Below, one piece after another: positions 1-57,992 of a DNA stretch of 57,992 nt. The notes under the pieces are model-generated. The model saw nothing but the letters and a program-made list of their open reading frames with translations, was not told the DNA's origin and did no database searches. Position numbers and translations under genes: made by a program. The DNA comes from Shewanella sp. SG41-4 (lineage in GTDB: Bacteria > Pseudomonadota > Gammaproteobacteria > Enterobacterales > Shewanellaceae), in the NCBI RefSeq assembly GCF_014164505.1, contig NZ_JACJFI010000005.1:1-57992 (forward strand), in the 5' to 3' direction. Position 1 is the first letter of the stretch, and each line of letters starts with the position of its first letter.

Positions 1-34
1 TCAATCAATCAATCAATCAATCAATCAACATCAA
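1..34. repeat. TCAA tetranucleotide tandem repeat at window edge
   Basis: Seven consecutive TCAA units fill positions 1-28, followed after CA by one more TCAA. The tract touches the left edge, so its real length is unknown. Read in the frame starting at base 3 it encodes repeated Ser-Ile-Asn-Gln, as tetranucleotide tracts of phase-variable genes do. Confidence 0.85.
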
Positions 35-182
35 TACACTGTACATCGCGAATGCGCAGATCAATGGCTTAAATAAGTGCTGTTTATCAACTGTGTTAGC
101 TTGTGTGCTACAGCCTTCTTTGTATGCCGTTATGGTATTCTTTTGGCCGAGTATCGCTTTGGGTTTATGGTTTTTTGTTTGA
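3..182 (+). other. Possible 3' end of an open frame cut by the window edge
   Basis: The frame beginning at base 3 is open through the TCAA repeat to a TGA at 180-182. After the Ser-Ile-Asn-Gln repeats it encodes about 48 residues ending in a hydrophobic stretch that could span a membrane (roughly the last 33 residues, rich in Leu, Val, Phe and Trp). I do not recognise the sequence. It could be a chance open frame. If real, a repeat inside the coding region would make it a candidate phase-variable gene. Confidence 0.2.
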
Positions 183-535
183 TGATTAATAGAAAGTAAA
201 GCTAGATATTATTTTTAAATCAGCTGGTTAAGTGATTTGTAATGGTTGGTGTCCGAATAAGCAATGAGTACTAAACAGGCGTAGTGGACGTAAGCCATAG
301 TTTAATTAGTACAAGTGAAATCGGCATGAGAAGTGTCTACTATTTTTAGGGGGGATTACCACTAGACTAACAGCCAGCACAGAAACGACAATAATAGTGT
401 CAATAATGTTTCAACTAAAAATGATGATTTGTGTAAATAAGACATTTTTTATCATACGATGACTTTTAGCTTGTTATTTAGGCTTTATGTTTTAGTATAA
501 TCCGTTGCACTTATCAATTTGGGAGAACGTAATAA
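183..535. other. Intergenic, no gene seen
   Basis: AT-rich spacer with stops in all frames. I see no convincing coding sequence, hairpin or RNA gene. The last part presumably carries the promoter of the gene at 536. Confidence 0.5.
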
Positions 536-787
536 ATGGAATTTATAAATGAAATAGTGGCAAATGAGAATTATGCTTTTTTAGTGGTGTTAGTTATTGG
601 GGGGCTGACTCTTTGGTTTCTTCCTGCGATTTTGGCATTATTTTTTAATCGAAAACACTTTAAATATATTCTGTTAGCGTGTATCCCAGCAGGTTTTTCT
701 TTTATTGCGTGGGGCGGCGTTATAGTGTGGGCTACTACGGGTAAAGTTATTGGTAAATACGCTAATAAAGTCAACGCTGAAAGTTAA
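536..787 (+). CDS. Small membrane protein, superinfection-immunity-like
   Basis: This 83-residue protein has two predicted membrane helices, at about residues 15-37 and 43-68. Between them is the pattern FLPAILALF followed by a short basic loop. This matches the general plan of the superinfection immunity protein family (Imm_superinfect, named after the T4 Imm protein), whose chromosomal members have no established role. A Shine-Dalgarno-like GGGAGA lies upstream of the ATG. It stands alone on the plus strand. The family assignment is by pattern only and could be wrong; that it is a small inner membrane protein is safe. Confidence 0.6.
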   Translation: MEFINEIVANENYAFLVVLVIGGLTLWFLPAILALFFNRKHFKYILLACIPAGFSFIAWGGVIVWATTGKVIGKYANKVNAES

Positions 788-927
788 CTTCTATCAATAA
801 AATACACTTACCATAAACCATAAACCATAAAAATCATTATGTGCACTTATTTTTCGCTCACTTTGTGATGCTTTTAAGTGCCGTTTTTTTGCGTCAGTTT
901 TCGGTATAAAATGCAAAAGGACATTAC

Positions 928-1149
928 ATGAAATACTTATCAATTGTCATCATCGCACTCTTACTTGGTTGTTCTTCACAAGATTTTAGTGCTCAGGTTA
1001 ACGATGAGTTCATCGAGAAAGTTATTGGTGGCGAATACTCACGTAATGGCGCTCGATGCAAAACCATAAAAAATCAATGTCCTGATGGACAATACGAAGA
1101 GTGGATTCAAAAGAGCGGTGAAAAAGCGTGTGCGTGCAATAGCTTGTAG
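928..1149 (+). CDS. Small predicted lipoprotein
   Basis: This 73-residue protein starts with a basic residue and a hydrophobic segment ending in the lipobox LLGC, so Cys15 is the likely lipidated residue after signal peptidase II cleavage. The mature part is about 58 residues and contains four further cysteines (in RCKT, NQCP and ACAC), which could form disulfides or bind metal. An AAAGGA Shine-Dalgarno precedes the ATG. I do not recognise a family. It is not obviously cotranscribed with its neighbours. Confidence 0.65.
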   Translation: MKYLSIVIIALLLGCSSQDFSAQVNDEFIEKVIGGEYSRNGARCKTIKNQCPDGQYEEWIQKSGEKACACNSL

Positions 1150-1316
1150 CATTCAATTGCTTTGAGTAAGGGTTAAAACTTGATAATAGTTAGCATAATA
1201 CTGGCGATTTTTATCGACAGTTAAGCTGGTTATTAACTGTGTTGATAATCCTTTATTTCATGTTAATTATCAAAGGAAAGCGTCAGTTATATCTGGATAT
1301 ACAGGGAAGTAATACA

Positions 1317-2114
1317 ATGAAAAAAATGATAAAAGTTGTGACATTATTGGTGTTAGGTGTGTGTTTGAATGTTCAAGCGAATGACAGATATAAACCTACA
1401 TCTAATTTGTCATTGTTACGTTCATTAGACCGTGGCTATATGATTATTGGCACTACACATACAAACGATGTTAATGATCTTCAACTTGTCGATATAGAAC
1501 GCCTTTTTAATGAGCTTAATCCTACTTTAGTGTTGTTAGAAGGTGGTTATTGGCCTGATAAAATGTCTAAAACTGAAGCGATTAAGTGCTGTGGTGAAAT
1601 GGGCTTTTTACAGTTTTTAGCTAAGCAGCATCATGTCAAAGTAACAACTTGGGAAGGCGATAGCCTAAGTGAAGCTAAATTTGTATTAGAGAAGTTTGAT
1701 GATGAAAGCCTAAAGGTATTTTATTTATTAAGACAAGCACCACAGTTGCTCAGTAATGCTAGTCTTGCCGACGCGAAAAGTAAGATGTCTAATCTGCTCG
1801 GACAATCTGGTTTTCCTGCAACAGAATATCACCTAAATGTTAAGCCAAATTCAATTGTTGAGTTAGACATTATGTTATCAACCATGGTGGGGAAATCTGT
1901 ATCGTGGGTTGAGTTTTCATCGGCAACTATTTTTGACCAACAACTCAGCACCTCTGAATTTACAACGCTTAAAGCGATTAAAGATCGTGTAAATGAGTTT
2001 AGGGATAATAGCGCCATTAACAAGGTGAAAACCGCGATCGATAATAATGAACGAGTCATGTTTGTGGCTGGTGGGCTTCATTTTATGCCTGTCATGAATG
2101 CACTCATGCAATAG
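1317..2114 (+). CDS. TraB/GumN-family-like secreted protein
   Basis: I place the start at ATG 1317, not at the upstream in-frame start 1239, because an AGGGA lies just before it and the protein then begins with a normal Sec signal peptide ending near VQA-ND. The mature protein of about 240 residues shows GTTH early, LLEGG about 45 residues later and GGLHF near the C-terminus. This is the spacing of the GxxH and Glu motifs of the TraB/GumN (ChaN/Tiki-like) fold, whose members are proposed metalloproteases or haem-binding proteins. The substrate is unknown. Periplasmic or secreted location is inferred from the signal peptide. Confidence 0.55.
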   Translation: MKKMIKVVTLLVLGVCLNVQANDRYKPTSNLSLLRSLDRGYMIIGTTHTNDVNDLQLVDIERLFNELNPTLVLLEGGYWPDKMSKTEAIKCCGEMGFLQFLAKQHHVKVTTWEGDSLSEAKFVLEKFDDESLKVFYLLRQAPQLLSNASLADAKSKMSNLLGQSGFPATEYHLNVKPNSIVELDIMLSTMVGKSVSWVEFSSATIFDQQLSTSEFTTLKAIKDRVNEFRDNSAINKVKTAIDNNERVMFVAGGLHFMPVMNALMQ

Positions 2115-2310
2115 CTTAGTGCCCATAGCTGTTTATTCATTTATATTTTATTGATAAAGATAGATTGGCCATGTGTGGCATCTTAGGTCCTAGTCAGGAA
2201 TCATCATAAGGAAAGGGCTTTGGGTATTGTATTTGCGGTATTAGCGGCTTATTTATCATTGACTAGGATAGTGATGCCAGATGTTGATATGACCATGCCA
2301 ATTCAGTCAC

Positions 2311-3264
2311 TCATTTTACGGCGTTGACTCTTTTGCGAATTGCTTCTGTTAATTGTTTTTTGACTTGGTCTTCGCCACAAAATGTTGCAAATCCGAGTCC
2401 CCATCCGTGTGGATTCACTTGAGTTGGCAATTCAACTACTCGGTAACAGTAATCACCCTGCTTTACGATTCTGTTAGGGTCTAGCCTATGATTAAAAGTA
2501 TGCGGTTGGCTGATATCAATTTCTGGTGCGAGTTCTATAAAATCAAGGTTAGAGTCCATTTCACTCATGGTGCCTGTCGGCTTATTTTGTAATGCTGTTT
2601 GTGAGCCTATGAGAGTGTCTAATGCTGCAATATTATTTTGCTGTATAAAATGACTAGTGGCTTGTTGTATTGACGCGAATGAAGGCGCGGATTTGTTTAC
2701 GTCAGTGGTCGTGTCTGGTTTTATTTGATTAGGCAATGCATTAGGTATTTTTGCACTCGCAGTCGATTGTATGTTGTTGGGCTTATTGTTTGATGGCATC
2801 ACGTTATCGAGGGTGTTGTTTTCATTTAAGGAGGTCTGCGTCTCTGTCGTCTTTATGGTCGTTGATGGGCTCTCGTCAATTTCAATATCAACATCAATTT
2901 CATCAATTTTATCAATTTCAACATCAACATCTATATCAGCATTTATATCAACAATGGGTGGTTTACTCTGTACGGGTTGGGCATTTTCTATGTCATTAAG
3001 CTTGGGTGATAAACTTGTTTGGGTCATTGACTGGTATTGCGCCGAAGTCATGAGATAGCTTTTTATTGCGGTTGTCGAAGGTTTAACCACTAAAGCTGAC
3101 ATTCGTTGCGTCGCGTCTTGGTACCAAAACGCAATCAACACATAAATCAATAAAACATGGATGAATAAAGCCGTTAATACAGGCTTAAGCCAATATATTT
3201 CTTCAGGGGAGTGCATTGAAGCTCGAGAGTGTAGTGGCTCCCTGCCAACAGTTATGACTTCCAT
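2311..3264 (-). CDS. Membrane-anchored TonB/TolA-like protein with acidic repeat
   Basis: The longest frame starts with TTG at 3273; the first ATG is at 3264 and another ATG at 3216 sits closer to the membrane helix, so the start is uncertain. One membrane helix (VLTALFIHVLLIYVLIAFW) near the N-terminus is followed by a long Ser/Thr/Asn/Gln-rich linker. The linker includes a stretch of alternating Asp, Ile and Val (DIDVDVEIDKIDEIDVDIEI). A compact C-terminal region of about 60 residues has two Cys (GDYCYRV, ATFCGE). The architecture resembles energy transducers or TolA: N-in, single helix, extended periplasmic linker, folded end. No TonB YP motif is visible. Function unknown. Confidence 0.55.
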   Translation of the reverse strand: MEVITVGREPLHSRASMHSPEEIYWLKPVLTALFIHVLLIYVLIAFWYQDATQRMSALVVKPSTTAIKSYLMTSAQYQSMTQTSLSPKLNDIENAQPVQSKPPIVDINADIDVDVEIDKIDEIDVDIEIDESPSTTIKTTETQTSLNENNTLDNVMPSNNKPNNIQSTASAKIPNALPNQIKPDTTTDVNKSAPSFASIQQATSHFIQQNNIAALDTLIGSQTALQNKPTGTMSEMDSNLDFIELAPEIDISQPHTFNHRLDPNRIVKQGDYCYRVVELPTQVNPHGWGLGFATFCGEDQVKKQLTEAIRKRVNAVK

Positions 3265-3485
3265 ATATATCAATCACTTTATCGCAGTATTATCAGTCTT
3301 TTTTTGATTGTTAACAGATGGTAAAGTTCATTAATTGATGTGGATAAATGTATCTTGCTTGAGTAAAAGACATAATCCCTTTCAATTGGTCGATTTTATC
3401 GAAAGAAAATCACACTATTATGCAATATTTACTTCGTTAATAGCCTGCTATTATTAAACGATTGTTTTTCACGACTGAGATTTTT

Positions 3486-4352
3486 ATGAAAGTATTACAG
3501 CGTTTTAGCGCCTTACCCGCAATGGACGGTGATGGTGTGAACATCAATCGTGTTGCCGACTTTGATAAGCTTCGTTTTGATCCCTATTTAATGATCGATG
3601 AGATTAAGTCTGATGATGAGCAAGATTTTATTGGTGGTTTTCCGCCGCATCCGCATAGAGGAGTAGAAACCTTTACTTATATTCGTAAAGGCGGTTTTGA
3701 GCATCGCGATCAAATGGGTAATGTTAAACCTATTCGTGCTGGTGACGTGCAATGGATGAGTACAGGCAGTGGCGTGGTGCATTCTGAAATGCCATTAGCA
3801 GATGCCAAAGAAGGGCTGCATGGGTTTCAAATTTGGCTCAATATGCCAGCAAAACACAAAATGCGTCCGCCGATTTATCAAGATACCAGTAAACAGACTA
3901 ACCCAAGTATAGAGAATGAAAACGGTGCAACACTTGTTGCCTTAGCGGGGCGTTGGGGTTTTAATCATGAACCACATAAGATTACCTCAACGATTCAGGG
4001 TTTAGCGGGTCATGGTGCTATTGCCGATTTAACGTTAACTGAATATGGTCATGGGACGCTAAACCTTGCAGAGCACCAAACAGTATGTGCTTATGTATAT
4101 CAAGGTGAGCTTAACTATATTGATGCTCAAGGTTTGCGAGAAACAGCAGGAGTAGGGCAGTTTTTAGTTTTAGATGCGCTAGAAGTATGTCATTTTCAAA
4201 CTGAAGCGACAGGTGCTGGGTTATTAATATTAGCGGGCAAGCCGATTAACGAAAAAATTGTTCACATGGGGCCGTTTGTTATGAATACCCAGGCAGAGAT
4301 AGAGCAAGCTGTACGCGATTATCAGCAAGGTCACTTTGGTCAAATTGCCTAG
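3486..4352 (+). CDS. Pirin family protein
   Basis: This is a bicupin protein of 288 residues, the usual pirin length. The start is ATG 3486; the upstream in-frame start 3462 is TTG and adds residues not expected in the family. The N-terminal cupin shows the pirin signature FPPHPHRGVETFTYI, then GDVQWMSTGSGVVHSE, which supplies the His and Glu metal ligands (H, H, H, E). Some bacterial pirins are quercetin dioxygenases; others are redox sensors or regulators. The substrate cannot be told from sequence. It is monocistronic, facing away from the preceding minus-strand gene. Confidence 0.85.
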   Translation: MKVLQRFSALPAMDGDGVNINRVADFDKLRFDPYLMIDEIKSDDEQDFIGGFPPHPHRGVETFTYIRKGGFEHRDQMGNVKPIRAGDVQWMSTGSGVVHSEMPLADAKEGLHGFQIWLNMPAKHKMRPPIYQDTSKQTNPSIENENGATLVALAGRWGFNHEPHKITSTIQGLAGHGAIADLTLTEYGHGTLNLAEHQTVCAYVYQGELNYIDAQGLRETAGVGQFLVLDALEVCHFQTEATGAGLLILAGKPINEKIVHMGPFVMNTQAEIEQAVRDYQQGHFGQIA

Positions 4353-4677
4353 TATTTCCTTCAAAATAAGCTGAATAATCGATAAATATTTGTCAGCGAA
4401 CTGCGAATAAAATTGCTACAATAGCTGACATCTGGCTTAGGTTTGTTTTAAGACCTTTGCTCACACCAATCTTATTTATTATGTGTTCCTTCTGGCAAGA
4501 TAAATCGTTCGCAAATATCGGTAAGCATTTTTCATATAACATCATTGTATATGCTAATTTTGTTCCGCTATTTAATGATAATTTTGCACGTTATTGGCTC
4601 ATTTATGTAATGGCATTGGTATATATTTTTGCAGCTTTTGCCTGCTTTTTACCTTTCGATATCAGAGGATATTTGCC
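4353..4677. other. Intergenic, dbpA leader
   Basis: The spacer between the pirin gene and dbpA contains a hydrophobic 74-codon open frame (4457-4681) overlapping the dbpA start. It has no ribosome binding site and no family resemblance, and I take it as chance. The region presumably holds the dbpA promoter and leader. Confidence 0.4.
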
Positions 4678-6081
4678 TTGAGTCAGTCTACAGAACCGGT
4701 CGTTAACACGGCTTTTACATCACTTAAATTAAAACCTGAATTGCTTGAAAACCTCCAAACTATGGGTTTTGAATCGATGACTCAGATCCAAGCTGAAAGC
4801 TTACCGCCTATTTTGGCCGGTGAAGATGTTATCGGCCAAGCGATGACGGGGTCTGGTAAAACGGCTGCCTTTGGTTTAGGTTTGCTCAATAAACTGGATG
4901 TAAAACGTTTTCGCATTCAAACTATGGTGCTATGTCCAACGCGTGAGTTAGCCGACCAAGTAGCGAAAGATATTCGTACCTTAGCCCGTGGAATTCATAA
5001 CGTTAAAGTATTAACACTTTGTGGCGGCGTACCAATGGGACCGCAAGTTGGTTCATTAGAGCACGGTGCACACATTATTGTCGGTACCCCTGGCCGTATT
5101 GTTGATCATTTAGATCGCAACCGTTTAGATTTAAGTAACATGGACATGCTGATTTTAGATGAAGCCGATCGCATGTTAGAAATGGGCTTCCAGCAGCACA
5201 TTGACCAAATTATTGCCGCAGCACCTCGTGAACGTCAAACGTTACTGTTTAGTGCTACGTTCCCTGATCAGATCCAAGCGATTGCCGATCAAATTCTGTA
5301 TAAACCGGTAATGGTTAAAGTTGAAGCTAAGCACGATAACCTCACTATCGATCAACATTTTTACCGTATCGAAGATAACCAAGGCCGTCTTGAAGCATTG
5401 CGTTTATTGTTATTAGATAAGCAGCCTGAAAGCGCTGTGGTGTTTTGTAATACCAAGCGTGAAACCCAACAAGTGGCTGACTCATTGCATGAGTTTGGCT
5501 TTAGCGTACTAGCGTTACATGGTGATTTAGAGCAACGCGATCGCGATCAAATGTTATTGCAGTTTGCTAATCGTAGTGCGCGTATTTTGGTTGCCACAGA
5601 CGTTGCAGCACGTGGTTTGGATATTGATGAGTTAGATGCGGTATTTAACTATCATATTGCTTACGATACTGAAGTGCATATTCACCGAATTGGTCGTACT
5701 GGCCGTGCTGGCAGTTCTGGAGCCGCATATACTTTCTTTGGTGAAGAAGACGGTTACAAAATGGCGATGATTGAAGAAGCCATGAACAAAGATGTAGTGA
5801 GTGAGCCTTTACCGCCAATGAGTGCGCTAAACAAACAACCGCTTGCTGCTGAAATGATCACGATTCAGATTGAGGCGGGTAAAAAGCAAAAAATCCGTCC
5901 AGGTGACATTGTTGGTGCATTAACGGGTGGCAATGGTTTAGATTTTAACGATATTGGTAAAATTAAAGTGACTGATTTTCGCGCTTACTTTGCCGTAAAA
6001 AGTAATGTGTCTAAACAAGCGATGAATATCATTAGTAAAGGTAAGTTAAAAGGTCGTAGCTATCGTGCTTGGTTTATGTAA
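4678..6081 (+). CDS. dbpA: ATP-dependent RNA helicase DbpA
   Basis: This is a DEAD-box helicase of 467 residues if translated from TTG 4678, which has an AGAGGA eight bases upstream; the longer in-frame reading adds a meaningless hydrophobic leader. The helicase core is complete: ATGSGKT-type Walker A (TGSGKTAAF), PTRELADQ, DEAD, SAT and [10 protein letters not shown]. The C-terminal domain contains KIRPGDIVGALTG followed by IGKIKV, the mark of the DbpA RNA-binding domain that recognises hairpin 92 of 23S rRNA. It therefore acts in large ribosomal subunit assembly. It converges on rhlE, with a shared terminator between. Confidence 0.93.
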   Translation: MSQSTEPVVNTAFTSLKLKPELLENLQTMGFESMTQIQAESLPPILAGEDVIGQAMTGSGKTAAFGLGLLNKLDVKRFRIQTMVLCPTRELADQVAKDIRTLARGIHNVKVLTLCGGVPMGPQVGSLEHGAHIIVGTPGRIVDHLDRNRLDLSNMDMLILDEADRMLEMGFQQHIDQIIAAAPRERQTLLFSATFPDQIQAIADQILYKPVMVKVEAKHDNLTIDQHFYRIEDNQGRLEALRLLLLDKQPESAVVFCNTKRETQQVADSLHEFGFSVLALHGDLEQRDRDQMLLQFANRSARILVATDVAARGLDIDELDAVFNYHIAYDTEVHIHRIGRTGRAGSSGAAYTFFGEEDGYKMAMIEEAMNKDVVSEPLPPMSALNKQPLAAEMITIQIEAGKKQKIRPGDIVGALTGGNGLDFNDIGKIKVTDFRAYFAVKSNVSKQAMNIISKGKLKGRSYRAWFM

Positions 6082-6162
6082 TTGAGTCTTTAGCCTCTAG
6101 GGTTGCAGTAGATTGATTTGCAGTAGATTGACATACAGTAGATTAGGTTATGCCTCAATAAT

Positions 6163-6197
6163 AAAAAAGCCGGTGAACAATGTTCACCGGCTTTTTT
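6163..6197. terminator. Bidirectional terminator between dbpA and rhlE
   Basis: A GC-rich stem (GCCGGTGAAC paired with GTTCACCGGC, loop AAT) is flanked by six A on the left and six T on the right. It can terminate both converging transcripts. Just upstream, CAGTAGATT occurs three times between 6105 and 6145. Confidence 0.9.
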
Positions 6198-6212
6198 ATG
6201 CTCTATCGCTAG

Positions 6213-7646
6213 TTAACTTTTAACTTTAGCGTTGGCATAAGGATTACTGCTATTGCTTGAAACTACAGGTGCTGTACCACTGCGACGTGGTGGGCGATTA
6301 CGTTGTGGTGGTTTATTACCATTCGCTCTTGCTTCAGCTTTAGGATCTGCAGGCTTATCGTGACTACGAGTTTGCTGGCGAGAATCGAATTTACGTGCTG
6401 GTTTATCACCTTGAGCGCCATCATTTGCATGCTGTTGAGCATGTTTACTGCGGTTCGGGTTTGGCTTTTTAGCGCCAGCACCGCCAGATCTGCTACTCGC
6501 TTCTGGGATAGTAAATGGTGCTTCAAAACCAGCAAGTTGCTTACGTTCAATAACACGATTGATTAAACGCTCGATATCATGCAGTAATTTAACTTCTTCA
6601 AGACCCACTAATGAGACCGCTTGACCTGTTGAACCAGCACGGCCGGTACGGCCAATACGATGCACATAATCTTCAGGTACGTTTGGTAAGTCAAAGTTAA
6701 CCACAAATGGCAGTTGATCGATGTCGATACCACGCGCAGCAATATCAGTTGCGACCATAACTTGTACAGCACCCGCTTTAAAATCTGCTAATGCTTTAGT
6801 ACGTGCGGTTTGGCTTTTATTACCATGAATGGCAGCGGCTTTAATGCCTGCAGCTTCTAGGCTTTTCGCTAAACGGTTTGCACCATGTTTGGTACGAGAA
6901 AACACTAATACCTGTTTCCAATCATTGGTTTTAATCAGTTCGATTAGCGCCATTGATTTACGTGTTTTATCTACTGGATACACACACTGGGTCACAGTGT
7001 TTGCTGTTGCGTTACGCGGCGTAACTGAAATCTCTACCGGATTGTTAACTAAGCCTTTAGCAAGTTCACGAATTTCATCTGAGAATGTTGCTGAAAACAT
7101 CAAGTTTTGACGCTTAGCGGGTAGTAATGCTAATACTTTTTTTATGTCGCGAATAAAACCCATGTCTAGCATGCGGTCTGCTTCGTCTAACACTAGAATT
7201 TCTAATTTGCTGAAGCTAATGGCTTTTTGCTGGCATAAGTCGAGTAAACGACCTGGCGTTGCGACTAAAATGTCGACACCATTTCTGAGCGCAGCAAGTT
7301 GTGGCACGATGGATACACCACCAAACACTACCGCTGATTTTAACGGTAAGTTGACGCCGTAAGTGGCGACGCTTTCTTGTACTTGCGCGGCAAGTTCACG
7401 AGTTGGTGTTAATACTAACGCACGGACTTGACCACGTTGCGCTCGTTCACCTTTAGATAATAATTCTAAAATTGGCAGGGTAAAACCAGCTGTTTTTCCT
7501 GTCCCAGTTTGTGCTGCTGCCATAACATCTTGACCGGCTAAAACAGCTGGAATTGCTTGTGCTTGAATTGGAGATGGGGTGTCATAACCTTGTTTTTCAA
7601 CCGCTTTTAAAATAGCAGCATTCAGACCAAGTGAGGAAAAACTCAT
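6213..7646 (-). CDS. rhlE: DEAD-box RNA helicase RhlE-like
   Basis: This is a DEAD-box protein of 477 residues from the ATG at 7646, which has AAGAGAT upstream; a longer in-frame ATG at 7697 lacks a binding site and adds residues absent from the family. Core motifs are [33 protein letters not shown], and [10 protein letters not shown]. The order SFSSLGL near the start and a basic, Arg/Lys/Asn/Pro-rich low-complexity tail of about 100 residues are typical of RhlE. It probably acts in ribosome maturation and RNA decay, often at low temperature. The unstructured tail likely mediates nonspecific RNA binding. Transcribed divergently from the DUF3626 gene. Confidence 0.88.
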
Positions 7647-7983
7647 AGAAAAATCTCTTTGGGCAACGCATTGTTGCTTTGAATAAAAGGTAGCCATTAA
7701 CGGCGGCCGTGAAGCTTACCTGAAAACCTCTTTGAGTGCTATTAAATCCCTGAGTAGGCAACGATATATACTCTGTGATTGTGATTAATAATCGGCTATT
7801 TAATGGTGGAAATGTATCGTTTGTGATCGCCAAATACCGCGATTTAATGAAATCGTGTTAATCTTGGGACCAGAATCAGTGCTATAAGTCGACTTATTAC
7901 ATACAATAAAATGGTGACTCGTTTTCTATACAAATATTCAGCAACTTAGCTGAGGTTACTTAAACTTAAGGTGTCTCTTACTG
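7647..7983. other. Divergent promoter region rhlE / DUF3626
   Basis: A spacer of about 340 bases between divergently transcribed genes. No coding sequence is seen. It should contain both promoters and leaves room for a long rhlE leader, but I see no cold-shock element I can support. Confidence 0.4.
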
Positions 7984-9042
7984 ATGAAATTAACGGCACA
8001 AATACATATTGAGAAAATGGCGTATGAGCTGCGAGATCATGCTCATGCCGTGATCAAAAATGTGCTGTTAATGTCTAATATTTCAACCTTATCTCTCCAG
8101 CTTGCTATGCGTGAGCTCGCTCAACATAGCCGAGTCGCGTTGCATTTTCATCCCGATCAAATTGATAATCGAGGCCTCACCGTCGTTGATGGTTTATTGC
8201 GTGATGGTGTGTATAAAAGCCAGTTTGAAACCCATGTCTCTAATGGTCATTTATCCCCCGAGTTAGGTGGTTCTCGCGACCATTGGGAAAACCAATTATT
8301 CGGTCAAAGCTATTCTGGTATTAAGCATCGGCCTAAATATGGTGCGTTAGATTTAGGTTTGTGCCCTTTAGGCCCCGCTCCTCGCTTTGGCAGTTGTTAT
8401 TTAATCACTCAGCCTCAAATATTGTCTCGATGTACCTTTAGCTACATGGACTCTTATCGATTGCCCAAAGAAAAGGGCACTATAAAGTGTTTTGATGCGA
8501 TTTTAGCGGCATTACTCAGTGAGAGTTTTGAGCGTCAATATGCTTTGGGTATTTCTGGGCTTAAACCGAGTAAGTTGATCGAACATTTTAGTCAGCATTT
8601 AACCGATGATATTAGTAGTCGCTTCAATGTGGCCCCTAGCGGTAATCTAGATCATTATATTGAAGCCCAGATCCACGGTGATGTGTCGCTGGATCAAGAT
8701 ATTGCGATATTAGTTGCTGATCCATCATATATAGGTACTGCCATTGGAGATTCATTAATCGCCCTGTGTCATGAGTACGACATTGAGTTGCATTGGCATC
8801 AAGGGCGTCAGATTAATGTGGCACAAATACCAGATGATTTTCGTGGTGCAGCGATGCCTATTTTGGCGAAAAGTCTTGCAGAGAATGAGTTGATTAATGC
8901 TGAAATTATTGGCCGTGCGGCGTATCAATTGCAAAAACAACCAGCTTCATGGAGTGAACGTGGCGCGCATTCTAAAAAAAGACAAGACTTAAAGTTACTC
9001 TGGCACGTATTGGTAAAATACGGGGAGAGTACCGGCCAATAA
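7984..9042 (+). CDS. DUF3626 domain protein
   Basis: This protein of 352 residues matches the DUF3626 pattern closely: ALHFHPDQ near residue 57, GLLRDGVYKSQFETHVSNG, then KYGALDLG and PRFGSCYL and TFSYMDSY. These conserved His, Glu, Arg and Ser residues suggest an enzyme, but no reaction is established. No signal peptide or membrane segment, so probably cytoplasmic. AAGG precedes the ATG. It lies upstream of cydDC but is separated by about 320 bases with a separate regulatory site, so cotranscription is unlikely. Confidence 0.8.
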   Translation: MKLTAQIHIEKMAYELRDHAHAVIKNVLLMSNISTLSLQLAMRELAQHSRVALHFHPDQIDNRGLTVVDGLLRDGVYKSQFETHVSNGHLSPELGGSRDHWENQLFGQSYSGIKHRPKYGALDLGLCPLGPAPRFGSCYLITQPQILSRCTFSYMDSYRLPKEKGTIKCFDAILAALLSESFERQYALGISGLKPSKLIEHFSQHLTDDISSRFNVAPSGNLDHYIEAQIHGDVSLDQDIAILVADPSYIGTAIGDSLIALCHEYDIELHWHQGRQINVAQIPDDFRGAAMPILAKSLAENELINAEIIGRAAYQLQKQPASWSERGAHSKKRQDLKLLWHVLVKYGESTGQ

Positions 9043-9364
9043 TTGGTGCCGCAGATAGTCAATAACTTTTACGCTTATTCCTTCCCTTTTGGTGCTTTTC
9101 ACATATTAGCTTGATTTTGTTGCTCACCATTTTTGTGTTGATCAGTGTGATATTGTGTTGCGATAAACAACGCAATTGTTAAGCTATGTACTTTATTGAA
9201 TCTGATAATTTTCAAGCTGATAGTGGCTAAATTTAATCTTTAAATAAGGCTTTATTAGCAAAATGTGAATCAGATAACATTTACACTGTTTTAGGTGTTA
9301 ACTCGATGCCAGTACTGCGATACTGCGTGATTAAAGTGGTCATCGATAACTCTGCCGGAGCTTC
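9043..9364. other. cydDC promoter region
   Basis: Non-coding spacer carrying the promoter of cydDC and the CRP-like site at 9261-9282. No terminator with a T-tract is visible after the DUF3626 gene. Confidence 0.5.
9261..9282 (+). promoter_or_regulatory. Candidate CRP binding site upstream of cydDC
   Basis: The 22 bases read AAATGTGA, ATCAGA, TAACATTT. The two arms match the CRP consensus (AAATGTGA N6 TCACATTT) at every position but one, C to A in the right arm. It lies 82 bases before the cydD ATG. In Shewanella CRP is a major activator of respiratory genes, so control of cytochrome bd assembly by CRP is plausible. Confidence 0.65.
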
Positions 9365-11167
9365 ATGGACAAGTCGTTAGAAAAGTCATTAGCCAAGTGG
9401 CTTAAAAGCCAACAATCTTCTTGTGGTATTTTCCTCAAACTATCGGTGTTATGTGGCGTGCTAAACGGCATTGCAATCGTCGCACAGGCCTTTTTTATTG
9501 CCCAGATTTTACAGGGTGTCATTATTGATAACCTTGCCCCCGCCGCATTAAACCTTCAATTCTTTGCTCTTATTGGCTTGTTATTCATCCGAGCCTTGTT
9601 AGCGCAAGTGCGCGAACGGATAAGCTTTGAGGCGGGCAAACGATTACGCACAGACATACGCCAAGCAGTGCTTAAGAAATTAGTCGCATTGGGGCCAGTA
9701 TTTATTAAAGGTAAACCCGCTGGGGCATGGGCAACCTTAGTATTTGAGCAAGTTGAAGATTTACATGACTTTTATGCTAAATACTTACCGCAGATGATGC
9801 TGGCAGGGTTTATTCCTTTACTGATATTAGCTTGTGTATTTCCGCTTAATTGGGCCGCTGGGATTATTTTGATGACCACGGCACCATTGATTCCGCTATT
9901 TATGATTTTAGTGGGGATGGGTGCTGCAGATGCTAATCGTAAAAATATGCAGGCGTTGTCGCGGTTAAGTGGCCACTTTATGGATCGCCTAAAAGGTCTG
10001 CAAACGTTAAAGCTATTTAATCGGGGTGATGCGGAGTTAGTGAATATTGAACATGCTTCAGAAGATTTTCGCACCCGAACGATGTCGGTATTACGTTTAG
10101 CCTTTCTGAGTTCCGCGGTATTAGAGTTCTTTGCTGCGGTATCGATTGCTGTGTTGGCGGTGTACTTTGGCTTTAGTTACTTAGGCCATTTAGATTTTGG
10201 TCACTATGGCATACAGGTAAGTTTATTTACCGGCATGTTTGTGTTGATTTTAGCGCCAGAATTTTACCAACCCCTACGAGACTTAGGCACTCATTATCAC
10301 GCCAAAGCTCAAGCTATAGGTGCTGCAGAGGCGCTGGTTGAACTGCTTGATTATCAAGTTAATACACCTGCTAAAATCCATTCAACATCACCAGATATGG
10401 CGTTCACAGCCGACAGCATAGGCATTCAAGCCATTGGGATTGAAGTGTTTAGTTTAGATGGTCAGCGTTTAGCTGGGCCAATATCATTTACATTACCTGC
10501 TGGTGAACATTGGGCTATTGTGGGCCCTAGTGGCGCGGGAAAAACCAGTTTGCTCAATGCATTGCTGGGTTTTTTACCTTATCAGGGATCGTTACTCATT
10601 AATGGTCAGGAGTTATCACAGCTTAATGTGGCGCAATGGCGACAACATTTGGCTTGGTTAGGACAAGATCCACAATTGTTTCATGGTACGGTGCGAGAAA
10701 ATGTTGCGTTGGCCAACCCGCAATTAAACGATGAGCAGATCATGACGTTGCTAGAACAAGCTGATATCAGTGAGTTTGTAAAACAGCAACCGTTAGGCCT
10801 TGATTTAGTCATAAGCGATCAAAGTGCAGGTGTATCAGTGGGCCAGGCTCAACGTTTTGCTTTAGCACGTGCGTTGGCACAACCCGCTAAGCTGTTTTTA
10901 TTAGATGAACCCACCGCGAGTTTAGATGCTCAAAGCGAGCAGTCGGTGTTGGCTTCTTTGCACCGCGCTATGCAGTCGACAACGGCATTAACCGTTACCC
11001 ACAAGTTAGATGATTTACACAATATGAATTACGTATTGGTGATGGACAGCGGAATGGTGGTGCAACAAGGCCATGTCAATGAGTTACAGCAGGCGGATGG
11101 ATTATTGGCACAAATGCTCAATCAACAACAAAACCTACAACAGAATCAACAACCGGAGGTGTGCTGA
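9365..11167 (+). CDS. cydD: Heterodimeric ABC exporter subunit CydD
   Basis: This half-transporter of 600 residues has an N-terminal six-helix membrane domain and a C-terminal ATPase. Walker A is GPSGAGKTS, the signature is the family's altered form VGQAQR (not LSGGQ), and Walker B is LFLLDEPTASLD. With CydC it forms the inner membrane exporter of glutathione and cysteine (haem has also been implicated) needed for assembly of cytochrome bd oxidase and periplasmic cytochromes. GGAG precedes the ATG. Its TGA overlaps the cydC ATG by one base, showing translational coupling. Confidence 0.95.
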   Translation: MDKSLEKSLAKWLKSQQSSCGIFLKLSVLCGVLNGIAIVAQAFFIAQILQGVIIDNLAPAALNLQFFALIGLLFIRALLAQVRERISFEAGKRLRTDIRQAVLKKLVALGPVFIKGKPAGAWATLVFEQVEDLHDFYAKYLPQMMLAGFIPLLILACVFPLNWAAGIILMTTAPLIPLFMILVGMGAADANRKNMQALSRLSGHFMDRLKGLQTLKLFNRGDAELVNIEHASEDFRTRTMSVLRLAFLSSAVLEFFAAVSIAVLAVYFGFSYLGHLDFGHYGIQVSLFTGMFVLILAPEFYQPLRDLGTHYHAKAQAIGAAEALVELLDYQVNTPAKIHSTSPDMAFTADSIGIQAIGIEVFSLDGQRLAGPISFTLPAGEHWAIVGPSGAGKTSLLNALLGFLPYQGSLLINGQELSQLNVAQWRQHLAWLGQDPQLFHGTVRENVALANPQLNDEQIMTLLEQADISEFVKQQPLGLDLVISDQSAGVSVGQAQRFALARALAQPAKLFLLDEPTASLDAQSEQSVLASLHRAMQSTTALTVTHKLDDLHNMNYVLVMDSGMVVQQGHVNELQQADGLLAQMLNQQQNLQQNQQPEVC

Positions 11168-12900
11168 TGTCGCAATCCGCTGACGCCGCGCCGCGCAATA
11201 TTATTCAGGTATTACGGCCGTTTATTGCTTTGTTCCGCCGCCAGTGGCTGATGATGTTAGTCGGCTTATTGCTTACATTTACCACGTTACTCACCGGTAT
11301 TGGTCTGTTGTCATTATCTGGCTGGTTCTTATCTGCCAGTGCGGTAGCAGGCTTAGCCGTGGTGACGGCCCAAACGTTCAACTTTTTTACTCCAGCAGGA
11401 GGCGTTCGATTTTTCTCCATAGCTCGGACGGCAAGTCGTTACGGTGAGCGCTTAGCAACTCATGAAGCGACCTTTAAATTGCTGACTCAACTGCGTGTTT
11501 GGGCATGGAATAAGTTGCTGCCGTTGAGTGCGGCTAACTTACAAGGTTTACGTAGAGGCGATTTGCTCAATCGTTTAGTCGCCGATATTGATACCTTAGA
11601 TCACCTCTACTTACGCTTACTTACGCCAATGGCCGCATCTTTGATGATGATTGGCGTATTGTTGGTGTTTCTTGGTTGGTTTGATAACCATTTAGCCTTG
11701 AGTTTATGCGCTTTATTATTAGCGGCTTGGTTTATTTTACCGCTGGTATTTTATTACTTAGGTAAGGCACCTGGGCAAGCATTGATGCAAGCGCAAAGGC
11801 AATATCGAGTCGAGTTGTTTGATGTTATTCAGGGGCAAGCTGAATTAAGTTTATTTGGTGCCAATAAGCGTTATTTAGCCCAACTTGATAAATCACAGCA
11901 GGCTTTATTTAGTCAGCAAACTACCATGGCTAATATTACTGGGTTGAGCCAAGCATTATTGATATTAATCAATGGCAGTGCAGTAGTGTTTATGTTGTAT
12001 TTAGCAGGTCAAAGCGTCGGAGATGCCACGCCTCCAGGGCCTTTAATGGCCTTAATGGTGTTTGCCACCATGGCCAGCCTTGAAATGATGATGCCAATTG
12101 CCGGAGCCTTTCAGCATTTATCTAGCACGGTACTTGCCGCCCGACGAGTAACTGAAATAACCGAACAAATACCTAGCATTAAATTTAATCCTAACAGTCA
12201 GTTACAGGTAAATCTCGGTGCTTTACAGCTCAGTGGTGTTCACTTTGGCTATCACAGCCATTCTCCGGTGTTGCAAGGCGTTGACTTAACACTTAACGCT
12301 GGTGATAAAGTGGCTATTTTAGGCCCCACAGGTTGTGGAAAATCCAGTTTATTGGGACTGATTACTCGTGACTGGGCGCCGCAACAAGGGTCTATTATGC
12401 TTGATGGCGAGCCAATAAGTGCCTACAGCGATGTTAATCTTCGTGCTGCGATGACAGTGGTGAGTCAACGAGTTTATCTGTTTTCTGGCACCCTACGTGA
12501 CAATTTAGCGTTGGCGTTACCTTTTGTGCAAAGCGAAGTCAAAAAAGCTCATGATCATCGTTTTATTGAAGTGTTACAGCGGGTTGGTTTACAAACATTG
12601 TTGCAGGGTGATAAGCCATTAGATTGTTGGATAGGTGAGGGCGGCCGACAATTATCGGGTGGTGAGCAGCGCAGAATTGGGGTCGCAAGGGCATTATTGC
12701 GTGACGCTCCTTTGTTATTGCTCGATGAACCGACTGAAGGATTAGATAAACGTACCGAGCGTGAAATCCTTAACGTGTTGCTCGATTTTGCGGAGCATAA
12801 AACCCTGTTAATGATAAGTCATCGTTTGACTGCGTTAGAACAAATGGATTCAGTGTACCTTTTTCAACAAGGTCGACTAATCCCACAGATAGCGGATTAA
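11167..12900 (+). CDS. cydC: Heterodimeric ABC exporter subunit CydC
   Basis: I choose ATG 11167 (577 residues), sharing its A with the cydD stop and preceded by CGGAGG; the GTG at 11161 lies too close to that site. The membrane domain is followed by an ATPase with Walker A GPTGCGKSS, signature LSGGEQRR and Walker B LLLLDEPTEGLD. It is the partner of CydD in thiol export. The two genes form a two-gene operon; cydAB is not in this window. Confidence 0.95.
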   Translation: MSQSADAAPRNIIQVLRPFIALFRRQWLMMLVGLLLTFTTLLTGIGLLSLSGWFLSASAVAGLAVVTAQTFNFFTPAGGVRFFSIARTASRYGERLATHEATFKLLTQLRVWAWNKLLPLSAANLQGLRRGDLLNRLVADIDTLDHLYLRLLTPMAASLMMIGVLLVFLGWFDNHLALSLCALLLAAWFILPLVFYYLGKAPGQALMQAQRQYRVELFDVIQGQAELSLFGANKRYLAQLDKSQQALFSQQTTMANITGLSQALLILINGSAVVFMLYLAGQSVGDATPPGPLMALMVFATMASLEMMMPIAGAFQHLSSTVLAARRVTEITEQIPSIKFNPNSQLQVNLGALQLSGVHFGYHSHSPVLQGVDLTLNAGDKVAILGPTGCGKSSLLGLITRDWAPQQGSIMLDGEPISAYSDVNLRAAMTVVSQRVYLFSGTLRDNLALALPFVQSEVKKAHDHRFIEVLQRVGLQTLLQGDKPLDCWIGEGGRQLSGGEQRRIGVARALLRDAPLLLLDEPTEGLDKRTEREILNVLLDFAEHKTLLMISHRLTALEQMDSVYLFQQGRLIPQIAD

Positions 12901-13246
12901 AATAAGCCATTAGCGGATTAAACTCTTAGCCTAGCGCGATAGAACATCAGTTATGGCTGTTGTCGGGTATGGGTAATCAAGCCAAATATGCGGTTGTTAA
13001 TCAATCTAGTCATGGCTTTTTTTATGGATAATTGGTTATAACATGTACCGCTAATACTGCCGGAATGTAACAACCCTTTTGACACATTAATTACATAAAT
13101 AGTTTTATCTCGGGACGATAAATTGACCTGCTTCACAAATCTTGCATTCGGTTATGTTTCAAAATTACAGTCCTCGCTCGTAGTGTGATCTTAGTTACTA
13201 TATTAGTAGTTGCAAACATATAACATTAACTATCGAATATTTTTAG
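12901..13246. other. nqr promoter region
   Basis: Non-coding spacer between cydC and nqrA. A TTGACA at 13079-13084 could be a -35 box, with no good -10 at the right distance. No clear cydC terminator. No operator recognised. Confidence 0.4.
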
Positions 13247-14638
13247 ATGGTGAATGTGATGGCTGGTGTGACCAATCCAGTAATAACTATTAAGCGCGGA
13301 CTTGATATCCCGATTGCTGGAGAGCCCCTGCAGCAAATAGATGGCGCACCGAAAACGACCCAAGTAGCCTTAATTGGTGAAGAATATGTCGGCTTAAAGC
13401 CAACAATGTCGGTTGAAGTAGGTGATCGCGTAGTCAAAGGGCAAACGCTATTTGAAGACAAGAAAACCCCTGGCGTGTTATTTACCGCGCCAGCAAGCGG
13501 AGTTGTTAGCGCAATTAATCGCGGAGATCGCCGTGTACTGCAGTCGGTAGTGATTGATTGTGATGCCACGCAAGAGCCTGCAATGATTCTCGAATCAGTG
13601 GATATTCATGCGCTATCAAATAAAGCCGTTAAAGACGGTTTAGTTCGCAGTGGCTTATGGACTGCACTGCGAACGCGTCCTTTTTCTCGAGTTCCCCAAT
13701 TAGATGTCAGCCCAGCAGGGATATTTGTTACTGCTATTGACACGAATCCTCTCGCGCCCGACCCGCGTGTCATTATTGCGACTCAACCACAGGCTTTTCA
13801 AGCTGGATTATTTGCCCTAACGTTTTTGACCACCGAAAAGGTGTATTTATGTCAAGACGATGGTGCTTCGCTATTGGTAGGTACGGACAGTGAGTACGAC
13901 TTATCGCAAGTCAGTGTTCAGCGCTTTAACGGCGTGCACCCAGCAGGATTAGTTGGCACTCATATTCATTACTTGTTACCAGCCAGTATTGAACGCCAAG
14001 TGTGGCATGTGGGTTATCAAGACGTGATTGCCTTTGGCAAACTGTTTTTAACTGGTGAGCTGTATACCGATCGTATTGTGTCGTTAGCGGGCCCGAATGT
14101 ATTAAAGCCACGATTAGTGCGTACTCAAATGGGCGCAAAACTCAGCGAATGGCTTACTGATGAAATTAACCATCGCCATTCACGTATTGTGTCAGGCTCC
14201 GTTTTGTCTGGTCACACTGCCGCAGGTGTTTATGACTTCCTTGGCCGGTTCCATAATCAAATTAGCGTATTGACTGAAAATGAACGTCAAGAGTTGTTGC
14301 CTTGGATCCGTCACGATAGCAGTAAATTCTCACTTACCGGCATCATGATATCAGGTTTTAGCCGCACTAAAAAACTGTTCGATTTCACCACTCATGCAGG
14401 TGGTTCGCCGCGCGCCATGATGGCGTTTGGCCAACTAGCCCGCGTAATGCCGCTTGATATTTTACCCACTCTTTTAGTGCGTGATTTAGTGGTGCGCGAT
14501 ACTGATGAGGCGCAACTGCTTGGCGCATTAGAGCTGGATGAAGAAGATTTAGCGCTGTGCACTTTTGTGTGCCCAGGAAAGTATGACTTTGGTAAAGAAC
14601 TCCGTGCTTGCCTAGATATTATCGAGAGGGAAGGTTAA
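13247..14638 (+). CDS. nqrA: Na+-translocating NADH:quinone reductase subunit A
   Basis: Subunit A of Na+-NQR, the sodium-pumping respiratory NADH dehydrogenase of marine bacteria. The sequence follows the NqrA pattern from the start (ITIKRGLDIPIAG, then ALIGEEYVGLKPTM and LFEDKKTPGVLFTAPASG), and the length of 463 is close to the usual 446 plus a short extension. The start is uncertain: ATG 13247 has no clear binding site and ATG 13259 is an alternative. NqrA has no membrane helix and docks on the cytoplasmic face with a quinone-binding role. First gene of nqrABCDEF. Confidence 0.95.
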   Translation: MVNVMAGVTNPVITIKRGLDIPIAGEPLQQIDGAPKTTQVALIGEEYVGLKPTMSVEVGDRVVKGQTLFEDKKTPGVLFTAPASGVVSAINRGDRRVLQSVVIDCDATQEPAMILESVDIHALSNKAVKDGLVRSGLWTALRTRPFSRVPQLDVSPAGIFVTAIDTNPLAPDPRVIIATQPQAFQAGLFALTFLTTEKVYLCQDDGASLLVGTDSEYDLSQVSVQRFNGVHPAGLVGTHIHYLLPASIERQVWHVGYQDVIAFGKLFLTGELYTDRIVSLAGPNVLKPRLVRTQMGAKLSEWLTDEINHRHSRIVSGSVLSGHTAAGVYDFLGRFHNQISVLTENERQELLPWIRHDSSKFSLTGIMISGFSRTKKLFDFTTHAGGSPRAMMAFGQLARVMPLDILPTLLVRDLVVRDTDEAQLLGALELDEEDLALCTFVCPGKYDFGKELRACLDIIEREG

Positions 14639-15852
14639 TGAGTCAGCAACAGAAAAAGCCCAGCAAACAGTACAGCTATTATGCTCATGGCGACTCGATG
14701 CGCAGCTATTTACGTTCATTGTGGATAGCCAATGGTCGCAGCACCAAAGGCGATGTGCACATTCGTGATGCGATTGATGTTAAGCGCACCATGCACATTG
14801 TGGGCATGTGCTTATTTCCGGCTATGTTATTGGGCATGTACAACATTGGCCTGCAGGCTCAAATGGCCATTATTGCTGGGGCAACACAGCCGGATGTATG
14901 GCAACTAGCCTTTTATAACTTGCTGTTTGGTCCACTCACAGAAAGTGCAGGTTTGATCAGTTTGTTCGCCTATGGCGCCAGTTTTTATGTGCCATTTTAC
15001 TTAACTGCGTTGGTGGTTAGTTTGGTGTGGGAAGTGGTATTTGCCAAAGTGCGCCGCCAAGAACTGCACGAAGGTTTCTTCATCACCGCGTTATTGTTCT
15101 CTCTGATTTTACCTATCTCTACGCCGTTATGGATTGTGGCTTTGGGCCTTAGCTTTGGTGTGGTCGTGGCCAAAGAGATGTTTGGTGGCATGGGTTACAA
15201 CTTTTTAAATCCTGCTTTAGCAGGCTATGCGTTTATTTATTTTGCCTATCCAACAGAAGTAGTGTCATTAAGCCAGTTTGTTGCGGTTGATGGCTTTTCT
15301 GGTGCAACTACGCTAACCCTTACCGCAGCTAAAAAACTCAGCTTTATCGATGTGAGTTGGTTTAGCGTGTTAAGCGACAGCTCTTGGTGGAATGCCTTTT
15401 TAGGCTTTACTCCTGGTGCCGTGGGTGAAACCAGTACCTTAGCCATTCTTATCGGTGGGGGTATTTTACTGCTTACCCGCGTAGCTGATTGGCGTGTGGT
15501 AGCCGGTGTCATGCTGGGAATGATCATTACTGTGTTGTTGTTCAACTATTTTGGTTCTAGCAGAAATCCTATGTCGGCAATGCCGTGGACATGGCATTTA
15601 GTCACCGGTGGTTTTGCACTGGGTATGATGTTCATGGCCACCGATCCGGTGACGGCGTCATATACCCGCAAGGCGAAATTTGCGTTCGGTTTTATGATTG
15701 GTTTTATGACCATTATTATTCGTTTACTGAATGCAAAAATGCCAGAGGGCATTATGTTGGCAATTTTGTTTACTAATTTATGGGCACCGTTATTCGACTA
15801 CTTAGTCGCACGCGCCAATATTAAACGGAGACTAAAACGTCATGGCCTTTAA
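14638..15852 (+). CDS. nqrB: Na+-NQR subunit B
   Basis: This integral membrane subunit of 404 residues starts from ATG 14638, overlapping the nqrA stop by one base with GAGGGAAGG upstream. It has about ten hydrophobic segments. The motif SGAT contains Thr224, the expected site of covalent FMN attachment through a phosphoester bond. NqrB also binds riboflavin and forms the main part of the Na+ path. Its end overlaps nqrC by 11 bases. Confidence 0.96.
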   Translation: MSQQQKKPSKQYSYYAHGDSMRSYLRSLWIANGRSTKGDVHIRDAIDVKRTMHIVGMCLFPAMLLGMYNIGLQAQMAIIAGATQPDVWQLAFYNLLFGPLTESAGLISLFAYGASFYVPFYLTALVVSLVWEVVFAKVRRQELHEGFFITALLFSLILPISTPLWIVALGLSFGVVVAKEMFGGMGYNFLNPALAGYAFIYFAYPTEVVSLSQFVAVDGFSGATTLTLTAAKKLSFIDVSWFSVLSDSSWWNAFLGFTPGAVGETSTLAILIGGGILLLTRVADWRVVAGVMLGMIITVLLFNYFGSSRNPMSAMPWTWHLVTGGFALGMMFMATDPVTASYTRKAKFAFGFMIGFMTIIIRLLNAKMPEGIMLAILFTNLWAPLFDYLVARANIKRRLKRHGL

Positions 15853-16609
15853 GAAAGATAGCGTCGCTGGAACAATGGTTTTTATTATCATTTTAAGTCT
15901 AGTTTGTTCATTTATGATCACAGGTACCGTGGAGATTTTAAAAGAGCGCAAGTTGGCTAAAAAGCGCGAAGAAGTGCAGCAGTTTGTGTTAAAGGCTGCG
16001 GATATCGATATCAGCAAAGGTGACTTTAGCGAGTTATTTGCTCAACGAGTGAAACCTAAGATGGTTAACTTGGCGACAGGCAAGGTGACCGAAAAAGCCA
16101 ATTTACTTGATTTTGATGAGCGCATGGCATCAATTAACCCAGAAACCTCTTCTAAACCGAAAAAAGACACCGCCAAAATTAAAACTATGGCCAACGACAT
16201 CCGTATTTTTGAGGTGTATGACAGCAATGGTCAACTTGCCAGCATTGTTATGCCGATTTATGGCAAAGGCTTATGGTCGATTATTTACGGTTACATGGCG
16301 ATAAAACCAGACTTAAACACTATCGAAAACATCGTGTTTTATGAGCATGGTGAAACCCCTGGTATTGCTGACTTTGTTACCGACCCACAATGGTTAGCAC
16401 TATGGAAAGGCAAAAAGCTGTTTAATGAAAAAGGCAAAATTGCCATTAAGGTTATTAAAGGCGGCGCTAAAGACGGCGACATTCACGGCATCGATGGTGT
16501 GAGTGGTGCGACGCGCACGGGCGTAGGTATTCAACGCTTAGTTGAGTTTTGGTTTGGCGTTGAAGGGTATCAAACCTATCTACACACGTTAGCTGCGGAG
16601 GGTAAGTAA
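15842..16609 (+). CDS. nqrC: Na+-NQR subunit C
   Basis: This protein of 255 residues has one N-terminal membrane helix (about residues 10-30) and a periplasmic FMN domain. The motif SGATRTG holds Thr224, the covalent FMN attachment residue. The ATG lies inside the end of nqrB, and the stop abuts nqrD with no spacer. It passes electrons between the NqrD/E iron centre and FMN of NqrB. Confidence 0.96.
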   Translation: MAFKKDSVAGTMVFIIILSLVCSFMITGTVEILKERKLAKKREEVQQFVLKAADIDISKGDFSELFAQRVKPKMVNLATGKVTEKANLLDFDERMASINPETSSKPKKDTAKIKTMANDIRIFEVYDSNGQLASIVMPIYGKGLWSIIYGYMAIKPDLNTIENIVFYEHGETPGIADFVTDPQWLALWKGKKLFNEKGKIAIKVIKGGAKDGDIHGIDGVSGATRTGVGIQRLVEFWFGVEGYQTYLHTLAAEGK

Positions 16610-17230
16610 ATGAGTAATACCACTTCAACTCGCGAGATCCTGACATCACCCATTTTTGCCAATAATCCAGTGGCAATGCAGGTTTTAGGTGTGTGTTCGG
16701 CTTTAGCGGTCAGTAATTCGATGCAAACCGCATTCGTCATGACACTTGCCGTGACCTTTGTGTTGGTCTTTTCTAACTTGATTATCTCAAGTATCCGCAA
16801 TTTTATTCCTAATAGTGTGCGGATTATTGCGCAAATGACGGTGATTGCCTCGTTGGTGATTATTGTCGATATGGTGTTACAAGACGTGGCGTATGAATTG
16901 TCAAAACAGTTATCTGTGTTTGTCAGTTTGATCATCACTAACTGTATCATTATGGGCCGTGCAGAAGCCTTTGCGATGAAACATCCTCCTCACTTAGCCG
17001 TATTTGATGCCTTGGGCAATGCCTTAGGTTATGGCTTAATTTTAATGGGCGTGGCGTTTATTCGTGAGCTACTGGGGCGTGGTACTTTATTTGGTCACAA
17101 CATATTTACCACTATTGAAAATGGCGGTTGGTATCTTGCTAATGAAATGTTCACTTTACCACCCAGCGCGTTCTTTTTAATTGGCGTGATGATTTGGGTC
17201 ATTAAAATCATTCAGCGTAAGCGCGGATAA
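16610..17230 (+). CDS. nqrD: Na+-NQR subunit D
   Basis: This membrane subunit of 206 residues has six predicted helices. Cys29 (GVCSAL) and Cys112 (ITNCIIMG) are the ligands, shared with NqrE, of the intramembrane iron centre. The pattern [12 protein letters not shown] is the family signature. It follows nqrC without any gap, with GGAGGGTAAG just before the ATG. Confidence 0.96.
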
Positions 17231-17239
17231 GGAAACAGC

Positions 17240-17848
17240 ATGGAACACTATATTAATTTATTTATCCAAGCGGCGTTTATCGACAACATGGCGCTGTCAT
17301 TTTTCTTAGGCATGTGCACCTTTTTAGCCGTGTCGAAAAAGGTCTCTACTGCATTTGGTTTAGGCATTGCGGTGATTGTGGTAATGGTGCTGGCTGTGCC
17401 ATTAAACCAAATTATCTACGTCAATATCTTAGCGCCAGGCGCATTAGCTTGGGCTGGGTTTCCTGAGCTGAATTTAAGCTATTTACAGTTGATTACCTTT
17501 ATTGGGGTCATTGCTGCGTTGGTGCAAATCTTAGAAATGTTTTTAGACCGTTATATTCCAACGTTATATCAGTCATTAGGGATCTTTTTACCGTTATTAA
17601 CGGTGAACTGTGCCATTTTTGCTGGGGTCATTTTTATGGCTAACCGTGACTATAACTTTACTGAGTCTGTGGTATTTGCGTCCGGTTCTGCTGTGGGTTG
17701 GGCGATGGCGATTGTGTTATTAGCGGGACTTCGTGAACGAATGAAGTTTCATGCTATTCCTGATGGGTTACAAGGCATTGGGATTACCTTTATCACCACC
17801 GGCTTAATGGCTCTGGGCTTTATGTCATTTGCGGGCATTACGTTATAA
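17240..17848 (+). CDS. nqrE: Na+-NQR subunit E
   Basis: This membrane subunit of 202 residues is paralogous to NqrD with inverted topology. Cys26 (GMCTFLAVS) and the Cys of TVNCAIFAG provide the other two ligands of the iron site. Nine bases separate it from nqrD, with AAGGAAA before the ATG. Confidence 0.96.
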
Positions 17849-17872
17849 CGCATTGAAGAGAAGGGTTATTTA

Positions 17873-19090
17873 ATGGAAATGGCAATAGGTATTGGCATGT
17901 TTACCATAGTGGTAAGTTTGCTAGTGGTGGTGATTTTAGCTGCCAAACGTAAGTTAGTGAACACCAATGATGTCACTATTAGCATTAATGATGACGCCAG
18001 CAAAAGCGTGCAAACTCCTGCTGGTGATAAGTTATTGGGCGCCTTGTCTGGGCAACATATTTTTATACCATCAGCGTGTGGCGGTGGTGGTACGTGTGGC
18101 CAATGTCGCGTAAAAGTGAAAGCCGGTGGCGGTGATATTTTAGCGACTGAACTTGATCATATTTCAAAAAAAGAAGCCAAAGAAGGTTGCCGTTTGGCAT
18201 GCCAAGTTACCGTGCGAACCGACATGGAACTTGAAATTGATGAAGAAATTTTTGGGGTTAAAAAATGGCAATGTGAGGTTATTTCAAATAATAACCAAGC
18301 CACATTTATTAAAGAGTTGTTATTAAAAATTCCCGACGGTGAAGATGTGCTGTTTAAAGCCGGTGGTTACATTCAAATTGAGGCGCCTGCGCATAAAGTT
18401 CGTTATGCCGATTTTGATATTCCTGAAGAGTATCGTGGCGATTGGGTTAAATACGGTTTATTCGATTTAGTGTCTACCGTTGATGAAGACGTATTACGTG
18501 CTTATTCAATGGCAAACTACCCTGATGAAAAGGGGACTATTATGCTAAACGTGCGTATTGCAACGCCGCCTAAAGCTGGTTTACCACCAGGCAAAATGTC
18601 GTCGTATATTTTTAATTTAAAAGCCGGTGATAAGGTAACGATTTCAGGACCATTTGGTGAGTTTTTTGTCAAAGAAACCGATGCTGAAATGGTGTTTGTT
18701 GGTGGTGGTGCGGGTATGGCACCGATGCGATCGCACATATTTAACCAATTAAAAAGTGTTAAAACCAAACGTAAAATGAGTTTTTGGTATGGTGCTCGCT
18801 CAACTCGTGAAGTGTTCTATCAACAAGACTTTGACCAACTAGCCGCTGAAAACGACAACTTTGTTTGGCATGTTGCTTTGTCTGATCCACTCCCAGAAGA
18901 TAACTGGACGGGTTATACCGGCTTTATTCATACCGTGCTGTATGAGAATTACTTGAAACAGCATAAAGCGCCGGAAGACTGTGAGTTTTATATGTGTGGT
19001 CCTCCGATCATGAATGCGTCGGTGATAGCCATGCTAGAAAGCTTAGGTGTAGAGTCTGAAAATATTTTGCTAGATGATTTTGGTGACTAA
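17873..19090 (+). CDS. nqrF: Na+-NQR subunit F, NADH-oxidising
   Basis: This protein of 405 residues is the electron entry subunit. It has an N-terminal membrane anchor (about residues 5-24), a 2Fe-2S domain with Cys69, Cys75, Cys78 and Cys110, an FAD domain (RAYSMANYP) and an NADH-binding domain ([18 protein letters not shown]). NADH reduces FAD, then the cluster, then the NqrD/E iron. It is the last gene of the operon. An apbE gene, needed for FMN attachment, is not seen nearby. Confidence 0.96.
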
Positions 19091-19206
19091 TGCTGTGCTG
19101 AACATTTGTTATCTCATGTTTGCTAGCTCTAGTTCAGCCATTCATATTTGCTCGTCAAAGTGCGGTTTAGAACCAGTAACTAAGAATATGAACAGAGATT
19201 ATCAAT

Positions 19207-19249
19207 AAAAAAATCCCCATACTGTCATTGACGGTTTGGGGATTTTTTA
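19207..19249 (+). terminator. nqr operon terminator
   Basis: The stem AAAAATCCCCA pairs with TGGGGATTTTT around a loop of about 17 bases and ends in a T-run. It lies about 120 bases after the nqrF stop and could also serve the small minus-strand gene that follows. Confidence 0.8.
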
Positions 19250-19265
19250 TCAGATAAGGTTTCAC

Positions 19266-19303
19266 TCGATATTAACGTTCAGAATCGATATTAACGTTCA
19301 GAA
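19266..19303. repeat. Tandem 19-base duplication at the 3' end of a small gene
   Basis: TCGATATTAACGTTCAGAA occurs twice without a gap, at 19266-19284 and 19285-19303. The second copy contains the last codons and stop of the small HTH gene. The first copy repeats that ending outside the gene. Confidence 0.9.
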
Positions 19304-19464
19304 AATGCTAGATAACGCATTACTTCGGCTTTGTTAAAACTAAGCACATTACCATTTTGTTCAGTGAGCAGTAAATTTTCGCGAGCATAACGCTTAATCG
19401 TAGTAGGGCTTTTGTCGAGTATTTCACAGACTTCATTTAGCGTTAAATCGTTATCATCACTCAT
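19291..19464 (-). CDS. 57-residue helix-turn-helix protein
   Basis: This short gene starts at ATG 19464 with AAGGAGA nine bases upstream, a very strong ribosome binding site. The protein begins MSDDNDLTLNEVCEILDKSP, then TTIKRYARENLL, then NGNVLSFNKAEVMRYL. This is the MerR/excisionase-type winged helix arrangement (LTLNEVCEILDKSPTTIKRY as helix-turn-helix, followed by a short wing and final helix). A DNA-binding role is inferred; targets are unknown. The strong start, the fold pattern and the compact length make it a real gene. Confidence 0.75.
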   Translation of the reverse strand: MSDDNDLTLNEVCEILDKSPTTIKRYARENLLLTEQNGNVLSFNKAEVMRYLAFSER

Positions 19465-19572
19465 TCTTGTTCTCCTTACGTTATGGTTATAATTACTCGT
19501 GTTACCTTGTTAGCATCGAACATCACATGTGCATTAACTTGTCATATCCGGGTGTTTTTGTCGAGTGAAGTC

Positions 19573-19842
19573 TTATACCAATCAGATTAATTATCTCATC
19601 AGTTCAGAGCGTCTCAAACTTTTCAATTCAAGGTGCATTAATATAGGAATCGTTATTCCTTTTTGAGTTAATGCAGCGAAGCAGTGGAATGCTTTAGATG
19701 CTTGCGAAAGACGGGTTTCAAATCACGTTACTCTGCGTTGAGGCCTTTGGACGTAAAATAACTATGCCTTTAAGTCTTCATCTTGATTAACGTCATTTGA
19801 ATTCCCGCTGCATGAGCTGACAACTAATACGATTGGTATTAA
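19573..19842. mobile_element. MITE-like non-coding element
   Basis: About 270 bases are bounded by imperfect terminal inverted repeats: TTATACCAATCAGATTAATT on the left and, read on the other strand, TTAATACCAATCGTATTAGT on the right. Nothing inside is coding. An internal AGGAAT/ATTCCT hairpin is present. This is the plan of a miniature inverted-repeat element; elements with ATACCAATC ends are, as far as I recall, common in marine gammaproteobacteria. Its right end supplies the stop codon of the next gene. Confidence 0.6.
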
Positions 19843-20519
19843 TAATGACAGCGATGCATCATGACATTGGTGATAATTTGATGTGTTGGAGCGACCTGAG
19901 GTTTTAAAGCCACTAGGTACATCGACTCTGCAACCGTGTGTGCATCAATGGGCTGATATTTACGCAGCGGGCCGATAAATAAAAACGATAAACCACCAAA
20001 AAGGATTTGGCCTATATCTTCCATAAAACGGCTATTATCTCGCGGGCCTAATAATAAGCTCGGTTGAAAAATATTGAGTACCGGTAAAGATAGCGCCTTA
20101 AGTTCTTGCTCTACTTCGCCTTTGATCCGGTTATAGAACACAGTTGATTTAGCATCCGCGCCCAATGCGGTCACCACCATAAATTTAAGCGAAGGATTTG
20201 CTTGAGCTTGGATGAGTTTAGCAAAAGCTAATACGGCTAATTTATCCACTTGAATAAAAGCTTCTTCACTGCCCGCTTGTTTAATTGTTGTGCCTAAACA
20301 GCAAAACGCATGATCCACTTTTTCGGCTAATGTGAGCTCATGTACTTCGTCAAGTTGGCAGCAAATAAAGTGCACTTTTTCAGCACCAAATTGATGTTCG
20401 ACCAAATTAGGTGCCGAACGGCCAATAACCAATACTTTACTATAATGTTCACTTTCAATGATGCGAGTGAGTAAGGTACTCCCCACTAACCCCGTCGCAC
20501 CTATTATTGCTGCAATCAT
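19839..20519 (-). CDS. NAD(P)-binding oxidoreductase, atypical SDR
   Basis: I start at ATG 20519 (226 residues), which has AAAGGG upstream. The N-terminus IIGATGLVGSTLL is the GxxGxxG nucleotide-binding turn of atypical short-chain dehydrogenases of the TIP30/HTATIP2 or YwnB type. FCCLGTTIKQAGSEEAF, VTALGADAKSTVFYNRIKGEVE and FQPSLLLGPR follow, all typical of this group; YNRIKG supplies the Tyr-x-x-x-Lys pair. The substrate is unknown. The last codons and the TAA run into the end of the MITE-like element, so the natural C-terminus may have been replaced. Confidence 0.8.
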   Translation of the reverse strand: MIAAIIGATGLVGSTLLTRIIESEHYSKVLVIGRSAPNLVEHQFGAEKVHFICCQLDEVHELTLAEKVDHAFCCLGTTIKQAGSEEAFIQVDKLAVLAFAKLIQAQANPSLKFMVVTALGADAKSTVFYNRIKGEVEQELKALSLPVLNIFQPSLLLGPRDNSRFMEDIGQILFGGLSFLFIGPLRKYQPIDAHTVAESMYLVALKPQVAPTHQIITNVMMHRCHY

Positions 20520-20753
20520 ATAACCCTTTAGAAAGCTAAACCGACTCACTAGACTCTAATCTGTCGCCCGAACGGTTTCAATAAGAATATTTTAATAGCA
20601 ATTATTATCCTGTTTGTTAGCTTAGGGCTATTACAAAAAAATAACGGTTGTTGAAAAATAATTTTTTACTCGGTAATAGAATAACAACCACAACAACAGC
20701 CAAAACAAAATTTAAAACCACAATGAAAATAAGAACAACAATTAGGATGGATT

Positions 20754-21425
20754 ATGAGCCAAGCGCATTTACCACTAACCGATTTTATTGAGTATTCCCC
20801 AGATGAAATGCTCAAGCGGGCACAAGATAATTATCAGCAAGTTAAACGACGACATTCAATACGGGCATTTTCTGATCGCGCTGTACCGCAAGCCATTATT
20901 GAACAGTGTATATTAGCGGCGGGCACTGCACCCAATGGTGCTAACCATCAACCATGGCATTTTGTGGCGATAAATAGCCCACAGATAAAAGCGCAAATTC
21001 GTCAACAAGCAGAGGCCTTAGAGCAAGCGTTTTATGCTGGTCGCGCCGGTGAAGAGTGGTTAGATGCATTAAAACCTTTAGGCACCAATGCTGATAAACC
21101 TTATTTAGAACACGCGCCATGGTTGATCGCAGTGTTCAGTAAAAAGCGCACTGAAGCTGCGGGTGAGCAGAAGAGTAATTATTATGTACATGAGTCTGTT
21201 GGGATTGCGACTGGGTTTTTAATTCAAGCATTACATCATGCAGGTCTTGGCACATTAACGCATACACCAAAACCAATGAGTTTTTTAAGCAAAGTATGCG
21301 GGCGCGACAATGATAATGAACGTCCGTATATGCTCATTATTGCTGGGTATCCTGCAGATGATGCCACCATTCCACAGCATGCTACTGAAAAAAAGTCGCT
21401 CGATGAGATTTGTGATTTTATTTAA
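20754..21425 (+). CDS. Nitroreductase, iodotyrosine deiodinase type
   Basis: This FMN-dependent nitroreductase-fold protein has 223 residues. RRHSIRAFSDRAVP at residues 32-45 and NGANHQPWHF at 61-70 are the FMN-binding motifs. An insertion at 85-118 carries Glu90, Tyr94 and Lys115, with the exact spacing of Glu157, Tyr161 and Lys182 that bind the zwitterion of halotyrosine in human iodotyrosine deiodinase. Surrounding residues (W102, TN at 111-112, YL at 117-118) also fit. It is likely a reductive dehalogenase for halotyrosines or a close relative. AGGATGG precedes the ATG. Monocistronic. Confidence 0.8.
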   Translation: MSQAHLPLTDFIEYSPDEMLKRAQDNYQQVKRRHSIRAFSDRAVPQAIIEQCILAAGTAPNGANHQPWHFVAINSPQIKAQIRQQAEALEQAFYAGRAGEEWLDALKPLGTNADKPYLEHAPWLIAVFSKKRTEAAGEQKSNYYVHESVGIATGFLIQALHHAGLGTLTHTPKPMSFLSKVCGRDNDNERPYMLIIAGYPADDATIPQHATEKKSLDEICDFI

Positions 21426-21461
21426 TGGTGTTCGCTGGTAATCTATCTGTATTTACAGAAT

Positions 21462-21533
21462 GACTGCTTGTAAAATGATTGCTTGTAAAATGATTACTTG
21501 TAAATGACTACTTGTAAATTGATTGTTGGTAAG
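21462..21533. repeat. Imperfect 15-base tandem repeat
   Basis: About five units of the form GATTGCTTGTAAAAT (15, 15, 14, 15 and a diverged last unit) follow each other between the nitroreductase gene and the next gene. Confidence 0.8.
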
Positions 21534-21585
21534 AATATTATTGATCTAAATGATCGTCGCTAGGTATGTATTAAAAGGAGTTAAT

Positions 21586-21960
21586 ATGAAATTGTTAAGT
21601 TCGTTGTTGGTTTGCACTCTAGGTGGAATAGTCTCCATGCTGGCTGAAGCTGACGATGCTCAATTAGGCCACTTAGTCGAATTATCGATAACACACAATG
21701 ATAACTCTATTGGGTTAAGTTGCTTGCCAAGGACAGAAGCTGCTGGCGAAACTGCTGATTGGGTCATTGAGTGTAACCGTTTGGCTTATCAATATTTAAT
21801 CAGCCAGACGGGCGCAGGTATTGAGTTTAATCGCCAAGTGAATAAAAAGCCTTTTGGTATGGCGGCAGATTTTATGGCGAAAACTTTAATGTCAGATCCA
21901 TCAGGATTTAAGGCAGTCAATATTGCTCAAGAGTTTGAGTTTACTCATAACAAAACCTAA
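21586..21960 (+). CDS. Small periplasmic protein of unknown function
   Basis: The start is ATG 21586 with AAAGGAG upstream; the 21550 frame start has no binding site. The 124-residue product has a Sec signal peptide (KLLSSLLVCTLGGIVSMLAEA), so it is probably periplasmic. The mature part has two Cys (LSCLPRTE and IECNRLA) about 20 residues apart that may form a disulfide. I do not recognise the family. Confidence 0.65.
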   Translation: MKLLSSLLVCTLGGIVSMLAEADDAQLGHLVELSITHNDNSIGLSCLPRTEAAGETADWVIECNRLAYQYLISQTGAGIEFNRQVNKKPFGMAADFMAKTLMSDPSGFKAVNIAQEFEFTHNKT

Positions 21961-22112
21961 CAACCTCACTTACGGTCTCGATTTTGTTTACATTTAGCTG
22001 AATATATAATTAACACTCCGTAGTAATAATATTACTGACGGGCGTGTTTATCCGTTCTTACTAATCTGCAGTAACTTTCATGATTGAAATAACCCGATAC
22101 GATTAACTAAAA

Positions 22113-23039
22113 TTAGTCATATAACGAGGGTGTATCTTTTGTTGGACGGGTTTTAAAACGACGATGTAGCCACATATATTGCTCCTTGTTGCGGCTAATC
22201 AATTGTTCAACAATCTGGTTACCACGAATGGCGTCGTCTGTTTCATTATCACCAGGAAAGTTTTCTAAAGGCGGCATTATTTCAAGGGTGTAGCCTTTAT
22301 CATCGCTATTACGTTCAACAAAAAATGGCACCACATTGGCTTTACCTAATCTCGCCAATGAAGTTGCTCCAGTAATAGTGGCAGCATCGGGTACGCCAAA
22401 AAAGGGAATAAACACCGCGCTTGAACGGCCAAAATCTTGATCGGCGGTATACCAAATAACATCAGGGCTACGCAAACTGCGGATCATTTGGCGTACGTCG
22501 CGTTTAGGCACTAAGCCTTTGTTTGAACGTAAACGGCCTTTGACTTGTAAGTATTCCATCACCGGATTGTTATGGGGACGATATACTCCAATTCCAGGAG
22601 CAAACTGGCCAAATATACGCGCGCCCATTTCAAGCGGTAAGCAATGCACGGCAAATAAAATCACCCCTTTGCCATTGTCTAAGCTTTGACTAACATGCTC
22701 AGTACCTTTAATGGTCATGTGTTGTTGCACGCGTTCGTTTGACCACCACCATGCGTTAATGGTGTCGAATACCGCTTTACCGGTTTCTTCAAAAGTACGC
22801 TCAAGCAGGTGTTGCTTGTCTGCATCACTCATATCAGGAAAGCATAAATCGATATTGCGCTTAGCTGTATGGGTTCTTCCGCCTGCAAATTTCATCACTA
22901 ATCTACCAATGCTACGGCCTATTTTCATTTGCCAAGACAGAGGTAATAGTAAGGTTAAACGCATTAAACCGACGCCAAACCACATAGGCCAATGTTTAGG
23001 ATGATATAAATTAGAAGAAAATTCGGCTTTCTCGACCAC
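22113..23039 (-). CDS. Lipid A lauroyl/myristoyl acyltransferase (LpxL/LpxM family)
   Basis: A Kdo2-lipid A late acyltransferase by its sequence from YHPKHWPMWFGVGLMRL onward. The catalytic HxxxxE is HCLPLE, and YRPHNNP and TADQDFG are conserved family blocks. It transfers a secondary acyl chain at the inner membrane. I choose GTG 23039 with GAG upstream (309 residues, close to the family's 306-323). The longest frame starts with TTG at 23108, only 35 bases from the divergent hldE start. Divergent from hldE, another lipopolysaccharide gene. I cannot tell LpxL from LpxM or LpxP. Confidence 0.85.
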   Translation of the reverse strand: MVEKAEFSSNLYHPKHWPMWFGVGLMRLTLLLPLSWQMKIGRSIGRLVMKFAGGRTHTAKRNIDLCFPDMSDADKQHLLERTFEETGKAVFDTINAWWWSNERVQQHMTIKGTEHVSQSLDNGKGVILFAVHCLPLEMGARIFGQFAPGIGVYRPHNNPVMEYLQVKGRLRSNKGLVPKRDVRQMIRSLRSPDVIWYTADQDFGRSSAVFIPFFGVPDAATITGATSLARLGKANVVPFFVERNSDDKGYTLEIMPPLENFPGDNETDDAIRGNQIVEQLISRNKEQYMWLHRRFKTRPTKDTPSLYD

Positions 23040-23143
23040 GGACAACTCGTCTAGTTCACAAAAATTATTTGTTATTCTACCACATATTTTGATGAAAATT
23101 AGGTACAATCACGGTTAATTTTTTACAAGACAGCGAATACACT

Positions 23144-24574
23144 ATGAAGGTTTCTCTCCCAGCTTTTGAAAATGCGCGCGTTTTAGTGATTGGCGATGTG
23201 ATGTTAGATCGCTATTGGGTAGGCCCTACGGGACGCATTTCACCCGAAGCCCCAGTACCTGTTGTTAAAATTAATCAAATTGAAGATAGACCCGGCGGTG
23301 CCGCCAATGTGGCATTAAACATTGCAACATTAGGTGGACACGTCCAGTTAGCGGGCATAGTCGGTCAAGATGAAACCGCACAAGCATTAACCCAAGGGGT
23401 AAAAGTGTTTGGGGTAGAACCGCAATGGTTAACCGTAGCAGACAAGCCGACGATTACTAAATTACGGGTATTGTCGCGTAATCAACAGTTAATCCGCTTA
23501 GATTTTGAAGAACAATTTGATAAAGCGACTAGCCAAGCGTTATTCGCGCAAAGCGAAGCGATTCTAGACAATGTCGATGTATTGGTATTGTCTGATTATG
23601 CCAAAGGCGCCATTGATGAACCTAAGGACTTTATTGCTAAAGCGCGAGCCAAAGGGGTAAAGGTATTAGTTGATCCTAAAGGACATGATTTTGCTCGTTA
23701 TCACGGCGCCTCATTAATCACCCCAAACATGAGTGAATTTGAAGCCGTTGTCGGTACGGTAACCAGCGAAGATGATTTAATCGAAAAAGCTCAGAAACTG
23801 ATTAAGTTGCACGACTTTGAAGCCATTTTAGTGACCCGTTCAGAAAAGGGCATGACCTTAGTGTCGCAAAACCAACCTGAATTGCACATTCCAACCGTTG
23901 CGCGTGAAGTTCACGATGTTACAGGTGCGGGTGATACAGTGATTTCTGCTTTAGCAACCTCAATAGCTGCGGGGGCGACATTAGCGCAAGCTTGTGCGAT
24001 TGCCAATACAGCAGCGGGTGTGGTTGTGGGTAAACTAGGTACTTCAACCGTTAGCCGCATTGAACTCATTCAAGCATTAGCTCTTAACCATGGAGAGTCT
24101 GGTTTCGGCGTAATGACAGAAGATCAATTAGTTTATGCGATGGATCAGGCGCGTTTACGCGGTGAGCGTATTGTAATGACCAACGGTTGTTTTGATATTT
24201 TGCATGCCGGCCATGTGAGCTATTTACAACAAGCCAAAGCCTTAGGTGACCGTCTTATTGTTGCTGTAAATGATGATAGCTCGGTGACGCGCTTAAAAGG
24301 CCCTGGACGTCCGGTTAATCCTGTTGATCGCCGTATGGCGGTTTTAGCGGGTCTAGCATCGGTAGACTGGGTGGTACCTTTCACAGAAGATACCCCACAA
24401 CGTATTATTACGCGATTATTGCCAGATTCTTTGGTTAAAGGCGGCGATTACAAAGTGGAAGATATTGCTGGTGGTGCTGAAGTGATGGCTGCAGGTGGCA
24501 AGGTTGAAGTGCTTGGATTTGAGGACGGTGTATCCACTACCGCCATTATTCAAAATATTATGTCACAAAAATAG
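23144..24574 (+). CDS. hldE: Bifunctional heptose kinase/adenylyltransferase HldE
   Basis: This protein of 476 residues has two complete domains. Residues 1-315 form a ribokinase-type D-glycero-beta-D-manno-heptose-7-phosphate kinase with [11 protein letters not shown] and the anion hole motif [11 protein letters not shown]. Residues 340-476 are a nucleotidyltransferase with [16 protein letters not shown] (HxGH) and later GGDYK. Together they make ADP-heptose for the lipopolysaccharide inner core. The next gene follows after three bases, so the two are likely cotranscribed. Confidence 0.96.
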
Positions 24575-24577
24575 TTG

Positions 24578-25564
24578 ATGCTTAGATACTGGCAACGGTC
24601 ATTACTCAAATTATTAAGCTGTAGCGTTGCTTGCGCGCCGTTATTGGTTTGTCACTTTGTTAATGCCGGCCAGGTTATTTCGACGCAACCTGTGACTGCT
24701 AGTCAGATCCAAACGACAGCGGTTATGATTGAAGATGGCTTGGTGAATGATGACATTCGCCAAGCTTATTTTACTCCAGTAGCATCCAAACAAGCGCTAG
24801 TCTGCTCTTTATCTTCACTGGTAAGGTGTATTGCATTACTCCCTTCGTCTTTACAACAACAAACTGCTTTTTCAGTTGCCAATATTCGTCGCGCTGTTGG
24901 GCGTAAAAGTGCGATGGTGCTGGTTGCGGAGCATCGTACAATAGCAGGGGTTATCATTATTAATCCTGCTAACAATATGGCTGAGCAGAGTGGCGCTATC
25001 GGCTTTACAACTTATCAATTGCGATTAGCCAACCAGATGCAATTAACCTTGTGGCACGAAATTGGCCATTTATATAACATTGCACTGCAAGGCAGCATTT
25101 TACCCTCATCTTTGACTGAATATCAGCATGAGTGGCTAGCGGATTTGTATTTGTTATGGCGTATTGGGCAGCATTATCAGCAACTCGATTTGGGCTGGCA
25201 ACAGTTTCATCGTCGAAATCTAGCGCTTATCAACGACAGTGCTAATTTGTCGCATTGGAGTGCGCCTCAACTTCAAGTCGCACTCAATCATTATGATGCC
25301 CAGCAATTAAAGCAGTTTACTCGCTATGAGGATTTTATAACCGCGGTTTATCCATTAATGCCGACCTGGTCGACACATGACTTAGGAGAGTTTTCTAGCT
25401 TAATTCAGCGTACTTTTAGCGCGGCTCAATCTTTGCCTAAGTATATGTTTTGGCGCCAATCAGATCTTATCGAAGTGTTGTCACCCACTTTAGAAAGGTT
25501 CATGGGTAAGACAGAATCACAACGTTGGCTTAAAAATAAATTCTTTATTGAAAATAATATGTAA
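24578..25564 (+). CDS. Predicted secreted HExxH metallopeptidase-like protein
   Basis: This protein of 328 residues from ATG 24578 begins three bases after the hldE stop. An N-terminal hydrophobic segment (about residues 8-30, ending near VNAGQ) looks like a signal peptide. HEIGH at residues 160-164 is a zinc-binding HExxH motif; about 20 residues later comes HEWLADLYLLW, whose Glu185 or Asp189 could be the third ligand, as in ImmA/IrrE-type and gluzincin-like arrangements. The upstream LTLW and downstream helix fit an active-site helix. No family recognised. Periplasmic metallopeptidase is an inference from these motifs. Confidence 0.55.
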   Translation: MLRYWQRSLLKLLSCSVACAPLLVCHFVNAGQVISTQPVTASQIQTTAVMIEDGLVNDDIRQAYFTPVASKQALVCSLSSLVRCIALLPSSLQQQTAFSVANIRRAVGRKSAMVLVAEHRTIAGVIIINPANNMAEQSGAIGFTTYQLRLANQMQLTLWHEIGHLYNIALQGSILPSSLTEYQHEWLADLYLLWRIGQHYQQLDLGWQQFHRRNLALINDSANLSHWSAPQLQVALNHYDAQQLKQFTRYEDFITAVYPLMPTWSTHDLGEFSSLIQRTFSAAQSLPKYMFWRQSDLIEVLSPTLERFMGKTESQRWLKNKFFIENNM

Positions 25565-25791
25565 ATTTTTGTTACCTGTTTTTGTTACCTTCTGCTGCAC
25601 ATTAAATTATGATTTTTAATAACCTTTGATTTTAAAGGGTAAATAAATAGTTATCGCGATAATGTTCTGTTTTACCCTAGCTATCTGCATATTGTACGGT
25701 TAAAGATGTTGTAAAATAGCGAATTCTTAGCAGAATTTTCTAGTTTGGTCTGGTAAGCTCTTGCACCAAAATAATTAGAGAGACTAAGTTT

Positions 25792-26253
25792 ATGGCCAAG
25801 CGTTCACGAGTTGAAACTGAGTTAACCGTTAACCAAATTTTAGATGAAGCCTTCAAGCAAATCCTTACTATTGGCTTTGAGGCTATGTCTTATACTACGC
25901 TGTCTGCCGCGACTGGTATCAGCCGAACAGGTATTAGTCATCACTTCCCGCGTAAAACAGAGTTTTTAGTGCGTCTAGATCAACGTATTGGGCAGTTTTT
26001 TATTGAAGGATTAGATTTTTCTTCGATAGCAGCACTAGAGCAATCATGGGCTGAAATTATGCAGCAATCTGAGCGAAAAGCCGTATTGCAACTGTTTTTC
26101 AGTTTATGTGGAAGTAATGACGAAAACGTGAAAATGCTCAAATCACTTAATATTGTCACCGAGGCTGCAGTTAAGCATTTTGCTGATGCTGGGCGTAAAT
26201 GTGTTGAGCAACTTATCGGTAATAGTGCATTGGTATTATTACAAGACATGTAA
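25792..26253 (+). CDS. Short TetR-family transcriptional regulator
   Basis: This protein has 153 residues. Residues 12-58 form a TetR helix-turn-helix: ILDEAFKQILTIGFEAMSYT, then ATGISRTGISHHFPRKTEFL. The ligand domain is about 95 residues, shorter than the usual 130 or more, so the protein may respond to a small effector or act with a truncated regulatory domain. No frameshift is evident. It stands alone; the strong inverted repeat at 26419-26458 lies after it. Confidence 0.8.
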   Translation: MAKRSRVETELTVNQILDEAFKQILTIGFEAMSYTTLSAATGISRTGISHHFPRKTEFLVRLDQRIGQFFIEGLDFSSIAALEQSWAEIMQQSERKAVLQLFFSLCGSNDENVKMLKSLNIVTEAAVKHFADAGRKCVEQLIGNSALVLLQDM

Positions 26254-26418
26254 CGACACCAATATACGCAACTAAACCAAGAGTAAGTAACTGATCAAAT
26301 TGCACTAGTTTGTTGTATGCACCAAACGTTTTGGCTATTTAAGTTTTACCCTGAAGTAACAAACCGGTATTTAAATTGACAATATGATCAATACGATATC
26401 GAAGAAACCATTCCATAT

Positions 26419-26458
26419 CGGTATCTGAGCATTCAACATATTGAATGCTCAGATACCG
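26419..26458. repeat. 18-base perfect inverted repeat without T-tract
   Basis: CGGTATCTGAGCATTCAA and its exact complement flank the loop CATA. Neither side is followed by a run of T, so this is not a canonical intrinsic terminator, though it sits between two convergent genes where one is expected. Confidence 0.9.
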
Positions 26459-26508
26459 TTATAGAATGATATTTAGTGAAAGATTAAGCATTGCTAACGT
26501 GTGTTGGT

Positions 26509-27207
26509 TTACACCAGTTTTCTACTTTCATATCTGTCGCACATTTGTTGCGCTTGTTCTTCATCAAATTCACGTAAACCGCTTAATACTAATGTTTTGA
26601 CTCCGCTACCAATCACTTTTCCTTCGCTTTGTAGTTCAAAGGTGAGCGTGACATCGCCACGCTTGCCATGAATCGCTAAATCTTGTTTGATAAGGTGCAA
26701 ACTGATGGTGCTGAAATCAAAATGATCTAAATGAAATGACATGCTTTCATAAATCACTAATGGACGATCAGGGTTAATCATGACCTTATATTGCTTCATC
26801 ATAGGCACAAGTACGTGGATAAAGTTCAATCCTGAAAAAGCGACATAACTTTCAATAAATGCCGCTGTTTGTATATCACACTTGCATACCTCACCCTGAC
26901 GTTCAATATGCAGATATTCTTTGCCTTTGGTGTCGCTAATGCTGAACTTATTAGCCACATTTTTATCGACGTGAAGCTCAACGTTGTCACCGACCATGCC
27001 AGCAAACTTAAACTGCATATTTTGGCTCAGACCATATTGGGTCAGCACTAATGCAAATAATAAATCACCCGGAACACAAAAGCGTTTAGCGCCCACATCA
27101 TGTATAGGGTTGAAATCTCCAGCAATTTTTTTTGCGAATTCACTAGCTTGTTTAGCCGAAATAAACACGCTTTGATCTTGCTTAGTAAAATAAGGTGATA
27201 AAAACAT
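26509..27207 (-). CDS. DUF3581 protein, hotdog-like
   Basis: This cytoplasmic protein of 232 residues matches DUF3581, a family of Shewanella and related genera with no assigned function. The segment AGDFNPIHDVGAKRFCVPGD at about residues 29-48 resembles the hydratase motif of MaoC-type hotdog enzymes (DxNPIH followed by A and a Gly). An acyl-CoA or acyl-ACP thioester substrate is therefore suggested, but the typical second half of that motif is altered (no xHG). The upstream region contains ATCAC-N5-GTGAT at 27242-27256, a possible operator. Confidence 0.7.
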   Translation of the reverse strand: MFLSPYFTKQDQSVFISAKQASEFAKKIAGDFNPIHDVGAKRFCVPGDLLFALVLTQYGLSQNMQFKFAGMVGDNVELHVDKNVANKFSISDTKGKEYLHIERQGEVCKCDIQTAAFIESYVAFSGLNFIHVLVPMMKQYKVMINPDRPLVIYESMSFHLDHFDFSTISLHLIKQDLAIHGKRGDVTLTFELQSEGKVIGSGVKTLVLSGLREFDEEQAQQMCDRYESRKLV

Positions 27208-27576
27208 AAAGAATAATTCTTATTAGTCAGTAGTAAGTCATATCACAGAGCGTGATTGTTAATGATAATTCTATAACAATTTTGGCGAATGCGAGACTAG
27301 GTTAGTGATAAAATCGATTAATGAGCGAGAGTTTACTGCATGATGGCAGATAAACTCACCCGATGACTATAAAAACCCTATATTGAGCTTAACTACAAGG
27401 CTTCTTTAGTGTGTTTATTTCTATTCCACTAGTGTCATCGGCAATAAAATAAGTCAAACATGCTTTTGCATTATGTCAGCATATCAAGATTACTAAGTGA
27501 ATTTAATCGAGATTTGCTGTGAATAACAAAATCAACTTAGCCGTCAGCATATCCTGAAATTGGATATAGGGTGATA
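27208..27576. other. Intergenic, no gene seen
   Basis: Spacer between the DUF3581 gene and the decayed small gene. AT-rich with stops in all frames. Apart from the ATCAC/GTGAT repeat I see nothing supportable. Confidence 0.4.
27242..27256. promoter_or_regulatory. Small inverted repeat upstream of DUF3581 gene
   Basis: ATCAC and GTGAT flank five bases, 35 bases before the DUF3581 start. It is a possible operator; the binding protein is unknown and the match may be chance. Confidence 0.25.
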
Positions 27577-27784
27577 TTAATTATTTTTCTGTTTTATTAA
27601 AATGCGTTTTTCAGTGTCATTTACATCGCCGACAAGAATTTCAATCAGCCCTTCTTGGCGCTATTTACGCTTTATCGACAGAGAATAGACCCGTTTTAGA
27701 ACCGTGAATATGCTTTGTTAGCAAACCCATCGCATGCATTGATAATGCAGACTTGAGATAAACACATTCGGTAGATTTATCCAT
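27577..27784 (-). pseudogene. Decayed or frameshifted small gene
   Basis: An ATG at 27784 opens 39 codons (beginning MDKSTECVYLKSALSMHAMG, ending TGLFSVDKA) that look like real protein. They stop at 27665-27667. The following 25 codons in another frame read RQEGLIEILVGDVNDTE then KRILIKQKNN and end at 27577. Together they would form a plausible protein of about 65-70 residues broken by a frameshift plus a stop near 27660. No strong binding site precedes the ATG. An 8-base repeat (GATAGATG) lies just upstream at 27801-27823. Confidence 0.35.
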
Positions 27785-27995
27785 GTTTTATCAGGCATTG
27801 TGGATAGATGGATAGATGGATAAGTGGTGATGCTGGCGAGGGTAATCAATTTGGGTTTAACGCTTGGTAATTGACTGTTTGTTTGTCACAAGATTTTGGC
27901 GAAATCTGTTTTGCACTAGGGTTTAAGGGGGTAATTTTATTTTTTTTAAGGTGGTGCAGCGGGTTCAGAGGATATATCTAAGCTTGTTAACCTTA

Positions 27996-29039
27996 TTACC
28001 AAAATAAGAAGTTATGTTTACCGTGTTTTTTAATGCTGTACATGGCTTTATCGGCTTGCTCACAAACGTTAGTAAACTCATCTAATTCATCAAATAAGCT
28101 GATGCCAATACTGAGCCCTACTTTAATGCTTTCACCCTCCAATTCTATAGGATATTCATAGTGTGCCAGTAACGTTTTAGCCAAGGTTGTTAAACGTTCG
28201 ACATCATTACAATGAGCTAAAATGACAAACTCATCACCACCAAAACGTGCCACATGATGGCGTGTGGGCTTGGTTGTGTCTGTGGTGCTAAAGAGTTGAT
28301 CGCATATTTGAGCAATATCGTTGGCAATATGGATCAATAGAATATCGCCATACCGATGGCCTAAATGATCATTAATAATCTTAAAGCCGTCTAAATCGAT
28401 AAAACACAACGCGCCATGATGTGTGTCGTGACTGTTTTTTCTCTGTTCAAAGGCAGCAATGAGTGCATTTCGATTGAGTAAATTGGTTAATGGATCGCGA
28501 TGAGCGAGTTTGGCTAATTCTTGTTCGTAACGCTTTTCTTGGGTGACATCAATGTGAGTGCCCATAATTCGCAGCGGTTCACCGTTAATACCATACTCAA
28601 TAATACGTCCACGGTCAGACACCCATGCAACAGTGCCATCTTTATGTACCATACGATGCACTGCTTGATAAATTTCCGCGTTACCGGCTACATGACTTTC
28701 AAAGGCTTGTATTACCCAGTCTTTGTCTTCGGGGTGAAGATTGTTTTTCCAGCTGCTGATATGGGCGGGTAACTCTTCACGGGTAAAGCCAAGAAGATGA
28801 CCCCACTGTTGATTAAAAATAGTTAGGTTTCCGCTGGGAATATGTTGCTCCCATAAACATAAGCCAGTGCCATCGAGCGTAGCGTTCAGTTGCTCGTTTA
28901 CTCGTTTATTGAGCAGAGTAAGCCGATTGTTCTCGTACTCGAGTCGCTTTATTTTGTGCTTATGTTGCTCCAGCTCAAGCTGTAACTGAGCAATGATATC
29001 TTGCTGTGTCATGGATAGCTGATAATCCTTTGAGTCCAA
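27996..29039 (-). CDS. PAS-GGDEF diguanylate cyclase
   Basis: This protein of 347 residues has no membrane segment. Residues 10-50 form a Gln/Glu/Leu-rich coiled coil, 50-165 a PAS domain with PAC (HPEDKDW; RIMGTHIDVTQEK), and 175-347 a GGDEF domain. The active site is ARFGGDEF and the nucleotide site LTNLLNRN is present, so it should make cyclic di-GMP from GTP. The product-inhibition I-site (RxxD starting nine residues before the GG) is absent, with Pro-Thr-Arg-His in that place, so feedback inhibition may be lost. The PAS ligand is not evident. Confidence 0.9.
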   Translation of the reverse strand: MDSKDYQLSMTQQDIIAQLQLELEQHKHKIKRLEYENNRLTLLNKRVNEQLNATLDGTGLCLWEQHIPSGNLTIFNQQWGHLLGFTREELPAHISSWKNNLHPEDKDWVIQAFESHVAGNAEIYQAVHRMVHKDGTVAWVSDRGRIIEYGINGEPLRIMGTHIDVTQEKRYEQELAKLAHRDPLTNLLNRNALIAAFEQRKNSHDTHHGALCFIDLDGFKIINDHLGHRYGDILLIHIANDIAQICDQLFSTTDTTKPTRHHVARFGGDEFVILAHCNDVERLTTLAKTLLAHYEYPIELEGESIKVGLSIGISLFDELDEFTNVCEQADKAMYSIKKHGKHNFLFW

Positions 29040-29064
29040 TAGGCTCAGTTTAGCGGGTTATTAA

Positions 29065-29097
29065 AGAAAAAACACCAGCATTAGTTGCTGGTGTTTT
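29065..29097 (-). terminator. pntAB terminator
   Basis: AACACCAGCA and TGCTGGTGTT flank five bases. On the minus strand the stem is followed by a T-rich run, fitting termination of the pntAB transcript. Confidence 0.85.
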
Positions 29098-29115
29098 GTT
29101 CGTCACAAAGTTGAT

Positions 29116-30600
29116 TTATAAGGCTTTAAGGATTGCTTCTACACTGTCCTTAGCATCACCAAACAACATTTGGGTATTGTCTTTAAAGAACAATGGATTT
29201 TGTACACCGGCATAACCGGTGTTCATTGAACGTTTAAAGCCAATCACGTTTTGGGCTTTCCATACTTCTAATACTGGCATGCCAGCAATAGGGCTCGTTG
29301 GATCCTCCATCGCCGCCGGGTTAACCGTATCGTTAGCACCAATGACAAGCACTGTATCTGTACTGCTAAAGTCTTCGTTGATTTCGTCCATTTCTAACAC
29401 GATATCGTAAGGCACTTTAGCTTCGGCCAGTAGTACGTTCATGTGGCCAGGTAAGCGTCCTGCAACAGGGTGAATACCAAAGCGCACTTTAATGCCCATA
29501 TCACGTAGCTTTCTGGTAATTTCAGCCACCGGATATTGTGCTTGAGCCACCGCCATACCATAACCTGGAGTGATAATGACCGAGTCTGACGCTTTTAGCA
29601 TATCAGCGACATCTTCAGCGGTTGTTTCACGGTATTCACCCACTGTGTCATCGCCTGATGCTGCAATGGCATCATTACCAAAACCACCGGCAATAACAGA
29701 AATGAACGAGCGGTTCATTGCTTTACACATAATGTAAGACAGAATCGCACCCGATGAGCCCACAAGCGCACCGACAACAATCAGTAAGTCATTAGATAAC
29801 ATGAAACCTGCTGCTGCTGCTGCCCAACCCGAATATGAGTTCAGCATGGATACCACAACCGGCATATCAGCGCCGCCAATTGAAGCCACTAAATGCCAAC
29901 CAAACGCGAACGCGATAAGGGTCATCAAGATGATTGGCGTCACTGCACCACCAGCCTGAACGAATATCACCATGAGAATAAACGACACCACAACGGCCAA
30001 TAAATTTAATTTATGACGATGAGGTAGCATTAATGCTTTTGATGAAACCAAACCACGTAACTTAGCAAAGGCCACAATCGAACCTGTGAAGGTGACTGCA
30101 CCAATAAAGATGCCTAAAAATACTTCCACTAAGTGAATGTTAAGCATGGCACCGGTTAGGTGTTCGGTTTGTTGGGCTTTGCTTGCTTCGGCAAACGCAG
30201 CTCTGGCGGTTTCTAGTGTAGTGTTGAGGTCTTGCCCTAATACCACAACAATTTCAGACACTTCGTGTGGTTGGATATCAATAAAGCTATTAAAGCCCAC
30301 TAATACCGCTGCTAGACCCACAAAACTGTGCAAAATTGCGACGAGCTCTGGCATTTCTGTCATTTCGACTTTTAATGCTAAGCGAATACCAATTGATCCA
30401 CCAATGACCATGGCGAGAATAATCCATTCTACGCCGCTTGTGGCAGGGTTGAGTATGGTTGCAATAAGCGCAATCGCCATACCAATAATGCCAAATAAAT
30501 TACCATTTTTAGCGGTTTCTTGTTTTGATAACCCAGCTAAACTGAGAATAAAAAACACCGCGGCAATGATATAAGATGCTGTAACCAGTCCTTGAGACAC
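29116..30600 (-). CDS. pntB: NAD(P) transhydrogenase subunit beta
   Basis: This protein of 494 residues has about nine membrane helices in its N-terminal half and the NADP(H)-binding domain III at the C-terminus ([40 protein letters not shown]). With PntA it couples hydride transfer from NADH to NADP+ to inward proton movement across the inner membrane, supplying NADPH. It lies 11 bases after pntA. The NADPH it supplies could support the neighbouring CysJI sulfite reductase, though this is only a metabolic link. Confidence 0.95.
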
Positions 30601-30611
30601 GATATGACTCC

Positions 30612-32141
30612 TTAATCTTTACGGAACATCTTCAGCATGCGCTGAGTGACGGTAAATCCGCCAAAGATGTTGATACTGGCAATAAGCACCGCAACAAACG
30701 CAAGCGCCGTGACTAATGCTGAACCCTGGCCTATTTGCAATAACGCCCCGACCACAATAATGCCTGAAATAGCATTAGTGACCGACATTAACGGCGTATG
30801 CAATGAGTGCGACACATTCCACACCACGTAATAACCCACCACACACGATAGGATAAACACGGTGAAATGCGATAAGAACTCAGCGGGCGCAACAGAAGCG
30901 ACTGCAGCAAAACCAGCAAGCCCTAACACACCTAAAATGTATTTAAGTTTTGACGGTGCTTTGTCAACTTTGGCCGCTTTAGGCTCGATACTCGCTGCTG
31001 GTTTTTGCGGTGCCGCAGACACTGAAATGGCTGGAGGTGGGAAAGTTATTTCGCCGCCACGAGTCACGGTCATGTTGCGCATCACTACATCGTCAAAATC
31101 GAGCACAGCATTACCGTCTTTGGCTTTACACATTAACTTCATCAAGTTGACTAGGTTAGTGCCATAAAGTTGTGACGATTGCGCCGGTAAACGACCGGGT
31201 AAGTCGGTATAACCCAGCACCTTTACGCCGTTTTCAGTAATAAAACGTTCACCAGTGACGGTGTATTCACAGTTACCACCTGTTGCTGCCGCTAAATCGA
31301 CAATCACTGAGCCAGGTTTCATGGTATCAACCATGTCTTTGGTGATCAGCTTTGGCGCAGGGCGACCAGGAATTAATGCGGTGGTAATGATGATATCGAC
31401 GTCTTTGGCTTGTTCAGCAAAGAGCGCCATTTCAGCGGCAATAAACTCTTCTGACATGGTTTTAGCGTAGCCGTCAGACGAGCCGCCTTCAGTGTTTTCA
31501 AATTCAAGCTTTAAGAAGCTACCGCCCATTGACTCAATTTGCTCAGCCACTTCAAGGCGAGTATCAAATGCGCGCACTATGGCCCCTAGCGAGCCCGCGG
31601 TGCCAATAGCGGCAAGCCCGGCTACACCAGCGCCAATAACCAACACTTTAGCTGGTGGCACTTTACCTGCGGCGGTAATTTGCCCAGTAAAGAAACGACC
31701 AAATTCGTGGGCGGCTTCGATCACCGCGCGATAACCACCAATGTTGGCCATCGATGATAAGGCATCGAGTGATTGGGCGCGTGAGATGCGTGGCACCATG
31801 TCCATCGCCATCACAGTAATATTGTGACTTGACAGTTTTTCAACAAGTTCAGGATTTTGGGCTGGCCAAATAAAACTCACCAACGTCGTACCTGGTTTCA
31901 TTTTGGCGATTTCGTCATCGGACGGTGCATTCACTTTAAAAATAAAGTCAGCGTCGTACACATTGTCGACCACATCTGCCCCAGCGGCTTCAAATGCAGC
32001 ATTATCAAAGCTCGACTTCACACCTGCCTGTGCTTCAATTGCCACACTAAAGCCGAGTTTTATTAGTTGTACCACAGTGGCTGGAGTCGCGGCGACTCGA
32101 GTTTCACCTTTGATACTTTCTCTCGGTATTCCAATCTGCAT
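30612..32141 (-). CDS. pntA: NAD(P) transhydrogenase subunit alpha
   Basis: This protein of 509 residues, the length of E. coli PntA, starts with [20 protein letters not shown], the N-terminal pattern shared with alanine dehydrogenase. The NAD(H)-binding domain I carries [18 protein letters not shown] and the family block [12 protein letters not shown]. Four membrane helices fill the C-terminal 110 residues. AGGAAAC precedes the ATG. First gene of pntAB and divergent from cysJ across 466 bases. Confidence 0.95.
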
Positions 32142-32607
32142 GACTGTTTCCTGATGGTTAATAAAAAGACCGTCTATTGTTGTTCCCCATCAATAGACCA
32201 TTCCGTTTGAGTATTTCTGCCTCACATGCTGCACTTTGAAGATAGAAAAAGAGCAGCATATGACCATTGAAGTCGGGTAAACTATTTAACCAATGGCATT
32301 ACGTTGACACAGTTACATTGTATTTGCATGTCGTTTTACTCAGAGAACAATCAACCTGATAATTATTCATCAGTTAATTGGCGCTCCTAGCTTGCGACAT
32401 GAGGCGTGTTCGGTACAAGTGCCTTTAGGTTAATTAAAGGGTTTTAAATTAAGGTAATTTAAAAACTTTTAACTGCGCCACACTTTTGTAGCTTAAAAAA
32501 ACATCTTTGCATATTCCTAAATGGAATAAAAAATCATCTTTTATTCTTTTTTGGTTTTTGTCCTTAGGAGTAAGCTAGTTCACATTACACTGTTATAAGG
32601 CCGTCTT
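32142..32607. other. Divergent promoter region pntA / cysJ
   Basis: A non-coding spacer of 466 bases. Its cysJ-proximal end is AT-rich and contains the dyads at 32512-32546. No small open frame looks real. Confidence 0.5.
32512..32546 (+). promoter_or_regulatory. Overlapping dyads, candidate CysB site for cysJIH
   Basis: TATTCC and GGAATA flank five bases (32512-32528), and GAATAAAA and TTTTATTC, perfect complements, flank seven bases (32524-32546). The dyads overlap by five bases. They lie 60-95 bases before the cysJ ATG. The core ATGGAATA is also found before cobA (40764). LysR-type regulators such as CysB bind such AT-rich dyads; assignment to CysB is inference. Confidence 0.45.
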
Positions 32608-34398
32608 ATGTTGTTAAAAGAACTTTCAGCTTTAGCATCACCATTGTCTCAAGGACAAGTCGATAAGCTAAAGCAACTCACATCTGAATTATCTTCAGTT
32701 CAACTTGCATGGGTCAGTGGTTATCTCGCTGCGAGTGCTAACCAAGGTCAAGGCGGTGTCGAGACGACAGCAGAGACAAGTGCCGCACCAACAGTTACGA
32801 TTTTATACGGTAGCCAAACGGGCAATGGCCGTGGCGTAGCTAAAGAGCTAGCGGCTAAAGCGCAGGCGCAAGGTTACGCGGTTAATTTAGCTTCTATGGG
32901 CGAATACAATGTCCGTCAACTAAAACAAGAAACCATTTTGTTATTGGTTGTTAGTACTCATGGTGAAGGCGAAGCGCCTGACGATGCGATTGAACTACAC
33001 AAGTTTTTATCCTCAAAGCGCGCACCTAAATTAGATAAGCTTCATTATTCTGTGTTAGCGCTAGGTGATTCAAGTTATGAGTTTTTCTGCCAAACCGGTA
33101 AAGACTTTGATGCGCGTTTAAGTGCACTAGGGGCAACATCTTTATTGCCGTTGGTAGAATGTGATGTTGATTATGAAGATATTTCACAACAATGGCAGGA
33201 CAGCGTTGTAGAAGCTGTTAAGCCGTATATTCAAGCATCAAGTGCAAGTGTGGTCTCTATTGGTACTGCATCGATTGCTGGTGAAAGTGAATATACTAAG
33301 CAAAACCCCTATACAGCAGAAGTACTCGTCAGCCAAAAAATTACCGGTCGAGATTCTGATCGTGATGTCCGCCATGTTGAAATTGATTTAGGCGAGTCAG
33401 GATTAACTTATCAAGTCGGTGATGCGTTAGGTGTATGGTTTAGTAATAACGAAGTGCTTGTCGATGAAGTTATCGCCGCGCTCGGTTTAGCTGCAGACGA
33501 CAATGTTACCGTATCGAAACAGTCATTATCATTAAAGGCTGCGTTAACTGACAAGAAAGAATTAACTCAGTTATACCCAGGCCTAGTTAAAACATGGGCT
33601 GAGTTGAGTGGTAATGCTGAACTAGCTGTGATTAGTGAAGACAAAGAACAAACCAGACAGTTTATTCTTAAGCATCAGTTAGCCGATTTAGTTGCAATAT
33701 ATCCTGCCAAGGTTAGCGCCGTGCAGTTAGTTGATATGTTACGTCCATTAACTCCACGCTTATATTCAATAGCCTCTAGCCAGGCCGAAGTTGAAGCCGA
33801 AGTACACTTAACAGTGGCATTGGTTGAAGATGAGCGTCAAGGCCAAGCTCGTTTTGGTGGTGCATCGCATTTCTTAGCCTCAGCTGAAGAAGGCCAGCAG
33901 GTTAATGTATATGTTGAGCCTAATAACCATTTCCGCTTACCAGAAAACCCAGAAACACCGGTAATTATGGTGGGTCCTGGTACTGGTGTTGCGCCATTCC
34001 GCGCCTTTATGCAGCAACGTGCCGTTGACGGTGTGTCGGGTGACAGCTGGTTATTCTTTGGTAACCCACATTTTGAACAAGATTTCTTATACCAAGTTGA
34101 GTGGCAGCAGTATCTTAAAAATGGCGATTTATCGCGTTTAGATGTGGCTTTCTCGCGTGATCAAGCTCATAAAGTGTATGTTCAGCATCGCATTGCCGAA
34201 CAAGCAGAAGCGTTGTGGCAGTGGCTACAAAATGGCGCGCATGTGTATATCTGTGGTGATGCAGAACGCATGGCAAAAGATGTACACCAAGCATTAGTGA
34301 ATATAGCGGTTGAACAAGGTGGCTTAAGCGCTGATGACGCAGAAGCTTACTTTGAAACACTTCGTAGCGAAAAACGCTACCAAAAAGACGTGTACTAA
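32608..34398 (+). CDS. cysJ: Sulfite reductase flavoprotein subunit
   Basis: This protein of 596 residues has a flavodoxin-like FMN domain (residues 60-205: YGSQTGNGRGVA; STHGEGEAPDDA; ALGDSSYEFFCQTG), then an FAD connecting domain (RLYSIASS) and a C-terminal NADPH domain (GPGTGVAPFRAFMQQR; YICGDAERMAKDV; ending KRYQKDVY). It passes electrons from NADPH through FAD and FMN to CysI for six-electron reduction of sulfite to sulfide. First gene of cysJIH; 78 bases separate it from cysI. Confidence 0.96.
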   Translation: MLLKELSALASPLSQGQVDKLKQLTSELSSVQLAWVSGYLAASANQGQGGVETTAETSAAPTVTILYGSQTGNGRGVAKELAAKAQAQGYAVNLASMGEYNVRQLKQETILLLVVSTHGEGEAPDDAIELHKFLSSKRAPKLDKLHYSVLALGDSSYEFFCQTGKDFDARLSALGATSLLPLVECDVDYEDISQQWQDSVVEAVKPYIQASSASVVSIGTASIAGESEYTKQNPYTAEVLVSQKITGRDSDRDVRHVEIDLGESGLTYQVGDALGVWFSNNEVLVDEVIAALGLAADDNVTVSKQSLSLKAALTDKKELTQLYPGLVKTWAELSGNAELAVISEDKEQTRQFILKHQLADLVAIYPAKVSAVQLVDMLRPLTPRLYSIASSQAEVEAEVHLTVALVEDERQGQARFGGASHFLASAEEGQQVNVYVEPNNHFRLPENPETPVIMVGPGTGVAPFRAFMQQRAVDGVSGDSWLFFGNPHFEQDFLYQVEWQQYLKNGDLSRLDVAFSRDQAHKVYVQHRIAEQAEALWQWLQNGAHVYICGDAERMAKDVHQALVNIAVEQGGLSADDAEAYFETLRSEKRYQKDVY

Positions 34399-34476
34399 AT
34401 TCGACCTCGGTTGCTAGTCAAATCTAGCAACCCAATCGCACTAATGAATTGAACAGAATTAAGAGAGGCCCAGGCC

Positions 34477-36168
34477 ATGAGTGAGCAAAAGTTAGCGTTA
34501 AACGAATACTTAAAAATCGACAGTGATTATTTACGCGGCGACATCCAGGAAGGTTTAGATACCCAAGTGACAGGATCGTTTAGTGATGGCGATCAACAGT
34601 TGATCAAATTCCACGGTTTTTATCAGCAAGACGATCGCGATTTACGTAACGAGCGTAAAGAGCAAAAGTTAGAGCCATTGCATAGCTTTATGCTACGTGC
34701 CCGTGTACCTGGTGGTATTTGTACTCCAGCGCAGTGGTTAGAAGTGGATAAAATTTCATCTACGCTAACCACCTCAAACAGCATTCGTTTAACCACGCGT
34801 CAAACGTTTCAGTACCACGGCATTCCTAAGCGTAATCTAAAAACCTTGATCCAAGGTCTTGATCGCGCCGCACTCGATTCTATTGCCGCTTGTGGTGACG
34901 TAAACCGTAACGTGATGTGTAACCCAAACCCGGTTGAATCTAAGTTACATGCTCAGGCGTATTCGGTTGCCAAGCATTTATCTGATCATCTATTACCACA
35001 CACTCGCGCTTACGCTGAGATTTGGTTAGATGAAGAAAAGCTATTAGGCACCGAAACGGTTGAACCGGTTTACGGTAAAACCTATTTGCCACGTAAATTT
35101 AAAATGGCGGTTGCAGTTCCACCACATAATGATGTCGACGTATACACCAACGACCTTGGTTTTATTGCGGTAGCAGAAGCCGGCGAGTTAATTGGCTTTA
35201 ACTTGGTTGCGGGTGGCGGCATGGGGTCTACCCACGGTGAAGTAGAAACCTTCCCACGTTTAGCTGACGACTTTGGGTTTATTAAAACTGACGACGTTAC
35301 CAAGTTTGCAGAAGCGGTAATGACCGTTCAACGTGACTGGGGTAACCGTGTTGTACGTAAACGTGCGCGTTTAAAGTACACCATTGTTGACCATGGTTAT
35401 GATGCATTTAAAGCAGAAGTAGAGAAACGTGCCGGGGTTAAATTTGAGCCCAAACGTGATGTGATTATTGGCGATCGCGGCGACCGTTATGGTTGGGTTG
35501 AAGGTATCGACAATAAGTTTCATTTAACGCTGTTTATTGAAAGTGGCCGTATTAAAGACATGCCAGGTCAAACCTTGCAAACCGGTCTACGTGAAATAGC
35601 CAAAATCCATAAAGGCGATTTCCGCATGACATCTAATCAGAACATGATTATTGCCGGTGTCGCTGCACAAGATAAAGCTGAAATTGAAGGGTTAGCGCGT
35701 AAACATGGTTTATTAGGCCAAGTGCTAAGTGGTACTCGCGGGCATTCAATTGCCTGTGTGGCATTGCCAACTTGCCCATTAGCGATGGCAGAAGCTGAAC
35801 GTTACTTCCCTGAGTTTATTGATCACATTGATGCTCTACAGGCTAAGCATGGTATTAGCGAGCAATCAATTGTGGTGCGTATGACCGGTTGTCCAAACGG
35901 TTGTGCCCGTCCATTTGCGGCTGAAATTGGTTTAGTGGGTAAAGCTCCTGGGCGTTACAATTTGTATTTAGGCGCCAGCTTTGAAGGCACGCGTTTAAAT
36001 AAAATGCATAAAGAAAACATTCAAGAAGCTGAAATTTTAGCTGAATTGGATACCTTGTTTGGCCGCTACGCCACAGAGCGCGATGCGGGCGAAACCTTTG
36101 GTAACTTCACTGTGCGCATTGGCGTAGTGAAGGCGGTTAATGACGCCGCTAAGGATTTTCATGCCTAA
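34477..36168 (+). CDS. cysI: Sulfite reductase hemoprotein subunit
   Basis: This protein of 563 residues is the siroheme and 4Fe-4S subunit. The cluster ligands are seen as [14 protein letters not shown], preceded by Cys six residues earlier, and [10 protein letters not shown] (C-x5-C and C-x3-C). Substrate-binding Arg and Lys motifs such as [11 protein letters not shown] are present. It receives electrons from CysJ. The siroheme requirement is met partly by cobA in the next cys cluster. Its stop overlaps the cysH start by eight bases. Confidence 0.96.
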
Positions 36169-36952
36169 TGAAGTGGTAACGACTGCGCCTACTGGCGCGG
36201 CCGTCGATCATTCTGTGACTCCGGCTCAACTGCAGGCGTTATTATTAGCGCCTAAAGCAGAGCAAACAGCTGCGCTTGAAAACATTAACCTGTTTTTAGC
36301 AGGTTTAACGGCGCAACAACGAGTGGCTTGGGGCTTAGCGTATTTACCGGGCGATCATGCGTTATCGTCTAGCTTTGGTATTCAAGGCGCGGTGATGTTG
36401 CACATGGTGACTCAAGCGCAAAGTGATATTCCGGTGATTTTAACCGACACTGGCTATTTGTTTGCTGAGACTTATCAATTTATTGATCAGTTAACTGAGC
36501 GCTTAAACCTCAATCTTAAAGTGTACCAAGCGGGTCAAACCCAAGCGTGGCAAGAAGCCCGTTTTGGTAAGCTGTGGGAGCAGGGGATTGACGGCTTAGA
36601 AAAGTATAACCGCATCAATAAAGTTGAGCCTATGCAACGTGCATTAGCTGAATTAAATGTCGGTACCTGGTTCGCAGGCTTGCGTCGTAGCCAGTCTAGC
36701 ACCCGTGAAGCATTGCCGATTTTAGCCATTAGTGGCAAACGTTTTAAGTTGTTACCCATCATTGAGTGGAGCAACAAAGACGTCCATATGTACTTAACTG
36801 AACATGACTTGCCATATCACCCATTATGGGAACAAGGCTATGTGTCGGTAGGCGATACTCACTCAAGTAAACCTCTTGAGTTAGGTATGTCCGAAGAAGA
36901 AACCCGTTTTAATGGCTTACAACGAGAATGTGGTCTGCACTTCGATATCTAG
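36161..36952 (+). CDS. cysH: Phosphoadenosine phosphosulfate reductase
   Basis: The start is ATG 36161, inside the end of cysI, with AAGGA upstream; the in-frame start at 36140 is less likely. The 263-residue protein has the PAPS-binding loop [11 protein letters not shown] and the C-terminal catalytic motif ECGLHFDI, with the single active Cys attacking PAPS. The extra Cys pairs of the APS-specific iron-sulfur enzymes are absent, so it uses PAPS, consistent with cysC nearby. The reaction yields sulfite for CysJI, using thioredoxin. Confidence 0.95.
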
Positions 36953-36984
36953 TTGTGAAGTGGTGTTATAGAACGTACTCCATT

Positions 36985-37006
36985 CATCCGCGATTTATTG
37001 CGGATG
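36985..37006 (+). terminator. Possible cysJIH terminator
   Basis: CATCCGC and GCGGATG flank eight bases about 33 bases after the cysH stop. The following T-run is poor, so this may be a weak or factor-dependent terminator. Confidence 0.4.
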
Positions 37007-37348
37007 AGTGCATTTTAAGGTTTTATTTATTTACCGTATCACCCTCTATTTTGTCTTAAATTCGACGTTATTCTTTTTAATTAATTTGTTTTATTGCTGT
37101 CATTCATAAGTTTGAATTATGAGATAAACTGCTTTTATCTCATCGGTTTGTAATATCATGCTGCCAAATTATTACCAAGCCTGTTTGGTAACATGTTGTC
37201 AGACATTGCAACGTTATAATTAAAAAGGGCAGGTTGAGATTGGTTTGTTCTCCTAAATAATTAGCTGTGCATTGAATTGATCTGCTGATTTTATGTGTAA
37301 TAGAAAATAATAAAATTTTATTTAAATTTTTATGCATCAGTGCCGATA

Positions 37349-37496
37349 TTAGTCTAGATTTAAATTTGCCGTAGACGGTTTTTGTTGACGTTTTGAGATT
37401 GTTTTTGCAATCCACGTACCTTCAAAAGCTTCGCTCGTATCCTCGAGCACATTGATTGACTTGTTAGCGTATAAGCAATCTGTTCGGTTGTTCCCG
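37349..37496 (-). pseudogene. Protein-like open-frame remnant
   Basis: On the minus strand a frame from about 37496 to the TAA at 37349-37351 reads as a plausible polar protein tail (including CLYANKSINVLEDTSEAF and GTWIAKTISKRQQKP). It has no ATG and is preceded by a stop inside the hairpin at 37491-37524. It may be the end of a decayed gene. I do not recognise the family, and chance is possible. Confidence 0.25.
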
Positions 37497-37524
37497 ATAA
37501 CTCAGTAGTTCGAGTTATCGGGAA
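37491..37524. repeat. 13-base perfect hairpin
   Basis: TTCCCGATAACTC and GAGTTATCGGGAA flank an eight-base loop. There is no T-tract on either side. It could be an RNA structure, an operator or a leftover of a mobile element end. Confidence 0.85.
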
Positions 37525-37830
37525 TCAAATGGTTGATTTATTTTCTGCTTAATCCTTTTTGCTTCTCATCGCTACGCTGATCAAATTCCCTCTCTAAGCT
37601 CGTTGGATAATAAGCTGTCTTTTTGATGTTATTGGTTTTTTATTGGTGCCGTTTTCTGCATAAATATCACCCCAAAAGGCAACATCTAATGCGTTGATTA
37701 ACATTTAATGCTAAATTAATCCGCAGTTTATCGGTGAAATCGATAATGCTTATCCCAAAAAGATAATAAATGTTTAAACGCTAACTCATTTCAAGGAAGA
37801 GTTAACAATAATATAAATTGGAGTTTATAG

Positions 37831-39555
37831 ATGAATAAGATGGCAATTGCTGCTGTGGTATTAGCTGTTGGTGCAGGTGGATACTTTCTGTCACAACAAG
37901 GGACGTCAGTCGTTAAAAATGCTCCTATGTTGGACTATATTCCTGCTGATACATTAGCGTTTTCTGGGCAGTTAGTTCCATTTCCGTTAAAAGATTATTT
38001 GTATAGCATTGCAGGTAATTACCAAGCTTATAATTTGGATGAAATGCTGTCGCTAGATGATAGCTCATCAGCTCAAGAGCGCTTTTTTGTCAGTTTATAT
38101 AAGCAATACATGACAGTGTTGCCTGAACCTGAAACCTTGCTATCAACATACGGTTTACCTGATTCAATCAAGAGTTATTTCTATACCTTGGGCGCATTGC
38201 CGGTAATAAAAATTGAGATCAGTAATCCTGCAGCATTTTGGGCCGAATTAGATCGCGCTGAGCAGGAAAGTGGCTTAACTCATACAATGGGCAAATCTGG
38301 TTCTGTTGATTATCGTGGTTATGCATTAACCGATGTCGATGAGAAAGAACATGCTGAGATTGTTTTTTCTGTTAAAGATGGCTGGTTAACCGTGACATTG
38401 AATACGTCATTTAATCAACCTGAATTACTTGAAACCGCCTTGGGTGAAAAGAAAGTTGAGCACCCAATTAGCGAAACCACCATGTTGCAAGACATTGCCA
38501 AAAATCATGGTTTTATGCAAGACAGCATTAGCTTTATTAACCATGTTGAATTGGTTAAAGGGTTAACGTCGACTGACGGCAATATGCTGGCCAAGCAAAT
38601 GACCAAAATGATTGAAATTCAGGGTGAAGATCCATTTGCAGAAATGAAAACACCAGTGTGTCAAACTGAATTAAATGCCATAGCGGCCAACTGGCCACGC
38701 AGTGTAATGGGGTTAAATGCATACTCTATTACTCGTGAAGAAAGTACCATTGATGCTGCTGTCGTGGTTGAAAGTAACAACCAAGTGATTTTGTCAGCAT
38801 TGAACAAAATACGCGGTTTTGTGCCTTCATTTGTCAGTAGTGGTCATGACAATATCTTATCATTCTCTCTCGGCGTTGATGTTAATCAACTCGCACCAGC
38901 ATTGAACGAAGTGTGGAAAGATTTACAAACACCGCAATACCAATGTGCTGCACTGGCTCAAATGCAGTCAGAGTTAAGCGAATTAAACCCAGCGATGCTT
39001 GGCATGATGACGGGTATGGCTAATGGTGTTAAAGGCATCAGCGTGACACTTGCTGATTACAAGTTAGCTGAAAAAAATGGCCAACCTAGTTTTGAAAAAC
39101 TAGATGCATTAATTAGCGTGTCAGCTGAAAAGCCGATGATGTTAGTTGATATGATGAAGCCGTTTTATCCGCCGCTTGCAAACGTTAACTTGAAAGACAA
39201 TGGCGATCCAGTCGATATTACCTCTATGTTAATGTTGCCACCAGAATTTGGGGTTAGTGCTAAATTGGCCATCAAAGGGAGTCATTTAGTTGTTTATACT
39301 GGCGACAGAGGTACTGAGTTAGCCGATTTGATGTATAAGCAATCACTAGAGTCTAATGGTTTCTTTGACTTGTCTGTTGATTACCAGAAAATGTTTGCTC
39401 CATTAGTCGATATGGTCGAAATGAGTGGCGAACCAATGCCAGAAGAATTGATGATGTTAAAAGATTACGATATGCGCTTACAGATGTCGGTAGATTTTAC
39501 AGACAAAGGCATTGTTATTGGTTCAAAAGTTAACAGCAAGGCAAATGAACAGTAA
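37831..39555 (+). CDS. Large membrane-anchored or periplasmic protein, unknown function
   Basis: This protein of 574 residues has one N-terminal hydrophobic segment (MAIAAVVLAVGAGGYFL) that is either an uncleaved anchor or a signal peptide. The rest is hydrophilic, Met- and acid-rich, with no further membrane helices. The mature part starts with LDYIPADTLAFSGQL, a beginning seen in uncharacterised proteins with repeated alpha/beta modules. Only two Cys remain in the mature part (VCQTE; YQCAA). TTGGAG precedes the ATG. It is monocistronic with a strong terminator. I do not recognise a family or suggest a function. Confidence 0.7.
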   Translation: MNKMAIAAVVLAVGAGGYFLSQQGTSVVKNAPMLDYIPADTLAFSGQLVPFPLKDYLYSIAGNYQAYNLDEMLSLDDSSSAQERFFVSLYKQYMTVLPEPETLLSTYGLPDSIKSYFYTLGALPVIKIEISNPAAFWAELDRAEQESGLTHTMGKSGSVDYRGYALTDVDEKEHAEIVFSVKDGWLTVTLNTSFNQPELLETALGEKKVEHPISETTMLQDIAKNHGFMQDSISFINHVELVKGLTSTDGNMLAKQMTKMIEIQGEDPFAEMKTPVCQTELNAIAANWPRSVMGLNAYSITREESTIDAAVVVESNNQVILSALNKIRGFVPSFVSSGHDNILSFSLGVDVNQLAPALNEVWKDLQTPQYQCAALAQMQSELSELNPAMLGMMTGMANGVKGISVTLADYKLAEKNGQPSFEKLDALISVSAEKPMMLVDMMKPFYPPLANVNLKDNGDPVDITSMLMLPPEFGVSAKLAIKGSHLVVYTGDRGTELADLMYKQSLESNGFFDLSVDYQKMFAPLVDMVEMSGEPMPEELMMLKDYDMRLQMSVDFTDKGIVIGSKVNSKANEQ

Positions 39556-39591
39556 TACGTAAAGCTTTTGATTTTAAAAGTGATTAAATAT

Positions 39592-39621
39592 AAAAAGGTG
39601 ACCATATAGGTCACCTTTTTT
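39592..39621. terminator. Bidirectional terminator
   Basis: AAAAAGGTGACC and GGTCACCTTTTT flank the loop ATATA, with A- and T-runs on both sides. It serves the converging 37831 gene and pldA. Confidence 0.92.
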
Positions 39622-39643
39622 ATGAGTATTGCACAACCACACT

Positions 39644-40534
39644 TTAGAGTAAGTCGTTAAGTGCGATACCAATACCAATACGCTGATTGTGATGGCTGTA
39701 ATCGATCAGGCTTTCACCGTAACCATTAAAGTATTGAGTATAGACACGTAACGTACCAATAATCGGGTAGCTCCAAGTCATTTCAACAGCACCACGATTG
39801 GTTTCGCGTAAGTTGTTGCGCAGCAGCATAGTAAAACGATGCTCACCTAAACCGTAAACACCAGTGAGTTCAAAGTTACCCATGTAATCACTAATATCTG
39901 GATTATCATCACCTTTTACTGCATTCACACTTTCTTTTTCATCTTCAGGAATACGCCACCAGACTTTAAGCCCTAATGCGAAAGGACCTTTGTCAAATAC
40001 CGCACTACCGTATATTCGATTCCAGCTGCGTGACAATTGGTTGGTTTGGCCATTAGATTGATGCACAGCACCAAAACCTAAAAATGAGTTAGTAAAACCA
40101 CCAATTTTCCAATCATTATTAAATAACATAAACACTTCTGGTTCGTGGTTAGTTTCACGAAACGGTGATGATGCATCTCGGTTGTAGACTTGCCAGTAAG
40201 ATTGATTGGTGTAGGCAAAAAATAAATGACCATTATCACCAAAAACATTATACATAATGGGAAACTTAAAACTGATTTGAAACTTTGCTTCTAGATTATC
40301 AATGGTGAAATCTTCATCTGGGTATTTAATTTCAAATGGCAACGAATTCGTGTGTGTTTGATACGTTACCGGAAGCAAGTAGTTTGCCTTGTGCGGCGTG
40401 ATCACAAACGGTTTTTCAGATGTAGCGAGTTCTCTTTTCACGCGTTCATCAACTAAAGAATCTTCAGCAAAGGCGAGCGAACTATAGCCAAGCAATAGTA
40501 TCGAGAGTCCAAAATATTTAGTGATTTTTATCAT
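39644..40534 (-). CDS. pldA: Outer membrane phospholipase A
   Basis: I use ATG 40534 with GGA upstream (296 residues; E. coli 289). A signal peptide ending AFA-ED is followed by a beta-barrel-like sequence. The catalytic motif reads VHQSNGQTNQLSRSWNR, giving His158, Ser160 and Asn172 with the same 2- and 14-residue spacing as His142, Ser144 and Asn156 of E. coli OMPLA. It is a calcium-dependent dimeric phospholipase that removes phospholipids from the outer leaflet of the outer membrane. Monocistronic. Confidence 0.93.
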   Translation of the reverse strand: MIKITKYFGLSILLLGYSSLAFAEDSLVDERVKRELATSEKPFVITPHKANYLLPVTYQTHTNSLPFEIKYPDEDFTIDNLEAKFQISFKFPIMYNVFGDNGHLFFAYTNQSYWQVYNRDASSPFRETNHEPEVFMLFNNDWKIGGFTNSFLGFGAVHQSNGQTNQLSRSWNRIYGSAVFDKGPFALGLKVWWRIPEDEKESVNAVKGDDNPDISDYMGNFELTGVYGLGEHRFTMLLRNNLRETNRGAVEMTWSYPIIGTLRVYTQYFNGYGESLIDYSHHNQRIGIGIALNDLL

Positions 40535-40763
40535 CGCGTTATCCGTAAGCATAATTATTCGTTTAATTTTAATGTATTTTTTAGCATCAGTATTTTTTCG
40601 ATGTTCATTGTTATCAATTGCTAGCGCTTTGTCGAATTAAGTTAACAATTCTTTTTATTTCAACGGCTGATTCTATACGTATTAGCATGTCAAATAGAGT
40701 AAAACATCAACAAATCGCCTCATATGCTATTTAGTTATAAAAACTAACTATTAACTATTGTAT

Positions 40764-40787
40764 ATGGAATATAGAAAACGCTATATT
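40764..40787 (+). promoter_or_regulatory. Dyad upstream of cobA, candidate CysB site
   Basis: AATATAG and CTATATT flank six bases (40768-40787), overlapping the sequence ATGGAATATAGAAAA at 40764-40778. That resembles ATGGAATAAAAAAT before cysJ. It lies about 50 bases before the cobA ATG. Confidence 0.4.
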
Positions 40788-40819
40788 TGAGCATGGTCAA
40801 ATATCTTGAGGTAAATGTG

Positions 40820-41653
40820 ATGGAGTTAGTCTCTATGCCAGGGCAACAAGCCAAAGGCAAAGTGTGGTTAGTAGGCGCAGGTCCTGGTGATGTTGAGCTG
40901 CTAACACTAAAAGCCTATCGCATTCTTCAGCAAGCCGATGCGGTGTTATATGACGCATTAGTCAGCCAAGACATTTTAGATTTGATCCCCAGTAACGCGG
41001 AAAAAATTGCAGTGGGTAAGCGCGCAGGTAAACACAGCGCTGCTCAAGATGAAATTAATCAGCTATTAGTGACTAAAGCATATACCCGTAAAAATGTTGT
41101 GCGTTTAAAAGGCGGCGACCCGTTTATTTTTGGCCGCGGCGGCGAAGAGCTACAAACTTTAGTGGCTGCCGGTATTGCTTTTGAAGTGGTACCAGGCATT
41201 ACAGCAGCCAGTGGCACTTCCGCTTATGCAGGTATCCCGTTAACGCATCGTGATTATGCTCAAGGTGTCACCTTTATCACTGGTCATTGCCAGTTAGCGA
41301 GTCGCCCTATGGATTGGCAGGGTTATGCTAATTCCAACAATACTTTAGTGGTGTATATGGGCATATTAAATGCCAATATTATTAGCGATGGTTTAATCAA
41401 CGCAGGCCGCAGTGCTGATACGCCAGTGGCCATAGTGTCGAACGCGACCACCTCATCACAACAGCGGTTTATTGGTAAGTTAGGTGAGCTGGCTCAATTG
41501 GCCGCAGATCCTGCTTTGCAGATGCCTGCGCTGATGATTATTGGTGAGGTTGTTGAATTAGCTGACAGCTTAAATTGGTTTGATCCCGTCACTGCGCAAC
41601 AAAAAACGGCTCAACAAAAAACAGATTTAGACACAGCCGCGATAGCGCTGTAG
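40820..41653 (+). CDS. cobA: Uroporphyrinogen-III C-methyltransferase
   Basis: The start is ATG 40820 with GAGG upstream; the longer frame begins with TTG at 40787. The product of 278 residues contains VGAGPGDVELLTLKA, RLKGGDPFIFGRGGEE and GITAASGTSAYAGIPLTHRD, the SUMT signatures. It methylates uroporphyrinogen III to precorrin-2 with S-adenosylmethionine, a step toward siroheme for CysI. It lacks the dehydrogenase/ferrochelatase domain of CysG, so another protein must finish siroheme. The C-terminus has a five-residue duplication (TAQQK twice). First gene of the cobA-cysD-cysN-SLC13-cysC operon. Confidence 0.93.
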   Translation: MELVSMPGQQAKGKVWLVGAGPGDVELLTLKAYRILQQADAVLYDALVSQDILDLIPSNAEKIAVGKRAGKHSAAQDEINQLLVTKAYTRKNVVRLKGGDPFIFGRGGEELQTLVAAGIAFEVVPGITAASGTSAYAGIPLTHRDYAQGVTFITGHCQLASRPMDWQGYANSNNTLVVYMGILNANIISDGLINAGRSADTPVAIVSNATTSSQQRFIGKLGELAQLAADPALQMPALMIIGEVVELADSLNWFDPVTAQQKTAQQKTDLDTAAIAL

Positions 41654-41706
41654 TCGAATAATTTAACCCGCTGCTCTGCAGCAATATTAGGTAATGGAGA
41701 ATCATC

Positions 41707-42615
41707 ATGGCAGGCCGTTCGTTAAGCCATTTACAACAACTGGAAGCCGAAAGCATCCAGATTATCCGTGAAGTAGCAGCTGAGTTTGGTAATCCTGTCA
41801 TGATGTATTCGATAGGCAAAGATTCATCGGTGATGCTGCATCTAGCGCGCAAAGCTTTTTACCCGGGTAAAATTCCATTTCCCTTATTGCATGTGGATAC
41901 GGGTTGGAAATTCAAAGAGATGATCGCCTTTCGTGATGCGCAAGCCAAAGCGTTTGGTTTTGAATTACTGACTCATACCAATCAGGAAGGCGTTGAACAA
42001 GGTGTTGGCCCATTTTCTCATGGTAGTGCCAAGCACACTGACATAATGAAAACCCAAGGGTTAAAACAAGCATTGAATAAATATGGTTTTGATGCAGCTT
42101 TTGGTGGCGCACGACGTGACGAAGAAAAGTCTCGTGCCAAAGAACGAGTCTATTCGTTCCGTGATAAACACCATCGCTGGGACCCTAAAAACCAACGTCC
42201 AGAGTTATGGCGCACTTATAATGGTGCGGTAAACAAGGGTGAGAGCATTCGAGTGTTCCCTTTATCTAACTGGACTGAGCTTGATATTTGGCAGTACATC
42301 TATCAAGAAAATATTGAAATTGTGCCGTTATATTTTGCTGCACCACGCACCGTAGTAAACAAAGGTGGTCAGCTCATCATGAAAGATGATGACCGTATGC
42401 CGTTAGAAGAAGGTGATGTTGAATCGGTTGAGCGGGTTCGTTTTAGAACCTTAGGTTGTTATCCGCTAACGGCAGCGATGCCTTCAGAAGCCGACACCTT
42501 AGAAAAAATTATTGAAGAGATGCTGTTAACTCGTTCAAGTGAACGTCAAGGTCGCTTAATTGATTCTGACCAAAGTGCATCAATGGAGCAGAAAAAGCGT
42601 CAAGGCTATTTCTAA
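41707..42615 (+). CDS. cysD: Sulfate adenylyltransferase subunit 2
   Basis: This 302-residue protein is the catalytic ATP-pyrophosphatase subunit of ATP sulfurylase. The PP-loop is [10 protein letters not shown], and [15 protein letters not shown] and the C-terminal [12 protein letters not shown] are conserved. It makes APS from sulfate and ATP with GTP hydrolysis by CysN. GGAGA precedes the ATG; 53 bases separate it from cobA. Confidence 0.96.
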
Positions 42616-42675
42616 ACAATTGAACATGGTTGTTTTATCAACCCAGCATGCGAACTAATTTGAGTGAGAAAGATT

Positions 42676-44118
42676 ATGGACCAAGCAAAAAACAATACAG
42701 ACCGTATGGCAGCAGAAATCCAGCTGCACGGTGTAAAAGAATATTTAGCCTTACAACAAAACAAAGGCTTACTGCGTTTTTTAACTTGTGGCAGTGTCGA
42801 TGACGGCAAAAGTACCTTAATTGGTCGTTTACTGCATGACAGTGCGCAAATCTATGAAGATCAGTTAGCGAGTCTAAAAAGTGACAGCGCTAAGATGGGT
42901 ACTACAGGTGAAGCCATCGATCTAGCGTTATTGGTAGATGGTTTACAAGCTGAGCGTGAGCAAGGTATTACTATCGACGTGGCTTATCGTTATTTCTCCA
43001 GTGAAAAACGTAAGTTCATCATTGCTGATACTCCCGGTCATGAACAATATACTCGTAACATGGCAACGGGCGCATCTACCTGTGACTTAGCGGTTATTTT
43101 GGTTGATGCGCGTTACGGTGTTCAAACCCAAACTAAACGTCATGCCTTTATCGCATCATTATTAGGTTTACGTCACTTTGTTGTTGCCGTGAATAAGATG
43201 GATTTAGTCGGTTTTGATCAAACTGTGTTTGACAAAATTCAAGCCGATTTTACTGAATTTGTTAAAGACTTTGGTGATTTAGATATTCACTATGTGCCTT
43301 TGTCTGCGTTAAATGGCGACAACGTGGTTAACCGCAGTACGCAGTGTGACTGGTATCAAGGTGGAACATTACTTGAGTTACTAGAAACTATCGACACACA
43401 ACGCGAACTGAGCGAACTTCCCGTTCGTTTCCCGGTGCAATACGTACTACGTCCTAACTTAGATTTTCGTGGTTTCTCTGGCACACTAGCGTCAGGTATC
43501 ATTAAAGTGGGCGATGAATTGGTAGCATTGCCATCAGGGAAACGCAGTAAAATTGAGCGCATTGTTACATTTGACGGTGATTTGCAAGAAGCTGTAGCTG
43601 GCCAAGCTATTACCATTACCCTTGAAGATGAGATTGATATTTCACGTGGTGATTTATTGGCTCACCCTGCTACTGCGCCAGAAATTGCTAACCATATTGT
43701 CGCAGATATGGTGTGGATGGATGAAAAACCATTACAGATTGGTCAATTATATGATGTGAAAGTTGCAGGCAAGAAAACCCAAGCTGTCGTGAGCGCAATT
43801 GAATATATTACTGATGTAAACACCCTAGAGCGCAGTGCAGCAAGCTCATTAAGCTTGAATACCATTGCCCGAGTTAAGTTAGATTTAACTGAATCTATTG
43901 TGTTAGATGCCTATAGCTTAGTACGTGATACTGGTGGAATAATTCTAATCGATCGATTATCTAATGCTACTGTTGCTGCGGCTATGGTTGTTAGTGGACA
44001 TCAAGGCGACAAGCAAACCAACACTGAGTTTAGTGCATTTGAAGTCGAGTTTAATGCGTTAGTGCGTAAGCATTTTCCGCATTGGAATGCTCGCGATATT
44101 AGCGTGCTTGGAAAATAA
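42676..44118 (+). CDS. cysN: Sulfate adenylyltransferase subunit 1 (GTPase)
   Basis: This 480-residue elongation-factor-like GTPase starts from ATG 42676; an in-frame GTG at 42664 lies inside the binding site region. Motifs are GSVDDGKST (G1), [11 protein letters not shown] (G3) and NKMD (G4), followed by two beta-barrel domains. GTP hydrolysis drives APS formation by CysD. There is no fused CysC kinase domain; cysC is a separate gene downstream. Confidence 0.95.
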
Positions 44119-44121
44119 ATA

Positions 44122-45846
44122 ATGAGCGAAATATGGTTGTTAGCGATTATCTTGTTAGCACTGGTCGGTGGGCTTCTTGCTGGGCTTGCAACACCGGCCG
44201 CCATGTTTTTTTTCGCTTCATTACTTTGTTACATCCTAGGGCTAGTTGACTTAAATGTAGCGCTTGGCAGTTTTACTAATAACGGGCTAATCACGTTAGT
44301 GTTGTTGGTGTTGGCTGCCACAGCACTCGAGAAAACCTCCTTACTGGGCAAATTAAGCCAAGTGATAGGGAAAGGTTCGCTATTTTCTACTTTGGCTAAG
44401 TTAGGTATATCGACGGCGTTATTGTCGTCGTTTACCAATAATACTGCGGTCGTGGCCTCATTAATTGGTGTCGTGCGCCGTAACCAAGCGCATGCTCCTT
44501 CTAAGTTATTACTGCCATTAAACTATGCTGCAATCCTCGGTGGTACGCTTACGCTCATTGGTACTTCTACCAATTTGATTGTTAACTCATTTGTTGAAAA
44601 TGCTGGCCTTGAACCTCTGGGTTTTTTTGAGTTCTCACAAGTTGGCGCACTAGTCGTAATAAGCGGTCTAGTTGTGTTGACCATTATGGCCAACTTTTTA
44701 CCCGATAGACGTGAAGAGTCAGAAGATGAAGCTTTGCCTTATCTATTGGAAGCTCATGTTGCCAAAACCTCTACTTTAGTGGGCAAAAGTGTCATTGATA
44801 ACCGTTTGCGCGCACTTAAAAAACTCTATTTAGTCGAATTAGAACGCAGCGGTATACGTATTTGCCCTGTGCCACCACAAATGGTGCTACAAGCCGATGA
44901 CGTTTTGCGTTTTAGTGGCGCTGTTGAGTCGGTTGAGTTATTGCATCAGTTTGATGGTTTAGAGTGGTTTGGTAAGCAACACGCTAAAGGCCAAAATTTG
45001 GTTGAAGCGGTATTAGCGCCATCATCAAGTTTGGTTGGCACAACCTTAAAAGATTCGCGTTTTCGTGAAGTCTTTGATGCAGCTGTAATGGCAATTCGTC
45101 GTGGTCATATTCCGTTAAAAGGCGGACTCGGCGATGTGGTGCTACAACCCGGTGATGTCTTATTACTTACACCAGGTGATCGTTTCTCTAAGTGCCCTAA
45201 TTTAACCAGTGACTTTGCTGCTGTCAGCGGCTTAGATTTAAGTGTCCGTTTAGATGAAAAACGTGGTAATTGGGTGCTTGTTGGGTTTGCATTAACCATT
45301 TTGGCCAGTATTTTCGATGTATTACCGTTAGCCAAAGGCTTAGTTTTATTGTTGCTCAGCTATGTGGCAATTGGCGCGGTAACCTTAAGTGAGCTTAAAC
45401 GTCGCTTCCCGTTAGAATTGGTGGTGATTGTAGGCAGTGCCTTAGGCTTAGCTAACTTAATGGTCGCAACCGGCTTAGCAGACGTCATGGCACAAACCTT
45501 ATTGAGTGTGTTCAATGGTTATGGTGTGTTTGCCGCCTTTGTTGGGATTTACCTGATTACGTTAATTGTCACCGAGTTGATAACCAACAACGCCGCAGCA
45601 GCACTTGCGTTCCCGGTAGCTTATGCGGTCGCGACGAGTTTTGGTGTCGATCCTCGGCCGTTTATTATGGCGGTAGTATTTGGTGCAAGCGCGAGCTTTA
45701 TTTCGCCTTACGGCTACCAAACTAATCTCATGGTATTTAATGCCGGTAATTATAAGTTAAGCGATTTTGTGCGCTTAGGTTTACCGTTATCCATCGTATA
45801 TTCATTAGTGGTTATTTTTTCGATCCCATATTTCTTCCCGTTTTAA
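44122..45846 (+). CDS. SLC13-family permease with RCK_C domains, probable sulfate transporter
   Basis: This membrane protein of 574 residues starts three bases after cysN. About five helices precede a cytoplasmic insert of around 180 residues (about 205-385) holding two TrkA-C/RCK_C-type domains. Helices follow to the C-terminus. The paired motifs LIGTSTNLIVNSF and ITNNAAAALAFP, with FISPYGYQTNLMV, are the SLC13 (DASS/CitMHS-like) transport signatures. Its place between cysN and cysC points to sulfate uptake coupled to Na+ or H+, replacing an ABC transporter, which is not seen here. Confidence 0.85.
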   Translation: MSEIWLLAIILLALVGGLLAGLATPAAMFFFASLLCYILGLVDLNVALGSFTNNGLITLVLLVLAATALEKTSLLGKLSQVIGKGSLFSTLAKLGISTALLSSFTNNTAVVASLIGVVRRNQAHAPSKLLLPLNYAAILGGTLTLIGTSTNLIVNSFVENAGLEPLGFFEFSQVGALVVISGLVVLTIMANFLPDRREESEDEALPYLLEAHVAKTSTLVGKSVIDNRLRALKKLYLVELERSGIRICPVPPQMVLQADDVLRFSGAVESVELLHQFDGLEWFGKQHAKGQNLVEAVLAPSSSLVGTTLKDSRFREVFDAAVMAIRRGHIPLKGGLGDVVLQPGDVLLLTPGDRFSKCPNLTSDFAAVSGLDLSVRLDEKRGNWVLVGFALTILASIFDVLPLAKGLVLLLLSYVAIGAVTLSELKRRFPLELVVIVGSALGLANLMVATGLADVMAQTLLSVFNGYGVFAAFVGIYLITLIVTELITNNAAAALAFPVAYAVATSFGVDPRPFIMAVVFGASASFISPYGYQTNLMVFNAGNYKLSDFVRLGLPLSIVYSLVVIFSIPYFFPF

Positions 45847-45891
45847 CAAAGAATTTTAGTGTGGTGTAACAACCATTCGATAGGAGTAGTG

Positions 45892-46515
45892 ATGAGTAAT
45901 ATTGTTTGGCATCAACATGCCATTGACCAAGCTGCCCGTGGTGCCCAAAAAGGCCAAAACCCGGTATTATTATGGTTTACGGGATTATCTGGCTCGGGTA
46001 AATCAACCCTCGCAGGCGCATTAGAACGGGCGTTATTTGAGCATGGTTTCCATACCTATTTACTTGATGGTGATAATGTTCGTCATGGTCTGTGTAAAGA
46101 CTTAGGCTTTAGCCTTGAAGATCGCGATGAAAACTTACGCCGTGTTGGTGAAGTGGCTAAGTTGATGGTTGATTCTGGCTTAGTTGTGCTGTCGGCATTT
46201 ATCTCGCCAACACGTGAAGAACGTGATCGCGTCCGGGCATTATTCCCACAAGGTCAGTTTGTTGAAGTGCATGTGTCTACACCATTGAGTGTGTGCGAAT
46301 CGCGAGACCCGAAAGGCTTGTACGCTAAAGCTCGCAAGGGAGAGATTACTAACTTTACCGGTATTTCATCACCTTACGAAGTGCCAGAATCAGCAGAGTT
46401 AACTATTGATACCAGCAAAGGCGATCTTGATACTCAGGTACATGGTTTACTGGCCTACTTAAAAGCGATTGAAGTGCTTAACCCACCGAGAGAAATCGCT
46501 GGAGCAGGGATTTAA
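45892..46515 (+). CDS. cysC: Adenylylsulfate kinase
   Basis: The start is ATG 45892 with AGGAG upstream (207 residues). The P-loop is [22 protein letters not shown], the block [12 protein letters not shown], and [15 protein letters not shown] are the APS kinase signatures. It phosphorylates APS at the 3' position to PAPS, the substrate of CysH. Last gene of the operon, followed by a strong terminator. Confidence 0.96.
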
Positions 46516-46573
46516 ACGGCACTAAATCGACAATTAAATTGATAACCAAATCGACAACTAAATCGAGAAGAAT

Positions 46574-46610
46574 AAAAGGGCTGATGTGTTATATAACATC
46601 AGCCCTTTTT
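46574..46610 (+). terminator. Terminator of the cobA-cysC operon
   Basis: AAAAGGGCTGATGT and ACATCAGCCCTTTT flank eight bases and end in a T-run. It is about 60 bases after the cysC stop. Confidence 0.92.
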
Positions 46611-46799
46611 TATTTTTATGTCATCGCAATTATAACCGTTATGAAGTTACTGAGTGATAGACTTTTATTTAGAGACAATTATTAGCACATTATATAAGGT
46701 GTATTGGTTAGTTTAACTAGCTATTTGGGGTAGATTAAACTTTACCTAATCTAAGATATAATATCGTTCTAAAGGAGTTAATTAAAATAAGGATATTAC

Positions 46800-47723
46800 A
46801 TGTCTGCTTATGCCAATCGTGCGATCAATGATTATCAAAGAAAGAAAAAGCTTGCTAAAGCACTTTCTGAAAATGAATACCAACTGGTACAAATGAACTC
46901 GGCTGAGTTTATCGAGCTTTATATTAGCCATAAACAAAAACAAGGTATGACTAGGACTGATGCTGTTGAGAATATAGGTATAGTTATTTCTCAGTCATCA
47001 CTGCTTGGGAAGCAATACTGGAATAAACATAATGCTAAAATAAAAACGGGCAGTGGATTGATCCCCTTGATGACAGATATAGTCGCCCTGAGTGCACTGG
47101 CTATTGAGATGAAACGAGGTGGGAGTGCCTTTAGTGCTTTTAAGACTGTGACCTATTCAGGTCAACCTTACGTTGTTTTTCAAGGGTATGCTCGTTTAAG
47201 GAGAGATTTAACCGGTACTCGTTATTTGGCTAATAATCCTAAAATAGTCTCATTAGGTATTGGAAAATTGGGTGCTTTAAAAACTATTACTAAGGGTAGT
47301 ATTCTTACCATACTGATTTCTGGTGCATTTTACTCTTTAGAGCAAATGATGAATGATACCAAAACTTGGCATCATTTTGTTGGCGGGATGGCTGTTGATA
47401 TTGCAATTGTTTCTGCTAGTTCATTGATTACTTGGGCAGCGATAGGTATCGCAGGTACAGCAGCTACATTAACTATTGGTTCAATGTTAGTAATTGTCAT
47501 CGTAGGTGTGGCTCTTGTTTTGGTGACTAATTTATTTATAGATACAGAGTATTGGTCAGATAAAATAAGTCAATCATTGTCATTAGCGGAAAAAAATCTT
47601 ATTAATAATGAGGATAAGTTGAGCGCAGATACTAATCGTTTAATCGATGATTATAATCATGACCCTATGCGTTTTTTACATAAATTATTTGGGATCCCTT
47701 ATTTTCATGGAAGCCAAAAATGA
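46800..47723 (+). CDS. Unknown protein with hydrophobic hairpin, candidate membrane-acting toxin
   Basis: This protein of 307 residues resembles nothing I recognise. Residues 1-80 are charged and helical with many Lys and Gln; 90-160 are mixed. A first hydrophobic segment is at 164-180. A long Gly/Ala/Ile/Val-rich stretch follows at about 194-246 that can form a helical hairpin, then a polar tail of 55 residues. There is no signal peptide. This plan, a soluble protein with a late hydrophobic hairpin, resembles pore-forming colicins and some type VI effectors. Its stop overlaps the start of a small membrane protein, as in toxin-immunity pairs. No secretion gene or PAAR/VgrG gene is nearby. Codon use looks more AT-rich than in the neighbouring cys genes. 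Confidence 0.55.
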   Translation: MSAYANRAINDYQRKKKLAKALSENEYQLVQMNSAEFIELYISHKQKQGMTRTDAVENIGIVISQSSLLGKQYWNKHNAKIKTGSGLIPLMTDIVALSALAIEMKRGGSAFSAFKTVTYSGQPYVVFQGYARLRRDLTGTRYLANNPKIVSLGIGKLGALKTITKGSILTILISGAFYSLEQMMNDTKTWHHFVGGMAVDIAIVSASSLITWAAIGIAGTAATLTIGSMLVIVIVGVALVLVTNLFIDTEYWSDKISQSLSLAEKNLINNEDKLSADTNRLIDDYNHDPMRFLHKLFGIPYFHGSQK

Positions 47724-48328
47724 GTGAGAAGTCAGATATTATTCACGATGAATATAGTGATAAAAAAAGGCATAAAGCCTTAGCTATATTTTTTATTATC
47801 TTATGCTTTTTAGGTGTTTATGGCACTTTTTTAGGGTTTATAGAAGAATATAGTGTTTTAGAAAAGATTAGTAAAAAGGCTATTTATATCGGGCATAGAA
47901 GCTTTGCTATTGGTGCGTTTTGGCTGGTGCCATTTTTTATCGTTTTTTCTTATTTAATGTACTTAAGATTAGTGAATAAACTGACAATTCAAGCGCAAAT
48001 TTGGCTTGTTAAAGCAGCCGGATTTGGATTAGTTGCTTGGGTTTTGACTTGTAGTGCTTATGGTTTTTGGCTTGATTCACACCTCAGAATAAATGGTTAT
48101 ACTCATTGTTACTGGTATGATTCTCCGTCTCGAGGCAGTCCAACTATTTGGGTAGAGTCGGAGCGTTTTTGCCAGAAGAGAGCTTCAAACACTCGGATTG
48201 AATTATTTAACTATTTTGACCAGCAAGATGCATTAAATCGTAAACCAACAGATAAAGAGTTAAATGCAGAGATAAAAAATATTGTTGAAAATAGTATTTT
48301 TTATAAATATCAGAATGATCTGCTTTAG
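47720..48328 (+). CDS. Three-helix membrane protein, candidate immunity protein
   Basis: The ATG overlaps the TGA of the preceding gene (ATGA), showing translational coupling. The 202-residue product has three predicted helices at about 19-41, 61-83 and 96-117, then a soluble domain likely in the periplasm. Two Cys there (130 and 151), in a GY-x2-C ... P ... C arrangement, could form a disulfide. The pattern recalls DUF1240-type membrane proteins, which I cannot confirm. Small polytopic proteins paired with a hydrophobic-hairpin toxin are the usual form of immunity to inner-membrane pores. Function is inferred from context. Confidence 0.55.
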   Translation: MSEKSDIIHDEYSDKKRHKALAIFFIILCFLGVYGTFLGFIEEYSVLEKISKKAIYIGHRSFAIGAFWLVPFFIVFSYLMYLRLVNKLTIQAQIWLVKAAGFGLVAWVLTCSAYGFWLDSHLRINGYTHCYWYDSPSRGSPTIWVESERFCQKRASNTRIELFNYFDQQDALNRKPTDKELNAEIKNIVENSIFYKYQNDLL

Positions 48329-48387
48329 TGCTGTATATAAATGGTAATCTAAATTTGATGTAGTGGTTATCAATTTTAAAATCAATC

Positions 48388-48422
48388 ACTTAAAAGCTGA
48401 GCTTAATGTTCAGCTTTTAAGT
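48388..48422. terminator. Bidirectional terminator-like hairpin
   Basis: ACTTAAAAGCTGA and TCAGCTTTTAAGT flank nine bases, between two convergent genes. The stem itself contains the T-run, so termination is plausible on both strands. Confidence 0.65.
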
Positions 48423-48437
48423 AACTTAATATTAGAT

Positions 48438-49604
48438 TTACACCAATACTTGTTTGAGCACTCTTTGCCAGTTTTCACCCATAAAACGATCGCGATCGGT
48501 AGATTTGAAACGGGCTTTTTTCAAGGCATCGTCGATGCGGCTCATGCGGTCGATACTGTTGAATTCTGGGATGACTACATGCTTGGGTTCAACGTCAAAA
48601 CCTAATACATTTTTGTCTTCTAAGCTATGCCACCACTCAAGGTACTCTTTTATCCCTTCGCTATTATTGTTATCTAATGCTAATAGGTTTTCTTGACCAC
48701 GCAGTGGGAAATCATTGGCGATGGCTACGCAATCAAAGCCGCCCACTTTAGCAATATAAGCAAGTTGCTTTATGTAGTCTTCTATCGTTGGAATTGGCTT
48801 GTTGGTGAGCCAAAAACTCATCATGAACACGCCAAATACTCCGCCGTTATCGCCAATGGCACGAATAACTTCATCGGGTGAACAACGGGCATTTTTTACA
48901 ATAGCGCGCGCAGCACCATGGCTTTGCACTACAGGAGACTGGCTGGCTTTTATTGCATCAAGGGCCGTTTGGGCACTTGAGTGACTCACATCGATAAGAA
49001 TATTTTTCCGATTAAGCTCTGTTATGAGCTCGCGCCCAGCGGCGGTTAATGGAGTATTTAAACTATTTAAGCCATTATTATCTAATGCACCACCGGCATA
49101 ACGATTACCATAATGGTGTGTCAGCTGCAGTACCCGTAAACCCTGTTGATGCAAATTATCTAGTTGTTGCCATTCATTACTTAAACCGTCATTTTCAACA
49201 CAATCAGCGCCTTGAATTTGAAAAAACACCGCGGTTTGTTGCTGTGTTTTAGCTTTACTAATGTCAGTTCCTGTAAGCCCTTGTAGGTACACATCTGGAT
49301 TGGCTTTTACTGAATTAGCCGCTTGGGTGATACTGTTGATGCAGGCTTCATAAGTACGTTTATAATTTTTAGTGCCATCGGCTTGTTCAATGGTTTCAAT
49401 CGCCGAGACATCGGCGATAAAGGCGTCGAGTTTTGAGGCTTTAACATCATTGATGTCGGTCGGTAAAAACGATAAACCATCAATGTATAAACGACGTGGT
49501 TTAGCGGCCCATGCCGGAAATGAGCTTAAAGGGCTTAATAATGTGGCTGCTCCAAGGCCTTTTAAGATATGACGGCGAGTTTGGTTACAGACTTTTTGGA
49601 TCAT
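48438..49604 (-). CDS. M19 membrane dipeptidase-like protein lacking metal ligands
   Basis: This protein of 388 residues has AAGGAATA before the ATG. It has a twin-arginine-type leader (TRRHILKGLGAATLL, cut near AWA-AK). The M19 renal dipeptidase fold is recognisable: GLRVLQLTHHYGNRYAGG, LIDVSHSSAQTALDAI (His207) and SPVVQSHGAARAI (His228). However the N-terminal HxD ligands of the usual DGHND motif are replaced (DGLSF, Leu44 and Phe46), and the bridging Glu of the EGG motif is Gln130. A normal dinuclear zinc site cannot form, so it may be inactive or act otherwise. It lies 27 bases after csdE, probably cotranscribed. Confidence 0.8.
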   Translation of the reverse strand: MIQKVCNQTRRHILKGLGAATLLSPLSSFPAWAAKPRRLYIDGLSFLPTDINDVKASKLDAFIADVSAIETIEQADGTKNYKRTYEACINSITQAANSVKANPDVYLQGLTGTDISKAKTQQQTAVFFQIQGADCVENDGLSNEWQQLDNLHQQGLRVLQLTHHYGNRYAGGALDNNGLNSLNTPLTAAGRELITELNRKNILIDVSHSSAQTALDAIKASQSPVVQSHGAARAIVKNARCSPDEVIRAIGDNGGVFGVFMMSFWLTNKPIPTIEDYIKQLAYIAKVGGFDCVAIANDFPLRGQENLLALDNNNSEGIKEYLEWWHSLEDKNVLGFDVEPKHVVIPEFNSIDRMSRIDDALKKARFKSTDRDRFMGENWQRVLKQVLV

Positions 49605-49631
49605 TATTATTCCTTAGTGTTGGCAGGTATT

Positions 49632-50087
49632 TCAGGTGCCAACATCTTGTGTATAGGCAACGATGGCTTGCGCTAACGCAGTTAAACCATTGGTACGAGA
49701 TGGACTTAATTGGCCGCTTAATCCGAGATAATCAAAATACTGTTTTACATCAAATTGTTGTATTTGCACGGTGGTTTTGCCTTGGCAAGCGACCAATAAC
49801 AATCCAATTAAGCCTTTTACAATACGGGCGTCACTATCGGCCAGATAAAAATGTTGGCCATTTAGCGTGTAATGGTACAGCCATGCTTGGCTTTCACAGC
49901 CTTTAACTTGTGCATCCGCCTGTTTAAATTCTGCTGCGAGTGGCGGTAATAATTTTCCTAATAACATGATCTGACGGTATTTTTCTTGCCAGTTATTGGC
50001 TTGCTCAATGAGGTTAACGGCTTCAACTAATTCATCCGATAAAGGCGAAAATAACTGCGGTGAAGGTGTGGTGCTTGGGTTTAACAT
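49632..50087 (-). CDS. csdE: Cysteine desulfurase activator, SufE/CsdE family
   Basis: This protein of 151 residues carries the SufE signature QVKGCESQAWL with the sulfur-accepting Cys, and DSDARIVKGL, a following conserved block. It takes persulfide sulfur from the desulfurase encoded just upstream and passes it on. The pairing with csdA supports CsdE over SufE, since no sufBCD genes are near. It is 65 bases downstream of csdA. Confidence 0.88.
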   Translation of the reverse strand: MLNPSTTPSPQLFSPLSDELVEAVNLIEQANNWQEKYRQIMLLGKLLPPLAAEFKQADAQVKGCESQAWLYHYTLNGQHFYLADSDARIVKGLIGLLLVACQGKTTVQIQQFDVKQYFDYLGLSGQLSPSRTNGLTALAQAIVAYTQDVGT

Positions 50088-50152
50088 GGTAATTCAATTA
50101 ACCTCGGCTGTAGATAAAAGATGTATCTGGATCAGCGTGCTGTACCTTAACA

Positions 50153-51487
50153 CTATAACAATAACTCTTTTACAGCATTAAGTGCATGAATAAATTGATC
50201 AACATCTTGCTTATTAGTATAGATGCCAATAGACGCACGGCAACAGCCGCTTAAATTAAGGCTGGTCATTAGCGGCATAGCACAATGATGGCCACAGCGA
50301 ACGGCCACAGCTTGTTGGTCGAGTAAAATCCCTACATCTTGGTGGTGTTCACCCTGTAGATTAAAAGCCACTGCACCAATATTATGGCGCAGACTAACAA
50401 CGGAGTGACTTTTATCAGAGTCGAATGTATCAGAGTCACTTTTATCAGAGTCGAATGTATCAAAGTGACTTTTATCGGCAATACCATACAACTCAATAGC
50501 GCCAAGCTGTTGCAGTTGTTGCTGTAAGTAGTGCAGCAATTGTTGTTCATGTGCGAGTATTTGCTCGCGAGGCAATTGTTGTAAAAAACGAATGGCAGCC
50601 CCTAGGCCAATGACTTCTGCGATAGCAGGCGTGCCAGCTTCAAGGCGGTTAGGCAGGGCACCAAACTCAGTCTGTTCAAAACTCACGGTTTTGATCATCT
50701 CGCCGCCAGTGAGCATTGGGGTTAATTTATCGAGCTCTGTATATCGACCATATAAAATGCCCACCCCCGTTGGTCCATACATTTTATGGCCTGAAAACAC
50801 ATAAAAATCACAATCAATTTGTTGCACATCAACGGGTAAATGGGCAATGGCTTGCGCGCCATCAACCAAGGTTAGCGCGCCAACGGCTTTGGCTTTTACT
50901 ACTAGCTCATTGACTGGGTTTAGTGTGCCTAAGGCATTTGACACATGGCATAGTGCAACCACTTTAGGCTTCAGCATTAATAGTTGATCAAAAGCGGCTA
51001 TATCCAGTTGCGCGTCAGCTGTCAGTGGGATAGGTTTTATCACCGCGCCAGTGCGCTTTGCCAGTTCTTGCCACGGAACTATATTGGCATGGTGAGCAGC
51101 AGTATCAATTAACATCACATCATCCGCTTTAATTTGCGAAGTCAGTCCGTAGGCCACCATATTGATCGATTCTGTGGTGCCGTGGGTAAAAATGATTTCG
51201 TCTTGACGCTGGGCGTGGATAAATTCAGCCACTTGTAGCCGAACCGCTTCATATTGCTGAGTTGCCCTTGCTGATAATTGATGCGCCGCACGGTGCACAT
51301 TGGCATTATTGAGTTGGTAATATTCAGTCATCGCATCAATCACCGCTTGTGGCTTTTGGCTGGTTGCTGCAGTGTCTAAGTAGCACAAAGGATGATCGCC
51401 AATAGTCTGTTTAAGCGCCGGGAATTGATCGCGTAGTGCTTGATGATCAAATAAAACGGCAGACGATAATGACGATGCAGGCTTCAT
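50153..51487 (-). CDS. csdA: Cysteine desulfurase CsdA/SufS family
   Basis: This PLP enzyme of 444 residues is longer than E. coli CsdA (401). ATSQKPQAVIDA, THGTTESINMVA, the Lys of FSGHKMYGPTGVGILYG (PLP Schiff base) and the catalytic Cys in RCGHHCAMPLM are all intact. It removes sulfur from cysteine for transfer to CsdE. A ten-residue repeat (KS-FDTFDSD units) adds about 25-30 residues between ELYGIAD and NIGAVAFNL, a surface loop next to the active-site region. The stop of reading frame is not disturbed. Confidence 0.92.
   Translation of the reverse strand: MKPASSLSSAVLFDHQALRDQFPALKQTIGDHPLCYLDTAATSQKPQAVIDAMTEYYQLNNANVHRAAHQLSARATQQYEAVRLQVAEFIHAQRQDEIIFTHGTTESINMVAYGLTSQIKADDVMLIDTAAHHANIVPWQELAKRTGAVIKPIPLTADAQLDIAAFDQLLMLKPKVVALCHVSNALGTLNPVNELVVKAKAVGALTLVDGAQAIAHLPVDVQQIDCDFYVFSGHKMYGPTGVGILYGRYTELDKLTPMLTGGEMIKTVSFEQTEFGALPNRLEAGTPAIAEVIGLGAAIRFLQQLPREQILAHEQQLLHYLQQQLQQLGAIELYGIADKSHFDTFDSDKSDSDTFDSDKSHSVVSLRHNIGAVAFNLQGEHHQDVGILLDQQAVAVRCGHHCAMPLMTSLNLSGCCRASIGIYTNKQDVDQFIHALNAVKELLL
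50404..50480. repeat. 30-base in-frame tandem repeat within csdA
   Basis: Units of 30 bases built on AGTGACTTTTATCAGAGTCG and GAATGTATC occur about two and a half times (50404-50430, 50431-50460, 50461-50475). The length is a multiple of three, so the repeat adds residues without shifting the frame. Copy number may vary between strains. Confidence 0.88.
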
Positions 51488-51599
51488 AAATAAGGATTTC
51501 TGTATTGAAAATAAAAGGCATCAAGATCTTCAGTGATCTTGATGCCCATTGCAAGGTTTTGTGGCGATAAGCTCAATTAGTCAGGCGGTTATTGTTTTC

Positions 51600-52640
51600 C
51601 TACGGACAAGGGAAACGGTATAACGCCGATAATTCGTTAATTCTTATCATCAGCTCTTCAGATAAGCTGACCTTGTGGCTGTCGATGTTTTGCTTTAACT
51701 GATGTAAATCAGTTGCACCAATAATATTAGCAGCAACAAATTTGCGGCTATTTACAAATGCTAAGGCCATTTCGGTGGGCGACAAACCAAATTCTCGGGC
51801 CAAATCGATATAAGCTTGCGTCGCTTCCAGTGCCATTGGGGTACTGTTGTAGCGGGCAAAGCGTTTAAATACCGTTAAACGTGCGCCTTCAGGCCACTGA
51901 TTATTTTCGTATTTACCGGTTAAGGCACCAAAGGCTAACGGCGAATAAGCTAATAACGGCACATCTTCACGATAACTGATTTCAGACATGGCGATTTCGT
52001 AGCTGCGATTAAGCAAGTTGTAAGGATTTTGCACACTGATAATACGTGGCAAATCGTGCTTTTCGGCTAATTTTAGGTATTTCATAAAGCCCCAAGGAGT
52101 TTCATTAGAAATGCCGATATAACGCACTTTACCTTGCTTAATGATTTCCGCTAAGGCTTCAAGCGTGTCTAAAATAGGAGTGTAGTGCTCTTCTTCGTCG
52201 TGTTCATACATCATTTCGCCGAAGAAATTAGTATTTCTATCCGGCCAATGCACTTGATACAAATCGATAGTGTCGATTTGTAAGCGTGCTAATGAGTCAT
52301 CAACGGCTTGATGAATGTTGCGCCAGTCAAGAGCCATATCTTTACGGATGTAATCACCTTTACCACCAGGCGCAGCAACTTTAGTGGCAATCACTAAATT
52401 GTCGCGATTACCTTGTGCTTTAAGGTAGTTACCAATAATGCGTTCGGTTTCGCCCTGGGTTTCGGCTTTAGGTGGCACCGGGTACATTTCAGCGGTATCA
52501 ATAAAGTTAACGCCTTGGCCAATAGCATAATCGAGTTGAGCAAAAGCGTCGGCTTGAGTATTTTGTTCTCCCCAAGTCATGGTGCCGAGGCAGATTTTAC
52601 TCACCTCAAGGTTAGAATGCGCGATACGTTGATATTCCAT
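51600..52640 (-). CDS. tas: Aldo/keto reductase Tas
   Basis: This NADP(H)-dependent aldo/keto reductase is 346 residues long, the length of E. coli Tas. The start is the ATG at 52640 with AGGAGG six bases upstream; the earlier ATG at 52646 lies within that site. Catalytic residues are in FIDTAEMYP (Asp and Tyr) and VIATKVAAP (Lys), and VYQVHWPDRN carries the active His. Tas was named for suppressing tyrosine starvation in E. coli; its physiological substrate is unclear. Monocistronic. Confidence 0.92.
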   Translation of the reverse strand: MEYQRIAHSNLEVSKICLGTMTWGEQNTQADAFAQLDYAIGQGVNFIDTAEMYPVPPKAETQGETERIIGNYLKAQGNRDNLVIATKVAAPGGKGDYIRKDMALDWRNIHQAVDDSLARLQIDTIDLYQVHWPDRNTNFFGEMMYEHDEEEHYTPILDTLEALAEIIKQGKVRYIGISNETPWGFMKYLKLAEKHDLPRIISVQNPYNLLNRSYEIAMSEISYREDVPLLAYSPLAFGALTGKYENNQWPEGARLTVFKRFARYNSTPMALEATQAYIDLAREFGLSPTEMALAFVNSRKFVAANIIGATDLHQLKQNIDSHKVSLSEELMIRINELSALYRFPCP

Positions 52641-52783
52641 GATCATCCTCCTATGGAATGTGCTTAATCTGAGGCTACCAAGCTTTTGGGTGATTGCAAA
52701 GCGCTATAATAAAGTCGTAGCAAAACCGTTTAAAAAACAATCTAATGCAGCTAGTATCGAAGAATAATGGAATATTTTATACG

Positions 52784-53305
52784 CTATAAGCTCATTATCA
52801 TCGCGATTTCACAGGCATCGTGGCCTGTTTCGCCTAAATGCTGACAGTGACTAAAGCCCAGTTTTTCATAGAGTGCTAGTGCTTCAACTAGCACTGCCGT
52901 GGTTTCTAAATACATCGATTGATAGCCTTGTTGTTTGGCGAACTCAATACACTGACGGGTTAATGGTTTCGCCATACCTTGACCACGTATTGCGCGAGAA
53001 AAATACATTTTCTGTAACTCACATACGCCGTCATTTTTTGCTAATCCAGCAATACCTGCGCCGCCAACCACTTTGCCTTGATATTCAATCACCCAGTATT
53101 GTGAACCTTCAGCTTGATACACCTCACTTAAACAGTCGAGGGTTTTATCGGCCACGCTAAAACCTTTATCTGGGGTTAACCCATATTCTGCAGACACTTC
53201 ACGGATCACCGCGGCCAATGCAGCATCGTCATGGGGTTGTAACATTCTAATCAAGGGCGCTTGCAAGTCGTCTTTGGTTGTATTTGCTTGCTGATGTTCA
53301 GTCAT
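52784..53305 (-). CDS. GNAT-family N-acetyltransferase
   Basis: This protein of 173 residues starts from ATG 53305, inside the end of yjjX with an eight-base overlap, and has GGA upstream. The acetyl-CoA-binding motif is MYFSRAIRGQGMAKPL (RxxGxG/A). YLETTAVLVEALALYEKLGF is the typical GNAT C-terminal half. The substrate is unknown. Coupling to yjjX suggests a linked role, but this is not established. Confidence 0.85.
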   Translation of the reverse strand: MTEHQQANTTKDDLQAPLIRMLQPHDDAALAAVIREVSAEYGLTPDKGFSVADKTLDCLSEVYQAEGSQYWVIEYQGKVVGGAGIAGLAKNDGVCELQKMYFSRAIRGQGMAKPLTRQCIEFAKQQGYQSMYLETTAVLVEALALYEKLGFSHCQHLGETGHDACEIAMIMSL

Positions 53306-53870
53306 TAAATAATTCCGCATTGATAAAAGGAGCCATTGCCAGCACTAATGCTTGGGTATAAATGCTTTCGCGGGTAGCTAAACCTCGAGTGAGCAAGCCA
53401 ATCGCGCCGCCTTTTTGTTTAATGTTATGAGTATTAAATACTCGGTCCATTACTTTGCCAAGTTCTTCACCTGCTTGTAAAGCGTTAAAAATTGTCTGTG
53501 GCAATGGCAAATTAGCGCTGCGACCAACAGATAATGTGTCGTTATGGATAATGGCCATGTAAGCAAAGGTGGCAGGGCTGTGATCAAACTGATCTACTCC
53601 GCCTTCCATTGCCACATAAAAGTCAGCATGTTGATCGACTACTTTTGCATTGGCTTGGCAAAATTGAGCGCGATTGATGGCACCCAATTTAGTTTCTGCT
53701 TCAGTCATGGGTTGGTCTGCGACCAGAGATGGCGCATGCATGCCAGTGCAATTAATGTGAACATCAGGAAAATATTGTCCAATAGCTTGTTTTGCTGCAT
53801 TGATTTTAACTGGGTTGGTTGAACCAACAATGATCGTTAACGTTTGTGGTATCGCAGTAAAAGTCGGCAT
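53298..53870 (-). CDS. yjjX: Inosine/xanthosine triphosphatase
   Basis: The fold is recognised from TIIVGSTNPVKINAAKQAI, PMTEAETKLGAINRA and AMEGGVD, the YjjX signatures. It hydrolyses ITP and XTP (non-canonical purine nucleotides), cleaning the pool. The frame is open to 54071, but I use ATG 53870 (190 residues; E. coli 170). An ATG at 53903 is an alternative; the extension further upstream is hydrophobic and not conserved in the family. Overlaps the GNAT gene by eight bases. Confidence 0.88.
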   Translation of the reverse strand: MPTFTAIPQTLTIIVGSTNPVKINAAKQAIGQYFPDVHINCTGMHAPSLVADQPMTEAETKLGAINRAQFCQANAKVVDQHADFYVAMEGGVDQFDHSPATFAYMAIIHNDTLSVGRSANLPLPQTIFNALQAGEELGKVMDRVFNTHNIKQKGGAIGLLTRGLATRESIYTQALVLAMAPFINAELFND

Positions 53871-54146
53871 AGGGTTATGTTCTTTTTTGTTTGAGTTAAC
53901 CATGATGATCACAGTGGTGAAGTTAACCACATTGTATGGGATTTTAACCATTTTGGGTTTGATGACGTAGTTATTTTTATTACTGTTAATTGTAACTTGT
54001 TGTAAATATAGCTTTTGTTTAGTTGGTATGAAACCTGCTAAATGATTGTTAATTGCTGCTAACTCATGCAAACATCAGTTAACTTTGTTAATGACATCTG
54101 TTTGGCGGCCTAACCTTATTTTATCTTCATAAAAGGAATTAATCTT

Positions 54147-54950
54147 ATGTCTATTCGCATTGCAACCATTAGTGTCACGGTCGGGCTTATTCTCGGCGCA
54201 ACTCTATTTGGCGCTTCGCAAAGTGAAGCCGAATCGATATTTTCGTCATCATCAGAGAAAAACCATACAAATCTTAGCTTAGTACAGCAACAATTGAATC
54301 TTGACGCAGGGTCGTTAACTGAGTTAGTCGCCAATACTGGCGCCGGCAAGTTAACAATTGTCGGGGTTGAAGGCTTAAAAGAAGTTAGCGTACATGCTGA
54401 TATTTACACCCAATCATTGGATAAAGATGACATCGAAATTAAGCTCAGCTTGACCCGAAAAGGTGATAAGGGCTATTTAATATCAGAAATCCACAGTGAC
54501 CAATATTTCGGTGAATCGCCTTATATTGATTTATTGGTAGAAGTGCCAGCGGCGCTCGCATTGAATATTAAAGACGGTTCAGGCCCAATCCAAATAGATG
54601 ATGTAAGTGCTGATATTGAGTTAATAGATGGTTCTGGCAGTATTGTGATGAACCACATTGGCAAATTGGTATTAGTTGATGGTTCTGGCTCTATTAATAT
54701 TAGTGAGGCTAAAGGCGCGATTGCGTTACAAGATGGCTCGGGATCTATTCGCATTAACCATGTTATTGGTGATGTGAGTATTGAAGATGGTTCGGGTTCA
54801 ATCAAGGTTAATCAAGTCTCCGGATTAGTTAAGATAAATGATGGTTCCGGTGGCATTGATGTGGCTAACACCAAAGGTTTGACCATTGTTAATTCGGGTT
54901 CTGGTAGTGTCGATTATCAAAATATCGATGGCCCACTAACCTTAGACTGA
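54147..54950 (+). CDS. Secreted DGSG-repeat beta-helix protein
   Basis: This protein of 267 residues has a signal peptide (about 1-28, ending near SEAES) and AAGGA before the ATG. From residue 143 to 253 the motif DGSG(S/P/G)I recurs with an 18-residue period (residues 143, 161, 178, 196, 214, 232, and SGSG at 250). Each unit is two short beta strands, as in a beta-helix or DUF4097-type solenoid. No lipobox or membrane helix. The family is common as secreted proteins of unknown function. No partner gene is near. Confidence 0.7.
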   Translation: MSIRIATISVTVGLILGATLFGASQSEAESIFSSSSEKNHTNLSLVQQQLNLDAGSLTELVANTGAGKLTIVGVEGLKEVSVHADIYTQSLDKDDIEIKLSLTRKGDKGYLISEIHSDQYFGESPYIDLLVEVPAALALNIKDGSGPIQIDDVSADIELIDGSGSIVMNHIGKLVLVDGSGSINISEAKGAIALQDGSGSIRINHVIGDVSIEDGSGSIKVNQVSGLVKINDGSGGIDVANTKGLTIVNSGSGSVDYQNIDGPLTLD

Positions 54951-55124
54951 TGCTCAGCCACATTAAGCTCAGGTAAATCAAACTTAAGCTTATTTGGTCA
55001 AGATGTTCAAGTTAACTGCAACTGCGGCACGCAACATGCTTTTTTGTTTCAAAGCCAAGTTTAATCATGGCATTATGCAGGCACGTTATTAGTGAAGTTA
55101 GCATTGTTGAAGTAAGAGTTAATC

Positions 55125-55913
55125 ATGGCAAAGAAGTTTTACGTAGTATGGGCCGGTCGAGAAACGGGTATTTTTACCAGCTGGGATGTTACCAAGCGTT
55201 CAGTTGATAAATATCCGCAAGCCAAGTACAAATCCTTTGCTACAGAAGCAGAAGCCAAAGTTGCATTTGCTAAATCTCCTGCAAGCAGCATAGGCAAAAG
55301 TGTGCCAGCTAAAGCGGCTGGTCGTTCATCGACAAAGGCTGCAGGGGCTGGAACATCAACCAAGACTCTTAGCGCGAATCAAGCTGTGTTAAGCCAATTT
55401 GATGTGGTTATTTACACCGACGGAGGTTGCGAACCCAACCCAGGTAAAGCGGGTTCAGGGATGGCTATATACCGCAAAGGCGAGTTAGCCGAATTATGGT
55501 TTGGTTTGTTTAATCCTAATGGCACCAATAATACTGCCGAGCTCAATGCGCTACATCAGGCACTCATTAAGGCAAAAAAAGTGCTTGATGCCGGTGAAAC
55601 CGTGCAAATTATGAGTGACTCGCAGTATTCGATTAAATGTGTTTGTGAGTGGGCATATGGTTGGAAAGCTAAAAACTGGACCCGAAAAACCGGTGAAATC
55701 GCCAATCTGGAGATCATCAAGCAAGCACATGAGTTATACGATGCAATGAAAGACGATTTAGTGCTTCAGCATGTCGCCGCCCATATTGGTATTGAAGGTA
55801 ACGAATTGGCAGACAGAATGTCGATTCATGCGATTGATCAGCAGCATAAAGGTTTTAGTCAATTTAGCGCGCCACTGGATATCAGTAAAATTCTCGCGTT
55901 GCGAACAGGCTAG
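55125..55913 (+). CDS. Ribonuclease H with viroplasmin domain
   Basis: This protein of 262 residues has an N-terminal viroplasmin/hybrid-binding domain (residues 3-47, KFYVVWAGRETGIFTSW), which binds RNA-DNA hybrids. A low-complexity Ala/Ser/Lys linker follows (50-85), then an RNase H domain (93-240). Catalytic residues are Asp99 (YTDGG), Glu139 (NTAELNAL), Asp165 (MSDSQYS) and Asp230 (NELAD), with His220. It should cleave RNA in hybrids, as eukaryotic-type RNase H1 does. A conventional rnhA is not in this window. Ends at a strong terminator. Confidence 0.9.
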   Translation: MAKKFYVVWAGRETGIFTSWDVTKRSVDKYPQAKYKSFATEAEAKVAFAKSPASSIGKSVPAKAAGRSSTKAAGAGTSTKTLSANQAVLSQFDVVIYTDGGCEPNPGKAGSGMAIYRKGELAELWFGLFNPNGTNNTAELNALHQALIKAKKVLDAGETVQIMSDSQYSIKCVCEWAYGWKAKNWTRKTGEIANLEIIKQAHELYDAMKDDLVLQHVAAHIGIEGNELADRMSIHAIDQQHKGFSQFSAPLDISKILALRTG

Positions 55914-55966
55914 TTATTGGCCAAATCCTCCCTGAACGCGTTAGATTCCTTGGTCAATAAACACAA

Positions 55967-55990
55967 AAAAGCCGGATTATTCCGGCTTTT
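55967..55990. terminator. Bidirectional terminator
   Basis: AAAAGCCGGA and TCCGGCTTTT flank TTAT, with a run of A to the left. It ends the RNase H transcript and the converging GNAT gene. Confidence 0.9.
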
Positions 55991-56007
55991 GTACGTGTGA
56001 CTTACGA

Positions 56008-56457
56008 TTACTTAGTATTTTCTTCATACATTAAATAATGGCTTTGCTCCATCCCTAATGATTCATAGGTTTTTTGGGCAATTTTATTGTCATGTTCAAC
56101 ATACAAACGGAAACTGGCGGTGCCACCGTTTTCTGCTGCTAAGTCTTTTACCGCTTGATAAAGCTTGCCATAAATACCCTGACGACGATTCTGTGGACGG
56201 ATATACACACTCTGGATCCAGTAATAATTACTCGCGCGCCAGTCACTCCACTCATAGGTGACCATTAACGAACCGGTAATCTCACCGTCAACTTCGGCGA
56301 CTAAATATACCCCACGTTCAGGATGGGTAAGCAATCCTTCAACACCGCGAGTTAATTGCTCCGTGTCTAATGAAAGGTTTTCGGTTTCCATTGCCATGGC
56401 TTGGTTAAACTGAACTAGGGCTTGCAGGTCGGCATGTTGGCCTATTCTTATTGTCAT
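56008..56457 (-). CDS. GNAT-family N-acetyltransferase
   Basis: I choose ATG 56457 (149 residues); the longer frame begins with GTG at 56505. Motif A is IQSVYIRPQNRRQGIYGKLY (RRxGxxGxL). EHDNKIAQKTYESLGMEQ is the C-terminal half. The sequence has the feel of the YncA/PhnO-like branch, but the substrate is unknown. Monocistronic. Confidence 0.82.
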   Translation of the reverse strand: MTIRIGQHADLQALVQFNQAMAMETENLSLDTEQLTRGVEGLLTHPERGVYLVAEVDGEITGSLMVTYEWSDWRASNYYWIQSVYIRPQNRRQGIYGKLYQAVKDLAAENGGTASFRLYVEHDNKIAQKTYESLGMEQSHYLMYEENTK

Positions 56458-56988
56458 GTTTTTCTCGTTTTTATAGGATGAACTGTGAATATCATAACGC
56501 GACACTCAATAAAAGTATTGGTTTGTTGCGTCAGAAAATGTGTACGAAATAAGTTAGTGTTACAATATTTATGGCGGTTTAATTGGGTGAAAGGCCAAAT
56601 TCAATAACGGTAAAACTCAACAATACTCAATCAACATTTCAATGCCTAAAACAAACATACCCATATTGCTTAACCCGCTTGATAGGGTGATTACAACTTC
56701 AGAATAAAACAGCTGTGTCATATTTGTTCAATATAAAAAACTCCGTAATGTCGTTTTTTCAGTATAAAGAAGATGAAAAATAATCTTATTACCGATGTTT
56801 TTTGTCGTACTTTTACACGGATTAATGCTGCTAATACTCGGCGTTACGCCAGTCTGTGCGTGGATCAGGGCTTACTTATTTACGGTCCTCCACTAACGTA
56901 TAATTGAAATTATTGTGACGATGCAGTAATGTGACGCCACGACGATTTAGATCTATGTCACAAACTGCATAAATTGATGGAGATAATT
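56458..56988. other. mdh upstream region
   Basis: About 530 bases before mdh. Two overlapping small open frames occur here: a 33-codon hydrophobic one at 56795-56896 (MFFVVLLHGLMLLILGVTPV) and a 44-codon one at 56773 in another frame. Neither has a good binding site. No argR, the usual divergent neighbour in Shewanella, is present. The mdh promoter should lie in the last 100 bases. Confidence 0.4.
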
Positions 56989-57924
56989 ATGAAAGTTGCT
57001 GTATTGGGTGCTGCTGGTGGTATTGGCCAGGCTCTAGCTTTACTGTTAAAAACTCAACTGCCTGCGGGCTCAAAGTTGTCTCTATATGACATCGCTCCTG
57101 TTACTCCAGGTGTTGCGGTTGACTTAAGTCACATCCCAACAGACGTAGAAGTAAAAGGTTTTGCTGGTCAAGATCCTACCGATGCATTAGTTGGCGCTGA
57201 CGTAGTGTTAATGTCTGCTGGTGTTGCGCGTAAGCCTGGTATGGATCGTTCAGATCTATTCAACATCAACGCTGGTATCGTGCGTAACCTAATGGAAAAA
57301 GTGGCTGTAACTTGCCCTAAAGCATTAGTGGGTATTATTACTAACCCAGTTAACACGACTGTAGCGATTGCTGCTGAAGTATTAAAAAATGCCGGTGTTT
57401 ATGACAAAAACCGTTTATTCGGTATCACAACACTTGACGTTATCCGTAGCGAAACCTTCATCGCTGAGCTTAAAGGCTTAAACGTTGCTGATGTTAAAGT
57501 TAACGTGATTGGCGGACACAGCGGTGTGACTATTCTTCCACTACTTTCTCAAGTTGAAGGTGTTACTTTCACTGACGAAGAAGTAGCAGCAATGACAACT
57601 CGCATTCAAAACGCAGGTACTGAAGTTGTTGAAGCTAAAGCCGGTGGCGGTAGTGCAACATTATCAATGGGCCAAGCAGCATGTCGCTTTGGTTTATCAT
57701 TGGTACGTGGTCTACAAGGCGAAGCTAACGTTGTTGAGTGTGCCTATGTTGACGGCGGCAGTGAGCACGCTACATTCTTCGCACAGCCAATCCTACTTGG
57801 CAAAAACGGCGTAGAAAAAGTATTACCTTACGGTGAAATCAGCGCATTCGAAGCTAACGCTCGCGATGCAATGTTAGACACCCTTAAAGGTGACATCAAA
57901 TTAGGCGTTGAGTTTGTTAAGTAA
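56989..57924 (+). CDS. mdh: Malate dehydrogenase
   Basis: This protein of 311 residues from ATG 56989 has TGGAGA upstream. The NAD-binding [10 protein letters not shown], the mobile loop [13 protein letters not shown] with the substrate Arg, [15 protein letters not shown] and the active-site His of GGHSG are all present, as in E. coli-type Mdh. It oxidises malate to oxaloacetate with NAD in the TCA cycle. Codon use looks like that of a highly expressed gene. Ends at a terminator. Confidence 0.97.
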
Positions 57925-57942
57925 TTAACAGGTCGATGCACT

Positions 57943-57974
57943 AAAAAACGCGAAGCCAAGGCTTCGCGTTTTTT
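57943..57974 (+). terminator. mdh terminator
   Basis: AAAAAACGCGAAGCC and GGCTTCGCGTTTTTT flank AA, with a long T-run. It lies about 18 bases after the mdh stop. Confidence 0.95.
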
Positions 57975-57992
57975 TTGGTTTTAAAATGCCTT

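Follow-up and report, generated by a model that had tools for sequence, protein, structure and literature searches.

Replacement of the alpha-metal ligands in M19 dipeptidase homologues of Shewanella and scattered other bacteria that retain the beta-site residues

Members of the M19 family with solved structures include human renal dipeptidase (DPEP1, 1itq), Sco3058 (3id7) and GliJ (5lwz), which presumably all carry the HxD motif and hence a two-metal site. Renal dipeptidases have a taste for D-residues. Inactive M19 relatives are also known, such as human DPEP3, a mammalian protein that we take to be GPI-anchored and whose metal site is presumably altered by changes different from those described below. 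The family further contains 2i5g, an 'amidohydrolase' of Pseudomonas aeruginosa, which we take to be PA5396; its strand 1 presumably reads DGL without HxD, and its gene is assumed to precede dgcAB. A dipeptidase gene located before dimethylglycine dehydrogenase genes is, on the same assumption, of the 2i5g type. One report places a predicted dipeptidase gene ahead of the dimethylglycine dehydrogenase genes in both Vibrio natriegens and P. aeruginosa (PMC12093977). In the open-access literature, no paper was found that names 2i5g, and none on the clade described here. An analogue from a different family is provided by NagA, whose barrel belongs to the same superfamily as the protein studied here (Z about 16). 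NagA keeps the Glu ligand and acts on a sugar phosphate. In E. coli-type NagA the alpha pair is replaced and a one-metal site is left, and the QXN motif is that of the E. coli and V. cholerae enzymes, as described in a NagA study (PMC6016474).

The window (the whole stretch of DNA that was analysed, 57,992 nucleotides from Shewanella sp. SG41-4) contains the gene of an M19-family protein, which is the sole M19 match found in its own genome (an assembly of 808 contigs). The protein matches Pfam PF01244 (Peptidase_M19) with an E-value of 3.2e-74 and 250.4 bits against a gathering cut-off of 26, the match beginning as late as position 27 of the 319 in the profile. Comparison with a 97% identical relative (L002) gives a dN of 0.012 versus a dS of 0.134, and in the comparisons with L010 and L014 the synonymous sites are saturated. 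A sequencing error or a decaying gene was considered and rejected, as the relatives agree at the key columns. Exceptions to an intact gene are found in G015, which has an internal TAG, and L037, in which the gene is split over two frames. The features of the gene, its product and its neighbours are listed in Table 1.

Table 1. Coordinates of the M19 gene, its key residues and the adjacent genes in the window. Residues are numbered with the initiator Met as 1.
Feature	Window position	Strand	Remark
M19-family protein, 388 aa	48438..49604	(-)	ORF with ATG start; clade within the Gln type
Twin-arginine-type leader, residues 1-34	49503..49604	(-)	TRRHILK, then hydrophobic stretch and AWA; putative cleavage place
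D42-G43-L44-S45-F46, replacing DGHND	49467..49481	(-)	Alpha-metal ligands His and Asp absent; alignments
Q129-I130-Q131	49212..49220	(-)	Q131 in place of bridging Glu
H163-H164	49113..49118	(-)	H163 at renal dipeptidase H152 position
H208, beta-site His	48981..48983	(-)	Alignment
H229, beta-site His	48918..48920	(-)	Alignment
R240-C241	48882..48887	(-)	R240 at renal dipeptidase R230 position
N297-D298	48711..48716	(-)	D298 at renal dipeptidase D288 position
CsdE/SufE-like sulfur acceptor	49632..50087	(-)	Upstream of M19 gene, gap of 27 bp to its ATG
SufS/CsdA-type cysteine desulfurase	50153..51487	(-)	Upstream of CsdE-like gene

The protein is predicted to adopt the M19 barrel fold. An AF2 model built from 29 clade sequences has a mean pLDDT of 90.2, and the 17 best rows of the VIA-align comparison are all M19 members (Z 33.8-39.1; 2i5g was assigned by sequence match), the next row being NagA at 16.4. 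The best match is 2i5g, with a Z of 39.1 over 314 residues at 3.1 A and 27% identity over the aligned part, followed by GliJ (37.3), 9h0b (37.2), human renal dipeptidase (36.4), PvdM (3b40, 36.2) and Sco3058 (36.0-36.1). PvdM was considered as a model; beyond the Z of 3b40 nothing is claimed for it, its sequence lying outside the ligand survey.

The two metal sites of the family fare differently in the window protein. Neither HxD residue is present, L44 and F46 occupying their places, and Gln131 replaces the bridging Glu; the beta-site pair H208/H229, D298 and R240 are present. We take H208 and H229 to correspond to H198 and H219, the beta-site histidines of renal dipeptidase, R240 to lie at the position of R230, which presumably contacts the substrate carboxylate, D298 at that of the catalytic-type D288, and H163 at that of H152. 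Sco3058 and GliJ share with the window protein the beta-site His pair, the Asp, the Arg and the His at the H152 position, and differ from it in having Glu at the Gln131 position. The likeness to 2i5g extends further, comprising the Gln in place of the bridging Glu together with the beta-site His pair, Asp and Arg, whereas 2i5g has Tyr for His163, Gly for Gln129 and Asn for Cys241.

The assignment of these columns agrees with the sequence-only reading, which had already recognised DGLSF in place of DGHND and had asked for an alignment that might reveal a misplaced motif. In separate MAFFT alignments DGLSF is aligned with the canonical DGHND in the same columns. The Glu/Gln column is confirmed by HMMER alignment of the clade profile with PDB chains, which gives Gln for 2i5g and Glu for Sco3058 and GliJ; these local alignments cover the Gln131 column onward, and the placement of strand 1 rests on MAFFT and the predicted strand at residues 41-45. 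That reading had correctly named a Gln at the bridging position and the two remaining histidines, each with a number one too low (Gln130, His207 and His228 for Gln131, His208 and His229). An ordinary two-zinc dipeptidase whose motif had merely been misplaced would fit the similarity to M19 over the whole protein. This candidate was rejected on the alignments, with which the HMMER placement of the Glu/Gln column agrees, and the sequence lacks both an HxD on the modelled strand 1 and a Glu at position 131, which leaves it a very slim chance.

The loss of the alpha ligands was surveyed in 161 distinct M19 rows, each 250 residues or longer, taken from the fetched loci (71 clade rows and 90 others), which reduction at 80% identity brought to 95 (29 and 66, respectively). 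Four rows were dropped before the reduction: the clade fragments L037 and L056, the HxD/Glu row L120, and L122, which has Tyr in the Glu column and is likely misaligned. HxD is present in 23 of the 95 rows, all 23 of which have Glu. No His is found at the HxD place in 67 rows, of which 65 have Gln, one Glu and one His at the bridging position. Both beta-site His are retained in 95/95 rows, and Asp298 and Arg240 in 94/95 each. HxD and the Glu thus co-vary while the beta residues are retained, indicating that the alpha site is lost as a whole and the beta site is preserved, which is not the pattern of decay. The remaining five rows (L097, L125, L130, L131 and L189) have the His without the Asp of HxD and all retain the Glu; they possibly represent a half-way state of alpha-site loss.

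We refer to proteins with no HxD, Gln at the bridging position and a kept beta site as the Gln type; the window protein has all three features. In a quick-search, midpoint-rooted M19 tree, 63 of the 65 Gln rows lie behind one branch (support 85, not starred), together with L116 (Glu) and L124 (His), and two long Gln rows, L096 and L103, are placed elsewhere. Loss of HxD and Glu is common to 36 of the 66 non-clade rows of the reduced set. This set was assembled mainly from sequences resembling the window protein, as were most of the Gln-type rows in particular, so that the proportions do not reflect those in nature. A DGL-type strand 1 without HxD is also seen in 2i5g-related rows, such as L107. 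On the aligned sequences, the ligand replacement is the mark of a larger type within M19, for which a structure has already been solved (2i5g), and not of the window subfamily alone. The earlier suggestion that the ligand replacement defines a new subfamily is therefore corrected in this respect, and its other half, a clade with invariant pocket residues, holds.

This clade comprises the window protein and its orthologues, which form one group containing all 29 clade rows of the reduced set, with a support of 100 and a branch length of 1.39. In a sample of 398 genomes of the phylum, the profile scores drop from an E-value of 2.5e-156 to 4.9e-57 with nothing between. Of 129 genomes of the genus, 96 carry the clade gene; matches of any strength occur in 105, nine of which have only weak ones. 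Beyond the genus the clade has scattered members among Sphingomonadales, Halieaceae and acidobacterial records. In a class sample of 369 genomes, only the window's own genome has a clade member, and the phylum sample adds one clade genome outside the genus, G718. The clade is present in 7 of 296 genomes from the order of G718, which includes the genomes of L045, L048 and L051, and in 9 of 377 from its family (the two samples overlap); in the order of a Peristeroidobacter genome it is present in 1 of 147, that genome itself. A contig search yielded clade records in Parashewanella, Halieaceae, alphaproteobacterial and acidobacterial sequences. The plasmid search matched 345 records, all below 60% identity (23-29% for the best 20 of 345), and gave no sign of the clade.

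Within the clade the replacement of the ligands is uniform, column 44 being Leu or Met in 70/70 covering rows and column 131 Gln in 71/71, and His208 and His229 are retained in 71/71. Several pocket residues distinguish the clade from the 66 other rows: Gln129 (71/71 versus 0/66), Cys241 (70/71, one row having RA instead of RC, versus 0/66), Asn297 (70/70, with one gap row besides, versus 0/66), Gly230 (71/71 versus 1/66) and His164 (69/71 versus 0/66). His163 is present in 71/71 clade rows versus 17/66 others, 16 of these 17 being HxD rows, and Tyr takes its position in 35 of the 36 other Gln-type rows. The stretches FMMSFWLT, YxxWW and HxxIP are clade-wide (29 rows). Judged by its sequences, the clade is a real, sharply bounded subfamily with its own pocket residues QxQ, RC and ND, and the replacement is common to it, as the proposed alignment check had asked. 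The clade-specific residues could be taken as new ligands, so that H164, Q129, C241 and D42 replace the alpha ligands of a hydrolase that still holds two metals. Three of these candidates have the required distribution, Q129, H164 and C241 being nearly or fully invariant in the clade and found in none of the 66 others. The other Gln-type rows lack HxD as well without having Q129, H164 or C241, so that the loss of HxD did not depend on these residues, and we regard such a rewired two-metal site as quite unlikely.

The N-terminus of the window protein carries the twin-arginine-type leader noted by the sequence-only reading, with a TRRHILK motif, although its score of 13.0 bits lies below the Pfam TAT_signal cut-off of 22.7. 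RR occurs within the first 30 residues in 87 of 89 leader rows, a set that includes duplicates from two collections and one non-clade row (L059), and four rows have a lipobox-like Cys in the leader.

Our preferred reading, to which we give a probability of about 0.5, is that the window protein is a Tat-exported hydrolase of M19 fold that has lost the alpha site, works with one metal at the beta site and acts on a dipeptide or amide substrate bearing a carboxylate. The leader would direct export by the Tat pathway. A single metal would be held at the beta site by His208 and His229, helped by Gln131 and/or Asp298. Activation of the water would fall to Asp298 and stabilisation of the tetrahedral intermediate to His163, and the substrate, a dipeptide-like compound or an N-acyl amino acid, would have its free carboxylate bound by Arg240. 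The amino acid would be released in the periplasm for uptake, and in some lineages it may be cysteine-derived or a D-amino acid.

The comparison with NagA bears on the single metal in both directions. In the NagA study, a mycobacterial enzyme with QXN is still active with a seven-fold higher Km, and the form with an AXA alpha pair is inactive (PMC6016474). The inactivity of AXA, and the difference of Leu/Phe from Gln/Asn, count against too easy a one-metal reading, as does the fact that Gln is a weak ligand. A non-catalytic binding protein, whose barrel takes up a peptide or an amino acid without cleaving it, would agree with the loss of the bridging Glu in 71/71 clade rows and of the alpha His in 70/70 covering rows, and DPEP3 (6vgo), an M19 member, aligns with a Z of 34.4. 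We consider such a pseudoenzyme unlikely, because Asp298, Arg240, His163, His208 and His229 are clade-invariant and a mere binder would need neither the Asp nor both metal His; in three sphingomonad genomes, moreover, the operon partners described below comprise a lyase and a symporter as well as predicted hydrolases. The sequence-only reading had left the choice between one or no metal and a binding role. Given the clade-wide beta-site His pair and the Asp, Arg and His at the D288, R230 and H152 positions, a metal-free protein with a binding role seems less probable to us than a catalytic one with a single metal.

In Shewanella the M19 gene lies, as the sequence-only reading stated, downstream of a desulfurase and its acceptor, although the naming of this pair as csdAE is upheld only in part. 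The window desulfurase scores above the cut-off of the SufS-family model TIGR01979 (524.7 versus 475.1 bits) and below that of the CsdA model (375.5 versus 493.6), and the CsdE match is just below its cut-off (122.6 of 136.4). Of 44 Shewanella/Parashewanella loci, 26 have the CsdE-like gene directly upstream of the M19 gene on the same strand, with a gap of 17-187 bp, and 8 more have it at a greater distance in the locus (34/44 in total). It was not found upstream in the other 10 of the 44 loci, one of which, L013, has only 724 bases of contig upstream.

Two further observations concern this region. The SufS/CsdA-type gene contains a 30-base repeat (2.5 copies, 93% matches, window 50403-50476), which coincides with an Asp/Ser-rich insert where the desulfurase Pfam match splits in two stretches; in L002 the desulfurase is shorter by 15 aa. 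Two overlapping ORFs of 307 and 202 aa with hydrophobic stretches are located at 46800-48328 (+), between cysC and the M19 gene. They have no Pfam match and are absent at the corresponding place in L002. The 307-aa ORF is matched in 9 of 60 genus genomes including its own, some as parts of longer frames, and in G122, too, the match is near the M19 gene, at a distance of about 2.4 kb. The two are perhaps a mobile pair of effector and immunity-like protein.

Outside Shewanella, 21 clade loci were examined, several on short contigs and with L056 left out. Three sphingomonad loci (L048, L058 and L258) have a common order of M19, S12-type serine hydrolase, AgcS symporter, D-cysteine-desulfhydrase-family enzyme and amidohydrolase, with a TonB receptor at one end. 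We take the amidohydrolase to be D-aminoacylase-like. The four partners in L058 and L258 share 51-62% identity with their counterparts in L048. For the lyase, the D-cysteate sulfo-lyase model gives the highest score, though one below the cut-off, and the D-cysteine-desulfhydrase-family model is passed by the lyases of L058 and L258 and not by that of L048. In L057, genes for an S9 peptidase, a sulfur-dioxygenase-like protein and TauE follow the M19 gene; the dioxygenase-like protein matches the dioxygenase portion of Blh with an E-value of 2e-113 but scores under the full-length cut-off. The IscS-like gene, beginning some 500 bases beyond TauE, is possibly a housekeeping gene. In L205 an L-serine ammonia-lyase lies 13 bp upstream of the clade gene. 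Counted over the 21 loci, a penicillin-amidase-like gene occurs in 3, a TonB receptor in 10, a D-cysteine-lyase-family gene in 3 and the dioxygenase/TauE pair in 1, the rest having other markers or none. The marker proteins were taken from the window, L048, L057, L058, L205 and L052, so that finding them again there is circular, and only L258 was found afterwards.

Another recurring setting is seen in L206, L257 and L259, in which the clade gene stands directly behind a clpB-like ORF, confirmed by Pfam in L257 and assigned by like N-termini in L206 and L259. In L257 a 2OG-Fe(II) oxygenase gene is next after the clade gene. This setting fits no sulfur story. We also considered whether sulfur is a theme of the clade as a whole and do not regard this as demonstrated, in view of the partial neighbour support, the circular markers and the clpB-like settings.

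The genomes of L057 and L058 (G1147 and G1148) carry large M19 expansions, with 17 and 20 clade-profile matches at an E-value of 1e-20 or better, and some of their M19 copies lie beside S12 hydrolases or TonB receptors. In 32 other M19 regions of these genomes, no D-cysteine-lyase, AgcS, desulfurase, dioxygenase or TauE markers were found; an S12-type hydrolase occurs in 7, a TonB receptor in 7 and an amidohydrolase in 1, and in two of the regions (L226 and L232) even the M19 gene is below the cut-off. S12 and TonB neighbours are therefore not special to the clade, and the contrast in markers between clade loci and control regions is suggestive only, as the markers were chosen from clade loci.

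The neighbours hint, unevenly, at the breakdown of cysteine or D-amino acids. Together with the preference of renal dipeptidases, they are the source of our guess at a cysteine-derived or D-amino-acid peptide as the substrate. The neighbours also bear on whether the M19 barrel might have been turned to a lyase, an isomerase or a metal-free transferase, with a pocket for substrate binding only. The clade-invariant FMMSFWLT, YxxWW and HxxIP stretches lie outside the usual set, and a dipeptidase gene in front of dimethylglycine dehydrogenase genes, as given in the report cited above (PMC12093977), does not obviously point to peptide use. Against such other chemistry stand the conserved beta-site residues and the hydrolases and amino-acid symporter in the operons of the three sphingomonad genomes, and we think it improbable. 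Extending the preferred reading of a one-metal hydrolase to the family, we would tentatively suppose, as a speculation we ourselves rate as unlikely, that a large share of the bacterial M19 'membrane dipeptidases' are enzymes with one metal or changed in some other way, and that the exported proteins of this clade act on cysteine-derived or D-cysteine-type peptides, together with desulfurases in Shewanella and with D-cysteine-family lyases in sphingomonads.

Gln-type proteins are classed as M19 'dipeptidases' by similarity, though one half of the enzyme's defining metal site is absent from them. If a single metal suffices for their activity, M19 would stand beside NagA as a family with a reduced form of the two-metal amidohydrolase site, for which 2i5g in the PDB would be a starting point. 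If the Gln type does not cleave dipeptides, many genome annotations would be wrong. The neighbouring genes give a testable guess at the substrate.
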